A stretch of DNA of 54,281 nucleotides from positions 1 through 54,281 of the forward strand of contig NZ_JABRPL010000008.1 of NCBI RefSeq assembly GCF_013249015.1, in the 5' to 3' direction. Origin of the DNA: Rathayibacter agropyri. Its GTDB lineage: Bacteria; Actinomycetota; Actinomycetes; Actinomycetales; Microbacteriaceae. Below the pieces are notes generated by a model. It searched no databases. It was not told the origin of the DNA and worked only from the letters and a program-made list of their open reading frames with translations. Positions 1-54,281 of this stretch are shown here, one piece after another. The stretch's first letter is position 1; each line of letters starts with the position of its first letter. The translations under genes and the position numbers were made by a program.

Positions 1-544
1 GCATCGGCAGGTAACTGATCACCACCGCCTCCACGATTTCCAGCATCGAAGTCTGAACCTCCACTACGCGACGTCACGGTCGACCCGTCAACCCCGTCTG
101 CGGGCCGTATTGACGGCGTGAATTCGTCGCTGACTGTCACTCCTCCCGCGCCGGAATGGGTTTTGAGCCAGTCCAGTGCGCTGGTGGCATCACTCGCGGC
201 AGCGATCGTGACGTGTTTCCCGAAGTCGAGGTCATCGGCCTTCGTGACCAGACGCCCGAGGTCGTCGGTTTTGTTGAGCAGGTTCTCGAGCTTGTTCACC
301 TTCGCCGCAGCACCGAAAGGGGTAAGATTCCCGACGATCTCGCCGATCACGAACGTGTTCCCCGAGGCGACCTGCCCGACCGTCGTGGTCAGCTGGTTCC
401 ACAACTTCGAGCGCGCCTCGTCACTGGTCGCGAGGGTGTGTAGATACCGGTCGCCATGTCCTGCACGTTCAACTGCAGCGCTCCGCTGACCGTGTCACCC
501 CACCCGGAACCGAGCCAGGCGAGGAACCCTCGACAGCAACTCGA
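1..544 (-). pseudogene. Frameshifted fragment of a secreted polymorphic-toxin-like protein, cut by the left edge
   Basis: Reading leftward, a protein-like stretch opens near 544 with a hydrophobic, Gly-rich part (WLGSGWGDTVSGALQLNVQD) and continues in another frame from about 438 to the window edge. That second part has helical residues around KLWNQLTTTVGQ and a Gly/Ser/Asp-rich tail. The two halves join only through a 1-nt frame change near 432-441, and an in-frame TGA at 545-547 blocks extension upstream. No start codon or ribosome site is visible. The composition and the neighbouring TNT module suggest the middle of a large secreted toxin, but I recognise no named domain. The frameshift is seen directly; the toxin assignment is inference. 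Confidence 0.4.
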
Positions 545-817
545 TCAGCCGCGGGCGCGCGAAGCCGACTGATTCTGATTCGACGGACACGTCAAGAGCA
601 GGGGAAGATGACAGAGCAGGCGTGGTGTCTCTCGCGGATGGTGCGCTGGAACAACTTCCATCCTCAGCACGAACACCACGCTTGCTCCGCCACCTCAACA
701 CTGGCGTGTCACACGCCACAACTCCCAGTCAAGCCACCCAACGACGGCTTTGACGGGACCCTGACACGAGCCTGGCCGGCGCAATCTCGACATTAGTCGG
801 TCATGCCTCAAAATCGG

Positions 818-1102
818 CTACGCCCCTAACCGAAGCTTCCTCCGCTTGCTGACCTCCAGAATGTACTCAAACGCCTCGTCCAAGGATCCCTTGAAGTCGC
901 CACCGTCATCCGTCATTGCGGGGAAGTAGCCAGCCCTATCGCTGGGCTTGAGGATCTCGTATTGATCGTCGTCGACGGGAACTATGTTGAACTCACGCCC
1001 CGTGAGGTCTCGTGGATTGGAAGCAATCCAGACCGTGTCAAGTGCAGCTTCGCGGCTATAGCCGAGCAAACTCATCCGCTGAGCAAAGTCCTCAGTTGTC
1101 AC
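818..1102 (-). CDS. Small acidic protein, candidate immunity partner of the adjacent TNT module
   Basis: This encodes 94 residues with no signal peptide or membrane segment, an acidic middle (VPVDDD, MTDDGGDF) and a basic C-terminal end (KRRKLRLGA). Its ATG overlaps the stop of the upstream TNT fragment by four bases (1099-1102), so the two were probably translationally coupled. In polymorphic toxin loci the gene directly after a toxin C-terminal module is usually its immunity protein, and size, acidity and position fit that. I recognise no known immunity family, so the role is inferred from context only. Confidence 0.55.
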   Translation of the reverse strand: MTTEDFAQRMSLLGYSREAALDTVWIASNPRDLTGREFNIVPVDDDQYEILKPSDRAGYFPAMTDDGGDFKGSLDEAFEYILEVSKRRKLRLGA

Positions 1103-1524
1103 TTGATCTCCTCAAGATATCCAAGCTCGACGAGCCGTTCCAGGCCGCCTGGGAAATGATACTGCGTGCCGCCGCCTCGTTGCTCGAAACCCGGAGCGAT
1201 CTCTCCCATCTGCACACCATCCGGGAGGGGGCGTAGGACTCGATAGTTCAGCTTGATGGTGCTGCCGCTCAGCCGGTCGGGCGGGAGCGATAGCTGGTCG
1301 AAAGGGGTGCCGGGCGGAGCAGCGAAGTTTCCATCCAGGGGCAGTCCATCCTTGTTCAGGAAGGTTATGCGCTCTATGACATCGCCTGAAACCAGATCCG
1401 CGGGCTGAGACAATCCGTCAGTAAACCCGTTGGTATGTGGTGGATCGGCTGGCCAACGCCAGCGTGGCCGACCCGATGCGTCAAATCCATCGAGGTAGCG
1501 ATCAAGGAACTTATACCATCCTAA
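1099..1524 (-). pseudogene. Orphan TNT-type (NAD+ glycohydrolase) toxin C-terminal module
   Basis: The frame reads from about 1521 (WYKFLDRYLDGF) to 1099. It carries the hallmarks of the TNT domain known from the tuberculosis necrotizing toxin: PPGTPFDQLSLPPD, a Y-V-L segment, GEIAPGFEQRGGGTQYHF and a final LVELGYLEEI. The Gln in GGGTQ aligns with the catalytic Gln of that family. TNT domains hydrolyse NAD+ after delivery at the C-terminus of a large secreted protein. Here no delivery domain, ribosome site or good start exists; the first usable codon is TTG at 1413, which would omit part of the domain. I read it as a displaced or silent toxin tip whose 5' part was replaced near 1525. Confidence 0.6.
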
Positions 1525-1697
1525 CCCACCAGTCGAAGCGCGCGCAGCAGGCGATTGTCGACACTGACGATCCGACGTATGAGCAGATCCGGACGAGGGT
1601 CGCGGGCGTCGTCCCCGAGCCGGAGGCGACCAGCGTCGCGGCTCTGCTGGAGGGGCTGAGCGCGATCCTGGAGGCGCAGCCGGACGTGAGGGGCTAA
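1525..1697 (+). pseudogene. C-terminal remnant of an unknown protein
   Basis: From about 1525 the plus strand reads as ordinary coding sequence (about 57 codons, with DDPTYEQIRTRVAGVVPEPE in the middle) and ends at TAA 1695-1697. Upstream of 1525 the same frame is only antisense to the TNT module. No start codon or ribosome site belongs to it. It is best seen as the tail of a gene whose front was lost where the toxin module was joined. The family is not recognised. Confidence 0.35.
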
Positions 1698-1701
1698 CTC
1701 C

Positions 1702-2649
1702 TCAGCCCTGCAGGGTGACGCTCGGCGCCTCGCCGAAGCGCGCGGTGTAGGCCGCGCTGAACCGGCCGGGGTTGCCGAAGCCCCACTGCCGAGCGATCGC
1801 GGCGACTGTGGTGTCTCGCGGGGAGCTGGCGGTCAGTTCGAGCCGGGCGCGGTCGAGCCGGACCAGGCGGAGGTAGGCGATCGGCCGCAGTCCGAGCACG
1901 CGCTGGAACGCAGATTGCAGCCCGCGCACCGTCAGGCCGGCGGCCTCCGCCATCTCGGCCGGACCGATCGGCTCAGCGCTGTGGGCATGCACGTATTCGA
2001 CCGCCGTGCGCACCCGCACGTTGCGGGGTGCGAGCAGCTCGGGCGGGATCGGTGCCGTCTGCGGAGGGTAGAGCTCGAGGAGGGCGGACACGGTGGCCCG
2101 GGTGAGCTCGTCCCAGAGCAGCGGCTCGACGCGCTCGCTGCGCAGGGCACGGGCGGACGCGGCCACGGCGCTGCGCCACCGCCGCAGCGCCGGCTCCTGG
2201 GCCCGGTGCTCGGAGTCGAAGACCAGCGGGCCGAGGAGGCCGTGCTCGGCAGCGACGCGGTCGACCACTCCGCGGTCGAGGTGTACGAGGCGCTGGTCGA
2301 AGTCGAGGTAGTCGAACGAGAACGGCCGGTCGACCGGGAAGAGCACCGGACGGTGCGGCTCCATCGTGATCATCGCGGCGCCCAGGTCAACGCGGGCGCT
2401 ACCGCCGACGATCCACTGCACCACGACGTCGCCCGAGTCGCCGACACCGCCGGCGAGCCGTCCGGACATCCGTGAGGTGCGCAGCGTCATGCCGGTGTCG
2501 CCGATCGCGGCGTAGCGATAGGTGAATGCAGAGCCGGTGGTCGCGGCGCGCCATTCATCGCCGTTGTAGAGCCTCGCGAGGCGGTGGCGCGCCTCGTCGG
2601 GATCCCCGCCGCCGGCCTGGAGCCGAACGTGGGGGTGGTCGTCGTCCAC
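1702..2649 (-). CDS. AraC family transcriptional regulator
   Basis: This 315-residue protein has a variable N-terminal sensing half (residues 1-200) and a C-terminal AraC DNA-binding half with two helix-turn-helix motifs. The first is around GPAEMAEAAGLTVRGLQSAF and the second around VAAIARQWGFGNPGRFSAAY; it ends with the typical F-G-E-P-S. A paralogue of the same architecture lies at 35582-36538; both share an N-terminal D-x-D-E-A-R plus Y-N-G signature. It is probably a one-component cytosolic regulator of unknown ligand. It starts 11 nt after the purC stop on the same strand and may be cotranscribed with purC, although nothing links it to purine control. Confidence 0.9.
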   Translation of the reverse strand: MDDDHPHVRLQAGGGDPDEARHRLARLYNGDEWRAATTGSAFTYRYAAIGDTGMTLRTSRMSGRLAGGVGDSGDVVVQWIVGGSARVDLGAAMITMEPHRPVLFPVDRPFSFDYLDFDQRLVHLDRGVVDRVAAEHGLLGPLVFDSEHRAQEPALRRWRSAVAASARALRSERVEPLLWDELTRATVSALLELYPPQTAPIPPELLAPRNVRVRTAVEYVHAHSAEPIGPAEMAEAAGLTVRGLQSAFQRVLGLRPIAYLRLVRLDRARLELTASSPRDTTVAAIARQWGFGNPGRFSAAYTARFGEAPSVTLQG

Positions 2650-2660
2650 GGATCCGTGTC

Positions 2661-3551
2661 TCAGCGCGTCAAGCGTTTGAGGAGTTCGCGGTAGCGCGCG
2701 GCGGTGTGCTCGACGATCTCGGAGGGGAGGGTTGGTGCAACGCCCTGGCCGTCCCAGTTGTCCGAGAGCCAGTCGCGCACGATTTGCTTGTCGAACGACT
2801 GCCCGCGGATGCCGGCGTCGTAGGCGTCAGCGTCCCAGTAGCGGGAGGAGTCGCTGGTGAGCACCTCGTCGCCGAGCGTGACTACTCCGCTCGTGCGATC
2901 GACGCCGAACTCGAACTTGGTATCAGCGAGCAGCACGCCGCGAGCCAGTGCGAGAGCGGACGCCTCCGCGTAGACCCGCAGCGAGAGGGTGCGCAGCGCC
3001 TCCGCCGCCTCCTCGCCGACAATCTCGACGGTGCGCTCGAAGGTGATGTTCTCGTCGTGCTCGCCCTGCGGGGCCTTCCACGCCGGGGTGTAGATCGGTT
3101 CGGGGAGCTCGTCTCCGTCGTTCAAGCCCTCGGGGAGCGGGACGCCGCAGACGGAGCCGGTCGCCCGGTACTCCTTCCAGCCACTGCCCGAGAGGTAGCC
3201 GCGGACGACGCACTCGATCGGGAACATGTCCAGGGTCTTCACGAGCATCGCCCGGCCACGCACCTGCTCCGGGATCTCCCCCGGGACGAGGTGGTTCGGA
3301 ACGTCGGCGAGCTGCGCGAACCACCACAGCGAGAGGGCGGTCAGCAGCTCGCCCTTGCCGGGGATGCCCGGCTCGAGGACGCTGTCATAAGCGCTGACGC
3401 GATCGCTGGCGACGACGAGCATGCGGTCGGCACCGAGCACGGGGTCGGCGTCATCGGGAGTGTAGAGGTCGCGGACCTTGCCGGAGTAGGCGTGCTGCCA
3501 GCCGGGCAGCGGGGCCGTGGTGTCGAAGGACAGGGAGTCGTCACGGGTCAC
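2661..3551 (-). CDS. purC: Phosphoribosylaminoimidazole-succinocarboxamide synthase
   Basis: SAICAR synthase performs the ATP-dependent condensation of CAIR with aspartate in de novo purine synthesis. The start chosen is GTG at 3549-3551, giving 296 residues, the usual actinobacterial length. It sits 6 nt after a GAGAAT -10-like hexamer. An upstream ATG at 3623 would add 24 residues unlike the family and would approach the divergent SDR promoter. Family motifs are present: GKVRDLY at residues 24-30, DRVSAYD, the conserved ECVVRGYLSGSGW stretch, LADTKFEFG and TSDSSRYW. The other pur genes in the window (purD, purF, purM) are not adjacent. Confidence 0.95.
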   Translation of the reverse strand: MTRDDSLSFDTTAPLPGWQHAYSGKVRDLYTPDDADPVLGADRMLVVASDRVSAYDSVLEPGIPGKGELLTALSLWWFAQLADVPNHLVPGEIPEQVRGRAMLVKTLDMFPIECVVRGYLSGSGWKEYRATGSVCGVPLPEGLNDGDELPEPIYTPAWKAPQGEHDENITFERTVEIVGEEAAEALRTLSLRVYAEASALALARGVLLADTKFEFGVDRTSGVVTLGDEVLTSDSSRYWDADAYDAGIRGQSFDKQIVRDWLSDNWDGQGVAPTLPSEIVEHTAARYRELLKRLTR

Positions 3552-3660
3552 TCGACCATTCTCGCCGATCCGCGCCCCTCCTGACTCCTCGCTGTGGTCT
3601 GCGGCACCGGGGCTGTCAAGCACGCGAGATCAACGCAGGCACGCGCCTAGCGTCGAGGAC

Positions 3661-4599
3661 ATGACTTCGCAGAATGACCAGGCTTTCCAGAAGGACCAAA
3701 CTTCCCAGAAGGACCAGTACACGTTCCAAGACCCCGCCGCGATGTTCGCCGACATCGACACTGAAGCCCAGTACCAGGAGGGCTCCGGCCTGGACTCGAA
3801 GATGGACGACCCGGCGGACCGTGGCGAGTCGACCTACCGCGGTTCCGGTCGTCTCTCCGGCCGCAAGGCGCTCGTTACAGGCGGCGACTCGGGCATCGGC
3901 GCGGCCGTTGCCATCGCCTACGCCCGGGAAGGCGCCGACGTCGCGATCGTCTACCTGCCCGAGGAGGAGTCCGACGCGAAGAAGGTCGTCGCGGTGATCG
4001 AGGAGGCCGGCCGCATCGCCGTCGCCATCCCCGGTGACCTCACCGACCACGACTTCGCCGTCGGTGCAGTCGCTAAGGCCGTCGAGGGCCTGGGTGGGCT
4101 CGACATCCTCGTGAACAATGCGGGCAAGCAGCAGCACGTCGAGGACTTCCTCGAACTTTCAGACGAGCAATTCGACGAGACCTTCAAGACCAACGTCTAC
4201 GCGATGTTCTGGATGACGAAGGCGGCCGTGCCGCACCTCGCTCCCGGCTCCGCGATCATCAGCACCTCATCGATCCAGGCCTACCAGCCCTCGCCGATGC
4301 TGGTCGATTACGCCAGTACCAAGGCCACGATCAACACGTTCTCGAAGGCGCTCGCGCAGCAGCTCGCGCCCAAGGGAATCCGCGTGAACGTCGTTGCCCC
4401 TGGCCCGATCTGGACTCCGCTGCAAACCGCGGGTGGCCAGCCGTCCGACAAGCTGCCCGAGGTCGGCTCGCAGACGCCGCTCGGCCGCTGGGGTCAGCCG
4501 GCCGAACTCGCTCCCGCCTACGTGTTCCTCGCCTCCCCGGAGTCGAGCTACGTCGTCGGTGAGACGCTGCACGTCAACGGCGGCATGCCCACGCCGTAA
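3661..4599 (+). CDS. SDR family oxidoreductase (YghA/YhxC-like, extended N-terminus)
   Basis: This 312-residue NAD(P)-dependent short-chain dehydrogenase has TGGDSGIG at 73-80 for the cofactor, NNAG at 152-155, Ser near 203 and the Y217-x3-K221 catalytic pair. Like the YghA subgroup it carries about 65 extra N-terminal residues before the Rossmann fold; here they are Gln/Asp/Lys-rich (repeats of QKDQ) and probably disordered. The start is ATG 3661, 7 nt after a TAGCGT box at 3648-3653, so the message is probably leaderless; the longer open frame from 3517 is not needed. The substrate is unknown. A paralogue lies at 22598-23437. It is transcribed divergently from purC. Confidence 0.92.
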   Translation: MTSQNDQAFQKDQTSQKDQYTFQDPAAMFADIDTEAQYQEGSGLDSKMDDPADRGESTYRGSGRLSGRKALVTGGDSGIGAAVAIAYAREGADVAIVYLPEEESDAKKVVAVIEEAGRIAVAIPGDLTDHDFAVGAVAKAVEGLGGLDILVNNAGKQQHVEDFLELSDEQFDETFKTNVYAMFWMTKAAVPHLAPGSAIISTSSIQAYQPSPMLVDYASTKATINTFSKALAQQLAPKGIRVNVVAPGPIWTPLQTAGGQPSDKLPEVGSQTPLGRWGQPAELAPAYVFLASPESSYVVGETLHVNGGMPTP

Positions 4600-4725
4600 C
4601 ATCCGGCGCTTCTGGCGGGTCTCGTCGGTGCGGAGAGGGGCTTTCCTCCGCGGATTGGCGAGGCTCGTCGTTGTGGTTGTCGTAACAATCAACCGGGATG
4701 CCGTCGTCTGCGTCACGCTTGATAC

Positions 4726-5733
4726 ATGACCACTTCGCTCCCGATCCTCGACCTGTCCCGCCTCGACCAGGGGGAGGCAGAAGCAGCAGCCTTCCGCCGC
4801 GACCTCCGCGAGACCACGCACGACGTAGGCTTCTTTTACCTCGTTGGTCACGGAGTGCCACAGGATCTCCTTGACGATGTCGTTGCCGTCTCCCGCCGCT
4901 TTTTCGCGCTGCCGGAGGACGAGAAGCTCGCGATCGAGAACACGCTGAGCCCGCAGTTCCGCGGCTACACCCGTTTCGGCACCGAGCTGACCAACGGCGA
5001 CGTGGACTACCGCGAGCAGGTCGACATCGGGATCGACCGGCCGGCGGTCGAGAGCGGCCCCGGCGTCCCCGACTATGAGCGCCTCGAGGGGCCGAACCTG
5101 TGGCCGGAGACGCTGCCGGAGTTCCGCGAGGTCTTCGAACGCTGGCACGAGGCGCTCGCCGCGGTCGCCATCCGATTGCTCCGCACCTGGGCGCTCGCCC
5201 TCGACGCGCCGGAGGATGTGTTCGATGAGGCGTTCGCCGAGCGGCCGTTCTCGCTGGTGAAGGTCGTTCGCTACCCGGGCACTTCCGATCCCGAGCCAAA
5301 GCAGGGCGTTGGGGCGCACCGCGACGGGGGAGTGTTGACGCTGCTGCTGGTCGAGCCGGGCAAGGGCGGCTTGCAGGTCGAGCACGACGGGTCCTGGATC
5401 GAGGCGCCGGCGCTGCCCGGGTCTTTCGTGGTCAACATCGGCGAGATGTTGGAGCTGGCGACGGGCGGTTACCTCAAGGCGACGCTGCACCGGGTGATCT
5501 CGCCGCTGATCGGGACGGACCGGATCTCGATCCCGTTCTTCTTCAATCCCGCGCTCTCGGCGTCGATGCCCTCGCTCCCGCTGCCCGAAGAACTGAAGTC
5601 CGGTCTCTCGGTCGACCCGACAAACGCGCCCATCCTCGAAACGTACGGCGAGAACGCGCTGCGCTACCGCCTCCGCGCTCACCCCAACGTGGCCGCCGCC
5701 CACCACGCAGACTTGCTCGCCCCCACCCGCTGA
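4726..5733 (+). CDS. Isopenicillin N synthase-like 2-oxoglutarate/Fe(II) oxygenase
   Basis: This 335-residue cytosolic non-haem iron oxygenase has a DIOX_N-type N-terminal region (residues 5-125, with GFFYLVGHGVP) and a C-terminal 2OG-Fe(II) jelly roll. The iron ligands are H198 and D200 (GAHRDGG) and distal H255 (LKATLHRV); R266 in R-x-S would bind 2-oxoglutarate. The family includes actinobacterial enzymes of unknown substrate as well as plant-hormone and antibiotic oxidases. The gene stands alone between the SDR and a convergent glycosidase, so the substrate cannot be inferred from neighbours. Confidence 0.9.
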   Translation: MTTSLPILDLSRLDQGEAEAAAFRRDLRETTHDVGFFYLVGHGVPQDLLDDVVAVSRRFFALPEDEKLAIENTLSPQFRGYTRFGTELTNGDVDYREQVDIGIDRPAVESGPGVPDYERLEGPNLWPETLPEFREVFERWHEALAAVAIRLLRTWALALDAPEDVFDEAFAERPFSLVKVVRYPGTSDPEPKQGVGAHRDGGVLTLLLVEPGKGGLQVEHDGSWIEAPALPGSFVVNIGEMLELATGGYLKATLHRVISPLIGTDRISIPFFFNPALSASMPSLPLPEELKSGLSVDPTNAPILETYGENALRYRLRAHPNVAAAHHADLLAPTR

Positions 5734-5754
5734 CCCCCCGCCTCCTGCCCCCTC

Positions 5755-5817
5755 CCGCGAGATGCCTCTTGAGTACGCTCTCGTCGGCGTGTCGCGTACT
5801 CAAGAGGCATCTCGCGG
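5755..5817. terminator. Long perfect inverted repeat between convergent genes
   Basis: Arms of 23 bp (5755-5777 and 5795-5817) pair perfectly around a 17-nt loop. The core reads GAGATGCCTCTTGAGTACG and its complement. It lies between the oxygenase stop (5733) and the stop of the convergent GH43 gene (5833). It should fold in RNA from either strand, so a bidirectional terminator is the simplest role; there is no T-tract. It may instead be one copy of a dispersed palindromic element. Confidence 0.6.
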
Positions 5818-5832
5818 CGGGGGATTAGCGGG

Positions 5833-8832
5833 TTAGCAGCGGGTGGCGGCTACCGGGGGTGTGGCGGTGAAGGTGGGTTGGGTGGGCGCGGATCCGGTGA
5901 TTGTTACCGTGGTGGCCGGGGTGGCGGCCAGGCGGGTGGTGAAGGCGGCGGAGGCCGACGAGCCGGGAGCCACCGCGGTGAACGACTTCGAGCCGTAGGC
6001 CGAGTCGATCGTGACGTCCGCCGCCGCGGTGTCCGCGTTCTTCACGGCCACCGTGAGCACGACCTTCCCGGCGACGCAGCGCGTCGAGACGGTGGGAGCG
6101 AGCTCGAGGGTGTCGAGGGAGACCGCGGCCGAGGCCGAGGTGCGCACGAGATTGTCGGCGTAGCCCGTGTAGGAGGCGGCGACGCTCGTCACTCCGGCCG
6201 GGACGGTGACGCTCGCCGAGCCGGCGGTCAGCGGCACAGTCGAACTCCACGAGCCGCCGGTGAAGGTGACCGATCCGGCGACGTCGCCCTTGTCGGCCGC
6301 CGCGACTGACGCCGTGACGGTGCGGCCGTCGGCGGTGAGGGTCGTGGTGGAGTCGACAGCGGTGACGCCTGTCCAGTTCTTCATGGCCGTGAGGACCGTC
6401 TGCGGAACGCTGACGAACGCGCCGTGACGGGGGCTGGCCGGGAGGCCGCTCCGACTCTTGGGCGAGACGTTCCAGTCGGCCGACTGCGAGAGGCGGTTCG
6501 ACTGCGAGCTGCCGGCGATAGCCGCTCCTGAGGTGATAAAGGCTTTATAACCGCCGTCGCCGTAGTTATCGACGAGGAACGCGTAGCCGTCGCCGGTGCC
6601 CGTGGTGTCGTTCGGGTCGCCTGCGTTCAGCTTGATGATCTCGGGACCCTCACCGGCCTGGCCGGTCTCGAGCGAGGTCATCCGGGTGTCGGTGAGCTGC
6701 CACGTGGTGGTCGGGTCGGCGCTCCAGTTCGACGAGGTCGTCGGAGCGGTCAACACCGTCGACTTCTCGAGGAAGATGTCCTTTCCGGCCTCCAGAGTGC
6801 CGGCGGCGCCGCCCTCCTCATTCTTGGTGAAGCGGTAGTAGTAGTCGCCGATCTTGGTGATCGTCGAGTCGATCCGCGCGTAGCCCGTGTCCTGCCAGGT
6901 GGTCGGAGGCTTCGTGAAAGTGCGGAAGTCGCGGGTCATTACCGAGAAGACGCGGGAGTAGAGCTTGTCGCTATTTGTCTTCGTTGCGTCGGAGTAGAGG
7001 CGCGAGGAGAAGAAGACGACATACGACTGCAGAGCGTCGTCCCAGTACGCCTCCGGGGCCCAGGTCATGCCGGCGGCCGGCTGGTTGACCGTGATGCCGG
7101 TGTCGGCGCCGTTCGTGCGGGTCCACGTGACGAGGTCGGTCGACTCCCAGACCTCGATCTTCAGGCTGCCTTTGGATTGGGCGTCGCCCCAGCCGGTTCC
7201 GCACGAGATGCACAGGTCGGTGGCGACCATGTAGTACTTGTCGCCGTTGTGCGAGCGGAGGATGAACGGGTCGCGCAGGCCCCTGGTGTCGGACGTCGAG
7301 GTGATGACGGCCTGGCCGTTGTTGACTGGCGAGAAGGTGAAGAAGTCATTGCCGGACGTCGCCGCCTGGTAGATCTTCTCGTCGCCGTCCGATTTAAAGT
7401 ACGCCGAGGCGTAGCCCGCGTCAGGGGCGGTGCGGCCGAGCTCGGCGACCGTCAGGGTGAACTCGCGCGTCTCGGTGACTCCGTTAAGTGTGGCCTTCGC
7501 AGTCAGCGTGACCGGCTTGTCGCCGGAGCCGTAGGCCGGGCGGGTGACGATGCCCCCGCCACGGTACGGGTCCGCTGCTCCGACCGCCGGGGCGGTGTAC
7601 GCGGTGTTCGTCGGGGTGACGAGCGCCGGGTCGGAGGAGGTCCAGGTGATGGCGGTGCCGTTCGTGGCACCCGCTACCACGAGCGGGAGATTCTCGGTGG
7701 TCCGGGTGGCCAGCTTCAGCGCGTCGAGGTCGTCGTTGATGCTCGGGGCGAGCACCACGACATCGAAGGTGATGCTCGCGCCCTGCGCGGTGGTCGCGGT
7801 GAGGGTGACCGGGGTGTTCTGCGAGATCGAGCGCGAGACGACTCCGGTGTTCGAGACGACCGCCGTGTTCGAGGACGACCAGGTAAGCGGGACGCCGCTG
7901 CTCGCGGCGGGGAGGGTCAGATTGGATGAGACCGCGGTCAGCGAGGGGTTTTCGGCGAGGAGGACGGGCTGGATGTCCGAGCGCAGCAGCGCCGAGGTCG
8001 CGGACGACTTTGCGGCGGCGGTCGGCATGCTCGCCGCGACCTGCTCGGCCGTGAGCGAGGTGTCCCAGAACTTCACGTCGGTGACGTCGGCGGTGAGGAG
8101 GGCGTCGCCGGTATAGAGGGAGCGGCCGAGGTAACCAAGCGTCTGACCGGTCGGGACGATGCTCGACAGGGACTTGGCCGCCGTGACGGTCGAGATCTGC
8201 GTGCCGTCGCGGTAGAGGGTGAGCGTGGTGCTCGAGCCGGTGCCCGATCCCACGAGAGTGAGTGTGGTGAATCCGGGATTGAGACCGCCACCGAAGGGCA
8301 TGCGGGTCTCACCGTTACCGCTGTCCTTGACGCGAATGCCGGCGAGCACCTGACCGCTGGGTGTTCCGTCGGGGCTACGCGGATTCACAAACACATGGTT
8401 GCCGAGCTGCGTGGTGTTCCATGCGCCTGTGCCGTCGCCGATGACCCAGCCGAATTGGTTGGCAGCGGTCTGCGTCTTCACGGTGTACTCGACGGCGAAC
8501 GCGTTGTCGGTGCCGGTGACGAGGCCCTGGGGGAGGCGTGCGGAACCGTCGGCCCGGAAGCGAGCGACCTGATCGCCGCCGGCATCGGTAAAGGATGCGT
8601 CGGTGAGGCCGCTCAGGGTCGCAGTGCGTCCGTTGCCCGAGATGTCGAGCAGGGCGGAGCCTGCGTGCGACATGTCGTAGTGCGCGTTGGGCGCCGGGAC
8701 GTCGACGGCCTGGGCCGGCACGGGGACGAGTGCGCCGCTGAGGGCGACGCTCGTGCAGACGAGAGCCGAGAGGAAGAGGGATCGTGCGCGACGCCGAGGC
8801 GCGGCAGGGGGCTCCGGGGAGCGTCGTCTCAT
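5833..8832 (-). CDS. Secreted multidomain GH43 family glycoside hydrolase
   Basis: This 999-residue extracellular enzyme begins with a Sec signal peptide (basic start, hydrophobic core, cleavage near QA-VD at 42/43). A LamG/concanavalin-like domain covers about 50-270. Two Ig-like segments follow at about 285-362 and 370-462 (LTWSSSN and ITWTSSD repeats). The five-bladed GH43 domain spans about 470-810, and two beta-rich C-terminal segments end with a Cys. GH43 residues are visible: D521 in LRDPF (base), D655 in RIDST and a Glu in EGPEI at 728-732 (acid), plus RHG at 802-804. GH43 enzymes cut arabinose- or xylose-containing plant polysaccharides; the exact linkage is not predictable. The start has a GGAAAGG ribosome site. 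It is monocistronic. Confidence 0.9.
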   Translation of the reverse strand: MRRRSPEPPAAPRRRARSLFLSALVCTSVALSGALVPVPAQAVDVPAPNAHYDMSHAGSALLDISGNGRTATLSGLTDASFTDAGGDQVARFRADGSARLPQGLVTGTDNAFAVEYTVKTQTAANQFGWVIGDGTGAWNTTQLGNHVFVNPRSPDGTPSGQVLAGIRVKDSGNGETRMPFGGGLNPGFTTLTLVGSGTGSSTTLTLYRDGTQISTVTAAKSLSSIVPTGQTLGYLGRSLYTGDALLTADVTDVKFWDTSLTAEQVAASMPTAAAKSSATSALLRSDIQPVLLAENPSLTAVSSNLTLPAASSGVPLTWSSSNTAVVSNTGVVSRSISQNTPVTLTATTAQGASITFDVVVLAPSINDDLDALKLATRTTENLPLVVAGATNGTAITWTSSDPALVTPTNTAYTAPAVGAADPYRGGGIVTRPAYGSGDKPVTLTAKATLNGVTETREFTLTVAELGRTAPDAGYASAYFKSDGDEKIYQAATSGNDFFTFSPVNNGQAVITSTSDTRGLRDPFILRSHNGDKYYMVATDLCISCGTGWGDAQSKGSLKIEVWESTDLVTWTRTNGADTGITVNQPAAGMTWAPEAYWDDALQSYVVFFSSRLYSDATKTNSDKLYSRVFSVMTRDFRTFTKPPTTWQDTGYARIDSTITKIGDYYYRFTKNEEGGAAGTLEAGKDIFLEKSTVLTAPTTSSNWSADPTTTWQLTDTRMTSLETGQAGEGPEIIKLNAGDPNDTTGTGDGYAFLVDNYGDGGYKAFITSGAAIAGSSQSNRLSQSADWNVSPKSRSGLPASPRHGAFVSVPQTVLTAMKNWTGVTAVDSTTTLTADGRTVTASVAAADKGDVAGSVTFTGGSWSSTVPLTAGSASVTVPAGVTSVAASYTGYADNLVRTSASAAVSLDTLELAPTVSTRCVAGKVVLTVAVKNADTAAADVTIDSAYGSKSFTAVAPGSSASAAFTTRLAATPATTVTITGSAPTQPTFTATPPVAATRC

Positions 8833-8883
8833 CGTCGAGACCTTTCCGATCAGGGGGTGCCGATCCGGGAGGAGCGGCGCTGT

Positions 8884-8908
8884 TGTTCACGGTAACAGGC
8901 CCGCTGTT
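8884..8908. promoter_or_regulatory. Overlapping dyads upstream of the GH43 gene, possible LacI-type operator
   Basis: TGTTCACGGTAACA (8884-8897) has the TGTT...CG...AACA form typical of LacI-family operators, with the two inner pairs mismatched. It overlaps a perfect dyad AACAG-GCCCG-CTGTT (8894-8908). Both lie 52-76 nt upstream of the glycosidase start, where a sugar-responsive repressor would act. No LacI gene is in the window. The rest of 8833-9154 holds no gene I can support. Confidence 0.35.
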
Positions 8909-9154
8909 CCGCGGCTATGGCCCCGACGCACTCGTCCGATCGGCCACGTACCGCTTCGTGATCAGGAGCCGGGCGTCAGCGGGCATCCGAGGCTCGCAGA
9001 ACTGCCTGGTAGCACTGCGAGTCGCGGCCGTGAACCCCTCAGCACTGCCAGAAAGCCGGACGTACCGTAGTGAGAGCGGACGTCGGGGGCACGATCGCCG
9101 ACGATCCGTTTCGTCGCAGGCACGGTTGATGACCGGCCGGAGAGGACGGGCACG

Positions 9155-9415
9155 ATGACCTGCGATCATCCGCGCTGGGTGTGCCTCGCACGCAAGGAAC
9201 CGCAGTGCGCGACTCTCCGCGGCCGGGTCTTTGAGATCGGCGCACCCGACGAAGGCGCTGGCGCTTATCTCCTCACCGTGTGGGAAAAGGGGCAGCCGGT
9301 CGGTCACGTCCTGCATACCGATCCGCCGAGCTACCGGCCGTGCGGCGGGGCAGCGCCGCAGCGGGTCGACGGCGTGGACGAACTGCTCGAACTGCTGGTG
9401 TCCCGGCTCTCCTGA
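9155..9415 (+). CDS. Conserved-type hypothetical protein, Cys/His-containing N-terminus
   Basis: This encodes 86 residues starting at ATG 9155 with an AGAGGA ribosome site 8 nt upstream, which supports translation. The N-terminus has a C-x-H-x4-C-x7-C arrangement (CDHPRW, VCLARKEPQC), followed by a beta-rich stretch (YLLTVWEKGQPVGHVLH) and an acidic helix (VDGVDELLELLVSRL). There is no membrane segment. I do not recognise the family; the Cys/His pattern could bind metal but is too weak to call. Confidence 0.55.
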   Translation: MTCDHPRWVCLARKEPQCATLRGRVFEIGAPDEGAGAYLLTVWEKGQPVGHVLHTDPPSYRPCGGAAPQRVDGVDELLELLVSRLS

Positions 9416-9788
9416 GCATCGAGGAGCGTGCCCAGGGGACTGAGTCGCCCGAGAAGGCACGATCTCAGGGCGGAGACGAGCCTTCCCGGGCAACTCAACG
9501 AGCGCAGAGGCCGCGCCCGTCCTCCTCTGCGGCAGACGATAGAACCGCAGGGGAGTGCTTTGTGCGGGAGACGCGCCGCCGACAGCGACCGGCACGGCAG
9601 CGGGGTGCACCTCGTGCCGGCCACGCGGCGACGCGCCTCCCGAAGCGCAGTGCGATCAGAACGACCTGCGCCACGACGAGTGTACCATACGAATATGGTG
9701 ATGGGAAGAAGGGTGTGGCTCAGGCGACCTCCACCTCGTGCACGAGGATGGGGGAGGGCGCGCCGGGCGCCCGCAGAGAGGAGCGCGC
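9416..9788. other. Non-coding stretch ahead of the MFS gene
   Basis: Open frames here are GC-driven and lack ribosome sites or family resemblance. The only structure I see is the dyad at 9684-9699, listed separately, and an AGAGGAG ribosome site at 9776-9782 for the next gene. Confidence 0.5.
9684..9699. promoter_or_regulatory. Perfect dyad ACCATA-CGAA-TATGGT, candidate operator
   Basis: A perfect 6+4+6 palindrome in an AT-richer patch lies about 90 nt upstream of the MFS transporter start. It has the size of a TetR- or MarR-type half-site pair. No regulator gene is adjacent, so the binder is unknown. Confidence 0.3.
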
Positions 9789-10949
9789 GTGCGTGATCGT
9801 CTCGCGACGCCGGCGCTGCTGACGCACGCCGTGCTCATTCAGGCCGTCGCGTTCCTCCTGCGGCCCGCCGCGGTCTACCAGGCCATCCAGCTCGAGGTGC
9901 CGGGATGGGCGCTCGGCGCGCTGGGCGCCTCCTTCGCGCTCGTGCCGCTGCTGATCGCGCTGCCGGTCGGCGGGCTCGTCGACCGAGTCGGGGCGCGCCT
10001 CGTGATGGCGGTCGGCGCGCTGGTCGCCGTCGGGGCGGCGACGGTGCTGCTGCTGGCCGGCGGGAGTGTGGCGGGGCTGCTCGTCGGCATAGCGATGTTG
10101 GGAGCGGGTCACCTGGGCTGCGTTGTGGGGCAGCAGACCGTCGTGGCAGGCGGGACCGGAGGCACCCGCCTCGACAGCCGCTTCGGCTACTACACCTTCG
10201 CCGCCTCACTCGGGCAAGCCATCGGCCCGGCCTTCATCCCGGTGTTCGCCGGCGGCTCGGTGCGGCCGGATCCCGCACCGCTGTTCCTCGTGGGCGGGGT
10301 GCTCGCCGTGCTGCTCCTCGCGGTGACGGCGGGAATTGGCAGCCCTGCCCGGCGCGAGAAGGTGTCGGAGCAGGCGCCCTCTTCCGGGTCGACACTTGGC
10401 CTCCTGCGCGTGCCCGGCCTCGCCCGTGCCCTGCTGACCAGCGCGACGGTCGTCGCCGCCGTCGACCTGACCGTCGTCTACCTCCCCGCCCTCGGCACCG
10501 AACGCGGACTGCCGGCGGGGCTCGTCGGCGCGCTGCTGACCGTCCGCGCTCTCGCGTCGATGGCGTCGCGCCTCCTGCTCGGTGCTGCGACTGCGCGGCT
10601 CGGCCGCACCCGGGTGATGGTGGGCGGCATCCTCGTCTCGGCGCTGTGCCTGGTGTTGGTCGCTCTGCCCGCGCCGACCGTGCTGCTGTTCGCCGCTGTC
10701 GCGCTGCTCGGCCTCGGTCTGGGAATCGGGCAGCCCATCACCATGTCGTGGCTGATCGAGCGGACCCCCGCCGACCGCCACGGCCGCGCCCTGGCGCTGC
10801 GCCTCGCGGGCAACCGGCTCGGGCTGATCGCGCTGCCGAGCCTTCTCGGCGCCCTGGCCGCCGCAGCCGGAGCGGGTGGTGTCCTCATCGGCACCGGCGC
10901 GGCGGTCGGCGCGACCCTGCTCCTCCTGCGCGGCGTTCGCCTCGACTGA
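9789..10949 (+). CDS. MFS transporter
   Basis: The start is GTG 9789 (386 residues), placed 5-6 nt after an AGAGGAG ribosome site; the longer frame from 9738 adds only Gly/Arg-rich sequence. The protein is almost wholly hydrophobic with about twelve predicted membrane segments and the loop 2-3 signature GGLVDRVGARLVM (the MFS G-x3-D-R-x-G-R-R motif). A second copy-like motif, LLLGAATARLGRTRVMV, lies in the C-terminal half. It acts in the plasma membrane, probably as a drug or metabolite exporter; the substrate is unknown. It converges on ligD. Confidence 0.88.
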   Translation: MRDRLATPALLTHAVLIQAVAFLLRPAAVYQAIQLEVPGWALGALGASFALVPLLIALPVGGLVDRVGARLVMAVGALVAVGAATVLLLAGGSVAGLLVGIAMLGAGHLGCVVGQQTVVAGGTGGTRLDSRFGYYTFAASLGQAIGPAFIPVFAGGSVRPDPAPLFLVGGVLAVLLLAVTAGIGSPARREKVSEQAPSSGSTLGLLRVPGLARALLTSATVVAAVDLTVVYLPALGTERGLPAGLVGALLTVRALASMASRLLLGAATARLGRTRVMVGGILVSALCLVLVALPAPTVLLFAAVALLGLGLGIGQPITMSWLIERTPADRHGRALALRLAGNRLGLIALPSLLGALAAAAGAGGVLIGTGAAVGATLLLLRGVRLD

Positions 10950-10976
10950 GGCGCGGGCCGCCGCCGCATGCTTGAC

Positions 10977-11025
10977 GTGCCTGAGAAGGCTGCGTCTCGC
11001 AACGAATCGCGACGCTCTCGGGCAC
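10977..11025. terminator. Imperfect hairpin between convergent MFS and ligD
   Basis: GTGCCTGAGA (10977) pairs with TCTCGGGCAC (ending 11025) and an inner GCGTC/GACGC closes the stem around an AACGAAT loop. It lies between two convergent stops, consistent with a shared terminator. Confidence 0.4.
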
Positions 11026-11026
11026 C

Positions 11027-13519
11027 TCAGCGCCCGGGCTCCTCGATGCGGACCTCCGTCGCAGACTTGTCGGCGCGCCAGCCGCGCCAGACGGGCTGCC
11101 GCAGGGTGCCGGAGGAGGTGCGCTCGCGGTAGCGGACCTCGCCCACCAGCACCGGCGACACCCAGTGCACGCCGCGCGACTCGAGCGGCGGCACCGAGAC
11201 AGCGGGCTCGTCGGTCGCGTGCTCGCCGAGGCGGGCGACGAGGCCGCGGCGCTCGCGGTCACTGAAGCCGGTGCCGACGCGACCGGAGTAGACCAGCGCG
11301 TCGCCGTCGGGAATCGCCGTGAGCAGCGCGCCGACCGAGCCCTGCAGGCCGCCCTCCCCCTCACGCCAGCCGACGATCACCACCTCCTGCAGCCGGTGGT
11401 GGGTCAGCTTGATCCAGTCGCGCGACCGGCTGCCCTCGTGATATCGCGAGTCGCGGCGCTTGACGACGACGCCCTCCAGGCCGAGGGTCAGGCTGGTCGC
11501 CATTGCTTCCTCCACATCGCCGTCGAAGACTGAAGGCACGTGTACGCGCTCGTTCTCGGTGACGAGTTCGACGAGCTCGGCGCGGCGGGAGTCGTAGTCG
11601 CGGTCGGTCAGGTCCTCGCCTCCGCGCTCGAGCAGATCGAAGACCATCAGGTGCACCGGAGTCGTGCGCACCGCCGCCTCGATCTCGTGCGGCTTCGTCA
11701 CCCCGCCGCGGGCCTGCAGGGCTCCGAAGTCGGGACGGCCGCGGGCGTCGAGCGCGACGATCTCGCCGTCGAGCACGGCGTCGGCGCACGCCTCCGCCAG
11801 CGGCCCGAGCAGATCCGGGAAGGCGGGGGTCAGGTCGTTGCCGTTGCGGCTGGTCAGCGTGACCCTGCCGCTCTGCACCCGCACGAGGGCGCGGTAGCCG
11901 TCCCACTTCATCTCGATCGCGGCCTTGGGGTGCACGTCGTGGCGACGTCCGGGTGTCGCGAGCATGGGGCGGCGTGCGGCGGCGTCCGAACGCGGGGTGG
12001 GAGGTGCGGGCTGGGATGCGGCGGACGCCGCGGGCGCTCCCGTCGAGCCCCGTCGCTGCGTCCCGCGGCCCTTGCCGTGACCGGGAGCCATCAGGTGCAG
12101 CAGCCAGTTCTTCTCGGCGCCCGCTGTCGACCCGGTGTGCAGCAGCGCATAGCGGCGGGGCTCGCCGCCGAGGCCGCCGTCGGGGCGTCCGGTCAGCACG
12201 GCGATCACCTCCGCGCCCTCGCGCCACTTCTCCAGCGCATAGGTGCCCTCATCCCAGATGCGGACCTCCCCGCCGCCGTACTCGCCAGCGGGGATCGTGC
12301 CCTCGAAGGTCGCGTACTCGAGCGGGTGGTCCTCGGTCTGCACGGCCAGGCGGTTCGGATCACCGTCCAGCGGCGGACCCTTGGGTACGGCCCAGCTCAC
12401 CAGCACGCCGTCGTGCTCGAGCCGGAAGTCGTAGTGCAGGCGCCGCGCGTGGTGCTCCTGGATCACGAAGGTGTCGCCCGAGGAGGAGCCTGCGGATCCG
12501 GCCTCGGGCACGGGCTCCGGCGTCTTCGACGCATCGCGCATGCTGCGGTAGGTGGCGAGGCGGTCGGCGGAGGCGTCGGTCGCGGCGAAACCTGCCATCC
12601 GCTGGGGCGTCGGCTCGAGCCCGGCGCCGCGAGCGGCGAGCAGCGGCCGGAGCAGGTCGCCGTCGCTGCGCAGGCGCTCCACCACCTCGTCAGGTGCGAG
12701 ATGACGCAGGCCCTCGGCGCCCAGCTCCTCCCAGGTGCGGGGCGCGGCGGCGGCCGGGCGGAGGCGTCCCCGCAGCGAGTACGGTGCGATCGTGGTCTTT
12801 GCGGCGCTGTTCTGACTCCAGTCGACGAGGACTTTGCCCTCGCGCAAAGTCTTCTTCATGTCCGAGACGACAAGATCGCGGTGGTCTGATTCGAGCACTT
12901 TTGCAAGCTCGTGCGCGACGGCCGAGATCTGGTCGCTGGTTGCCGAGGCGTCGAGCGGGCAGTAGAGGTGGATGCCCGTGCTCCCGCTGGTCACGGGCAA
13001 CGGGGCGAGGCCCATTCCCTCCAGCAGGTCGCGCGCGAGAAATGCGACTTCGGCGCACTCGGCCAGGCCCGCCCCCTCGCCCGGGTCGAGGTCGAGCACA
13101 AGGCGGTCGGGCGGGCGGCGCTCGCCATCGGAGCCCACGCGCCACTGGGGCACGTGCAGTTCGAGCGCGGCTTGCTGCGCCAGCCAGGTGAGCCCGGCGA
13201 CGTCGTCGATCAGCGGGTACTCGACGTCGCGCGACGAGTGGGCGAGCCGGGTGCGGCTCAGCCAGTAGGGGGCGGAGGAGGGCAGGTTTTTCTCGAAGAA
13301 GACCTCGCCGGGCCGCTCGGCCGTGCCCACTCCGTCGACCCACCGCTTGCGGGTGACCGGGCGCCGCGCCAGGTGCAGCAGCATCGCGGAGGCGACGGAG
13401 GCGTAGTACGCGAGCACGCTCGCCTTGGTGAATCCCGCCTCCGGGTACACCACCTTGTCGAGATTCGTCAGCCGGAGCGTCCGTCCGCCCACCGAGACGA
13501 GCTGCTGCGACCGGGCCAT
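11027..13519 (-). CDS. ligD: ATP-dependent DNA ligase LigD (POL-PE-LIG) of non-homologous end joining
   Basis: With ATG 13519 the protein has 830 residues. The polymerase/primase domain comes first (about 10-285, with the metal-binding DLD in LVLDLDPGEG near 143-145). The 3'-phosphoesterase follows (about 350-480, EHHARRLHYDFRLEHDG), then a Pro/Ala linker and the ligase domain (about 520-830, adenylated K538 in EMKWDGYRAL). This is the mycobacterial order. It fills and seals double-strand breaks with Ku; no ku gene lies in this window. The open frame extends to 13606, but that part is Gly-rich and overlaps an intergenic palindrome, so the internal Met is preferred. Confidence 0.95.
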   Translation of the reverse strand: MARSQQLVSVGGRTLRLTNLDKVVYPEAGFTKASVLAYYASVASAMLLHLARRPVTRKRWVDGVGTAERPGEVFFEKNLPSSAPYWLSRTRLAHSSRDVEYPLIDDVAGLTWLAQQAALELHVPQWRVGSDGERRPPDRLVLDLDPGEGAGLAECAEVAFLARDLLEGMGLAPLPVTSGSTGIHLYCPLDASATSDQISAVAHELAKVLESDHRDLVVSDMKKTLREGKVLVDWSQNSAAKTTIAPYSLRGRLRPAAAAPRTWEELGAEGLRHLAPDEVVERLRSDGDLLRPLLAARGAGLEPTPQRMAGFAATDASADRLATYRSMRDASKTPEPVPEAGSAGSSSGDTFVIQEHHARRLHYDFRLEHDGVLVSWAVPKGPPLDGDPNRLAVQTEDHPLEYATFEGTIPAGEYGGGEVRIWDEGTYALEKWREGAEVIAVLTGRPDGGLGGEPRRYALLHTGSTAGAEKNWLLHLMAPGHGKGRGTQRRGSTGAPAASAASQPAPPTPRSDAAARRPMLATPGRRHDVHPKAAIEMKWDGYRALVRVQSGRVTLTSRNGNDLTPAFPDLLGPLAEACADAVLDGEIVALDARGRPDFGALQARGGVTKPHEIEAAVRTTPVHLMVFDLLERGGEDLTDRDYDSRRAELVELVTENERVHVPSVFDGDVEEAMATSLTLGLEGVVVKRRDSRYHEGSRSRDWIKLTHHRLQEVVIVGWREGEGGLQGSVGALLTAIPDGDALVYSGRVGTGFSDRERRGLVARLGEHATDEPAVSVPPLESRGVHWVSPVLVGEVRYRERTSSGTLRQPVWRGWRADKSATEVRIEEPGR

Positions 13520-13565
13520 CCCCCATAGTGGGCCCCGCGCGCCTCCGCGGGGAACCCCGCTGCCG

Positions 13566-13655
13566 GGGAACCCCGAACCGTCCAGGGAACCTCCGACAAC
13601 CGTCACCCATGTCCTGAGACTTCACACCGGGCGCCCTGGACGGTTGGGGGTTCCC
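13566..13655. repeat. Long inverted repeat, family A, between divergent ligD and gpx
   Basis: GGGAACCCCGAACCGTCCAG begins a 22-bp arm (13566-13587) that pairs with 13634-13655 with one mismatch across a 46-nt loop. A further direct copy of GGGGAACCCCG precedes it at about 13549-13559. The same arm sequence, with one different base, recurs at 48667-48688 in another intergenic palindrome, so this is a repeated element. Confidence 0.7.
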
Positions 13656-13709
13656 TGGGCGAGGGGGTGCAGCGGGGTAGCCTCGAGGCACCAGACAGAA
13701 GGAGCCGCC

Positions 13710-14189
13710 GTGACGATCGCCGACATCCCGCTCACCACGATCGACGGCACTGTGTCGACCCTCGCCGACTATCCGCCTGTGCGGCTGATCGTGAACGTGG
13801 CCTCGCGGTGCGGCCTCGCTCCGCAATACGAGAAGCTCGAGGCCCTGCACAAGACCTACGGCGACCGCGGATTCACGGTGCTGGGCTTCCCGAGCAACCA
13901 GTTCCTACAGGAGCTGAGCGACGAGGACAAGATCAAGGAGTACTGCTCCACCACGTGGGGAGTCACGTTCCCGATGTTCGAGAAGGTGCGCGTGAACGGC
14001 CGTGCCGCGCATCCGCTCTACGCGGAGTTGACGAAGGCCGAGGACGAGAACGGCAAGGCCGGCCGGGTGAAGTGGAACTTCGAGAAGTTCCTCATCGCTG
14101 CCGACGGCACGGTCCACCGGTTCCGACCGACGGTCGAGCCCGACGACCCGCGGATCGTCGGACTGATCGAGGAGTCGCTTCCCCACTGA
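13710..14189 (+). CDS. Glutathione peroxidase-family thiol peroxidase
   Basis: The start is GTG 13710 with AAGGAG 6 nt upstream, giving 159 residues, the normal bacterial length; the frame open from 13425 runs through an intergenic palindrome. Peroxidatic C34 lies in NVASRCGL, the Gln/Asn of GFPSNQF and the W-N of VKWNFEKF complete the catalytic tetrad, and C79 (EYCSTTWGVTFP) aligns with the resolving Cys of thioredoxin-dependent GPx. The usual Cys of FPCNQF is Ser here. It should reduce peroxides in the cytosol using thioredoxin or mycothiol-linked partners rather than glutathione. Confidence 0.93.
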   Translation: MTIADIPLTTIDGTVSTLADYPPVRLIVNVASRCGLAPQYEKLEALHKTYGDRGFTVLGFPSNQFLQELSDEDKIKEYCSTTWGVTFPMFEKVRVNGRAAHPLYAELTKAEDENGKAGRVKWNFEKFLIAADGTVHRFRPTVEPDDPRIVGLIEESLPH

Positions 14190-14220
14190 CCGCGGTGTCC
14201 CGGCCCCGGCCACGGCTCGC

Positions 14221-15021
14221 TCAGCGCCGTGCGCGCCGCCGCATCGCAACGACCGTGACTGTCGCGAGGACGACCACCACGATCAGCACCACCGCATCCG
14301 GAACCGCGCCGGCCACATCGAGCGTCCAGCCCTCTAGCCGCACGGCTGCGGAGGAGCCGAGCCCGCCGCCGAGCGACGTGGTGCCGTGCGTCACCAGGAG
14401 AAGCACGCCGAGCGCCACCGTGATCGCACCGCCGACCAGGGCCGAGAGCGTCGTGCGCCAGCGGCCGAGCCGCACCTCGCGCGGCCGCACGAGCCGACGC
14501 ACCACGGGGATCCGAGCCCAGAGCAGGCTGAGGACGAGGAGGGGAAACGCCATCCCCGCCGCGAAGACGAGCAGCGCGACTCCGCCCGCGAGCGGATCAC
14601 CACCCATCGCGGCGAAGGTCAGCACTGTTCCGAGCACCGGACCCGCGCACACCCCGGCGAGGCCGTAGACCGTCCCCAGCGTGTAGACGCTGGCCGTCGT
14701 GGTGCCGCCGGCGACGTGGTGCGAGAAGAAGGGCAGGGGCAGCCCGCTGAGCATCAGGAGTCCGAGTGCGATGACCAGCACCGCCGCGACGGTGATGACG
14801 GTCTCCCGGTGCTCGGCGACAAACGCACCGACCGTCCCCGCGAGGATCCCGAGCGGCACCAGGGTCGTCACGAGTCCGAGGTAGAACACGGCCGTCTTGG
14901 TCAGCACCTCCGAGGGAGTCGCGAAGGCGTAGGAGAAGAAGGCAGGCAGCACCATGACCGAGCACGGGCTGAGCAGTGTGAGCAGGCCGCCCGCGAACGC
15001 GCCGAGGAGTCCGAGCTCCAC
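14221..15021 (-). CDS. CcdA/DsbD-type transmembrane thiol transporter
   Basis: This 266-residue membrane protein has about six helices of the CcdA fold. The conserved first-helix Cys is in GGLLTLLSPCSVMVLPAFF and a second Cys is in YGLAGVCAGPVLGT; this pair relays electrons across the membrane. The C-terminus is basic (MRRRARR). It begins 4 nt after the stop of the DsbA-like gene and is almost certainly cotranscribed with it, so the pair probably handles extracytoplasmic thiol redox. No cytochrome c maturation genes are present, which makes general thiol reduction more likely than haem attachment. Confidence 0.9.
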   Translation of the reverse strand: MELGLLGAFAGGLLTLLSPCSVMVLPAFFSYAFATPSEVLTKTAVFYLGLVTTLVPLGILAGTVGAFVAEHRETVITVAAVLVIALGLLMLSGLPLPFFSHHVAGGTTTASVYTLGTVYGLAGVCAGPVLGTVLTFAAMGGDPLAGGVALLVFAAGMAFPLLVLSLLWARIPVVRRLVRPREVRLGRWRTTLSALVGGAITVALGVLLLVTHGTTSLGGGLGSSAAVRLEGWTLDVAGAVPDAVVLIVVVVLATVTVVAMRRRARR

Positions 15022-15024
15022 CGC

Positions 15025-15750
15025 TCAGGCGCCAGCGAGGGCGGAGTCGAGGAAGGAGCGGAAGTGGTCGGCCGGCTGAGCGCCCGAGATGGCGGTACCA
15101 CCGGCGACGAAGAAGGGGACGCTGGTGACGCCGAGCCGTTGGGCGGCCGCTGTCTCCTGCTGCACGGCCTGGAGCAGGGAGGGGTCATCGAGGTCGGCCT
15201 CGAAGCGGGTGAGATCAGGGACCTGCGCGGTGCGGGCGAAGTCGATCAGCTTCTCGCGGGGAAGGTCGGGGTGCCCCGACTCGGGCGCGGCGCGGAAGAC
15301 GGTGTCGAGGTAGGCGGCGAACAGTCCCTGGCGCCCGGCGGCGTGGGCGGCGACGGACGCCTGCTCCGACTGCTCCCCGAAGAAGGCGACATCGCGGAAC
15401 TCGACCCGCACCTTCCCGGCGTCGACGTAGTCCTGCACGATCGCCGGGAAGGTTTCGCGGCCGAATTGCGCGCAGAACGGGCAGCGCAGGTCGGTCCACT
15501 CCGTGAGGACGACCGGCGCATCGACGGAGCCGATCGCGGCCGGATCGCCCGGGTCGCGGCGCTCGATCTGCGGCTTCTGCTTCTCCTCGGCGGTGGCGGC
15601 GGGGGAGGCGAGCGGCGCGTTCCCGGATTCGCCGCGCGCGAGCGCCACGACTCCGAGGAACAGCCCCGCCGCCACCAGGATCACGACGACGAAACGGGTG
15701 CGGCGAAGCTTCGCCTGGAGGGCAGCGGCAGTCGGCTGAGGTCTACTCAT
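15025..15750 (-). CDS. Membrane-anchored DsbA-family thiol oxidoreductase
   Basis: This 241-residue protein has a short basic N-terminus, one membrane segment (about 20-38), a Pro/Ala/Lys-rich linker and an extracytoplasmic thioredoxin-like domain from about 65. The active site is C90-P-F-C93 in TDLRCPFCAQF, and the cis-Pro loop is GVTSVPFFV. This arrangement matches the actinobacterial DsbA/DSBA-like membrane proteins that form disulfides in exported proteins. It heads a two-gene operon with the CcdA-like transporter. Confidence 0.92.
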   Translation of the reverse strand: MSRPQPTAAALQAKLRRTRFVVVILVAAGLFLGVVALARGESGNAPLASPAATAEEKQKPQIERRDPGDPAAIGSVDAPVVLTEWTDLRCPFCAQFGRETFPAIVQDYVDAGKVRVEFRDVAFFGEQSEQASVAAHAAGRQGLFAAYLDTVFRAAPESGHPDLPREKLIDFARTAQVPDLTRFEADLDDPSLLQAVQQETAAAQRLGVTSVPFFVAGGTAISGAQPADHFRSFLDSALAGA

Positions 15751-15868
15751 ATAGAGAGGGTAACCAATCGCGCCGCTGACGCGCCTGACAGAATCGGTTG
15801 CACGCCAGCCCTGGCGGCGGGAGTGCCCCCCTGACGGGGTGGGTGCAGTCGGGCGGGCCGGGCGACAG

Positions 15869-16240
15869 CTATCGGGCGTGCAAACCCAGCGCCGCGCGCG
15901 CCTCAGCCGGCTCCACGCCCTCCGGGCAGACCAGATCGACGACCTCGAACGGGGTCGAGCGCAAGAACGGGATCATCTCGATCCCGTCGACATGACGCAG
16001 CAGAACAAGCCCGCCGTCGCCCTCGCGCAGGCTTCGGCGCACCTGCCGGAGGAAGATGCTGGCCATGTCGAGTTCGACGACGAACGAGTGGCCGCTGACG
16101 TTGATCCTGCAGCCGATGACCGGCTGGGAGTCGACGGAGACCGAGTCGGGCACTCCGCGCGACTCGATCGGGTGCTCCTTGCGAAGCGTTCGTGCCGGGG
16201 TGAGGGTGGGGAGTCCGGTTGTTCGCGTGATCTTCGTCAT
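15869..16240 (-). CDS. Small hypothetical protein
   Basis: ATG 16240 follows a GGAGA ribosome site 5 nt upstream and gives 123 residues; the longer frame to 16285 adds an Arg-rich piece without a ribosome site. The protein is soluble, with a beta-rich centre (INVSGHSFVVELDMASIFL) and an acidic C-terminal third. I do not recognise the family. It lies 128 nt downstream of the DUF7882-like gene on the same strand. Confidence 0.6.
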   Translation of the reverse strand: MTKITRTTGLPTLTPARTLRKEHPIESRGVPDSVSVDSQPVIGCRINVSGHSFVVELDMASIFLRQVRRSLREGDGGLVLLRHVDGIEMIPFLRSTPFEVVDLVCPEGVEPAEARAALGLHAR

Positions 16241-16368
16241 GGTCGTCTCCGTCCGTCGACGCCCCGCGATACATCTGAAGCTCATGACTCTGAAGCGTCA
16301 TCTCGACGGTACGTCTCGACCCGCGCACGGGGGAGCGGGTTGACGGATGCCGGAGCGCGAGGCAGCCC

Positions 16369-16686
16369 TCATGCCCCCTGGCGTTGCTCCTCGGGCTCCG
16401 GAAGCACGGAGAGTTCGCCGTGCATGCTCGCCACGCTGAGCATCTGCTCGATCCAGATGCGGTTGAGCTTGGGCTGGTGGGTTTCGGCGAAGCGGAAGTG
16501 CAGCGGAACGGACGGATGCAGCCACACGGAGCTGCGACCGTGACCGGTGTCGGCGTCCTCGATCCAAGAGAGGGAGAAGGCCTCGTTGCGGCGAAGCTTC
16601 GACAGGACGGCGACCTTGAGGTGCGCAAGGACGCGCTCCTCGAACTCGATCTCGAGGTTCTGCGGTCCGTAGATGAGCGTGGCCAC
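16369..16686 (-). CDS. DUF7882-like small protein of Microbacteriaceae
   Basis: The start is GTG 16686 (MATLIYGPQNLEIEFEERVL when read as Met), 6-7 nt after GAAAGG, giving 105 residues. It has the pattern I associate with the DUF7882 family: an N-terminal LIYG strand, LAHLKVAVLSKLRRNE, WLHPSVPLHFRF, LNRIWIEQM and a Pro/Glu-rich tail. Family members are often mislabelled as ATP-dependent ligase; nothing here supports enzymatic activity. The function is unknown. The longer frame to 16923 is Pro/Arg-rich and not needed. Confidence 0.75.
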   Translation of the reverse strand: MATLIYGPQNLEIEFEERVLAHLKVAVLSKLRRNEAFSLSWIEDADTGHGRSSVWLHPSVPLHFRFAETHQPKLNRIWIEQMLSVASMHGELSVLPEPEEQRQGA

Positions 16687-16926
16687 GGGCACCTTTCGTT
16701 CATCGGGCCGCCCGGGACAGTGCCACGGAGGGGACAAAGCGGCGGCGAGCGCCACGATAGCCGACGTATGTCCGCGGAGTCGATTCCTCTGCGGCGGTCG
16801 TGGAGCTTGGGGGCCTCCTCGGGCCTCGCTGGCTTTCTCTTGTCTCCCCCTTTCGCGAGGCTTACTGTCGTGGGTCCTCAGGAGTACACCCGGGAGAGAA
16901 CTCGGCCGGAGAGAAAAGAACATCTT

Positions 16927-16958
16927 GGTGCCGGATTCATCTCGGTGCCGGATTCATC
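16927..16958. repeat. Two direct copies of GGTGCCGGATTCATC at 17-nt period
   Basis: The 15-mer occurs at 16927-16941 and 16944-16958, 34-65 nt before the next start. It could be a tandem regulator site; no binder is suggested. Confidence 0.45.
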
Positions 16959-16991
16959 GCGCGGACATCACCACGAGAAAGGGAGACGACG

Positions 16992-17204
16992 ATGACTCAG
17001 GGAAGTACAGCGATGCTCCTGCTCATCGGAGGACTGCTTGTGACGGGAGCCAGCCTCTCCGTGCTGACGGGCGGCGGAGCGCTCGGGCCAGCGGTGCTCG
17101 GTGTGGTCAGTGGAAGCCTGATGCTGGTGACGGCACTCTGGGAGTACCGGAAGGGCCGACGAGCTGTGCATTCCGGGCACGGGAGTGACGGGCCTCAGCC
17201 CTGA
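16992..17204 (+). CDS. Small two-helix membrane protein
   Basis: This encodes 70 residues from ATG 16992, with an AAGGGAGA ribosome site. Two hydrophobic stretches (about 8-28 and 32-49) are followed by a basic and then polar tail (EYRKGRRAVHSGHG). It probably sits in the plasma membrane with the tail in the cytosol. The family is not recognised. It resembles in size and layout the next small gene at 17324. Confidence 0.6.
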   Translation: MTQGSTAMLLLIGGLLVTGASLSVLTGGGALGPAVLGVVSGSLMLVTALWEYRKGRRAVHSGHGSDGPQP

Positions 17205-17323
17205 GGACAGCCGTCGTCTCTCGCGGGCCTTTGCGGTGTGGGAGGTCCGCCCGAGGCGTCCGATTCCGCAGTGCAGCACTAGAATTGATTCGTCCTGTGC
17301 AGGTCGATGGAAGCGGTGGAACG

Positions 17324-17527
17324 GTGAAGACGAGGGTCATCTTCTACCTTCTCGGCGGTGTGTTCGTGCTCGGCGCGGGCATCAACTCCATTGCGGGAAC
17401 CGGCTTCTCCGTGCCCAACCTGCTGACGGTGCTGTGCGGCCTCCTCATCCTGGCTATTGCTGGCTGGCAGGCGGCCCGGTCCTGGCGTGCCGACTCGTCC
17501 GACCGCGACGTCGAGCCGCCACGCTGA
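17324..17527 (+). CDS. Small two-helix membrane protein
   Basis: GTG 17324 gives 67 residues; a GGAAGCGGTGGA purine-rich stretch upstream may serve as ribosome site. Two membrane segments (about 4-22 and 29-48) precede a polar tail rich in Arg and Asp. Its stop codon lies inside the first unit of a 14-bp tandem repeat that runs on into the intergenic region. Function unknown. Confidence 0.55.
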   Translation: MKTRVIFYLLGGVFVLGAGINSIAGTGFSVPNLLTVLCGLLILAIAGWQAARSWRADSSDRDVEPPR

Positions 17528-17560
17528 CGGAACCACGCTGACGGAACCACCCTGACGGAA
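17519..17560. repeat. Three tandem copies of CCACGCTGACGGAA
   Basis: Units lie at 17519-17532, 17533-17546 and 17547-17560; the third has one change. The repeat begins in the last codons of the preceding gene and contains its TGA, so gain of a unit would not change the protein. Confidence 0.7.
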
Positions 17561-17647
17561 CCACGACCGACGCGGTAGAGCAGGCACTACCGCGGATGTC
17601 CACCGTGCTGCACTGACGAGAGCGCTGCGCTCTGGTGCGATGAAGCT

Positions 17648-18847
17648 ATGACTTCTCACGCGCTTGTGCCAGCACGGCTCCCGACTCCCGGCTCGGCGGT
17701 CCGCGAGCCCGCGGCCCTCGGACGTCCGGTCCGCGAGCCCGCCGCTCCGAGGCGGCTTGCGCCCCTCGGCTCACCCCGATCGATCGCGGCTCCCCGCGGT
17801 CACCGCACCGAGATCGCGGCGCTGCGGGTGCTCGCGATCGTGAGCGTCGTCGTCTACCACTACTGGCCCGCCGCACTGCCGGGCGGCTTCGTCGGGGTGG
17901 ACGTGTTCTTCGTGATCTCGGGCTTCCTGATTACGTCGCACCTCGTCCGCGAGCTCGACGAGACGGGCCGCATCCGGCTCCGTCGCTTCTGGCTGCGCCG
18001 GGCCGCGCGGCTCCTCCCGGCCGCGCTGACGGTCATCGCTACGGTCGCGCTGCTCGCCCCGATCGTCCTGCCCGTGATCGACCGCGACGGGACCGCCGTC
18101 CAGCAATTGTCGTCGATCTTCCTCGTCCAGAACTGGGCCCTGGTCTTCCAGGCGGTGGACTACCTCTCGGCAGGAGCCGCGCCGACGGCGCTCGAGCACT
18201 TCTGGTCGCTCTCGACCGAGGAGCAGTTCTACGCGCTCTGGCCAGCGGCGCTCGTCGGAGTGGCCGCCGCCGCTCGCGTGCTGCGGATCGACCGCCGCCG
18301 GGTCAGGGCCGCAATCCTCGTGCTGGCCGCCGGCTCCTTCATCCTGTCGATCTGGCTGACGGCCACTGCTCCGGGAGCCGCGTACTTCAACACGGGCGTG
18401 CGTGCCTGGGAGTTCCTCGGCGGGGCGGTTCTCTGCCTCCTCCCGCAGCCGCCGGCGCGCGCGCGACTCCCTCTGGCGCTGGTCGGCGCCGCGCTGCTCG
18501 GTGCTGCCCTGGTCGTTGTGACTCCCGCTCTGGCCTTCCCCGGCTGGATCGCGGCCATCCCCGTCGCAGGAGCGATGCTCGTCATTGCAGCGGGGACTCC
18601 CGCCGCGGGCTCCCGGCTTGCTCGCGCCTGCGGGCATCCGATCATCGACTACGTCGCGACCCGGTCGTACGCGATTTACCTGTGGCACTGGCCGGTCCTC
18701 ATCTTCGCGCCGGCGATCGTTGCGGGCGCCGGGCAGTCCCGTCCGCTCTCCGCGGCGTCTCTGCTCGTCGTCCTGGCCATCGCCGTGATGCTTGCAGAGC
18801 TGACGCATCGGCTGGTCGAGAACCGGTTCCGGGCGGGTGCACGATGA
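17648..18847 (+). CDS. Acyltransferase family 3 (OafA/YrhL-like) membrane protein
   Basis: This 399-residue polytopic protein of the acyltransferase-3 family moves acyl groups to sugars of surface polysaccharides. Family motifs are RGHRTEIAALRVLAIVSVVVYH (with the catalytic-type His), GGFVGVDVFFVISGFLIT, RRAARLLPA and a late HFWSLSTEEQFYALWP. About nine to ten membrane helices follow a Pro/Arg-rich 50-residue N-terminus. ATG 17648 lies 6 nt after TGCGAT, suggesting a leaderless start. OafA proteins often carry a C-terminal SGNH domain; here that domain is encoded by the next gene, which overlaps by ATGA. Confidence 0.9.
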   Translation: MTSHALVPARLPTPGSAVREPAALGRPVREPAAPRRLAPLGSPRSIAAPRGHRTEIAALRVLAIVSVVVYHYWPAALPGGFVGVDVFFVISGFLITSHLVRELDETGRIRLRRFWLRRAARLLPAALTVIATVALLAPIVLPVIDRDGTAVQQLSSIFLVQNWALVFQAVDYLSAGAAPTALEHFWSLSTEEQFYALWPAALVGVAAAARVLRIDRRRVRAAILVLAAGSFILSIWLTATAPGAAYFNTGVRAWEFLGGAVLCLLPQPPARARLPLALVGAALLGAALVVVTPALAFPGWIAAIPVAGAMLVIAAGTPAAGSRLARACGHPIIDYVATRSYAIYLWHWPVLIFAPAIVAGAGQSRPLSAASLLVVLAIAVMLAELTHRLVENRFRAGAR

Positions 18848-19902
18848 ATCGCTTCCCGCCCCGCGGCCCGCTGGGTAAGCTCCGCTCGCCGATCGACCGG
18901 TCGCTCCGGATGGTCGCCGTCCTCGCCCTCGTCGGTGTCCTGGCGAGCGCCGTGCAGTTGGCGCGCTCGCAGGCCGAGCTCGACTCCCTCCGCACTGACG
19001 TCTCCGCGCGGCTCGCCGCCGACGACCCCTGCGCGGGAGCGCGTGCGATGAGTGCGCAGTCGTGCTCCGACCGCTTCGAGCTTCCGCGCGACCTGGAACC
19101 GGCCGTGTCGGCGGCCGACGTCGGCGTGGTCGAGGGCACTCCTCCTTTTCTCGAGGGATGCGCGCACCACCTCATTGGGACCGACGTCCTGAACAAGCAC
19201 TGCGTCTGGAGGACCCCGGGGGCGACGAGAACGATCGCGCTCGTCGGCGACTCCCACGCGGCCATGTGGGCTGACGGTCTGCGCGAGGTTGCGGACGCAC
19301 GCCACTGGAACGTCGAGGTGTACTTCCACGGCGGATGCCTGCTGTCGGATGTCAGCGGTCGCGCGTCCCAGGCCGTCGTCTCGTCGGCGTGTAGTGCGTG
19401 GTCGGCCTGGGTCGGGGACCAGTTGCGGCATCGCGACGACCTCGACACGGTGATCTACGGCTCCCACGCCGCCGCCTACGTGCAGGAGCGGACCGGCGTC
19501 CCGGACGCGTCGGAGGACGTCGTTGACTCGGCCGTCGCGTCGATCTCGTCCTGGAAAGACGCCGCCCGCCGGGTGCTGATTCTCCGCGACGTGCCGAATC
19601 CGGGGTCGGATGTCCCGCGCTGCCTAGCGTCGACCGTCTCCGTCGGCGCGCGGAGCGACCCCTGCTCCGTATCCCGCTGGCAGGACGCACCCCTCGACGA
19701 CCACGAGTCCCAGCGGATCGCCGCGAGACTCGGTCTCCCGCTGATCGACACGACGGATCTCTTCTGCGACGACGCGACCTGCCACTCCGTGATCGGCGGG
19801 GTCGTCGTCTACCGCGACGACGATCACCTCACGGAGAGCTTCGCTCGCACCGCGGGCGCCGCGCTGGCCGATCGGATCGACCGCGCTGCGGGGCTCTCAT
19901 GA
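18844..19902 (+). CDS. Membrane-anchored SGNH-domain protein, partner of the acyltransferase
   Basis: This 352-residue protein has one N-terminal membrane segment (about 22-40) followed by an extracytoplasmic SGNH hydrolase-like domain. The nucleophile block is GDSH at 135-138 and the C-terminal D-x2-H is in RDDDHLTES. It aligns with the SGNH domain usually fused to the C-terminus of acyltransferase-3 proteins, which finishes transfer of the acetyl group outside the cell. Several Cys residues in the exported part may pair. The start overlaps the acyltransferase stop and the end overlaps the next gene, both by ATGA. Confidence 0.88.
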   Translation: MNRFPPRGPLGKLRSPIDRSLRMVAVLALVGVLASAVQLARSQAELDSLRTDVSARLAADDPCAGARAMSAQSCSDRFELPRDLEPAVSAADVGVVEGTPPFLEGCAHHLIGTDVLNKHCVWRTPGATRTIALVGDSHAAMWADGLREVADARHWNVEVYFHGGCLLSDVSGRASQAVVSSACSAWSAWVGDQLRHRDDLDTVIYGSHAAAYVQERTGVPDASEDVVDSAVASISSWKDAARRVLILRDVPNPGSDVPRCLASTVSVGARSDPCSVSRWQDAPLDDHESQRIAARLGLPLIDTTDLFCDDATCHSVIGGVVVYRDDDHLTESFARTAGAALADRIDRAAGLS

Positions 19903-20633
19903 CCGCTGCACAGGGGGACGCCGTCAGGCTTGTCGCCGTGGGTGACAGCATCACGCGCGGGAGATCCAGTTCGCCGTGGTTGCCGCGGGTCGGTGCGACG
20001 CTGCCTCCCGGTTCCGTGATCACCAATGCGGGTGTGGATGGCGACCGGGTCAGCTCCGCGTTCCCACGTCTGCCGCGCCTGGCACTCGGGGAGGCGACCC
20101 ACGTCGTCGTCCTCCTCGGCACGAACGACACCCTGCGGCGACTCTCGAGCGCGCGCGGACGTGACCGCCTCGACCGGGCTGGCTCCGAGCAGATTTTTCG
20201 GGAGGACCTCACCGAGCTGGTCCGCCGACTGCGCCACGAGTCGACCGCCGCGATTGCGGTGTGCTCGCTCCCTCCCGTGGGGGAGCACGGCCGAGACGAG
20301 GCTGCCCGGGCGATCAGCGCCGCGAATACGGTGATCCGGGCGGTCTGCGGCGACGCGGGCGTGACCGTTCTCCCCCTCCACGAGCGCCTGGTGGCTCTGC
20401 GCCAGCGGCACGCGAGCGCCGCGGGGCCGTCGTTCGGCGGGTCTCGGATGGTGCTCCGCGCCGCTGTCCGGCGCCGGGTCCTCGGGTGGAGTTTCGCGCA
20501 GTGCGCCGCCGCGGAGGGATTCGTCGCACTCAGCGACGGGATTCACCTCTCCGACAGCGGCGCTGAGGAGTTGGCCGCGCTCGTCTCCGGCTGGGTGAAC
20601 GATCCTGACCGCGCAGGCGGAGCGACCGCCTAG
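19899..20633 (+). CDS. SGNH/GDSL-type esterase (lysophospholipase L1-like)
   Basis: This 244-residue protein has block I VGDSIT (S17), block III LLGTND and block V SDGIHLSDSG (catalytic D-x2-H). There is no signal peptide, so it is predicted cytosolic, unlike its SGNH neighbour. It is the third gene of a tightly overlapping operon with the acyltransferase and membrane SGNH protein, so it may remove or proofread acyl groups on the same substrate or its precursor. The specific substrate is unknown. Confidence 0.88.
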   Translation: MTAAQGDAVRLVAVGDSITRGRSSSPWLPRVGATLPPGSVITNAGVDGDRVSSAFPRLPRLALGEATHVVVLLGTNDTLRRLSSARGRDRLDRAGSEQIFREDLTELVRRLRHESTAAIAVCSLPPVGEHGRDEAARAISAANTVIRAVCGDAGVTVLPLHERLVALRQRHASAAGPSFGGSRMVLRAAVRRRVLGWSFAQCAAAEGFVALSDGIHLSDSGAEELAALVSGWVNDPDRAGGATA

Positions 20634-20688
20634 GTGCTGGGTGGCCGTCGCGGGCGTGATCGCGGATGTCGGTGGCGCACCGCGCTCA

Positions 20689-20711
20689 CGCGGCTGACGT
20701 CGTCAGCCGCG
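20689..20711. terminator. Palindrome between convergent genes
   Basis: CGCGGCTGACG and its exact complement (20689-20699, 20701-20711) flank a single T. It lies between the GDSL stop and the stop of the convergent methyltransferase gene. A 1-nt loop is too tight for RNA, but the inner pairs can open; a bidirectional terminator or a dimer-protein site are both possible. Confidence 0.4.
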
Positions 20712-20722
20712 ACCCGCTCCGC

Positions 20723-21430
20723 TCAGATCTCGCCCCGGGTGAGCAGCAGCCGGTAGGGTGCCGCGCGCTCCACCCGCCAGCCCTCGGGCGCGACCGCGCG
20801 CAGTTCCGCCGCGGTGAAGCTGCGCCGCACAGAGAGCGAGCCGTCGTAGTGAATAAACGAACCGGCGGCGATCGGGCGCGTCGCGAGGAGGTATGCCGTG
20901 TACGCCAGCCGCGAGCGCTCGATGTCGTTGTGCAGCGCGCGCGGAGCGAGGCTCTCACTGTCGCGGAGAAGCGCGTCGAGGTCCTGGGGGCTCAGATGAT
21001 GCAGGACGTGGTTGGAGGTGACGAGGTCGAACCGCGCGCCTTCAGCGACGAGGTCGGCGCTGCTCGCTCGGCGGAACTCGACTCCGGCCGGGGTGGGTGT
21101 CGAGGTGGCGAAGGCCGAGGCGCGCTCGTCCGGATCGACGGCGGTGATGCTCAGGCGCAGGCCGTCCTCGCGCGCCCAGCCCGCGAGCGAGCGGGCGACA
21201 TCGCCGCCTCCCGACCCGATGTCGAGCAGGCGGAACGGCGCGTCACTGCCCAGCAGTGGCCGCACGCGCGAGCGGTACAGGCCCCGCCAGCCCGACACGA
21301 GCCGGTTCACGGTGCCGAAGCGCGCATAGGTCGCATCGAGCAGGGCTCGGTCGCAGTCCGGATCGTCCATCAGCTCCTGGGCCGAGACCTCGCGGTGGCG
21401 CAGGTCGGGGGCCAGGGGAGCGCGCGGCAT
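20723..21430 (-). CDS. Class I SAM-dependent methyltransferase linked to type III PKS
   Basis: This 235-residue cytosolic methyltransferase has SAM-binding motif I LLDIGSGGGDVARSLA, an acidic strand-2 end (ITAVDPD) and FDLVTSNHVLHHL at motif IV/V. Its ATG overlaps the polyketide synthase stop (TGATG), so the genes are translationally coupled. Methyltransferases in such pairs methylate the resorcinol, pyrone or quinol made by the synthase. The long frame upstream to 21814 is antisense to the synthase and not part of it. Confidence 0.9.
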   Translation of the reverse strand: MPRAPLAPDLRHREVSAQELMDDPDCDRALLDATYARFGTVNRLVSGWRGLYRSRVRPLLGSDAPFRLLDIGSGGGDVARSLAGWAREDGLRLSITAVDPDERASAFATSTPTPAGVEFRRASSADLVAEGARFDLVTSNHVLHHLSPQDLDALLRDSESLAPRALHNDIERSRLAYTAYLLATRPIAAGSFIHYDGSLSVRRSFTAAELRAVAPEGWRVERAAPYRLLLTRGEI

Positions 21431-22545
21431 CACTGTCCGCCCCGCTTGGTCAGCAGAGCGAGCTCGACGGTGAGGCCCGGACCGAACGCCATCGCGCCGA
21501 TCCGCTCGCCGTCGACCGCCTCGCCATGCAGGAGCCGCTGCAGGATGAAGAGGACCGTCGCGCTCGACATGTTGCCGCGCGTCCTCAGCACCTCGCGCGA
21601 GGGACGCATCTGCTCGTCGCTGAGGCTGAGCGAGGTCTGCACTTTGTCGAGGATGCTCCGGCCGCCGGGATGGATCGCCCAGCGCGCCACGTCGTCCATC
21701 CCGACAGCGGCGCTCGCGAGGAGCGGAGCGACTGCTGCCTCGATGTTCGCGCCGATGATCGCCGGCACGTACGTGCTCAGTCGCATTGAGAAGCCGTGGT
21801 CGCCGATGGTCCATGCCATTTCGGTCTCGCCCTCGTCGGTGAGCGTCGTCGCCAGGGCGTCGAGTTCGAGCACGGGGGTGCCGGGAGCGGGCTCGCGCGC
21901 GGTGACGACCGCCGCGGCGCCCCCGTCGGCGAAGACGGAGGTGGCGACGATCTGCTCGGGATCATTTGAGCTGGTCACGTGGATGGTGCACAGCTCGACC
22001 GCGACGACGAGGACCACCGCCTCCGGATCCGCCTCGCAGAACTGCCGAGCCGCCCGCAGCCCCGGGAACGCGCCGTAGCAGCCCATGAAGCCGAGGTGGA
22101 AACGCTGCGTCGAGGGGGCGAGGCCGAGGCGACGCACGAGCTGGTAGTCGGGTCCGGGTGCGTAGAAGCCGGTGCACGACACGGTGACGACGTGGGTGAC
22201 GTCCTCCGCGCTCAGCGACGCAGCCCCCAGTGCGCGCTCCGCCGCCTGGGTGAAGAGTTCGGGAGCGCGCTCCGTATAGAGCGCGTTGCGCGCCGCGGTG
22301 CCCGGATCGAGGACCCGGCCCTGGGCCGCGTCGTAGAAGACGCTGTCGCCCTCCCGCTTGACACGGTCGAGCTCGTCGACCACGGTGCCCCGGGTGTCGA
22401 TTCCGGACGCGTCAAATGCCGCTCCGATCAGGCGGGAGCCGAGCCGGCTGATCCCGGGTTGTGCTTGGAAGAGGTCGCGGGCCTCTGTCTGGCGCAGGAC
22501 GGTAGCCGGCACCGCCGTCTCGATACTGCGGATCTGCACGCTCAT
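21430..22545 (-). CDS. Type III polyketide synthase (chalcone/alkylresorcinol synthase family)
   Basis: This 371-residue homodimeric ketosynthase has all three catalytic residues: C156 in FMGCYGAFPG, H292 in WAIHPGG and N325 in RGNMSS. Such enzymes extend an acyl-CoA starter with malonyl-CoA and cyclise it to alkylresorcinols, pyrones or related phenolics. ATG 22545 lies 7 nt after a TAGGTT box, suggesting its own leaderless promoter independent of the upstream SDR. Together with the coupled methyltransferase it forms a minimal phenolic-lipid cluster; the usual oxidoreductase partner is absent. Confidence 0.94.
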   Translation of the reverse strand: MSVQIRSIETAVPATVLRQTEARDLFQAQPGISRLGSRLIGAAFDASGIDTRGTVVDELDRVKREGDSVFYDAAQGRVLDPGTAARNALYTERAPELFTQAAERALGAASLSAEDVTHVVTVSCTGFYAPGPDYQLVRRLGLAPSTQRFHLGFMGCYGAFPGLRAARQFCEADPEAVVLVVAVELCTIHVTSSNDPEQIVATSVFADGGAAAVVTAREPAPGTPVLELDALATTLTDEGETEMAWTIGDHGFSMRLSTYVPAIIGANIEAAVAPLLASAAVGMDDVARWAIHPGGRSILDKVQTSLSLSDEQMRPSREVLRTRGNMSSATVLFILQRLLHGEAVDGERIGAMAFGPGLTVELALLTKRGGQ

Positions 22546-22597
22546 CCGGGCGAACCTATCGCAGGAACGCGCGGGTGAGCGACGTCCTGAAGCGGGA

Positions 22598-23437
22598 TCA
22601 GAGGATCGGCTTTCCGCCGGTGACCGCGATCGTCGCCCCGCTCATATAGCTCGCCTCATCGGAGGCGAGGAGGACGTACGCGGGTGCGACCTCGGCCGGC
22701 TGACCTGGCCGACCGAGCGGGACCTGCTCGCCGAACTCGGCCACCGCCTCCTCGGGCATGGTGGAGGGGATAAGCGGCGTCCAGATCGGCCCGGGGGCGA
22801 CGGAGTTGGCCCGAATCCCTTTCTCGCCGAGGGCTTGGGCAAGGGACGCGGTCATGCTGAGCATCGCCGATTTCGTCGCCGCGTAGGGCAGCAACTGGTA
22901 GGACGGCTGGTCCGACTGCACCGAACTCGTCGCGATGATCGACGCGCCCGTCGTGAGGTGCGGCAGAGCCGCCTTCACGAGATGGAAATAGGCGCTCACG
23001 TTCGTCGCGATCGTGCGGTCCCACTCCTCGTCGGGGATGTCGGTGATGCTCTCGCGGCTCATCTGGAACGCGGCATTGCTGACGAGCACCTCGAGGTGAC
23101 CGAAGTGCTCCACGGTCTCGGTGACGACGGAGCGGCAGTGCGCCGGATCCTGGAGGTCGCCGGGGAGGAGCAGTGCCTCTCGGCCCGCCTCGCGGACCCA
23201 CTTCGCCGTGTCCTGGGCGTCCTCGTGCTCGTTGAGGTACGAGATCGCCACATCGGCGCCCTCCCGGGCGAATGCGATCGCGACCGCCTTGCCGATCCCA
23301 CTGTCGGCTCCCGTGATCAGGGCGACCTTGCCGCTGAGGCGACCGGTGCCGGTGTAGCTCGTCTCCCCGTGGTCGGCCTTCGGGGTCAGCTCGGCCTCGG
23401 TGCCGGGCGGCGTCTGCTCGGGTGATTCCGGAGTCAT
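22598..23437 (-). CDS. SDR family oxidoreductase (YghA-like)
   Basis: ATG 23437 follows a GAGGGAGA ribosome site and gives 279 residues; the frame to 23572 overlaps the divergent gene. The cofactor motif is TGADSGIG (42-49), the catalytic pair Y185/K189, and the NNAG motif is changed to SNAA (120-123). The late PLGRPGQPAEVAPAYVLLAS block is shared with the SDR at 3661, marking a paralogous pair. It lies 52 nt upstream of the polyketide synthase on the same strand; whether it serves that pathway is uncertain, since its family is usually stress-related. Confidence 0.9.
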   Translation of the reverse strand: MTPESPEQTPPGTEAELTPKADHGETSYTGTGRLSGKVALITGADSGIGKAVAIAFAREGADVAISYLNEHEDAQDTAKWVREAGREALLLPGDLQDPAHCRSVVTETVEHFGHLEVLVSNAAFQMSRESITDIPDEEWDRTIATNVSAYFHLVKAALPHLTTGASIIATSSVQSDQPSYQLLPYAATKSAMLSMTASLAQALGEKGIRANSVAPGPIWTPLIPSTMPEEAVAEFGEQVPLGRPGQPAEVAPAYVLLASDEASYMSGATIAVTGGKPIL

Positions 23438-23562
23438 GGTTCTCCCTCGTGTGATGGCTCCATGCAAGCGGGTGTGCGGGGGAGCGCGTAGGGGGTTGAC
23501 GGCGGGTGGGCGATGATCGACGTTCGTCACTCGGACGGCCTGGGCGGTGCCACGATGGTCCG

Positions 23563-24528
23563 ATGAACGCAAGACATCAACCCGTCGTCGTCCTCGCCGG
23601 GGCGAGCGGTTTCCTCGGAACCGATCTCGCCCGGCGTTTCACCGCCGACGGCTGGAACGTGAAGCGGATCGGCCGCTCCGGCCCCGACGGGAAGTGGGGT
23701 GACACGGCCGGAATTACGCGCGTGCTCGACGGCGCGCGCCTGCTCGTCAACCTCGCGGGCAAGAGCGTCGACTGCCGGTACACACGGGCGAACCGGGCCG
23801 AAATCCTCCGCTCCCGGGTGCAGACGACCGCCGAGCTGCACCGTGCAGTCGCCGCCGCCGCGACGCCTCCGCCCGTGTGGATGAACGCCAGCACCGCCAC
23901 GATCTATCGGCACGAGGAGGAACGTGCGAACACCGAGGACGAGGGCGTGCTCGGCGAGGGCTTCTCGGTCGAGGTCGCACGGGCGTGGGAGGCGGAATTT
24001 TTCTCCGGGGAGACGCCCGGGGTGCGGCGTCTCGCGCTGCGGATGACGATCGTGCTCGGTGATGGTCCCGCGACGGCGATCCTGCTGCGGCTGGCGCGGT
24101 TCGGGCTCGGCGGGCCGCAGTTCGACGGGCCGTGGCCCTCGACGCGCGATCGGCGCGAGGCGGGGGTGCACCACGACTACCGGCGCACGCGCGGGCGGCA
24201 GCACTTCAGTTGGATCCACGTCGAGGACGTCTACCGCTCGATCCTGTTCCTGGAGGGGTCACGGCTGGCGGGACCGGTGAACCTCGCGTCGCCGAACCCC
24301 AGCGACAACATCGAACTCTCCCGGCTGCTGCGCGCCGCGGTCGGTCGCAGGATCGGCCTGCCCGCGCCGCGCTTCGTCCTCGAGCCCGCGACGTTCCTGC
24401 TCCGGACCGAGCCCGAACTCCTGCTCAAGAGCCGCTGGGTCGTTCCCGCCCGCTTGGAGGAGTCGGGCTTCTCCTTCGCTCACCCTCACCTCGCCGAAGC
24501 CCTCCGCGCCGTCGTCGCCTCCCGCTGA
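23563..24528 (+). CDS. NAD-dependent epimerase/dehydratase, TIGR01777/DUF1731 type
   Basis: This 321-residue extended-SDR protein begins with VVLAGASGFLGTDLARRF (NAD site near residues 12-18). It carries LVNLAGKSVDCRY and an internal SWIHVEDVYRSI, and ends in the short DUF1731 tail with PAPRFVL...LLKSRWVVP. Related bacterial proteins are annotated as epimerases of the YfcH group with unknown substrate. ATG 23563 lies 6 nt after a CACGAT hexamer, compatible with a leaderless start, and it diverges from the SDR gene. Confidence 0.88.
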   Translation: MNARHQPVVVLAGASGFLGTDLARRFTADGWNVKRIGRSGPDGKWGDTAGITRVLDGARLLVNLAGKSVDCRYTRANRAEILRSRVQTTAELHRAVAAAATPPPVWMNASTATIYRHEEERANTEDEGVLGEGFSVEVARAWEAEFFSGETPGVRRLALRMTIVLGDGPATAILLRLARFGLGGPQFDGPWPSTRDRREAGVHHDYRRTRGRQHFSWIHVEDVYRSILFLEGSRLAGPVNLASPNPSDNIELSRLLRAAVGRRIGLPAPRFVLEPATFLLRTEPELLLKSRWVVPARLEESGFSFAHPHLAEALRAVVASR

Positions 24529-24570
24529 CCCTTCCTGCGCCGTGCCGCCCAGGGAGCGCAGCGTGGACGA

Positions 24571-25842
24571 CTAGCGCAGTGCGACGCGCAGAGCGATGTC
24601 GCGGCGATACGTCCCGCCGTCGAGGTGGATGAGGTCCAGCGCCCGGTAGGCCCGCTCGCGCGCCTCGGCGAAGTCGGCTCCCCGGGCCACGACGTTCAGC
24701 ACTCGGCCGCCAGTGGCGACGAAGCGACCATCAACGATCTGGGTCGCGGCGTGGGCAAGAGTGACTCCGGGGACCGCGGCCGCCGCGTCCAGTCCGGTGA
24801 TCGTGCGGCCCGTGACGGCGTTCTCGGGGTAGCCCTCGCTGGCCAGCACGACGGTAACGGCCACCTCGTCGGAGAACGCGGGCCACGGCACAGAGGCAAG
24901 CGAGCCAGTGGCGGCCGCGTGCAGTAGTGCGGACAGCGGCGAGGAGAGCCGGGGGAGGACGACCTGCGTCTCGGGGTCGCCGAAGCGGGCGTTGAACTCG
25001 ATCACGCGCAGCCCCGCATCCGTGACGATGAGGCCGCAGTAGAGGAGGCCGACGAAGGGGGTGCGCTCGCGTTCCAACTGCCGGATCGTCGGAATGGCGA
25101 CCGTGTCGATGACCTCGTCGATGAAGGCGCGTTCACTGCTCCACCGGTCCGCGAGCCACGGGAGCGGCGAGTAGGCGCCCATGCCGCCGGTGTTCGGACC
25201 CTCGTCGCCGTCGCCGAGGCGTTTGAAGTCCTGCGCGGGGGAGAAGGGGACGACGTCGTGCCCGTCGGAGAGGAGGAACAGTGAGACCTCCTGGCCGGCG
25301 AGGAACTCTTCGATCAGGACATCGCCCGACTGGAGCCAGAACTCGGCGTGCGCGATCGCGGCGCTGCGTGACTCGGTCACCAAAACGCCCTTCCCCGCGG
25401 CGAGCCCGTCGGCTTTGACGACCGACGGGAGTCCGTACTCGTCGATCGCGCGGGTCGCGTCCACGAGGGTCGAGACGCGGGTGGCGCGGCCGGTGGGGAC
25501 GCGGGCCATGTCCATCACGCGTTTGGCGAAGGTCTTCGAGCCTTCGAGGGCGGCTGCGCCGCGGTCGGGTCCGAAGGTGGGGATGCGGCGTCGGCGGAGC
25601 ACGTCGGCGACGCCGGCGACCAGCGGCGCCTCCGGGCCAATGACGACCAGCTCGACACCCTGCTCCACGGCGAAGTCGCTGACCAGGCGCGGGCTGTTCG
25701 TATCGAACTGGATGACCTCGACGTCGCGCGCGATGCCCGCATTGCCCGGGGCGGCGATGATCTCGTGCTGCTCCGGCTCGGCGAGCAGAGCGGTGATGAT
25801 GGCGTGCTCGCGGGCACCGGAACCGAGAACAAGGATCTTCAC
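24571..25842 (-). CDS. purD: Phosphoribosylamine-glycine ligase
   Basis: GAR synthetase catalyses ATP-dependent joining of phosphoribosylamine and glycine, step two of de novo purine synthesis. It has 423 residues, the normal length. Visible features are the N-terminal LGSGAREHA loop, [15 protein letters not shown], the ATP-grasp core ([28 protein letters not shown]) and [14 protein letters not shown] with metal-binding Glu/Asn ([10 protein letters not shown]). A short leader with TATCCT and an AGGGTGAAG ribosome site precedes ATG. The sterol-carrier-like gene diverges from it. Confidence 0.96.
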
Positions 25843-25946
25843 CCTGACAGGATAGGCCCGCCTTGCCGAGCCCTCGCCCGCGCCGTCCGCCGCTCCGCGA
25901 GACGGGGGTGGACGGGCGGAGGGGGACAGGCGGGGAGGATAGGGGG

Positions 25947-26324
25947 GTGGCTAAGGGCAGGATTGATGAGGCGGGCGGACAGGCGGCGGTGCGGGCGGCG
26001 CTCGCCGGTGGAGCGGACCGGAACACGACGGCGGTTGCCGTGCGGTTCCTGTTGCAGATCATCGAGACGACCGTTCCGGGGCGTAGCGTCGAGGTGCGCG
26101 TGCCCCCGTTCGGGGCCGCGCAGTGCGTCGAAGGACCAGGCCACACCCGCGGCACGCCGCCGAACGTGATCGAGATGGACGCGGCGACCTGGCTCCCGCT
26201 CGCCACCGGCGCTCTCCCGTGGAGCGAGGGCCTCGCGAGCGGGCGGATCCACGCGTCGGGGGTCCGCGCCGACCTCTCGCCGTTCCTGCCGATCCTCCGA
26301 ACCACGGGGTTGGCGCCGAGTTAA
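25947..26324 (+). CDS. Sterol-carrier-type (SCP2-like) family protein
   Basis: GTG 25947 lies behind a GGGGAGGA purine stretch and gives 125 residues, typical for actinobacterial sterol carrier family proteins. It shows the family's [27 protein letters not shown] core, the [14 protein letters not shown] strand-helix and a C-terminal [14 protein letters not shown]. Such proteins are small cytosolic folds thought to bind a hydrophobic ligand, and in actinobacteria they often sit next to purD, as here. The ligand and role are unknown. Confidence 0.82.
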
Positions 26325-26461
26325 CTTCTCGTAAACGCCGTGACGATCTGACGCCGCACAGTTTGACCTGGGGTGCGCCGTCGGGTTGTCTGGGAATATC
26401 CCCCTCACGCGGCACGAATCGCCTTCGGATCGTGCGCTCGATGCTTGGAGTACTCCACCAG

Positions 26462-28735
26462 ATGCGAAGCTCTGCCTCCGGCCGCCCCGGCCACTCCCGT
26501 TCTCTCTCCGCCGCGATTGTCGGCGTCGTCGCGGCTGCGGCCTTGCTCGGAGCAGCCCCCGCCTCGGCGGCCGACGAGCGCGTCATCGACGTGTACACGA
26601 TGAACGACTTCCACGGTCGCCTCGAGGCGTCGGCCGGCTCGAGCATCGACGGCAGCGTGCCCGGCGCCGCGTCACTCGCCTCCGCGTACGCCACCCTCTC
26701 GGCCGGGAACCCCACCGGTTCGATGCTCCTGTCCGCGGGCGACAATGTCGGTGCCTCGACCTTCACCTCGCTGGTGCAGAACGATGACCCGAGCATCGAC
26801 GCGCTGAACTTGATGGGCGTCTCGGCCTCGGCCGTGGGTAACCACGAGTTCGACAAGACCCGCACAGACCTCGACGACCGGATCATCCCGCGCGCCGACT
26901 TCGACTACTTCTCCTCGAACCTCCTCGAGAAGGGCACCGGTGAGCACGCCTACGCCCCCTCGTTCGTCCAGGACTTCGACGGCGTGACCGTCGGTTTCGT
27001 CGGTGCGACCACTGCGAGCCTGCCCGACCTCGTCAGCCCGGACGGCATCGCGACCCTCGACGTCGCCCCGGTCGTTGACTCGGTGAACGCCGAGGCTGCG
27101 CGCCTGCGCGACGGCATCGACGACTCCGCCGACTCCTCCGTGCCGGCGGCGCAGAAGAACCTGGAGGCCGACGTCGTGGTTGCCGTCGTGCACGAGGGCG
27201 CCGAGACCGCGGACGCTGACTTCACCGACGCCGGTAGCACGTTCGGTGCGATCGTCGACGGGATCGGCGACCAGGTCGCCGGAATCGTGTCGGGCCACAC
27301 CCACCAGGCCTACAGCCAGGTCGTGACCCTCCCCAGCGGCAAGACGCTCCCGGTCGTGCAGGCCGGACAGTACGGCAACCACCTCGGGCACCTCGCCATC
27401 ACCGTCGACCCGTCCGGTGGTGATCTCGTCTCCGTGACCTCGGAACTCATCGACACGCTGACCCCGGTTCAGGTGACCGACCCGAAGACCGGTGTCGTCT
27501 CGACCGTGTACCAGCCCCGCTACGCCGCCGACTCGACTCCGGTCGGGCGCGACGTCGCTGCGCTGGTTGCCGACGCGGTCGCGGTGGCGGAGGTGAAGGG
27601 CGCGGTCTCGATCGGCTCCGTCACCGCCGATCTGCGCCGCGGCGTGCAGTCCGACGGCTCCGAGAACCGCGGAGCCGAGTCGACGATCGGCAACCTGGTC
27701 GCCGACGCCCAGCTCTGGGCCACGCAGGCCGACCTCGGCACGCAGATTGCCTTCATGAATCCGGGCGGCATGCGCCAGGACATCCTCTTCGCCTCGAGCG
27801 GTGCGAATGACGCCGACGGCAACGTCACCTACAAGGAGGCGGCGGTCGTCCAGCCCTTCGCCAACACCCTCGTCACCCAGACGCTGACTGGCGCCCAGAT
27901 CAGGACGGTGCTGGAGCAGCAGTGGCAGCCGGGCAAGACGCGACCGGAGTTGCACCTCGGCATCTCGGCCGGCCTGTCGTACACCTACGACCCGGCCGCC
28001 GCGGTCGGATCGCACATCACCGGCGTCTTCTTCCAGGGCGAGCGGATCACCGACGACCAGACCTTCAAGGTCGTTGCTAACTCGTTCCTCGCGGCCGGCG
28101 GCGACAGCTTCACCGAACTGGCGAACGGCGCCGACAAGGCCGACTCCGGCCGCGTCGACCTGAACGCATTCACCGAGTACATGGCTGCGTTTTCGCCGGT
28201 CTCGCCCGACCCCGCCACGCGCTCGATCGGTGTGACCGAGACCAGCGCCGAGGGCGACGACACGCTCTCGTACAGCCTGTCCTCGCTCGATGTGAACAAC
28301 TCCGCCGTCCATGACGACGAGGTGCAGGTGCTGATCGACGGAACGCAGGTCGCCAGTGCCGCGATCGACCACAGTGTCGTGTCGACGACGGACGAGCAGG
28401 GCCTGGCTGCCGTGAGCTTCTCGACGGTCGGACTCACCGCCGGCGAGCACGAGCTGCGGTTCTCGCTGCCGACGACCGGCGTCTCGGTTCGCTCCACTCT
28501 CACGGTCGCCGAGGGTGCCGCGGCTGCGCCCGCCCCGGATCCGGTCGAGACCGCGGTACCGACGAACCCCGTGACCACCGTCCCGGCCGTGCCGGTGGCG
28601 TCTGGCGGATCGACGCACCACCTCGCCGAGACCGGGGTCGACGCGACGCCCGCGTTCGCCGCCGGGATCGCGGCCCTCCTGCTCGGGCTAGGCATGACGG
28701 TGGCGCGACTGCGTCGCCGGACCGCTTCGAAGTAG
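26462..28735 (+). CDS. Cell-wall-anchored 5'-nucleotidase/UshA-like phosphoesterase
   Basis: This 757-residue exported enzyme has a signal peptide (cleavage after ASA near 37). A metallophosphatase domain follows, with D49/H51 (MNDFHG), SAGDN at 91-95, GNHEFD at 126-131 and GHTH at 278-281. The 5'-nucleotidase C-terminal domain (about 345-560) contains NLVADAQL and NPGGMRQD, and an Ig-like stretch and Pro/Val spacer lead to a sorting signal LAETG (721-725) with hydrophobic helix and basic tail. LAxTG is a class E sortase substrate motif. It probably releases phosphate and nucleosides outside the cell. ATG 26462 gives the cleanest signal peptide; ATG 26441 is an alternative. Confidence 0.92.
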   Translation: MRSSASGRPGHSRSLSAAIVGVVAAAALLGAAPASAADERVIDVYTMNDFHGRLEASAGSSIDGSVPGAASLASAYATLSAGNPTGSMLLSAGDNVGASTFTSLVQNDDPSIDALNLMGVSASAVGNHEFDKTRTDLDDRIIPRADFDYFSSNLLEKGTGEHAYAPSFVQDFDGVTVGFVGATTASLPDLVSPDGIATLDVAPVVDSVNAEAARLRDGIDDSADSSVPAAQKNLEADVVVAVVHEGAETADADFTDAGSTFGAIVDGIGDQVAGIVSGHTHQAYSQVVTLPSGKTLPVVQAGQYGNHLGHLAITVDPSGGDLVSVTSELIDTLTPVQVTDPKTGVVSTVYQPRYAADSTPVGRDVAALVADAVAVAEVKGAVSIGSVTADLRRGVQSDGSENRGAESTIGNLVADAQLWATQADLGTQIAFMNPGGMRQDILFASSGANDADGNVTYKEAAVVQPFANTLVTQTLTGAQIRTVLEQQWQPGKTRPELHLGISAGLSYTYDPAAAVGSHITGVFFQGERITDDQTFKVVANSFLAAGGDSFTELANGADKADSGRVDLNAFTEYMAAFSPVSPDPATRSIGVTETSAEGDDTLSYSLSSLDVNNSAVHDDEVQVLIDGTQVASAAIDHSVVSTTDEQGLAAVSFSTVGLTAGEHELRFSLPTTGVSVRSTLTVAEGAAAAPAPDPVETAVPTNPVTTVPAVPVASGGSTHHLAETGVDATPAFAAGIAALLLGLGMTVARLRRRTASK

Positions 28736-28746
28736 CACGTGCACGA

Positions 28747-28780
28747 CGAAGGGCCCTCGACTCCGGTCGGGGGCCCTTCG
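28747..28780 (+). terminator. Strong hairpin after the 5'-nucleotidase gene
   Basis: CGAAGGGCCC (28747-28756) and GGGCCCTTCG (28771-28780) form a perfect 10-bp GC-rich stem with a 14-nt loop, 11 nt after the stop codon. No T-tract follows, as is usual in high-GC actinobacteria. Confidence 0.75.
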
Positions 28781-28805
28781 TGCACCGACCACCGGAAACG
28801 CGAGA

Positions 28806-28831
28806 ACGCCGCCTCCCCAGGGAGACGGCGT
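28806..28831 (-). terminator. Hairpin after the 36-residue membrane protein gene
   Basis: ACGCCGCCTCC and GGAGACGGCGT (one mismatch) pair around CCAG. It lies 37 nt beyond the stop of the minus-strand small gene and is followed on that strand by a TTTCC run. Confidence 0.5.
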
Positions 28832-28867
28832 CGGAACGCGATGAGGTGCTGTCGCCGAGCGCGGGGC

Positions 28868-28978
28868 TCAGTGCTGCGCGGGGACCTGACGGTAGCCGTC
28901 GCGGCGGGCGACGAGCACCGTTGACACCGTGCCCCATGCGGCGAGGCCACTGAGGACGACGAGGATTGCGATGCTCAT
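28868..28978 (-). CDS. 36-residue single-span membrane protein
   Basis: This small gene reads MSIAILVVLSGLAAWGTVST as its first 20 residues, then a basic and polar tail (VARRDGYRQVPAQH). ATG 28978 is preceded by GAAAGG 10 nt upstream, and a hairpin terminator follows. One membrane helix (about 3-24) with a short positively charged cytosolic end is predicted. It diverges from the LysR gene 29108, so it may be that regulator's target. The family is not recognised. Ribosome site, terminator and hydrophobic profile together support a real gene. Confidence 0.6.
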   Translation of the reverse strand: MSIAILVVLSGLAAWGTVSTVLVARRDGYRQVPAQH

Positions 28979-29107
28979 GAGTGTTCTGCCTTTCGTTGCG
29001 GCGGCGATCAGACCATCCGCCGGGATGCTGGGTACAACGTCTACTATCAGCCCGCGCGTTCCTTAGGACAACCGAACTGTTCTTGAGTTGACGTGTAGCG
29101 TTCCTAC

Positions 29108-30010
29108 ATGGACGTGCGTCGATTGGAACTGCTCAGAGAACTCTCGATGCGCCGCTCGATCACCGCGGTCGCGGAGGCGACCCACCGCACCCCCTCCGCG
29201 GTCTCGCAGCAGCTCAAGGTGCTCGAGCGCGAGGCGGGCGTGCCGCTGATCGAGCGGTCGGGACGGGGGGTCGTGCTCACCGCGGCGGGACGGGAGCTGG
29301 CCCGCAGCGCCACCGAGATCGCCATTGCGCTCGAACGGGCGGACGCGGTCTGGCAGACGTTCAAGAACAACCCGATCGGCGAAGTGACGATCGCGACGTT
29401 CCCGACCGCCGGGCAGATGCTCCTCCCGAACGCCCTCGTCGCGCTGCGCAGCGTGGAGGGACTCGTCGTGCAGTGCGAGGACGCCGATCCCGGCACCGAC
29501 GAGTTCGCCGATCTCACTGCCGACTTCGACATCGTCCTCGCCCACTCACCCACGGGCCGGAGCGCCTGGGCTGGCCGCGGGCTGGCGATGGCCGAGCTGA
29601 TGGTCGAGCCGCTCGACATCGGGCTGCCGGTCGGTCACCGCCTCGCCGACCGCGCGACCGTGTCGGCGGCTGACCTGGTCGGCGAGACCTGGATCGGTGT
29701 CCCGGACGGCTTCCCCTTCGAGCGTGTCATGCAGGACATCGAGACCGCGTCGGGTGAGGCGGTCAGGGTGGAGCAGCGCTTCGCCTCCACGCGCGTCACG
29801 GAGGCGTTCGTCGCGGCCGGCCTGGGAATCGCAGTGCTGCCGCGGTATACGGCGGGAGGCGTGGGCGTCGTCGTGAAGCCGCTGCGCGGGGTGAACTCGG
29901 TGCGGCACATCGTCGCGCTGATGCGGCCGGACCGGGCGGAGCGGCTCTCGGTCCGCACCGTCGTCCGCGAGCTGCGCGCGCAGGCGGCTCGGCTCGTCCA
30001 CGCGCTGTGA
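29108..30010 (+). CDS. LysR family transcriptional regulator
   Basis: This 300-residue regulator has an N-terminal winged helix-turn-helix (about 1-60: LELLRELSMRRSITAVAEAT, PSAVSQQLKVLER) and a periplasmic-binding-like ligand domain (about 88-295). ATG 29108 is 6 nt after a TAGCGT box (29096-29101), a clear leaderless promoter. It diverges from a 36-residue membrane protein gene. The 130-bp intergenic region would hold its operator, but I could not single out a convincing T-N11-A box. Ligand unknown. Confidence 0.92.
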   Translation: MDVRRLELLRELSMRRSITAVAEATHRTPSAVSQQLKVLEREAGVPLIERSGRGVVLTAAGRELARSATEIAIALERADAVWQTFKNNPIGEVTIATFPTAGQMLLPNALVALRSVEGLVVQCEDADPGTDEFADLTADFDIVLAHSPTGRSAWAGRGLAMAELMVEPLDIGLPVGHRLADRATVSAADLVGETWIGVPDGFPFERVMQDIETASGEAVRVEQRFASTRVTEAFVAAGLGIAVLPRYTAGGVGVVVKPLRGVNSVRHIVALMRPDRAERLSVRTVVRELRAQAARLVHAL

Positions 30011-30071
30011 GCCTTTCGCGGGCCGGCTCAGGGAATTCGTTGCCCGTGCCCGAGCGGGAGAGAATGGACGA

Positions 30072-30455
30072 ATGACCGATCCGCTCGACTCCTCGCCGCG
30101 CCCTGAGGTCTCCCGTGAGGAGGTGGACGTTCGGCGCTCCCCGCGCGTGTGGCGCATCCTGGCGCTCGGTGCCGGGCTCGGCGCGATCGTCGCCTTCGTG
30201 TTGACCTTCGCGCTCCCCGAGACCGAGGGGTTCTCGCGAGGTCAGGTCTTCGGCTTCAGCCTGCTGCTCTTCGTCACGCTGTTCGGCGCACTCGCGGGTC
30301 TCGTCGTGGTGCTGCTCGACCGTGTCGTCGGTCGGCGAGTGGTGCGCACGACAGCGGAGCGAATCGTCGAGCGTGAGGAGCCGGCGGAGCGGGTGGAGTC
30401 GGCGGCTCCGATCACCGACGAGGGCGACGCGGCGACTCCGTCCGAGCGCGACTAA
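30072..30455 (+). CDS. Two-helix membrane protein with charged tail
   Basis: This 127-residue protein has a polar N-terminus (about 1-27), two membrane segments (about 29-48 and 59-82) and a charged tail rich in Arg, Glu and Asp. ATG 30072 lies 6 nt after GAGAAT, the same spacing and hexamer as at purC, so it may be leaderless. I do not recognise a named family. It converges with the 44-residue basic protein at 30481. Confidence 0.65.
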   Translation: MTDPLDSSPRPEVSREEVDVRRSPRVWRILALGAGLGAIVAFVLTFALPETEGFSRGQVFGFSLLLFVTLFGALAGLVVVLLDRVVGRRVVRTTAERIVEREEPAERVESAAPITDEGDAATPSERD

Positions 30456-30480
30456 ACCTCCCGGACCGCCGCCTCGAGCC

Positions 30481-30615
30481 TCAGCGGCCCCGGCGCGACG
30501 CGCGACGGCGGGTGCTCGCGCCGGAGCGTCCGCCCGCTACCCGCTTCGCCTTCTGCGTCTTCGAGACGCGGCGTGCGATATACGTGAGCAGGAACGGCAG
30601 AATGCGGTAGAACAC
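30481..30615 (-). CDS. 44-residue basic protein
   Basis: GTG 30615 follows a GAGGAG ribosome site with 6-nt spacing and encodes 44 residues. A short hydrophobic start (VFYRILPFLLTYIARRVSK) is followed by an Arg/Lys/Ser-rich tail ending in RRASRRGR. The hydrophobic part may associate with the membrane; the tail could bind nucleic acid or phospholipid. The strong ribosome site and codon usage argue for a real gene. Function unknown. Confidence 0.6.
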   Translation of the reverse strand: MFYRILPFLLTYIARRVSKTQKAKRVAGGRSGASTRRRASRRGR

Positions 30616-30731
30616 GGGAACTCCTCGTCTGGATGCGCGCCGATCGCGCACGCTCCGATCATGGAGCGGACCGCCGATCCCCGGCAGCGGTTGCGTGCCG
30701 CCTGTGTCTGTGTGCAGCCCTCGCTCGCTCA

Positions 30732-30796
30732 GCGATCAGCTCAGCTGCGTGCGCTCCACCCAGTCGAGGTATTTGGGGGTGACGCTGCCGGTGATG
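30732..30796. repeat. Duplicated copy of the purF 3' end (left copy)
   Basis: These 65 bp match 32137-32201 with one mismatch (position 43). The right copy is the genuine end of purF, from a few bases past the stop codon inward. Past 30796 the left copy continues as degraded purF sequence: a deletion, then GATCGCCGCCTT and GGTCGGCGCC patches that correspond to about 32257-32310. Of the 310 bases between 30616 and 30925, this is all I can identify; there is no gene. Confidence 0.8.
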
Positions 30797-30925
30797 ATCG
30801 CCGCCTTGAGTGGATGCGCCGCGGGGTCGGCGCCTATCTCGATCACAGAGGACTCGGATCGAGATCGTCACTCTTCATCGTTCCCGAGGAGACGGTCACG
30901 CTGCAGAACTTATCCAGAGGGAAGC

Positions 30926-31390
30926 TCAGGCCGTTGATACCCCGGGCAAAACGAAGCGGACGCTCTCCGCCCGGAGCATCGTGAAGGGGTCGATGCACGG
31001 GACACCCATAGCGGCACAGGCGTCCGGGATCTTGATCTTCCGAGTTGCTTTCGGTTCCGCCTTTTCGTGGGTTACAACGGTGTGGTCATGCGCGTGGGCG
31101 TACGCCACGAGCTGGAAGTCCCCGACACTGAGGAACTGGCTTATGGCGGCCGGAGTGAAATTCGAGCTGTTCGCCCAGACTGAGACTGCCGCAAGGCTCG
31201 GTAGTGACGCCTGGTCCATCTGAAGGAACATCGGGCCACGACCGCCCGCCCACGTCGACAGTTCGTCCGCCATCGCCTTCAGTTCGTCCGCAATCTTGTC
31301 GATGCTGCAGAGGAGCCCTGCAGAGTGTCCGTGGTCCAGCCAGTCCCAGAACGCCGGCACAGTACCTGGCTTCTTCTGAGGCGCGTCACA
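30926..31390 (-). pseudogene. 5'-truncated DUF4411-family PIN-domain toxin gene
   Basis: The frame from about 31390 to 30926 matches the DUF4411 PIN ribonuclease family: VPAFWDWLDHGHSAG, ADELSTWA, the VSVWANSSNFTPAAISQFL block, YAHAHDHTVVTHE with the conserved Glu, IKIPDACAAMGVPCIDPF and a final RFVLPG. Family proteins begin about 23 residues earlier with a LLDxNxFI strand carrying the first catalytic Asp; that part is missing. The open frame upstream of 31390 is only antisense-shifted sequence of the next gene. The nuclease should therefore be inactive. No antitoxin gene is present. It lies inside the insert bounded by purF-end repeats. Confidence 0.7.
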
Positions 31391-31431
31391 GCCACTAAGC
31401 CATCTCCCTACTTGAATCCATACTGCAACTC

Positions 31432-31884
31432 CTATCCGTTTGAGCGTCGAGAGCGCAGCACAAGATACGTAGCCAGAAGAGCCAGCCCCGCAGGAATCGA
31501 CGGCCCAGACCATAGGCAGATCACGACCGGCCACGGGGCTCCAGAAAGCCACTGACCATACGGACCATTCAACAGCGTGACCTGCGCGATATTCAACCCG
31601 GCCCCGGCGACGGCCAGCACCGGGAACGACCAGTAGGTGCGGGTTACGCCATGCCTTCGCAGCGTTGCAGCTGTCCAGAAAAACCCACCCAAGGCTACGC
31701 CAAATAGACCCAATGCGGCGAGAATGCCAGGCACACCTAGTTCGCTTGTGCCCGCGGGCAGGGTGATGCGGAGCGCGAGGATTGCATAAAAGAGCACCAG
31801 GACAGCCCCGCAGAACACCGCCCCGGCTGCAGATAGGCCGCCCGCCCGCACAGCATTAACTTGACTTCGCACTGGAGCGACCAT
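31432..31884 (-). CDS. Four-helix membrane protein of unknown family
   Basis: ATG 31884 gives 150 residues with four predicted membrane segments (around AVFCGAVLVLFYAILAL, GILAALGLFGVALGGFFW, FPVLAVAGAGLNIAQV and IPAGLALLATYLVL) and a basic C-terminus. Base composition is lower in GC than the flanking chromosome, in keeping with imported DNA. It lies within the 1.4-kb insert between the purF-end repeats. I see no ribosome site of good quality. Function unknown. Confidence 0.6.
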   Translation of the reverse strand: MVAPVRSQVNAVRAGGLSAAGAVFCGAVLVLFYAILALRITLPAGTSELGVPGILAALGLFGVALGGFFWTAATLRRHGVTRTYWSFPVLAVAGAGLNIAQVTLLNGPYGQWLSGAPWPVVICLWSGPSIPAGLALLATYLVLRSRRSNG

Positions 31885-32136
31885 CAACGGAAGCTCTGGT
31901 GCCAGCGCTGAATTAGGTAGTACAAGTACATCTGACCTGGGGTTTTGTGACGCTCAGGCAAGTTTTGCATGCGCGTCAATGTACGGCAAAGTTGCGACCC
32001 CTCCTGCATCGCACGCCCGGCGCCGCACGCCCATAGTGGCAGGAACCGCAGACAATGAGCTCCTCTCTGACGCGCCCTGCGACGCTCCCGAGCAGGTGCT
32101 GACCCGCCCGGCCCAGATCACGTCGCGCCTCCGGGG

Positions 32137-32201
32137 GCGATCAGCTCAGCTGCGTGCGCTCCACCCAGTCGAGGTATTCGGGGGTGACGCTGCCGGTGAT
32201 G
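32137..32201. repeat. purF 3' end (right copy of the 65-bp direct repeat)
   Basis: This is the intact gene end that is duplicated at 30732-30796. It includes the purF stop codon and the last 20 or so codons (VTPEYLDWVERTQLS). Repeats of this kind at a gene end resemble the attachment-site duplications left by integrating elements. Confidence 0.8.
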
Positions 32202-33598
32202 TACTCGCCGGTGAAGCAGCTCGTCTCGAGGTCGGTCACCGTCGAACCCTCGAGGATCGCCGCCTTCATATCGGCGACCTCCTGGTAAATCAGGTGGTCG
32301 GCGCCGATCGCCTCCGCGATCTCGGGGATCGGGCGGTTGTGGGCCACCAGCTCCTGGCGTGAGGGCATGTTGATCCCGTAGACGTGCGGGTAGCGTACGG
32401 GCGGCGCCGCGGAGGCGAAGGTCACCGTGTTCGCGCCGGCCGCGCGCGCCATCTCGACGATCTCCTTCGAGGTCGTGCCGCGCACGATCGAGTCGTCGAC
32501 GATCAAGACGTTCTTTCCCGCGAACTCGCTCGACATTGCGTTCAGCTTTTGCCGCACCGACTTCTTGCGGACCGCCTGCCCCGGCATGATGAACGTCCGC
32601 CCGACGTAGCGGTTCTTGTAGAAGCCCTCGCGGTACTCGATCCCGAGCTTCTGCGCCACCTGCATCGCGGCGGGGCGGGAGGAGTCGGGGATCGGCATGA
32701 CGACGTCGATCGCTCCGCTCGGGGTGTACTGGGCGACGGTGCCGGCGAGGCGGTCGCCTAGGCGCAGGCGCGCCTCATAGACCGAGATTCCGGACATGAC
32801 GGAGTCGGGACGCGCGAGATAGACGTACTCGAACGAGCACGGGATGAGCCGCGGGTCCTTCGCGCACTGGCGGCTCGCCATCTGCCCGTCGGACGTGAGG
32901 AAGACGGCCTCGCCCGGGGCGACATCGCGCACGATCTCGAAGCCCTGCGCCTCGAGCACGAGCGACTCGGAGGCGACCACCCAGTCGTCCGGCGCGCCGG
33001 TGTTGCTGCGGCGGCCGACGATGAGCGGACGGATGCCGAAGGGGTCGCGAAAGGCGAGCAGCCCGACTCCGGCGATCAGCGCGATGGTGGCGTAAGAGCC
33101 CTCGACGCGCTCGTGCACGCGGGCGACGGCGTCGAACACCTCGTCGGCGTCCAGGTCGCGGCCCGACATCGAGGCCTGGAGCTCGTTCGCGAGCACGTTC
33201 ACCAGTAGCTCGGTGTCGGAGGTGGTGTTGAGGTGGCGACGGTCGACGCGGAAGAGTTCCTCGGTGAGCTCGCGGGTGTTCGTGAGGTTGCCGTTGTGCA
33301 CGAGGATGATGCCGTATGGCGCGTTCACGTAGAACGGCTGCGCCTCCTCCTCGCGCTCGGCGTTGCCCTTCGTCGCGTAGCGGACGTGACCGAGGCCCAT
33401 CGTGCCGAGCAGCGAGCGCATGTCGCGGGTGCGGAACGCTTCGCGGACCTGCCCCGCAGCCTTCTTGATGTGGAGCGTGTTGCCGTCGGCCGTCGCGATG
33501 CCGGTCGAGTCCTGGCCGCGGTGCTGCAGGAGCGAGAGGCTGTCGTAGATGGACTGGTTGACCGGCCCGGAGGAGACGATTCCAACGATTCCGCACAT
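32141..33598 (-). CDS. purF: Amidophosphoribosyltransferase
   Basis: This is the first committed enzyme of purine synthesis, transferring the glutamine amide to PRPP. The start chosen, ATG 33598, places the nucleophilic Cys at position 2 (MCGIVGIV), giving 485 residues; the frame to 33664 would add 22 residues lacking family resemblance. The glutaminase half contains HRGQDSTG, GHVRYATKG and HNGNLTN; the PRTase half has the PRPP loop VLIVDDSIVRGTTSKE (VDDS 367-370). Cys245, C254 and C461 are candidates for the Fe-S ligands of the B. subtilis-type enzyme. Unlike most actinobacteria, purM is not downstream but divergent. Confidence 0.96.
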   Translation of the reverse strand: MCGIVGIVSSGPVNQSIYDSLSLLQHRGQDSTGIATADGNTLHIKKAAGQVREAFRTRDMRSLLGTMGLGHVRYATKGNAEREEEAQPFYVNAPYGIILVHNGNLTNTRELTEELFRVDRRHLNTTSDTELLVNVLANELQASMSGRDLDADEVFDAVARVHERVEGSYATIALIAGVGLLAFRDPFGIRPLIVGRRSNTGAPDDWVVASESLVLEAQGFEIVRDVAPGEAVFLTSDGQMASRQCAKDPRLIPCSFEYVYLARPDSVMSGISVYEARLRLGDRLAGTVAQYTPSGAIDVVMPIPDSSRPAAMQVAQKLGIEYREGFYKNRYVGRTFIMPGQAVRKKSVRQKLNAMSSEFAGKNVLIVDDSIVRGTTSKEIVEMARAAGANTVTFASAAPPVRYPHVYGINMPSRQELVAHNRPIPEIAEAIGADHLIYQEVADMKAAILEGSTVTDLETSCFTGEYITGSVTPEYLDWVERTQLS

Positions 33599-33764
33599 GC
33601 CGGAGGAGCTCCCAAGGGGATAGCAGGGGGGTTGACGGTCCATCCTGACATGAGGGGAGCGCATCCCCTAATGGCTCGCGCTCGGCGGATCCGCCCGGGC
33701 GCGTGGGAACCCGGGTGAGGTGCGCCGGCCACGCCGCCGGTCCCTGGTTCGACCGGGAGGAGCG

Positions 33765-34247
33765 TCACTGCGACTCCATCGCCCAGCCGGTCCTCGCGCC
33801 AGGGATGAGCGGGAGCGACCAGGCAATCTCGCGGGCCAGCTGCCCGGTCTCCGCGAAGAGGCGGACCTGGTGAGTGTCGGCGAGCGCGGCGGCGAGCGTG
33901 TCGCGGTCGGCGGGTGCGAAGCCGAGCGACTGCCAGAAGGGGCCGGAGCGGCGGGAGAAGAGCCAGGCGCGGCGCACACCGCTCGCGGCGGCGTCGCCGA
34001 GGGCGTGCCGGGCGAGGCGGCTCCCCGCTCCAGTGCCGCGGTGTGCGACGGCGACGCTCCGGATCAGCGCGTGGCGGCCGTCGGTGCTCGACTCCCAGCC
34101 TGTGCTGCCGACGACGCGGCCGTCGTCGTCGCGCTCAAGCCAGAGACGCACGGTGGGGGAGTCGAGCCCCGCGAGTGTCAGGTCGGCCGCGCGGAGGAAC
34201 GCGCGCACCTCGTCCACGTCTGCCGGTCCCACGCGCTCGACTGTCAT
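33765..34247 (-). CDS. GNAT family N-acetyltransferase
   Basis: ATG 34247 gives 160 residues. The acetyl-CoA site is the strand-loop-helix SVAVAHRGTGAGSRLARHAL (R-x2-G-x-G). It is followed by the VRRAWLFSRRSGPFWQSLGF segment (W/F at the family's usual tyrosine) and a C-terminal MESQ. It resembles ArsN2/YodP-like GNAT proteins annotated only as acetyltransferases. The frame continuing to 35174 is antisense to purM. It sits between the divergent purF and purM. Substrate unknown. Confidence 0.85.
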   Translation of the reverse strand: MTVERVGPADVDEVRAFLRAADLTLAGLDSPTVRLWLERDDDGRVVGSTGWESSTDGRHALIRSVAVAHRGTGAGSRLARHALGDAAASGVRRAWLFSRRSGPFWQSLGFAPADRDTLAAALADTHQVRLFAETGQLAREIAWSLPLIPGARTGWAMESQ

Positions 34248-34279
34248 GCACTCGATGCTGCCGCATCGGGGCGCGGGGC

Positions 34280-34353
34280 TCGCGAGATGGCGGGGAACGG
34301 ACGAGATGCCGTGCCGCGGCGGGCGATCTCGTCCGGGCGGAGGTATCTCGCGA
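34280..34353. repeat. Nested interrupted palindromes between GNAT gene and purM
   Basis: TCGCGAGAT (34280) pairs with ATCTCGCGA (34345-34353), and inside it CGGACGAGAT (34298) pairs with ATCTCGTCCG (34326-34335). Both pairs are exact. The motif GCGAGAT is shared with the palindrome at 5755-5817. It lies in the promoter region of two divergent genes and could be a regulator site or a dispersed element. Confidence 0.6.
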
Positions 34354-34361
34354 CATTTCGC

Positions 34362-34393
34362 GGGGAGGGGGAGGGGGAGGGGGAGGGGGAGGC
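34362..34393. repeat. GGGGGA microsatellite upstream of purM
   Basis: About five consecutive GGGGGA units fill the space just upstream of the purM -10 box. With TAGGGT at 34404-34409, the -35 position falls inside the repeat. Such a tract is prone to slippage and can form a G-quadruplex on this strand. Confidence 0.8.
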
Positions 34394-34403
34394 GGGCAGT
34401 CGG

Positions 34404-34409
34404 TAGGGT
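34404..34409 (+). promoter_or_regulatory. -10 box TAGGGT of purM, leaderless spacing
   Basis: TAGGGT ends 6 nt before the GTG start at 34416, the spacing at which transcription begins at or next to the start codon. No ribosome site lies between them. Confidence 0.6.
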
Positions 34410-34415
34410 CGTCGG

Positions 34416-35525
34416 GTGAGTGATGAGACGAGCAGTTATGCGCGCGCAGGAGTCGACACGGCGGCGGGGGATCTCGCGGTCGAGTTGATGAAGACGGCGG
34501 TGTCCGCGACGCATGACGGTCGGGTCCTGGGCGGTGTCGGCGGTTTTGCCGGCCTCTATGACGTCTCCTTCCTCCGCGATTTCCGCGCACCGCTGCTCGC
34601 GACCTCGACCGACGGCGTCGGTACCAAGGTGGCGCTCGCGCAGGCGATCGACAAGCACGACACGATTGGGCAGGACCTCGTGGGGATGGTCGTCGATGAC
34701 ATCGTGGTGGTCGGCGCACGTCCTCTCTTCATGACCGACTACATCGCCTGCGGGAAAGTCGTCCCGTCGCGCATCGCCGACATCGTCGCCGGCGTCGCGC
34801 GCGCGTGCTCCGCCACGGGCACGGCCCTCGTCGGCGGCGAGACGGCCGAGCATCCTGGCCTGCTTGGGCCCGACGACTACGACGTGGCGGGAGCCGCAGT
34901 GGGCGCGGTCGAGGCGGATCAGGTGCGCGGCGCCGACCGTGTGCGGGACGGCGATCTCGTGGTGGCGATGGCCTCCTCCGGACTGCACTCGAACGGGTTC
35001 TCGCTGGTGCGCCACATCCTCGCCGAGCGCGGGATCGGCTTCACCGACCACTCCGACGAGCTGGGCGGTGTCGTCGGCGAGGTGCTGCTCGAGCCGACCA
35101 GGCTCTACACCCGGCCGCTGCTCGACGTCCTCGATGATGCGGAACTTGGCTCGGCCGTGCACGCGATCAGCCATGTCACGGGAGGCGGGATCGCGGCGAA
35201 CGTCGCCCGCGTGCTGCCCCGCGGCTCCTGGGTTGAGGTGGAGCGCTCGAGCTGGAGCCCGTCCGACGTGTTCCGCGCGCTCGCTGGTATGTCGGGCGCG
35301 ACACTGGAGAGCACGGAGGGCACCTGGAACCTCGGCATCGGCATGGTCGCCGTGGTCGCTGCCACTTCCGCAGCGGATGTCGTCGCGAGGCTCGAGCGCT
35401 CAGGCGTGCCGGCGTGGGTCGCAGGCCGGGTCTCGACCGTGATGCGGGCACTCGACGGGTTCGAGCAGGGCGCGAAGGGTGTCGATGGCGGCGCGGTCCG
35501 CCTCATCGGCTCCTACGCGGGCTGA
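34416..35525 (+). CDS. purM: Phosphoribosylformylglycinamidine cyclo-ligase
   Basis: AIR synthetase closes the imidazole ring of FGAM with ATP. It has 369 residues from GTG 34416, supported by the leaderless -10 box. Family features are SYARAGVDTAAGD, DGVGTKVALA (ATP/phosphate loop), DLVGMVVDDIVVVGARPLFM, LVGGETAEHPG, SSGLHSNGFSLVR and HVTGGGIAANVARVLP. purM is divergent from purF. DUF3073, the usual actinobacterial follower of purM, lies 1.7 kb further on in opposite orientation, with AraC and NUDIX genes in between. Confidence 0.96.
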   Translation: MSDETSSYARAGVDTAAGDLAVELMKTAVSATHDGRVLGGVGGFAGLYDVSFLRDFRAPLLATSTDGVGTKVALAQAIDKHDTIGQDLVGMVVDDIVVVGARPLFMTDYIACGKVVPSRIADIVAGVARACSATGTALVGGETAEHPGLLGPDDYDVAGAAVGAVEADQVRGADRVRDGDLVVAMASSGLHSNGFSLVRHILAERGIGFTDHSDELGGVVGEVLLEPTRLYTRPLLDVLDDAELGSAVHAISHVTGGGIAANVARVLPRGSWVEVERSSWSPSDVFRALAGMSGATLESTEGTWNLGIGMVAVVAATSAADVVARLERSGVPAWVAGRVSTVMRALDGFEQGAKGVDGGAVRLIGSYAG

Positions 35526-35581
35526 CCGGGCGGCGACCGGAGCCGGCGCGGGACTTGGGGGTGGGGCTCACGGTCGGCGGA

Positions 35582-36538
35582 TCAGCGGCGCAGCGTCTCG
35601 CTCGGGAGTTCGCCGAACCGGGCCGCGTAGTGCTGGGCGAAGCGGCCGCCGCTGACGAAGCCCCAGCGGGCGGCGACATCGCCGATGACGAGTCCGCCTG
35701 GCGCTCCGGCGAGCAGTTCGTCACGCGCGCGCTCGAGGCGCACCCCGCGCAAGTAGTGACGCGGCGTCTCGGAGAACGCACGTTGGAACGCCAGCTGCAC
35801 GCCGCGGACGGTGAGCCCCGCCGCCTCCGCGATGTCGGCAACTCCCAGGGGGAGATCGGCGTTGGCCTGGACGAACTCGACCGCGCGGCGCAGGCGTCGA
35901 GCACTGACCGAGGGAGGCGCGGCGGGCAGCGGAGCGATGCGGTGAGCGAAGCAGTGCAGCACGGCCAGGGAGGCGACGCGGGCGGCGGAGTCGCGCTGGA
36001 GCGTCGACGGTGCCCGGGTCGCGGCGAGGGTGTCGCGGAGGACGCGGATCGCGTTCCACCAGGTGGCCGCATCCTGGGCGAGGGCCGCGAAGCTCAGCGG
36101 CCCCGGCTCGGTGCCGTGAAGCTCCGCCGCGACGTGCTCGAGATGCGCGGCCTCGAAGTGCACGAGTGCGTCCCGGTACTCGAGCGCCTCGAAGCCGAAG
36201 GGCCGGCCGGAGGGAAACATCGCGGGCCGACCTGCCACGAGACGACGCTCGTTCCGGCCGAGGTCGACCGCGGCGCGGCCCTCGTTGAGCCAGAGGGCGA
36301 CGTAGACGCCGCCCGGATCGACGGTGCCGCGCACAGCACCGAGGAACGACGCGGAGTGCAGGCTCACCGGGCCCGGACCTGTGGACGTGTAGCGGTAGCC
36401 GAAGGGCACCGCGGTGCGCTCGGCGCGGAACCCCGTCCCGTTGTACGAGCCGGCGAAGAACTCGCGAGCCTCGTCGAGGTCGCTCCCGCGACGCTCCGAC
36501 TGCCAGACCGGTAGCCGGGAGAGCGTGGGAGAACTCAT
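35582..36538 (-). CDS. AraC family transcriptional regulator
   Basis: This 318-residue protein is a paralogue of the AraC protein at 1702-2649. It shares the N-terminal D-L-D-E-A-R and Y-N-G blocks, a cupin-like sensor half and a C-terminal AraC domain with two helix-turn-helices (VADIAEAAGLTVRGVQLAFQ and IGDVAARWGFVSGGRFAQHY). Its ATG overlaps the NUDIX stop by ATGA. Directly upstream, inside the NUDIX 3' end, lie two perfect tandem 20-bp repeats, the geometry of AraC half-sites, so self-regulation is plausible. Ligand unknown. Confidence 0.9.
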   Translation of the reverse strand: MSSPTLSRLPVWQSERRGSDLDEAREFFAGSYNGTGFRAERTAVPFGYRYTSTGPGPVSLHSASFLGAVRGTVDPGGVYVALWLNEGRAAVDLGRNERRLVAGRPAMFPSGRPFGFEALEYRDALVHFEAAHLEHVAAELHGTEPGPLSFAALAQDAATWWNAIRVLRDTLAATRAPSTLQRDSAARVASLAVLHCFAHRIAPLPAAPPSVSARRLRRAVEFVQANADLPLGVADIAEAAGLTVRGVQLAFQRAFSETPRHYLRGVRLERARDELLAGAPGGLVIGDVAARWGFVSGGRFAQHYAARFGELPSETLRR

Positions 36539-37221
36539 TCAGCCAGTCTTGCAGGCGCCACCGACATCTTGCAGGCGCCACCGACATTCTGCGTGCCGGT
36601 GTGAATCTCGCGAGGACGTGCCTCACCGGTCGGACCGCGCTCCAGCCAGAACAGCGCCAGTGCGGCGACGGCTGCGGTCTCGGCGATGGCGCCGGAGCGG
36701 ATCATCGCCGCGACGTCGCGGTCGGCGAACCACTGCTGCCGCATGTCCTGCTCCGTGTCCTCGCGCTCGTGCTCGCCGTGCTCGAGTTCCTCCGCGAGGA
36801 AGACGTCGACCCACTGAGAGACGAAGCCGTAAGCCTCGGCGAGTCGCCCAAGGTGCGTCAGCCGCCCGGCGCGCAGTCCCGTCTCTTCTCGTAACTCCGC
36901 CCGGGCGAGAGCCTCAGGATCGCCGCCCGGAGAACCGTGCGGCCAGCCTCCGGCCGGGAACTCCCACGCGCGGCGTCCGACCGTGTAGCGGAACTGCTCG
37001 ACAAGCCAAAAGCCGTCGCGTTCGCGGGGGAGGACGAGGGAGTAGTCGTCGCGCTCGACAACGGCGTAGACGCCGCGGCTGCCGCTCGGCCAGCGCACGT
37101 CGTCCTCACGAACGCGAATCCACGGCGTCTCGTAGGCGATCCGCGACGAGAGCTGTTCGACCACGCCGTCACGCAGATCGGGGCCGCTCTGTCCGAGCGA
37201 CCCAGACGACGGATCAGGCAC
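36535..37221 (-). CDS. NUDIX hydrolase, ADP-ribose pyrophosphatase-like
   Basis: GTG 37221 overlaps the end of the DUF3073 gene and gives 228 residues; the longer frame to 37332 is a shifted reading of DUF3073. The NUDIX box GGDPEALARAELREETGL has the key Glu residues, but the Arg of the canonical R-E-U motif is Ala. The context with DYSLVLPRERDGFWLVEQFRY and WEFPAGGW matches the ADP-ribose/GDP-mannose pyrophosphatase group. The C-terminal end is encoded by the 20-bp tandem repeat (K-M-S-V-A-P-A). The gene ends in ATGA overlap with the AraC gene. Confidence 0.87.
   Translation of the reverse strand: MPDPSSGSLGQSGPDLRDGVVEQLSSRIAYETPWIRVREDDVRWPSGSRGVYAVVERDDYSLVLPRERDGFWLVEQFRYTVGRRAWEFPAGGWPHGSPGGDPEALARAELREETGLRAGRLTHLGRLAEAYGFVSQWVDVFLAEELEHGEHEREDTEQDMRQQWFADRDVAAMIRSGAIAETAAVAALALFWLERGPTGEARPREIHTGTQNVGGACKMSVAPARLAE
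36547..36586. repeat. Perfect 2 x 20-bp tandem repeat upstream of the AraC start
   Basis: TCTTGCAGGCGCCACCGACA occurs twice without a gap (36547-36566, 36567-36586), 9-48 nt upstream of the AraC start codon. About two helical turns per unit is the spacing of direct AraC-type half-sites. It also encodes the last residues of the NUDIX protein. Confidence 0.75.
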
Positions 37222-37411
37222 GCTTCTGGTGCGGCTCCTCGACGAGGTCGGCGTCGTCGCCCTCGTCGTCAGCGTCGATCCACTTCGAGTAGTCCGGCTC
37301 GTCCGGGTGGCTGAGCTCGCGCTCGAGCGCACTGTAATCGACCGCTGGGCTGAACGATTTCAGCTCACGGGCGATTTTGGTGTTCTTCGCCTTTTGACGG
37401 CCGCGCCCCAT
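37214..37411 (-). CDS. DUF3073 family protein
   Basis: ATG 37411 follows AGGGGGT and gives 65 residues beginning MGRGRQKAKNTKIARELKSF, the invariant DUF3073 start. It continues with YSALERELSHP, a Trp and an acidic patch (DADDEGDDADL). These small cytosolic proteins are restricted to actinobacteria and usually lie next to purM in opposite orientation, as here at some distance. Function unknown. The frame to 37486 adds non-family sequence and was discarded. Confidence 0.92.
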   Translation of the reverse strand: MGRGRQKAKNTKIARELKSFSPAVDYSALERELSHPDEPDYSKWIDADDEGDDADLVEEPHQKRA

Positions 37412-37581
37412 GGGTGACCCCCTCACGATGACAGGCCAGACGGATGGTGAGCCGGCTGGGGAAAAGAGCAGACAGGGAAAGTTCAAATCTACGCGGTAGT
37501 TTAGCAGACGGGGAACACGCCACCCCGGGCCACGGCCTGCCGGGCGGCCGTTCGTCCGTCCCCGACCGCGTCAGGAGCAGT

Positions 37582-38673
37582 GTGGACAGAGCACTCGAGG
37601 CGCGGCCCGTCGTGGTGATCGGTGCTGGCCAGGCGGGACTCTCGGTCGCCTACTACCTGCAGCGGCTGGGTCTTGTTCCGGGGCGTGACCTGGTGATCCT
37701 CGATCGTGGGCCGGAGCCGGGCGGCGCCTGGCAATTCCGCTGGGAAGCGCTCAGGCTCGGCTCGGCTCACCGCGTGCACGACCTCCCCGGCATGGAGCGC
37801 ATCGGCCTGTCGTTCGCCTCCGCGGATCGTCGGCGTCCGGCGCGGGATGTCGTCCGTGAGTACTACGGACGCTACGAGGAGGAGTTCGGCCTCGAGGTCC
37901 AGCGACCGGAGGCAGTCCGGCGTGTCACGAGTGCGTCATTCGGCGACACTGGCTCTCCGCTTGTCATCGAGACCGACCGCGCGACCGAGCGGGCGCGAGT
38001 GCTCGTGAATGCGACGGGCACGTGGGGATCGCCATTCGTGCCGTACTACTCCGGGCGCGACCGGTTCCGCGGGGTCCAGATCGACACCACCGAGTACGTG
38101 CGCGCGGCGGATTTTGCGGGACAGCAGGTGCTGGTCGTCGGCGGCGGCACCTCGGCGATCGGGTTCCTGCTCGAGCTCGAGCGGGTGGCGCGTTCGCTCA
38201 CGTGGGCGACGCGTCGCCCGGTGATCTACCGCGACGGAGAGCAGCTCGCGTTCGAGTCCGCGGTGGAGGCGGTCGCGGAGCAGGACCGCGCCGCTCGCGC
38301 GGGGATGCCCCTCCCGAGCATTGTCGGCGGCACGGGTGTGCAGCGTACCCGCCGCGTCGTCGCCGGGATCGAGCGCGGAGTGCTGCGCGAGCGCGGCATG
38401 TTCTCAGCGATCGAGGAGGACGGAGTGCGCTGGCCGGACGGCTCCTTCACCCGGGCTGACGCGATCATTTGGGCGACCGGCTTCCGGCCCGAACTGCGGC
38501 ACCTCGCCCCGCTCGGCCTGCGAGAGCGCGAGGGCGGGATCGCGGTCGTGGACGGTGCCTCCCTCACCGACCCCCGAGTATTCTTCGCCGGCTATGGACC
38601 GACGGCGTCGACGATCGGAGCCAACCGCTCAGGTCGGCGGATCGCCCGAGCGGTTATCACGCGACTGTCCTGA
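37582..38673 (+). CDS. Flavin-containing monooxygenase-like NAD(P)/FAD oxidoreductase
   Basis: GTG 37582 with AGGAG 4 nt upstream gives 363 residues. FAD binds at VVIGAGQAGLSVAYYL (G-x-G-x2-G at 14-19), NADPH at VLVVGGGTSAIGFLLEL, and the late ATG-like motif is IIWATGFRPEL. The length and pattern fit the FMO/CzcO-like group found with metal resistance or small-molecule oxidation, but substrate clues are absent. The longer frame to 37444 starts within non-coding sequence. It converges on the alpha/beta hydrolase. Confidence 0.88.
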   Translation: MDRALEARPVVVIGAGQAGLSVAYYLQRLGLVPGRDLVILDRGPEPGGAWQFRWEALRLGSAHRVHDLPGMERIGLSFASADRRRPARDVVREYYGRYEEEFGLEVQRPEAVRRVTSASFGDTGSPLVIETDRATERARVLVNATGTWGSPFVPYYSGRDRFRGVQIDTTEYVRAADFAGQQVLVVGGGTSAIGFLLELERVARSLTWATRRPVIYRDGEQLAFESAVEAVAEQDRAARAGMPLPSIVGGTGVQRTRRVVAGIERGVLRERGMFSAIEEDGVRWPDGSFTRADAIIWATGFRPELRHLAPLGLREREGGIAVVDGASLTDPRVFFAGYGPTASTIGANRSGRRIARAVITRLS

Positions 38674-38684
38674 GTGTTCGTCAC

Positions 38685-38741
38685 CGAGGTCAGGATGCGC
38701 CAGCACGTGCGAAATAGGCCCCTCGGGCGCATCTGACCTCG
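38685..38741. terminator. Bulged palindrome between convergent genes
   Basis: CGAGGTCAGGATGCGCC (38685-38701) pairs with GGCGCATCTGACCTCG (38726-38741) apart from one unpaired base, around a 24-nt loop. It starts 12 nt after the monooxygenase stop and precedes the convergent hydrolase stop, so a shared terminator is likely. Confidence 0.6.
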
Positions 38742-38796
38742 ATGTCGAACGCGCGACGGGACCCACCATCGAAGCGGAGCGCCCCGTCGCGAGTGC

Positions 38797-39633
38797 CTAC
38801 TTCGCGAGGAACTCCAGGACGACGCGGTTCCACTCCTCGGCGTGGCTGACGTTCACGCCGTGGGGGGCTCCGCTGACGACGTACAACTCGGAGGACGGAA
38901 CAGCGGCGTGGGTGCGTGCGCCCGAGCCCTCGAAGGGGACGGTAGCGTCGCCGTCGCCGTGGATGACGAGCGACGGGACCGAGACGCGAGTCAGATCGTC
39001 GCGGAAATCGGTGCTGGCGAACGCCGTCATGCACGCGAGTGCGGCGACCTTGGACGACTGCTTGGCGAGAGTGAGCGCCTCCTGGCGCTGCGCTTCAGTG
39101 ACCTTCAGCTCGCCATTGACCGAGAAGAACTCGGTGGTGAACTGGTCGTAGAAGTCGTCCTGGCTCTTGGTGAGCCCGGCCGTCATTCCGGCCGCCTGCG
39201 ACTTCTCGAGCGGACCGTCCGGGTTGTCGCTGGTCTTCATCAGATAGGGAGGGACGGCGGAGGCGAAAACAACGCTGTGCAGGCGCTCGGCCCCGTACTT
39301 CGAGAAGTAGCGCGCCACTTCTCCGCCGCCCATCGAGAAGCCAACGAGAGTGACGTTCTGCAGGTCGAGCTCGGTGAGCAGGGCGTGCAGGTCCTCCGTG
39401 AGCGTGTCGTAGGTGTACCCGGTGAGCGGCTTGTCACTGCGCCCGAAGCCGCGGCGGTCGTAGGTGATGACGCGGTAGCCGGCCTGGGCACACGCCGGAA
39501 CCTGCTCCTTCCAGGATTCGCCGGAGAGCGGCCAGCCGTGGATGAGGACGACCGGGCGACCCGAGCCGCCGGTGTCGTCGACATGCAGCTTCGTGTCCTT
39601 GAAGAGGCCGTGGTGGGCGGTGATCTCGGTCAT
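38797..39633 (-). CDS. Alpha/beta hydrolase, non-haem chloroperoxidase-like
   Basis: This 278-residue alpha/beta hydrolase has nucleophile S100 in GFSMGGGE, D229 in IHGDGDATVP and H258 in GAPHGVN. The oxyanion HGWPLSGESW and the YDRRGFGRSDKP block are those of the bacterial cofactor-free haloperoxidase/esterase group. A GGAAGGAG ribosome site precedes ATG. The natural reaction is probably ester or lactone hydrolysis, since perhydrolysis is a side activity in this group. It acts in the cytosol. Confidence 0.92.
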   Translation of the reverse strand: MTEITAHHGLFKDTKLHVDDTGGSGRPVVLIHGWPLSGESWKEQVPACAQAGYRVITYDRRGFGRSDKPLTGYTYDTLTEDLHALLTELDLQNVTLVGFSMGGGEVARYFSKYGAERLHSVVFASAVPPYLMKTSDNPDGPLEKSQAAGMTAGLTKSQDDFYDQFTTEFFSVNGELKVTEAQRQEALTLAKQSSKVAALACMTAFASTDFRDDLTRVSVPSLVIHGDGDATVPFEGSGARTHAAVPSSELYVVSGAPHGVNVSHAEEWNRVVLEFLAK

Positions 39634-39745
39634 GGGTCCGTGCTCCTTCCGGCGCCGTCGCTCGGCGTCACTCGATGCTCGAGGACGACGACCGACCGGA
39701 TGGGTCAGGCGAGGAGGGTTGACACGGTCGCCGTGATCTCGGTAC

Positions 39746-40333
39746 TCACTCGGCGAGAACGGCGGTGGCCAGCCCCTGCAGAGCCGTCCGCAGACCGGGA
39801 ACAGCCGGGTCGGACGGGACGGGCGGTGCTTCGAGGATCGCGTTCGCCGCCGCCGTCAGGACACCGAGGGCCGACGAGGAGGACACGACCAGGCCGCTGG
39901 GTGGCACTGACGGCCGGACCAGGAGGGAGAGCCGCGCCGTCGACCCACCGGTGCTGATTGACGCGGCGGAACCGGTGGGCAGGGCGGCGAAGGATCCGCG
40001 GCCAACGATTGCTCGTTCCCCTCCGAGTGCGACGGTCATCGCGCCCTCGAGCGGGAGCAGGAGTAGCACGGCGGCGGGATCGCCCCACGCATCGGGTTCG
40101 AGTCGGACACAGCCCGACGTGTGCCAGATCCGCCACAGTCGGATGTCCGCGGCGACGGCCTCGTGGCCGATCAGGGTGAATGCGGGGTCGTGGTCGAAGT
40201 CGCCGCCGCGCTGGCGGAGCCATTCTCGGGCTGCGGCGGCGCGCAGGAGTGACGGGCGGGTGAGGGGATCGGGCAAGGCAGTGGCTCCAGGGGGCAGCGG
40301 CGGTGGATGATCCACAACGACGTGAGGAAGCAT
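39746..40333 (-). CDS. Cupin-like sensor protein without DNA-binding domain
   Basis: ATG 40333 gives 195 residues; the frame to 40435 runs through a terminator hairpin and was not used. The sequence resembles the N-terminal ligand half of AraC-type regulators (FTLIGHEAVAADIRLWRIWH, LLLLPLEGAMTVAL, GSFAALPTG) but ends with a short helical part (AANAILEA, LQGLATAVLAE) and no helix-turn-helix. It may be a stand-alone cupin or the remains of a regulator. The next gene upstream on this strand is separated by a perfect 20-bp hairpin. Confidence 0.55.
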   Translation of the reverse strand: MLPHVVVDHPPPLPPGATALPDPLTRPSLLRAAAAREWLRQRGGDFDHDPAFTLIGHEAVAADIRLWRIWHTSGCVRLEPDAWGDPAAVLLLLPLEGAMTVALGGERAIVGRGSFAALPTGSAASISTGGSTARLSLLVRPSVPPSGLVVSSSSALGVLTAAANAILEAPPVPSDPAVPGLRTALQGLATAVLAE

Positions 40334-40385
40334 CAGCCTATGTGCCGGAGGATGGATGGCCACCGAGTGGCGCGTCCCCAGACGC

Positions 40386-40430
40386 GGATGCCGCCCCTGC
40401 CCTGCAGAGCGCAGGGCAGGGGCGGCATCC
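40386..40430 (-). terminator. Perfect 20-bp hairpin after the 93-residue protein gene
   Basis: GGATGCCGCCCCTGCCCTGC (40386-40405) and its exact complement (40411-40430) enclose a 5-nt loop AGAGC. It begins 13 nt after the stop of the minus-strand gene at 40443 and separates it from the cupin-like gene. This is the strongest hairpin-loop terminator candidate in the window. Confidence 0.75.
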
Positions 40431-40442
40431 GACATGCGGGCG

Positions 40443-40724
40443 CTACTGGAATCCGCCGCCGCGATCCTCCGGGTCCTCGATCGGGTCGGAGTCGCTGGAG
40501 TCGATCGTGTAGGTCACGTGCACCGACTCGCCGACCTCCTTCGCGGCGACGGCAGTGTAGACGAGGTGCGTCTCTTGGCCGTCGACGGCGGCGTAGACGT
40601 CGACCTCCTTCTCGTACCCCCCGTCGGTGCTGACGCGGGTCTCGGTCTGGCCATCGAAGGGCCCGCCCTGGAAAAGGGCGAGATACGTCTCGCCCTCGGG
40701 GAGTTCGCGGATGTCGTTGCTCAT
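40443..40724 (-). CDS. Small acidic hypothetical protein
   Basis: This 93-residue protein is soluble, beta-rich and acidic: YLALFQGGPFDGQTETRV, a Tyr/Glu/Val middle (VDVYAAVDGQETHLVYTA) and a Ser/Asp/Pro tail ending GGGFQ. TAGGAC lies 6 nt before the ATG, compatible with a leaderless start. I recognise the type as a conserved actinobacterial hypothetical but know no function. Confidence 0.65.
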   Translation of the reverse strand: MSNDIRELPEGETYLALFQGGPFDGQTETRVSTDGGYEKEVDVYAAVDGQETHLVYTAVAAKEVGESVHVTYTIDSSDSDPIEDPEDRGGGFQ

Positions 40725-40843
40725 GTCCCAGTCCTACCACTCGCCGTGCGCCACCCGCGCGGCCTTGCCTTCCGTGCCGAAGCAGGGCACGAGGGCGGCG
40801 GATGGCTCCCCTCCTTGAGGGGCAAGACCGTAGGATGGCCCGG

Positions 40844-42289
40844 ATGACGATCGGACGCCGCCTCTTCCTCTCGGGAGCCGTCTCGGGAGCCGGTCTCGTT
40901 GTGCTTGCCGGGTGCACGCCGTCGCGTCCGGCGCCGTCGCGCTCGGTGACCAAGGCGCCCGTGCCCACGGTGAGTACCTCCGCGGTTCCGCCGGCTGCCG
41001 CCTTCGTCCGCACCAGTTGGGGCACTGATCCCTACGCGCTCGGCTCCGTTTCCTTCCTCCCCGTCGGCGCGACTCCCGAGCACCGCAGCGACCTCGGCGC
41101 GGCCGTGCTCGACCGCCTCTTCTTCGCGGGGGAGGCGACCGATACCGTATCCCCCGGCACGCTCCAGGGGGCGTGGAATTCTGGAGTGCGGGCGGCGATC
41201 GAGATCACCGCCGTTGCCGACCCAGGCGAGCGGATCGCGATCGTCGGCGCTGGGCTCGCCGGAGCCGTCGCCGCCCGGCGCCTGCTCGACGCGGGCTTCG
41301 ACGTGACCGTCGTGGAGGCGCGCGATCGTACCGGTGGCCGAATCGCCACGTCGAGACCCGACGGCTGGCCGATCGCGGTCGAGGGCGGAGCCTGGGCACT
41401 CACCGGCGCCGGCGCGGCCCTGCGCGAGAGCGTCGCCGACGCGGGAGTCGTCATGACAGCGCTCGACCTGTCGAGTCATCGCGCGACCGACACGGACGGC
41501 GACGTCCTCGACACCGGATCCACCGCGGCCGACGCCCTCGCCCGCGCGCTGAGGTGGGGAGCGGAGCAGCCAGAGGACCTGTCCCTCGCCGAGTCGTTCG
41601 CCGGCTCCGGTGCCCCCAACCCGGCCGAAGCCGACTCAGGCGACGCTGCGCGGGTCGCCGCCTTCCTCGCGGGTGGTGCCGCCCTGCGCACCGGTGCCGC
41701 GGCCGAAGAGCTCTCGTCCTGGTATGGCCTGGGCGATGCCTCCGCCGACGCCGTCGTGACCGAGGACGCGGACGATGCCTCCACCGCACTGCTCACCGAC
41801 GGGCTCGCGCGGCTGATCGACACGCTGCTGACAGACGTCGCGGTCTCGCTGCGCGTCGCGGTCAGCGGGATCGGCTACACGGAGACCGGAACAAGCATCC
41901 GACTGGGCACGGGGGAGTCCTTCGCGGCGGACCGTGTCCTGGTGACCGTGCCGATCGGCGTGCTGAAGACGGACGCGGTCGCGTTCGATCCGCCGCTGCC
42001 CTTTGCGCACCGCGCGGCGATCGCCGCACTCGGCTCGGGAGTTGTCGACACGCTCTGGCTGCGCTTCGACGCGCCCTTCTGGGACACCGCGGCTCCCGCC
42101 CGCTGGTCGCTCGTGGGCTCCGAGGCGGGAATTACCGAATGGCTGAACCTTGAGCCGTCCACGGGCGCGGCGGTTCTCGTCGGGTTGGTCGGCGCGGACC
42201 AGGCGCTATCGATACAGGAGCTGAGCGACGACGAGCTGCTTACCCTCGCGCGGGCGGCGCTGGAGCCGTTCGCCGTCGTCCCCGGCTGA
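40844..42289 (+). CDS. Flavin amine oxidase lipoprotein with circularly permuted order
   Basis: ATG 40844, 7 nt after TAGGAT, gives 481 residues. A twin-arginine-type lipoprotein signal comes first (RRLFLSG, lipobox LAGC with C24). Residues 54-121 (TSWGTDPYALGSVSFLPVGA ... RLFFAGEATD ... GTLQGAWNSGVRAA) are what normally forms the C-terminal end of monoamine/polyamine oxidases. Only then comes the normal N-terminal FAD fold (IAIVGAGLAGAVAARRL, 135-140; EARDRTGGR) and the substrate domain. The protein stops at LEPFAVVPG, exactly where the missing end would begin. All parts of the family are therefore present in permuted order. It probably oxidises amines outside the membrane. Its 3' end overlaps the convergent gene by 50 bp. 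Confidence 0.85.
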   Translation: MTIGRRLFLSGAVSGAGLVVLAGCTPSRPAPSRSVTKAPVPTVSTSAVPPAAAFVRTSWGTDPYALGSVSFLPVGATPEHRSDLGAAVLDRLFFAGEATDTVSPGTLQGAWNSGVRAAIEITAVADPGERIAIVGAGLAGAVAARRLLDAGFDVTVVEARDRTGGRIATSRPDGWPIAVEGGAWALTGAGAALRESVADAGVVMTALDLSSHRATDTDGDVLDTGSTAADALARALRWGAEQPEDLSLAESFAGSGAPNPAEADSGDAARVAAFLAGGAALRTGAAAEELSSWYGLGDASADAVVTEDADDASTALLTDGLARLIDTLLTDVAVSLRVAVSGIGYTETGTSIRLGTGESFAADRVLVTVPIGVLKTDAVAFDPPLPFAHRAAIAALGSGVVDTLWLRFDAPFWDTAAPARWSLVGSEAGITEWLNLEPSTGAAVLVGLVGADQALSIQELSDDELLTLARAALEPFAVVPG

Positions 42290-42959
42290 CCACTTCGCGC
42301 AGGCTCGCCAGCGGGCCGTGCCAGTCCGGCGAGGGCTCGGCGCGGAGCGGTCGCACGCGCCCGAGCGCGAGGACGAACGCCGCCATGCCCGAGATCAGAG
42401 TCAGCACGATCACGTCGTACAGCACGAACATCGCCGGACCGTCGACCTGCGCCGGGTCGAGGAAGAAATACGGGTACCAGCCGATGAGGGCGCCCCGCGC
42501 CAGGGTGATGACGCCCCAGACAATCGGGAAGCCCAACACGGTGAGGGCTGCACGCCAGGAGACGGGACGCCGACCCGGCCCGAGGATCCAATCGAGGATC
42601 GCGGCGCTCGGGATGATGAAGTGCAGCAGTGCGCTCGACCAGGGCACATCCACGCGGATACCGCGGGCGTTCGACTCGACCGCGATGAGCGCGAAGACGA
42701 TTCCCGAGACGACCATGTAGGTGATGACCAGTGCCCGCGCGGTGCTGAGCCAGCGCGGCTCCCGCTCGCGCGCCAGGGTGAGCAACCCCGAGAGGCCGAG
42801 CACGATGACCCCGGCCATGTTCGACTGGGTCGTGAAGTAGGCGAAGAAGTTGTCGATCTGGAACGCCCGGAAGCCGAGCGTGTAGAAGAAGTCGCCGACG
42901 AGTCCGACCGCGCCGAGGCCGGCGAGGGTCAGGCGGAGGACCGCGAACGCCTTCCGCAC
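42240..42959 (-). CDS. Pr6Pr family membrane protein
   Basis: This 239-residue protein has six predicted membrane segments and the pattern of the Pr6Pr family: FQIDNFFAYFTTQSNMAGV near helix 2, HFIIPSAAILDWI with the conserved His/Pro, and YPYFFLDP. The C-terminal 35 residues are Arg/Pro-rich and cytosolic. It starts at GTG 42959 with CGGAGCGGG upstream. The last 50 bp overlap the 3' end of the amine oxidase on the other strand. Role unknown; the family is predicted to be transporters or sensors. Confidence 0.8.
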   Translation of the reverse strand: MRKAFAVLRLTLAGLGAVGLVGDFFYTLGFRAFQIDNFFAYFTTQSNMAGVIVLGLSGLLTLAREREPRWLSTARALVITYMVVSGIVFALIAVESNARGIRVDVPWSSALLHFIIPSAAILDWILGPGRRPVSWRAALTVLGFPIVWGVITLARGALIGWYPYFFLDPAQVDGPAMFVLYDVIVLTLISGMAAFVLALGRVRPLRAEPSPDWHGPLASLREVVSRGRRRTAPAPPARG

Positions 42960-43161
42960 ACCCGCTCCGTTCCGTCATCGCCGGGCCCGGAGGGCCGAAC
43001 TTCCGTGCGATTCTACGGTCGCCACGCTCTAAGTCCCCCGAGTAGGGCTCCCCCTGGCGGGGGAGACGGCGCGGGTGGCTCTGGATAACGAGGGAAGCGG
43101 CGCGGTCGGCTCCCTCTGGTGGGGGAAGCGGCGCGGGGGATGCTCGCCCTAGCGTCGAGGC

Positions 43162-43434
43162 ATGACGAGGGCGCGGGACGGGGAGGGAGCGGGCCGGACT
43201 TCCGACGAGGAAGCGGCGCGCGGGCGTAGTGGGGCCAGGGGAAGGCTCCACCTCGTCGCCGGGATGCTCGTTGGTGGGAACTGGGCCTGGTTCTTCGTGC
43301 CAGGGATCGTGCTCCTCCTGACGGCGGATACCACCGGCGCGACAGCCGAGGGGGAGGGGGCCGGGCGATTGCTGCTGGTGAGGGGCGACCGACGCTCTGT
43401 GCCCGGGCGACGGGTGAGGACACGGTTTAGCTAG
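43162..43434 (+). CDS. Small single-span hypothetical protein
   Basis: This 90-residue frame has a polar Arg/Gly-rich N-terminus, one hydrophobic segment (LHLVAGMLVGGNWAWFFVPG continuing to about residue 53) and a basic tail. ATG 43162 lies 6 nt after TAGCGT, and the CTAGCGTCGAGG stretch is nearly identical to the promoter/start of the SDR at 3661, which supports expression. It ends 10 nt before the DUF4184 gene starts. Family unknown; moderate doubt that it is a gene. Confidence 0.45.
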   Translation: MTRARDGEGAGRTSDEEAARGRSGARGRLHLVAGMLVGGNWAWFFVPGIVLLLTADTTGATAEGEGAGRLLLVRGDRRSVPGRRVRTRFS

Positions 43435-43444
43435 CGTGCCTGTC

Positions 43445-44209
43445 GTGCCCTTCACACCGAGCCATGCCGTCGTCGCGCTCGCGTTCTCGAACGGGCGGAT
43501 CCCTGCTGCCGCTGTCGCCATCGGCGCGATGGTGCCGGACGTCGGGCTCTATCTCCCCCTGGGAGCCGCAAACGTGTCGACGCACTCGCTCCTTGACGTC
43601 GTCACCGGTGATCTCCTGCTGGGCCTGCTCGTCCTCATTCTCTGGAGTTCACTCGTCGCTCCGGCGTGGCGCGACCTCGCGCCCGCCCGCGTCCGCTCCC
43701 GGTTCCGCCCGCGGTGCCCTCCACCGAGCGGCATGCGCGCCCGGATGCGGCTGGCCGTCCTCGCCGCCGTGGGCATTGTGATCGGGGCGGCGAGTCACGT
43801 GCTGGGGGACGGATTCACCCGTCGGGGCGGCCTCTTCGTCTCGGCCGTGCCGATGCTGCGGCAGCAGCTCGGGCCGTTCGTTGGCTACGAGTGGGCTGAG
43901 TGCGGCGGCGACATGCTCGGGCTGCTCGGCCTCGGGATCGGCGCGACGGCCTGGTACGTCGGCCGCCGACCTCAGCCGCTCGAGCCGGATGGACGCCAGC
44001 CGGCGCGGGTCGTTGCCGGGGCGGTGGTGCTCGCTGCCGCGGTCGTCCCCGCAGGGATCATGCTCGCCGGGGCCGACGTCGATCCGTTCGGGAGTGCGTG
44101 CCGCTCGCTCGCGGTGCGAGCCGCGGTCCTCGTCCTGTCGGGTGCGGGAGGCGCGGTCGTCGCTGTCGCCGCGCTGTGGCGGCTGACGGTCCGTCAGCCC
44201 TCGGCCTGA
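43445..44209 (+). CDS. DUF4184 family membrane protein
   Basis: GTG 43445, 7 nt after TAGCGT (43432-43437), gives 254 residues starting VPFTPSHAVVALAF, the family's M-P-F-T-x-S-H opening. It has about six membrane segments, GAMVPDVGLYLPL, a HSLLDVV helix and an internal R-L-A-V-L-A helix before ASHVLGDGFT. Family members carry conserved His/Asp near the membrane and resemble metal-dependent membrane hydrolases; this link is weak. An in-frame GTG at 43436 is less likely because it overlaps the -10 box. Confidence 0.8.
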   Translation: MPFTPSHAVVALAFSNGRIPAAAVAIGAMVPDVGLYLPLGAANVSTHSLLDVVTGDLLLGLLVLILWSSLVAPAWRDLAPARVRSRFRPRCPPPSGMRARMRLAVLAAVGIVIGAASHVLGDGFTRRGGLFVSAVPMLRQQLGPFVGYEWAECGGDMLGLLGLGIGATAWYVGRRPQPLEPDGRQPARVVAGAVVLAAAVVPAGIMLAGADVDPFGSACRSLAVRAAVLVLSGAGGAVVAVAALWRLTVRQPSA

Positions 44210-44438
44210 GTCGCGAGCGGCATTAGCATCCCCGCTCGGTGGAGGACAAGCATCCGTCGCGAGGTGGATGTGTCGATGCGCAGTCCCCCGATAACGTCGG
44301 ACACGGCCCGTTGGGGCGGGCCGCCTTCGGGGGAAGGCACAAGGGGAAACCGGGGGCTCGCGGCACATGCCGCGGGCCCTCTACCCGTTCCGGGGGCCGC
44401 GCACCTCCGGCCCCGCACTGCTGCGCACTGCCGTCGAG
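44210..44438. other. Gene-free stretch downstream of DUF4184
   Basis: Together with 44487-44525 and 44566-44584 this makes up the 375-bp convergent interval before the KimA-like gene. I see no supported gene here. The notable content is the two palindromes listed separately and a small GCGGCA-TGCCGC dyad near 44361-44377. Confidence 0.5.
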
Positions 44439-44486
44439 TAGCCAAAAGTTGTCGCACTCGGCGCCGAGTGCGACAACTTTTGGCTA
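44439..44486. repeat. Perfect 48-bp palindrome, family B
   Basis: Two 24-bp arms meet without a spacer; the left arm starts TAGCCAAAAGTTGTCGCACT and ends CGGC. It shares AAGTTGTCGCACTCG with the next palindrome 40 bp away. It lies between convergent DUF4184 and KimA-like genes. Confidence 0.85.
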
Positions 44487-44525
44487 TTCGCGGGAGCGTG
44501 CGGACGACGGCGTCTTGCGAGTGTT

Positions 44526-44565
44526 CACAAGTTGTCGCACTCGAACTCGAGTGCGACAACTTGTG
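44526..44565. repeat. Perfect 40-bp palindrome, family B
   Basis: CACAAGTTGTCGCACTCGA (44526-44544) and its exact complement (44547-44565) flank AC. It begins 40 bp after the previous palindrome and ends 20 bp before the KimA-like stop, so it probably terminates that transcript. Confidence 0.85.
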
Positions 44566-44584
44566 GAGTGTCGCGCGCGGGGCG

Positions 44585-46726
44585 TTAGCGGCGCTTCGAG
44601 CGGGCGCGGGCAGCGGACGACGGCCGCTGCACGCCGATGCGCGGGGCGCCCTCGCCGGCCGCACCCTGCGGGAGGGACGACGCGGGCGGGATCGGCCGAC
44701 GCGTCACCGGTCGTACCGGCTCGCCGCGGCGGGTCTGCCCCGGGATCGGGCGCGAGCGACGTCCGTAGATCAGCTCGGAGGAGTCGAGCAGCCACGGCAC
44801 TAGCGCCACGGTCACGCCGTGCAGCAACAGCAACTTCTGGCGAATCCGGCGGGACTTGTGGTTGTGCAGGAACGCCTCCCACCAGTGCCCGACGATGTAC
44901 TGCGGCATGTACACCGTGGTGATCTCCGAGCCGTGTTCGAGCCGGTGCGCCTTGATGTACTTGATCAGCGGGTACGAGATGTCGCGGTACGGCGAGGCGA
45001 CGCAGCGCAGCGGGACCTGGATGTCCATCCGTTCCCAGTCGGCCTTGAGTTGCGCGGTCTGGGCGTCATCGATGGAGGAGTGCACCGCCTCCAGAGTCTC
45101 GTGCCGCGCGGCGATGGCGTAATCGAGCGCCTTCAGAGTCGGCTTGTTCATCCGGCCTACGAGCACGATCGCGTGGTCGCCGTTGGCGCCGAAGGTCGTG
45201 GTCGGGTCGACCTCGATCTCTTTCTCGACGTCGCGGTAGTAGCGGTACACGCCGGCCATCAGGAAGCCCAGGATCGGCATGACGAGGTAGACGAGCCAGG
45301 CGCCGTGGGTGAACTTGGTGATCGTGACGACGACGAGGACCGCGAAGGTCAGTGTTGCTCCGAACAGGTTGATCGCAAGGCTCGTCGAGACGGTCCGCGA
45401 CCCCTCGCCGGAGCGAATCATCCGCACCCAGTGCTTCACCATGCCCGACTGCCCGAGGGTGAACGACACGAAGACGCCGATGATGTACAGCTGCACAAGG
45501 CTCGTCAGCGAGGCCTGGTAGACGAGCAAGATGAGTGCGGCGACGAGCGCCAGGATGATCACTCCGTTGGAGTAGATCAGGCGGTCGCCGCGGGTGTTCA
45601 GCGACTTGGGTGCGTAGCCGTCGCGGGCGAGCACTGAGCCCAGCAGTGGGAAGCCATTGAAGGCGGTGTTCGCCGCCAGGAGTAGGACGGCGGCGGTCGC
45701 GGCCTGGATGATGAAGAACAGGACTGTGTTGTTGCCGAAGGTCGCCGCGGCGACCTGGGCGATGACGGAGCGCTGCGGTGTGGTGGCGCAGTCGGTGAAT
45801 CCGACGAGGTGGCAGGCGTTCTCGGCGTAGTGCACGTTCGAGAGCAGAGCGAGCGCGGTGAGTCCGATGAAGAGGGTGATCGCGATCACGCCCATCGCGA
45901 CGAGGGTGCGCTGTGCGTTCTTGACCTTGGGTGCGCGGAAGGCGGGGACGCCGTTGGAGATGGCCTCGACTCCGGTGAGCGCCGCGCAGCCGCTGGCGAA
46001 GGAGCGCAGCAGGAGGAGCACGACGGCCGCCTGGGTGAGCTGCTCGCCCTGCACGGTGAAGCCCGCCGACTCCGCGACCGGCGTGTCGCCGACAGCGGTC
46101 CGGACCAGGCCGACGACAACCATGACGGCAACGCTCGCGACGAAGAGGTAGGTCGGCACGGCGAACGCGCGACTCGACTCCGAGACACCGCGGAGGTTGA
46201 CCGCCGCGAGGAGCACGACGAAGAAGATGGCCAGCTCGACGCGCAGCGGAGCCAGCTCGGGCACGGCCGAAATGATGTTGTCGACGCCCGACGCCACCGA
46301 GACCGCGACTGTCAGAACGTAATCGACGAGCAGCGCGGACGCGACCGTGAGGCCGGCCGTCTCGCCGATGTTGGTGCGCGCGACCTCGTAGTCGCCGCCT
46401 CCCGAGGGGTAGGCCCGGATCAACTGCCGGTAGCTGAGCACCACGACGACGAGCAGGACGACGACGCAGGCCGCGACCCAGGGCGCGAACGTGAGGAAGG
46501 AGAGCCCGCCCAGCAGCAGGATCATCAGCAGTTCCTGGGGCGCATAGGCCACAGAGGAGAGCGGGTCGCTCGCGAAGATGGGGAGCGCCAACCGCTTCTG
46601 AAGGAGTTGACCCTCGAGCTTGTCGCTCGGCAGCGGCTCCCCGATGAAGAAGTGCTTCGCGGTGCGCAGCTCGGTCGCGTCGGTCGGCGATCCGTCCGCG
46701 CCGGTCGGGGGACCCTCGTGTGTCAC
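44585..46726 (-). CDS. APC-superfamily permease, KimA-like potassium transporter
   Basis: This protein of about 713 residues has roughly twelve membrane helices of the LeuT/APC fold. After helix 12 (near KFTHGAWLVYLVMPILGFL) a cytosolic domain of about 150 residues contains HAIVLVGRMNKPTLKALDYA, the USP-like part of KimA-type K+/H+ symporters. A basic Pro/Arg/Ser tail of about 70 residues follows. The front FASDPLSSVAYAPQELLMIL and YPSGGGDYEVA match that family. GTG 46726, 8 nt after TAGTGT, is preferred; a start at 46762 is possible. In Firmicutes KimA is controlled by c-di-AMP; I see no ydaO-type riboswitch in the leader here. Confidence 0.85.
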   Translation of the reverse strand: MTHEGPPTGADGSPTDATELRTAKHFFIGEPLPSDKLEGQLLQKRLALPIFASDPLSSVAYAPQELLMILLLGGLSFLTFAPWVAACVVVLLVVVVLSYRQLIRAYPSGGGDYEVARTNIGETAGLTVASALLVDYVLTVAVSVASGVDNIISAVPELAPLRVELAIFFVVLLAAVNLRGVSESSRAFAVPTYLFVASVAVMVVVGLVRTAVGDTPVAESAGFTVQGEQLTQAAVVLLLLRSFASGCAALTGVEAISNGVPAFRAPKVKNAQRTLVAMGVIAITLFIGLTALALLSNVHYAENACHLVGFTDCATTPQRSVIAQVAAATFGNNTVLFFIIQAATAAVLLLAANTAFNGFPLLGSVLARDGYAPKSLNTRGDRLIYSNGVIILALVAALILLVYQASLTSLVQLYIIGVFVSFTLGQSGMVKHWVRMIRSGEGSRTVSTSLAINLFGATLTFAVLVVVTITKFTHGAWLVYLVMPILGFLMAGVYRYYRDVEKEIEVDPTTTFGANGDHAIVLVGRMNKPTLKALDYAIAARHETLEAVHSSIDDAQTAQLKADWERMDIQVPLRCVASPYRDISYPLIKYIKAHRLEHGSEITTVYMPQYIVGHWWEAFLHNHKSRRIRQKLLLLHGVTVALVPWLLDSSELIYGRRSRPIPGQTRRGEPVRPVTRRPIPPASSLPQGAAGEGAPRIGVQRPSSAARARSKRR

Positions 46727-46848
46727 GTGCGACGACACTACTCCGTGCAGGAGGGCAGTCAAGAAGGCCGAGAGTGCGCCGAGCGGGGGCTGATCCCGCG
46801 CTGTGACCGGGAGTTTTCCCGGCGGGTCCGTGGTGCCGGCTCTGAGGC

Positions 46849-47334
46849 TTAGACCGCGGGTTCGGTGGGCGGCTGCATGGCGGCTCCGACGAGGCGCGTG
46901 AGGCTGTCGCGCAGTGCCGTCACCTCGTCGAGGGGGAGATCGAGGCGCTCGAGGATCTGTGGAGGGACCTGCAACGCCTGCTCACGCAGTGCGGCTCCGG
47001 AGGCGGTGAGGGCGACATCGAGGCGGCGTTCGTCGCCGGAGCTCCGGGCGCGGGTCACGTGGCCGCCCGCCTCCAAACGTTTGACCAGGGGACTGAGGGT
47101 CGCTGGCTCGAGGCGCAGGGCGATGCTGAGGTCGGCCAGCGAGCGCGGACTGTGCTCCCAGAGCGCCAGCATCACGAGGTACTGCGGATGCGTGAGGCCG
47201 AGCGGCTCGAGCACCGGGCGGTAGAGGCCGATGACGGTGCGCGCTGCGACCGCGAGCGAGAAGCAAACCTGGTTCTGCAGGGCGAGCGGGTCGGCGTCGG
47301 CGGGTGTGGCGGCAGTGGGCGCGGCGGGATCCAC
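46849..47334 (-). CDS. ohrR: MarR family regulator, OhrR-type peroxide sensor
   Basis: GTG 47334 with GAGAGGAAG upstream gives 161 residues. The N-terminal block LQNQVCFSLAVAARTV, IGLYRPVLEPLGLTHPQYLV and MLALWE is that of OhrR, with the redox-active Cys at 24. The winged helix follows at about 70-120 (PATLSPLVKRLE, RSSGDERRLDVALT). OhrR represses an organic hydroperoxide reductase until its Cys is oxidised. No ohr gene is adjacent; the divergent partner is a small zinc-ribbon-like protein. A perfect dyad between them is the likely operator. Confidence 0.87.
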   Translation of the reverse strand: MDPAAPTAATPADADPLALQNQVCFSLAVAARTVIGLYRPVLEPLGLTHPQYLVMLALWEHSPRSLADLSIALRLEPATLSPLVKRLEAGGHVTRARSSGDERRLDVALTASGAALREQALQVPPQILERLDLPLDEVTALRDSLTRLVGAAMQPPTEPAV

Positions 47335-47362
47335 AGCGGCTTCCTCTCCTCGTGGGCTGATG

Positions 47363-47376
47363 CTTAGTACACTAAG
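47363..47376. promoter_or_regulatory. Perfect dyad CTTAGT-AC-ACTAAG, likely OhrR operator
   Basis: The 14-bp palindrome lies between the divergent regulator and the 70-residue protein gene. It covers the -10 box TACACT (47368-47373) of the rightward gene, whose ATG is 6 nt further, and TAGTGT on the other strand. One bound dimer would silence both genes. Confidence 0.65.
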
Positions 47377-47379
47377 GAT

Positions 47380-47592
47380 ATGACGCGGAAGAAGACCGGC
47401 TCCCTCTATCAGCGCTTCAACGCGCGGCTTTTCCCCTGGATCGGCCCGCCGCCGCTGGGCCCTTACGATCAGCCCGAGCAGGAGGCGCCCGCCGGTCAGG
47501 CCTGCCCGCTCTGTGGACAGCCAATGTCCGAGCACGTCATCGACCGCTCCGGTCCGCGCACCCAGCTGTACTGCCCGAGCGACGCCTCCTGA
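47380..47592 (+). CDS. Small zinc-ribbon-like protein under OhrR-type control
   Basis: This 70-residue protein starts at ATG 47380 directly after the operator/-10 box, so its message is probably leaderless. A basic N-terminus (MTRKKTGSLYQRFNARLFPW) and Pro-rich linker lead to CPLCGQPMSEHVIDR and a C-terminal Cys, a C-x2-C-x5-H ... C pattern that could bind zinc or react with peroxides. It is soluble. The family is not named to my knowledge. The shared operator implies a response to peroxide stress. Confidence 0.7.
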   Translation: MTRKKTGSLYQRFNARLFPWIGPPPLGPYDQPEQEAPAGQACPLCGQPMSEHVIDRSGPRTQLYCPSDAS

Positions 47593-47649
47593 GTTGCACG
47601 ACCCCATTTGGGGGTCAGGACTTTCGGCGTCGCGGGACGATGATGAAGC

Positions 47650-48645
47650 ATGTCCCGCCTCAGCCAGACCTCCAGCCGCGTTGTCCAGTACTCCCGTTTC
47701 GGTGGTGCCGAGGTCCTCGACATCGCCGACGTCGAGCGCCCCAGCCCGGGCCGCGGGGAGGTCCTCGTCGAGGTCCTTTCCGCCGGGGTGAACCACATGG
47801 AGGCGTTCATCCGGCAGGGGGAGTTCGATTCCGACCACTCCGCGGCGTTCCCGATGCGCCAGGGCACCGACTTCTCGGGCGTCGTCATCGGCCTGGGTGA
47901 GGGGGTCAGCGACCTCAAGCTACGCACCGATGTGGTTGGCCACGCGCTCGTCGGCTCGCACGCCATGCACGTCGTCGTGCCACGGGAAAATCTGGTCACC
48001 AAGCCCGCTGCGGTGAGCTGGGAGGTCGGCGGGGCGTTGTTCCTCGCCGGAGTCACGGCCTGGCGCGCGCTCGAGGCTACGCGTGTGCGGGCCGGCGACA
48101 CCGTCGTCGTCTCGGCGGCGGCGGGTGGAGTGGGCAGCCTCGAGATCCAGCTCGCCAAGCTCCGCGGCGCGACCGTCATCGGCACGTGCGGTGAGCGCAA
48201 CTTCGACTACCTGCGCCAGATCGGCGTGAAGCCGATCATCTACGGCGACGGGATCGCGGAGCGCATTCTCGCGGCGGCCCCCGACGGAGTCAGCGTGTTC
48301 CTCGACAACTTCGGCGGCACGAATCCCGAGCTGGCCGACGAACTCGGCATTATCGACGGGCGCTTCCACTCCAGCGACGACCGCAAGGAGATCGAGCTGC
48401 GGGCCGTCTGGCCCGACGCCGAGACCGCCCGGCGCGACACCGAGATCCTCGGCGAACTGGTGGGACTCGTCCGCGATCAAAAGCTGCGCGTGCTGGTCTC
48501 GGGCTTCTACCCGTTCGATCAGGTGCAGGACGCGTTCGAGGACCTGGAGAAGCGTCACTCGCGCGGCAAGATCGTGCTCGGCATGAACCCGGTCGACCCC
48601 GCGCGCGTCACGAAGGCGCGCGACATCCACGAGGCCGGCCGCTAG
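47650..48645 (+). CDS. Zinc-independent MDR-family NADPH:quinone oxidoreductase
   Basis: This 331-residue medium-chain dehydrogenase has a GroES-like N-terminal domain (about 12-125, EVLVEVLSAGVNHMEAFIRQG) and a Rossmann domain with the AAAGGVGSLEIQLAKLRGA cofactor motif. Zinc ligands of alcohol dehydrogenases are missing, as in quinone reductases. Substrate closure residues resemble the QOR/crotonyl-CoA reductase-like group. It reduces quinones or enones in the cytosol. It lies downstream of the OhrR-controlled gene on the same strand with a 57-nt gap and may share peroxide induction. Confidence 0.9.
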   Translation: MSRLSQTSSRVVQYSRFGGAEVLDIADVERPSPGRGEVLVEVLSAGVNHMEAFIRQGEFDSDHSAAFPMRQGTDFSGVVIGLGEGVSDLKLRTDVVGHALVGSHAMHVVVPRENLVTKPAAVSWEVGGALFLAGVTAWRALEATRVRAGDTVVVSAAAGGVGSLEIQLAKLRGATVIGTCGERNFDYLRQIGVKPIIYGDGIAERILAAAPDGVSVFLDNFGGTNPELADELGIIDGRFHSSDDRKEIELRAVWPDAETARRDTEILGELVGLVRDQKLRVLVSGFYPFDQVQDAFEDLEKRHSRGKIVLGMNPVDPARVTKARDIHEAGR

Positions 48646-48666
48646 GGCCACGGCTGTCCGCTGCTG

Positions 48667-48730
48667 AGGGAACCCCGAACCGTCGAGGCGGCCCGTGAAC
48701 GCTGGCTCCCTCGACGGTTCGGAATTCCCT
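48667..48730. repeat. Inverted repeat, family A, between convergent genes
   Basis: AGGGAACCCCGAACCGTCGA starts a 22-bp arm (48667-48688) that pairs with 48709-48730 with two mismatches across a 20-nt loop. The arm matches the ligD/gpx palindrome at 13566 except for one base in the overlap. It lies between the quinone reductase and PadR stops. Confidence 0.75.
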
Positions 48731-48741
48731 GGCGGGCGGGG

Positions 48742-49407
48742 TTAGGTCAGGGTGGAGCGGACCGCCGCGCGAGCCTGGGTGAGCGCCGTGTGGAGGGCGG
48801 TGGCGGTCGCGGGGGTGACGGATCCCGTGGCGGCGGCGGTGCGCAACTCGGCCCGCAGTTCGTCGCGGAACTCGGTGAGCAGCACTTCGGCGTCACGAAG
48901 GGCCAGGCGCGACGCGGTGCGCGCGTCTGTCGTGGGGTGCTCCTGCGCGTCCGGCTTGTCCTGCGCCGGGGATGCGGGTGTACCGGCGTGCTCCTCGGCG
49001 GTGTGCTCGGGGCGTCGCCCGCCGGACGCGCGGGCGGCGCTCGCGAGATCGGCGCGGAGACTCTTCATCGCCTCCGCAACTCCGAGGCGTACCTCGTCGG
49101 CCAGGCGGCGAACGGAGTCAGTGAGCTCCTCCTCGATGTCGCCCAGGTCGGTCGCTCGGTTCGCCAGCTCCGCGCGGCCCGCCTCTGTGATGGAGTAGAC
49201 GGTCTTGCGGCCGTCGGCTTCCTTCGTGACGAGGCCCTCCTCCTCGAGCTTCGCCAGGCGCGGATACACGGTCCCCGCACTGGGGGCGTAGGTTCCGCCG
49301 AAGCGTTCGCTCAGAGCCTGAATCAGCTCGTAGCCGTGACGCGGCTCCTCGGCCAGGAGGCTGAGCAGGTAGAGGCGGAGGCGGCCGTGACCGAAGACGG
49401 GACTCAC
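48742..49407 (-). CDS. PadR family transcriptional regulator
   Basis: This 221-residue protein has an N-terminal PadR winged helix (about 8-90: LYLLSLLAEEPRHGYELIQAL, SAGTVYPRLAKLEEEGLV, GRKTVYSITEAGR). A long Ala/Glu/Arg-rich C-terminal part, predicted helical, follows with a Pro/Ala linker (about 120-160). Its ATG overlaps the stop of the DUF4097 gene by ATGA, so it is the second gene of that operon and probably represses it. A candidate operator lies at 50350-50387. Signal unknown; many PadR/DUF4097 pairs respond to envelope stress. Confidence 0.92.
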   Translation of the reverse strand: MSPVFGHGRLRLYLLSLLAEEPRHGYELIQALSERFGGTYAPSAGTVYPRLAKLEEEGLVTKEADGRKTVYSITEAGRAELANRATDLGDIEEELTDSVRRLADEVRLGVAEAMKSLRADLASAARASGGRRPEHTAEEHAGTPASPAQDKPDAQEHPTTDARTASRLALRDAEVLLTEFRDELRAELRTAAATGSVTPATATALHTALTQARAAVRSTLT

Positions 49408-50309
49408 AGCACACCTCCGTCGGACGGGCGCTGCTCATCGGAGGGAGCGGAGCCGGGCGAGCCCCAGCCGCCTTCCTCGCCGACGGAGGCCGTGGCGGAG
49501 GCGGCTGCGCGGCGGACGACGGTGACGTCGCCCGAGACGGAGTTGGCGGCGACGTCGACCCACGTCGAGTCGAGGGAGCCGGTGGTCGAGGTGAAGCCGC
49601 GCCCAAAGGTGCCCTTCACGATCGAGCCGTCGAGCTGCAGGGTCCCCGAGACCGTGTTGATCCGGTAGCGGGCGCCGAGGCCCTCATCGATGCGGACCGT
49701 CAGGTCGCCGCTGACGGTGTTGGACTGGATGTGGTCGGGAGTGCCATCGGCATCGACGAAGACGCTCCCCGAGACACCGTCGACCGAGACACGGGTCAGT
49801 GCGCCGGCGGCGGTCACGTCGCCCGAGATGGTGCGCGCGCTCACGCGGCCGGTGTGATGGCGGACCGAGAGCTCGCCGTGCACGGTGTTCACCTCGATGT
49901 CGCCGTGCAGGCCGTCAATGACGATGTCGCCGCCGACCGTCGAGACGCGGGCGTCGCTGTGCAGGCCGGAGAGGAGGCCGTCGGCCGAGACGGTGTCGAA
50001 CTTCAGGGCGATGCCGCGGGGGACGAGGAGGCTGATGGCGGCGCGGTCGCCGCGGCGGCCAAGACCCTTCACGACATCGACGATGGTGTCCCAGCGCAGC
50101 TGAATGTGGTCGATCTCGAGACGGTCGCCGTCCATCGAGACCTTCAGAGCGCGACCGCTCACCTCGGCCACCTCAACGTGAGCCGTGGGCTCGTCGTGGG
50201 CGATGACGTCAATCTGACCGCCGACCAGGGCGATCGAGACCGAGCGGACGACATCGAGGTCGATGACCTTCGATTCGCCCGCCTGCACGAGCCATTTCTC
50301 GAGCGACAT
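49404..50309 (-). CDS. DUF4097 family beta-helix protein
   Basis: ATG 50309 has an excellent GGAGGAGGAG ribosome site and gives 301 residues. Repeated strand units with G-D/S-x-V (VSTVGGDIVI, VNTVHGELSV, ARTISGDVTA, SNTVSGDLTV, INTVSGTLQL, ANSVSGDVTV) form the DUF4097/DUF4098-type right-handed beta-solenoid. The N-terminus (MSLEKWLVQAGES) is not a signal peptide, so a cytosolic or peripheral location is likely. These proteins are called putative adhesins but their role is unknown. It heads an operon with padR. Confidence 0.9.
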   Translation of the reverse strand: MSLEKWLVQAGESKVIDLDVVRSVSIALVGGQIDVIAHDEPTAHVEVAEVSGRALKVSMDGDRLEIDHIQLRWDTIVDVVKGLGRRGDRAAISLLVPRGIALKFDTVSADGLLSGLHSDARVSTVGGDIVIDGLHGDIEVNTVHGELSVRHHTGRVSARTISGDVTAAGALTRVSVDGVSGSVFVDADGTPDHIQSNTVSGDLTVRIDEGLGARYRINTVSGTLQLDGSIVKGTFGRGFTSTTGSLDSTWVDVAANSVSGDVTVVRRAAASATASVGEEGGWGSPGSAPSDEQRPSDGGVL

Positions 50310-50349
50310 GAGCTCCTCCTCCTGCGCCTGATGAGGCGCGTGATCGTGA

Positions 50350-50387
50350 CGCGATATAACGCGAGTTGGTGGAAGACACGCTATAGC
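50350..50387. promoter_or_regulatory. Two dyads upstream of the DUF4097-padR operon
   Basis: CGCGATATAACGCG (50350-50363, one mismatch) and GCTATAGC (50380-50387, perfect) lie in the only AT-rich patch of the leader, two to three turns apart. PadR proteins bind such ATA-centred dyads. A GCGCCT-GATG-AGGCGC hairpin (50324-50339) sits just before the ribosome site. The remaining 50388-50675 shows no supported gene. Confidence 0.45.
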
Positions 50388-50675
50388 TCGATTGCGGAGG
50401 TGTGCAATGTCCGGCGGGCGGTTCTCAGCGCCCGTGGAGGAGGAACGACGAGTGTCTGGATGCACGCCGTCCACCGATGGCCCGGCCGCGGTACAGGGCA
50501 TCCCTGGCTTCGGCAGTACCCCCTTGACAGCCGGGCCTATCGCGGTGGGAGTTCAGACGCAAGTGGCGAAATCCCAGCCGGCTCCGCGGCATGCTCGATA
50601 GGGGGGGCCGCTGCTCCCTGACGCTCCCGGAAGCCGCGCGCCTCCCACGATCCACTCCGACAGACCAGGTGAACC

Positions 50676-52811
50676 ATGGCCACGCAGACCGTTCTCGACG
50701 CCGTCCGCGCCGCACCCACCCTGCTTGAGGCAATCAGAGCGGCGGATGAGCTCACCGTCGCGGCGGTCAGCGATGGCGGGGGCCGCGCTGTGCGCCTACT
50801 CACCCGGGCGGCATTGGACCCCTCCGATCAGCTGACCGCCATCGCCGCCGTGCACTCGCTCGCGCAGGTGTTCGACGAGGAGGCCGATCTCTCGCTGCTG
50901 CTGCTGCTCGAGCACCAGCGCCCCTTCCTCCGCGAGCACGCTGCCTGGGCGTTCGGCGGACGGCTGCCGCGCCCGGCCGCGGTGGGTCCGCTGCTGCGTA
51001 TGGTCCGCGACGGCGACTTCGCGGGCATGCTCGCGCAGCGCACGCTCGTTCTCTGGGCCTCCTCGACCCCCGACTTGCTCGCCGTGGCGCTCGAGAGCGC
51101 CCTCATCGGCGAGAGCGACGCTGAGGCGCGCGGCCGCTACGTGGAGACCCTGGGACTGGTTCCCGGCGCGATCGCCGAGCGGACCCTCCTGCACCTCGCC
51201 GCCGATCGCCGCGAGAGCCTGAACGCGCGGACCGCAGCGACCGAGGCCCTGGGCGAGCGCCGCTCCGATGACGCCGAACTGTTGCTGACCCGGCTGGCGG
51301 AGGAGGCCGCCCCGATCGGGCCGCTCGCCCGGCTGGCGCTCGCGGACCTGGCCCCCGCTCCTGCCCCGACGGCCGGAGCGACGATCGCGCAGCTCTTCGT
51401 GCACGCTGATATCGACGGCACGCTCACCCGCGTGGGCGCGGGCGACAATGGCGGTATCGCGACGCTGCTCGTGCGTCTCGGCGATGCGCTCGTGGAGCAG
51501 GACGGGATCGAGCGCGTGCTCACCCTTTCGCGCGGGACCCCGGCCGAAGCCGAGCGCGCCCTCGGCGAACTCTCCTCCTCCGGGCACGCCTTCGCTCCCG
51601 TACCGTTCGCCGGCCCGGCCGTGGCGATGCCCCAGGCCTGGAGCCGCCGAATCGCCGCCGAACGCGGCATCCGTCGCATCCTGCGAGCGGCGGGGCGCGT
51701 CGACGTGCTGCACCTGCGGATGGCGGACGTCGGATCGCTGGCAGCCGCCGCGGTCGCGCGCGAGCTCGACATCCCCGTGGTGTTCACCCTCGCTCCGGAC
51801 CCGCACGCGCTGATTGCCGGGCTGGACGCCTCCGGAGCGCTGACCCGCGCCGACTTCGGCGAGCGCGACGCGAGCGAGCACTTCTGGTTCCGGGTGCGTC
51901 TGGTGCAGCGTCTTGCCGCCGACGCCGCCCACACCGTGCTCCTCCCCCGCGGGAGCCTCGCCGAGACGATGCAGGATCTGCTCGGCATCGACATCACGGC
52001 GCATCCCGAGCGGCACTCGATCGTCCCCGAGGGGATCGACGTACGCCTGGTCGAGCGTGGCGAGGAGGCCGCGCGCGCGTCGGCAGCGGGCGAGTCGGTC
52101 GCCCCCGACGAGGGTGACGACCTCGCGCTGCTGGATCGGCTGCTCGCCGCGCTCCCGGAAGCGAGGCGTGACCTGCCGCTGTTACTCAGCGTCGGCCGGT
52201 TGCACCGGGTAAAGGGGATGGCGACTCTGGCGGAGGCATGGGCGGCGGATCCCGCGCTCCGTGCCCGGGCGAACCTCCTCCTTGTCGGCGGAGACGTGAC
52301 CGAGCCGAGTCCGGACGAGCGCGAGCAGCTTGATCGCATCGCTGCCGTCGCGGGCGAGGGTCTCCTTGTGGCCGGGCACCGCCCGAACGGCACGGTCGCG
52401 CGCTGGCTGGGAGCCGTTCGGCATGGTCGGCCCGGGCTGGCCGCGTCCGGCGGGGCGTACGTCTGCGCGAGCATGAAGGAGGAGTTCGGCATCGCTCTGC
52501 TGGAAGCGCTTGCCGCAGGTCTGGTCGTGGTCGCGCCCGCGACCGGCGGACCGGCGACGTATGTCGAGGAGGGAGAGACCGGGTTCCTCATCGACACCTC
52601 GGACTCCGCGGCGCTCGCGGGAGCGGCCGGTGCCGCGCTCGACCTGGCGGCTGGCCCGCTCAGCGAACGCGCCGCGGCCCGCGGCCGGGCGATGGTCGCC
52701 GACCGCTACACGGTGCGGGCAATGGCGCGCGCCCTGGCGGAGGTCTACACGCGTGCGACAGCGGACCAGGAGCATCCCCTCCGCTCGGGCTCCGTCCTGA
52801 GGGCCTCGTGA
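50676..52811 (+). CDS. GT4 glycosyltransferase with N-terminal HEAT-like domain
   Basis: This 711-residue protein begins with a helical repeat domain (about 1-225; LLTRAALDPSDQLTAIAAVH, LREHAAWAFGGRL, ARGRYVETLGLVP read as HEAT-like units). A GT-B glycosyltransferase of family GT4 follows (about 240-690): a DIDGTLTRVGAGDNGGIATL loop, PEGIDVRLVERG, LLSVGRLHRVKGMATLAEAW and SMKEEFGIALLEALAAGLVV with the donor-binding E-x7-E. It resembles sucrose-phosphate synthase-like proteins with an added scaffold. It is cytosolic. AGGTGA precedes the ATG. It overlaps the next glycosyltransferase by GTGA. Confidence 0.88.
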   Translation: MATQTVLDAVRAAPTLLEAIRAADELTVAAVSDGGGRAVRLLTRAALDPSDQLTAIAAVHSLAQVFDEEADLSLLLLLEHQRPFLREHAAWAFGGRLPRPAAVGPLLRMVRDGDFAGMLAQRTLVLWASSTPDLLAVALESALIGESDAEARGRYVETLGLVPGAIAERTLLHLAADRRESLNARTAATEALGERRSDDAELLLTRLAEEAAPIGPLARLALADLAPAPAPTAGATIAQLFVHADIDGTLTRVGAGDNGGIATLLVRLGDALVEQDGIERVLTLSRGTPAEAERALGELSSSGHAFAPVPFAGPAVAMPQAWSRRIAAERGIRRILRAAGRVDVLHLRMADVGSLAAAAVARELDIPVVFTLAPDPHALIAGLDASGALTRADFGERDASEHFWFRVRLVQRLAADAAHTVLLPRGSLAETMQDLLGIDITAHPERHSIVPEGIDVRLVERGEEAARASAAGESVAPDEGDDLALLDRLLAALPEARRDLPLLLSVGRLHRVKGMATLAEAWAADPALRARANLLLVGGDVTEPSPDEREQLDRIAAVAGEGLLVAGHRPNGTVARWLGAVRHGRPGLAASGGAYVCASMKEEFGIALLEALAAGLVVVAPATGGPATYVEEGETGFLIDTSDSAALAGAAGAALDLAAGPLSERAAARGRAMVADRYTVRAMARALAEVYTRATADQEHPLRSGSVLRAS

Positions 52812-54133
52812 CCCTGCTCATCGTCAGTCCCGACTACGCCTCTCACCTGCTCCCGCTCGCGACGCTCGGGACGGCCTGGCAGCGGGCGGAGGAGCGGGTG
52901 GTCGTCGCGACGGGCGACGCTACCCGCTCGATCGTGGACAGCTTCGGCTTCGAGCACGTCCCGCTACGCCTCGGACGCGGGTCGAACCCGGGCACGATCC
53001 GCACTCAGGACCAGGCGCCGGACGAGGGCGCCTCGCTCCGCGGCTTCTTCGACGCCACGCGACGCGGCATGGTTCCGACGCTCACCTATCAGGCGCGCGA
53101 GCGGCTGACCGACCTGCTCTGGGATCCGGCAGGCGTGTCCGCTCGACTGCGCGAGATCCTCGACGAGGTGCGGCCGGACGCGATCGTCGTCGACCACCTG
53201 GCCTTCACGGCGCGCGTCGTGCTGCGGGCGCTCCGGGTGCCCTACGGCGATGTTGTACTCGGGCATCCGAGTGCGCTGACCGTGCCCGGCGAGGTCTACG
53301 GCTTCCCGCCGGTCTGGCCCGACGCCTTCGCGCCGGAACCGGACGACCTCGATGCGTTGCGCACTCTCTGCGAAGAGGTGCGCGACTCCTTTACCGCCGA
53401 GTGGAACGCCGCGCTCGCCGCGCTCGACCCCTCCGCGCCCCGCAGCACGGATGCTTTCGCGGAAACCGGCGACGTACTGCTGCTGAATTACCCGGGCGAG
53501 CTGCACGACCCCGCCCGCACCGCGCAGCTGCCTCCGCATGCGTTCCTCGGCTCGGCGGTCCGAGAGGAGCCCGCCGATGCCGAGGTGCAGGCGTGGCTCG
53601 ATGCGTCGAGCGACCCGCTCGTCTACGTGAGCTTTGGCAGCTTTCTTGCGGTGCGCGACGACGTGCTCGCGCGCGTGGCCGCCGCGCTCGCCGAGGTGGA
53701 GGTCGACGGACGACCGGTCCGGGTGGCCCTCGCCGTCGGCGCGACCGGCCCGTCAGTGCTCGGCCGGATCCCCGACGGCTGGCTCGTGCGCGGCTTCCTG
53801 CCCCAGATCACCCTGCTGCGTCGTGCCGACCTCGCGGTGAGCCACGGCGGTAATAACAGCGTCACGGAGGCGATGACGGCGGGCGTTCCGCTCGTCGTCC
53901 TGCCATTCTCGACCGACCAGTTCGCGGGTGCCGCCGCCCTGGAGGACGCCGGCGTCGCGGCAGTGCTCGACCCCAACTCCGCGACTCCCGATCGGCTCGC
54001 CGGAGCGGCGCGACGGATGCTCGCCCTGAACGGCGAAGCTCGGGACCGGCTGGCGGCGCTCGCCGAGGGGCTCCTCCGCGAGCCCGGGCCGCAGCGTGCA
54101 CACGCGGCCCTGACCGGGTCCGTGCGCCGCTAG
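52808..54133 (+). CDS. GT1 family (UGT/MGT-like) glycosyltransferase
   Basis: This 441-residue GT-B enzyme starts at GTG 52808, overlapping the upstream stop. The acceptor half opens LLIVSPDYASHLLPLATLGT; the donor half has YVSFGSFLAV, a GFLPQITLLRRADLAVSHGG stretch and NNSVTEAMTAGVPLVVLPFSTDQ, the PSPG-like sugar-nucleotide site with the catalytic-region His. Such enzymes glycosylate lipids, macrolides or terpenoids. With the HEAT-GT4 it forms a two-gene unit, probably making one glycoconjugate in sequence. No acceptor synthesis gene is visible before the window ends. Confidence 0.9.
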   Translation: MTLLIVSPDYASHLLPLATLGTAWQRAEERVVVATGDATRSIVDSFGFEHVPLRLGRGSNPGTIRTQDQAPDEGASLRGFFDATRRGMVPTLTYQARERLTDLLWDPAGVSARLREILDEVRPDAIVVDHLAFTARVVLRALRVPYGDVVLGHPSALTVPGEVYGFPPVWPDAFAPEPDDLDALRTLCEEVRDSFTAEWNAALAALDPSAPRSTDAFAETGDVLLLNYPGELHDPARTAQLPPHAFLGSAVREEPADAEVQAWLDASSDPLVYVSFGSFLAVRDDVLARVAAALAEVEVDGRPVRVALAVGATGPSVLGRIPDGWLVRGFLPQITLLRRADLAVSHGGNNSVTEAMTAGVPLVVLPFSTDQFAGAAALEDAGVAAVLDPNSATPDRLAGAARRMLALNGEARDRLAALAEGLLREPGPQRAHAALTGSVRR

Positions 54134-54281
54134 CCTGACTCGACTTCGGGCGGATGGTCGGTGCGATGTGCAGGGGATTCGGCGGTTCGCGGGCCGGTCC
54201 ACATTGGGGTGACCCAGGGATTCCGGACCACGTCCTCGGTTTGAATCTATTCCACGGGCTGTAGTTTTTTGAGTATCTCGC

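Follow-up and report, generated by a model that had tools for sequence, protein, structure and literature searches.

A circularly permuted flavin amine oxidase family protein, predicted to be a Tat lipoprotein, from Rathayibacter agropyri and its relatives

Introduction

Flavin amine oxidases of the Pfam family Amino_oxidase (PF01593) have a common linear order, with the FAD-binding strand first and the segment carrying the GEAT motif last. The window analysed here, a 54,281 nt stretch of Rathayibacter agropyri DNA, contains a forward-strand gene (40844..42289) for a protein of 481 residues, followed by a stop codon, in which this order is swapped. The locus therefore raises the question of whether the protein is a natural circular permutant of the family and, if so, how widely the permuted order is distributed, how often it arose and what such a protein might do. 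The original prediction, made from the sequence alone, proposed a clean permutation of an amine oxidase exported as a lipoprotein.

Domain order of the window protein

The protein is a flavin amine oxidase family member according to its translation, its PF01593 match and its alignment with LSD2. The Pfam scan gave 182.2 bits (cut-off 19.8), divided between two blocks of exchanged order: residues 138–474 correspond to profile positions 1–362, and residues 47–121 to positions 368–442 of 443. The match leaves out some five profile positions at the cut, together with the final one. When the two pieces were scanned apart, each still passed the cut-off alone, with E 4.1e-14 for residues 47–121 and E 2.8e-40 for residues 138–474. 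A phmmer search against solved structures aligned LSD2 (4gu0) in three swapped pieces, query residues 129–171, 315–473 and 47–123 falling on chain residues 337–379, 527–691 and 699–775, respectively. The last two pieces are separated by chain residues 692–698 alone. Query residues 172–314 lie outside the LSD2 alignment but inside the Pfam coverage.

The gene product can be divided into five parts, all on the forward strand. A predicted signal peptide (residues 1–24, 40844..40915) is followed by a linker rich in Pro, Ser and Thr (residues 25–46, 40916..40981), recognized in the translation and in alignment A1, which comprises 50 of the permuted proteins of the loci. Next comes the relocated C-terminal segment of the family (residues 47–121, 40982..41206), which runs from RTSWGTDPY through RLFFAGEATD to the final helix. 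The new junction, from the end of this segment to the FAD strand, occupies residues 122–137 (41207..41254). The FAD (Rossmann) domain and the substrate domain make up residues 138–474 (41255..42265).

The FAD-binding motifs GxGxxG, GGR and C-terminal GEAT are all present. In A1, GAG..G, GGR and FFAGEAT are invariant, as are several substrate-domain positions; FFAGEAT varies in more distant permuted proteins outside A1. Distant permuted proteins also score strongly on PF01593 (247 bits for L163 and 190 bits for L164). Every part of the family is present once, in rotated order, with the cut in one loop, and at the sequence level the window protein is a circular permutation. Since its order is swapped, we class it as a permuted variant and not as an ordinary member of PF01593. 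The swapped Pfam and LSD2 pieces bear out the proposal that the C-terminal segment stands ahead of the Rossmann motif, and nothing of the family is lost save the few profile positions mentioned above; the segment had been placed at residues 54–121, which is correct, the family match beginning earlier, at residue 47. The gene appears to be maintained, as its dN/dS is 0.18–0.29 against four Rathayibacter relatives.

Position of the cut and of the new junction

The permuted set consists of 118 reading frames (the window and 117 locus rows), of which 109 are distinct; nine permuted and three canonical rows were fetched twice. The relocated segment was not found a second time, in whole or in half, above 10 bits in any of these frames, in line with the clean permutation originally proposed. 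The FFAGE-type motif stands 35–40 residues ahead of the Rossmann start in every one of the 106 distinct permuted proteins measured, and exactly 37 in 92 of them; three further distinct proteins without a recognizable motif of this type fall outside the count.

In canonical rows (n = 44), 10–20 residues separate an anchor Leu of the last substrate-domain helix from the Trp of the segment. The C-terminus of the permuted proteins lies 4–12 residues beyond the same Leu in 104 of 115 rows, at it in one and further away in 10 (L059, L124 and L153 were left out of this measurement beforehand). Because the C-termini fall there, we place the cut in the loop between this helix and the Trp, with the old termini joined by a short link. 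A linker that hardly varies in length connects the old C-terminus to the old N-terminus, which is the first FAD strand. The new termini both belong to the loop that separates the last substrate-domain helix from the W-x-x-DP segment. Such a chain should adopt the usual fold of the FAD enzymes. The N-terminal segment could alternatively be domain-swapped and complete the fold of a neighbouring chain; a short, near-constant junction better suits closure within one chain, and we regard the swap as very unlikely.

Two loci, L156 and L158, were considered as intermediates carrying the segment at both ends. Their extra profile match covers the Ala-rich signal region and was read as a chance match.

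Some permuted copies appear to be broken or truncated: L059 lies in two frames, L058 meets a contig end, and G023, L124 and L153 have short frames. The L059 gene (4409–7084), from a Microbacterium genome, is divided between its two frames and represents either a broken gene or a sequencing error.

Distribution of the permuted order

A scan of species genomes with P0001 yielded 433 stretches and 301 relatives, of which the best-scoring 80 were kept. Among these best 80 of 301, 68 are whole and permuted, 10 are canonical (L067, L070, L071, L073 and L075–L080), one (L058) is cut by a contig end and one (L059) is the split gene; being drawn from the best-scoring relatives only, 68 of 80 is not a frequency. 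The permuted loci include Rathayibacter, Microbacterium, Cryobacterium, Naasia and uncultured Acidimicrobiia.

The two orders are told apart by A2, a junction profile of 148 positions. Its scores are bimodal, with spanning matches of 108–230 bits and listed half matches of at most 96 bits; where both halves stand in one frame behind such half matches, the order is canonical. In the group searches with A2, part of the first-look candidates was scored, and the genome counts are lower bounds. Spanning matches, each covering at least 136 of the 148 positions, were obtained in at least 100 of 299 genomes of the family of a Rathayibacter iranicus genome, in which sample G023 gave one partial match besides. 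Matches across the junction were also obtained in at least nine of 247 genomes of the class of an Acidimicrobiales genome (G499 among them is cut by a contig end), in at least 11 of 396 genomes of the R. iranicus phylum (eight already in the earlier samples) and in at least four of 349 genomes of the phylum of a Halomonas genome (Pseudomonadota). Around two of these four Pseudomonadota genomes, at least five of 186 genomes (order) and at least 18 of 188 (family) had spanning matches, with two repeats in each. The phylum samples of Gemmatimonadota (150 genomes) and Verrucomicrobiota (145 genomes) gave no spanning match at E up to 1e-22, with part of the candidates scored. The sampled genomes overlap partly with the 80 loci (nine identical pairs).

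No plasmid record covers 80% of the query at a single site, regardless of order (eight matched; 42 with L164). Among the 60 of 380 A2-matched PDB sequences listed, all have two stretches and none has its best stretch across the junction.

The original prediction allowed that relatives with the permuted order might exist and proposed counting the genomes that carry it; there are more than 100. For the window gene, nothing was found in favour of an artefact of sequencing, assembly or gene calling; single copies elsewhere, such as L059, are broken. The recurrence of the order in more than 100 sampled genomes, partly overlapping with the 68 permuted loci among the best 80, rules out chance and an assembly fault as its source, and with the low dN/dS it makes an artefact of any kind extremely improbable; assembly artefact was rejected on this ground.

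Phylogeny and number of origins

A first tree was built from 40 of the 118 permuted and 27 of the 44 canonical rows. Seven rows on long or unusual branches were then dropped, and the later trees and tests used 39 permuted and 21 canonical rows. The window protein lies inside an all-permuted clade of 24 rows with support of 100/99 in the tree of the shared FAD and substrate part. This clade consists of every tree row of the window's bacterial family together with three rows from the Acidimicrobiales-class sample. The other permuted rows are dispersed among canonical ones in the free trees.

The dispersion raises the possibility of repeated, independent permutation at the same loop, or of reversion, in place of a single origin. 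Eight, seven and six label changes are needed in the three free trees, and none of 200 bootstrap trees (0%) unites the permuted rows on one side. The starred branches alone require at least two changes in the second and third trees and one in the first. The permuted rows L164 and L166 group with the canonical rows L130 and L134 in all three trees (94/78, 95/89 and 97/88). Against this, a single permuted clade is not rejected by the AU test, either with the shared part (p 0.21) or with the segment added (p 0.0998), nor in the subset tests (p 0.238, 0.26, 0.153 and 0.148), and the cut lies in the same loop for most permuted proteins. We therefore treat repeated origin or reversion as a serious alternative, albeit the less probable one.

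Signal peptide and export

The N-terminal sequence MTIGRRLFLSGAVSGAGLVVLAGC, read from the translation, is a signal of the twin-arginine type, with the motif GRRLFL and the lipobox LAGC ending at Cys24; both arginines are invariant across the 50 rows of A1. This agrees with the twin-arginine lipoprotein signal originally predicted. When crude regular expressions were applied to the open frame ahead of the relocated segment, RR and lipobox patterns were found in 100 of the 109 distinct permuted proteins. L125 starts at a contig end, and the frame of L030 opens nine residues before the segment, no start codon being found. The permuted L163 and L165 have an RR motif without a lipobox; L164 and L166, whose true starts are uncertain, have no recognizable signal. 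The protein would probably be exported folded, with FAD bound, via the Tat route, and a lipid on Cys24 would probably tether it to the outer face of the cytoplasmic membrane.

A function for the permutation had been suggested, namely keeping the FAD-capping element close to the membrane anchor. This rationale is not supported, and is weakened by the permuted proteins with no recognizable signal (L164 and L166) or no lipobox (L163 and L165), by L127, and by canonical relatives that carry lipoprotein-like signals. L127 (841–2880) is a single frame in which a GNAT acetyltransferase domain (PF00583, 37 bits, cut-off 20.7) precedes the permuted oxidase. Among the distinct canonical rows, six of 41 have both RR and lipobox by the same crude expression, L138 being doubtful by eye; L128 and L155 have lipoprotein-like signals by eye.

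The flavin-N5 position

In amine oxidases, a lysine near the flavin N5 is the residue that activates O2. The alignment places a Thr in this column of the window protein. All 41 distinct canonical rows have the lysine, as do 29 of the 106 distinct permuted rows with a residue at this position (the permuted L059, L096 and L124 are gapped there). Most permuted Microbacteriaceae lack it: Rathayibacter, Microbacterium, Naasia and relatives have T, S, V, A, C, M or L. The lysine is kept in permuted Cryobacterium, in the Acidimicrobiia-type rows except L125 and in the Pseudomonadota rows, and the permuted order is therefore most likely older than its loss. All 19 rows of one subclade (support 98/87) are without it, which suggests a single loss after the permutation. 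An Arg occupies the position in three permuted rows, L107, L116 and L125. Neither the lysine loss nor the convergent neighbour described below figured in the original prediction.

The residue at N5 does not by itself predict the electron acceptor. The MAO A variants K305M and K305S still oxidize the amine, with kcat decreased 200-fold and 100-fold, and K305Q is fully active (PMC8009472). NicA2 is reported to be a dehydrogenase working with cytochrome c, though its enzyme class has the lysine (PMC12272882).

The GGSWLHG-type loop is also replaced in the window protein, by GGAWAL, which may mean that the site is altered further or is non-catalytic. A FAD-binding lipoprotein of Microbacteriaceae that has lost oxidase chemistry and acts in a non-catalytic, sensory or structural role, perhaps together with the Pr6Pr-family neighbour, would account for the loss of both the lysine and the loop, and the neighbour is conserved (49 of 62 loci, see below). 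The FAD motifs and several substrate-domain positions, which are invariant in A1, and the low dN/dS speak against such a role, which we hold to be unlikely.

The reading that we moderately favour is that of a natural permutant from the LSD1/polyamine-oxidase branch with the usual FAD fold, a Tat lipoprotein whose order predates the lysine loss. With a Thr in place of the O2-activating lysine, it would most likely act on an extracytoplasmic substrate as a dehydrogenase, or else as a slow oxidase, and hand the electrons to an acceptor other than O2.

Gene neighbourhood

The next gene (42240..42959, reverse strand) is convergent with the oxidase gene and encodes a Pr6Pr-family membrane protein (NF038065, 125.9 bits, cut-off 30). 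In the window the two genes share 50 nt at their 3' ends, tail to tail, and the same overlap is seen in the five Rathayibacter loci with both genes called. In 49 of the 62 loci with a called oxidase gene, a Pr6Pr gene directly follows it; the crude gene finder called no oxidase gene in the other seven of 69 loci. Convergent genes do not form an operon, a further point against the non-catalytic role discussed above. A full-text search found no paper on Pr6Pr. Among the seven window neighbours scanned, no electron acceptor was recognized, a cytochrome gene included. A combined scenario, in which the permutation occurred several times at the same loop and one Microbacteriaceae line that lost the lysine became a membrane-linked amine dehydrogenase working with the Pr6Pr protein, strikes us as rather far-fetched.

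Five of the eight Acidimicrobiia-type loci (L060, L065, L066, L068 and L072) have, upstream on the other strand, genes that belong to one carbon-nitrogen-hydrolase-like cluster, adjoining the oxidase directly or with other called frames between. In L068, the gene of this cluster and its neighbours match dihydropyrimidinase (552 bits, exceeding the cut-off of 393) and, with scores short of the cut-offs, N-carbamoylputrescine amidase (255.5 bits against 410) and aminotransferases (318 at best). These matches hint at amine or pyrimidine breakdown at the Acidimicrobiia-type loci, with no direct bearing on the window protein.

Two other features of the window were recorded. A forward-strand gene at 37444–38673 encodes an ArsO-like flavin monooxygenase, whose score of 263 bits stays under the curated cut-off of 425. 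At 44435–44575 there is a pair of nearly perfect palindromes, each about 58 nt long and with 78% similarity between them, that share the 14-mer AGTTGTCGCACTCG; there are four exact copies of it in the window, against 0.01 expected with at most one mismatch. Among 187 loci, the 14-mer is found only in that of R. iranicus, L001 (8600–8631), as one palindrome.

Comparison with known systems

Flavin amine oxidases, including MAO, LSD1, polyamine oxidases and L-amino-acid oxidases, are heavily studied, and a widespread natural permutation among them seems to have gone unremarked. It was perhaps overlooked because profile searches match both pieces whatever their order. Among the papers listed by full-text searches of open-licence PubMed Central, none has a title describing a natural permuted amine oxidase, in accordance with the statement in the original prediction that no description was known; the closest-worded of those listed concerns BorF, a flavin reductase. 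The permuted proteins offer a natural test of the tolerance of the FAD fold for new termini and a topology for engineering. One lineage probably gave up the O2-activating lysine when already permuted, and could be used to study the change from oxidase to dehydrogenase.

The best PDB sequence matches of the window protein are the amine oxidase domain of LSD1 and LSD2 and the polyamine and spermine oxidases. All conserved pieces of these PF01593 enzymes align, including the FAD motifs and the stretch from W-x-x-DP to FFAGEAT. The window protein differs from them in being permuted, in its lipoprotein signal and in having Thr for the N5 lysine. NicA2 has the canonical order. NicA2-type flavin amine dehydrogenases, with cytochrome c as acceptor, provide a precedent within the family for not using O2; a lysine near the flavin is discussed for this class, in contrast to the window protein (PMC12272882). 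Canonical bacterial relatives such as L128, L155, L067 and L076 share the motifs of the subfamily with the window protein, and some have Tat- or lipoprotein-like signals, but canonical relatives differ from it in keeping both the normal order and, in all 41 distinct rows, the lysine.
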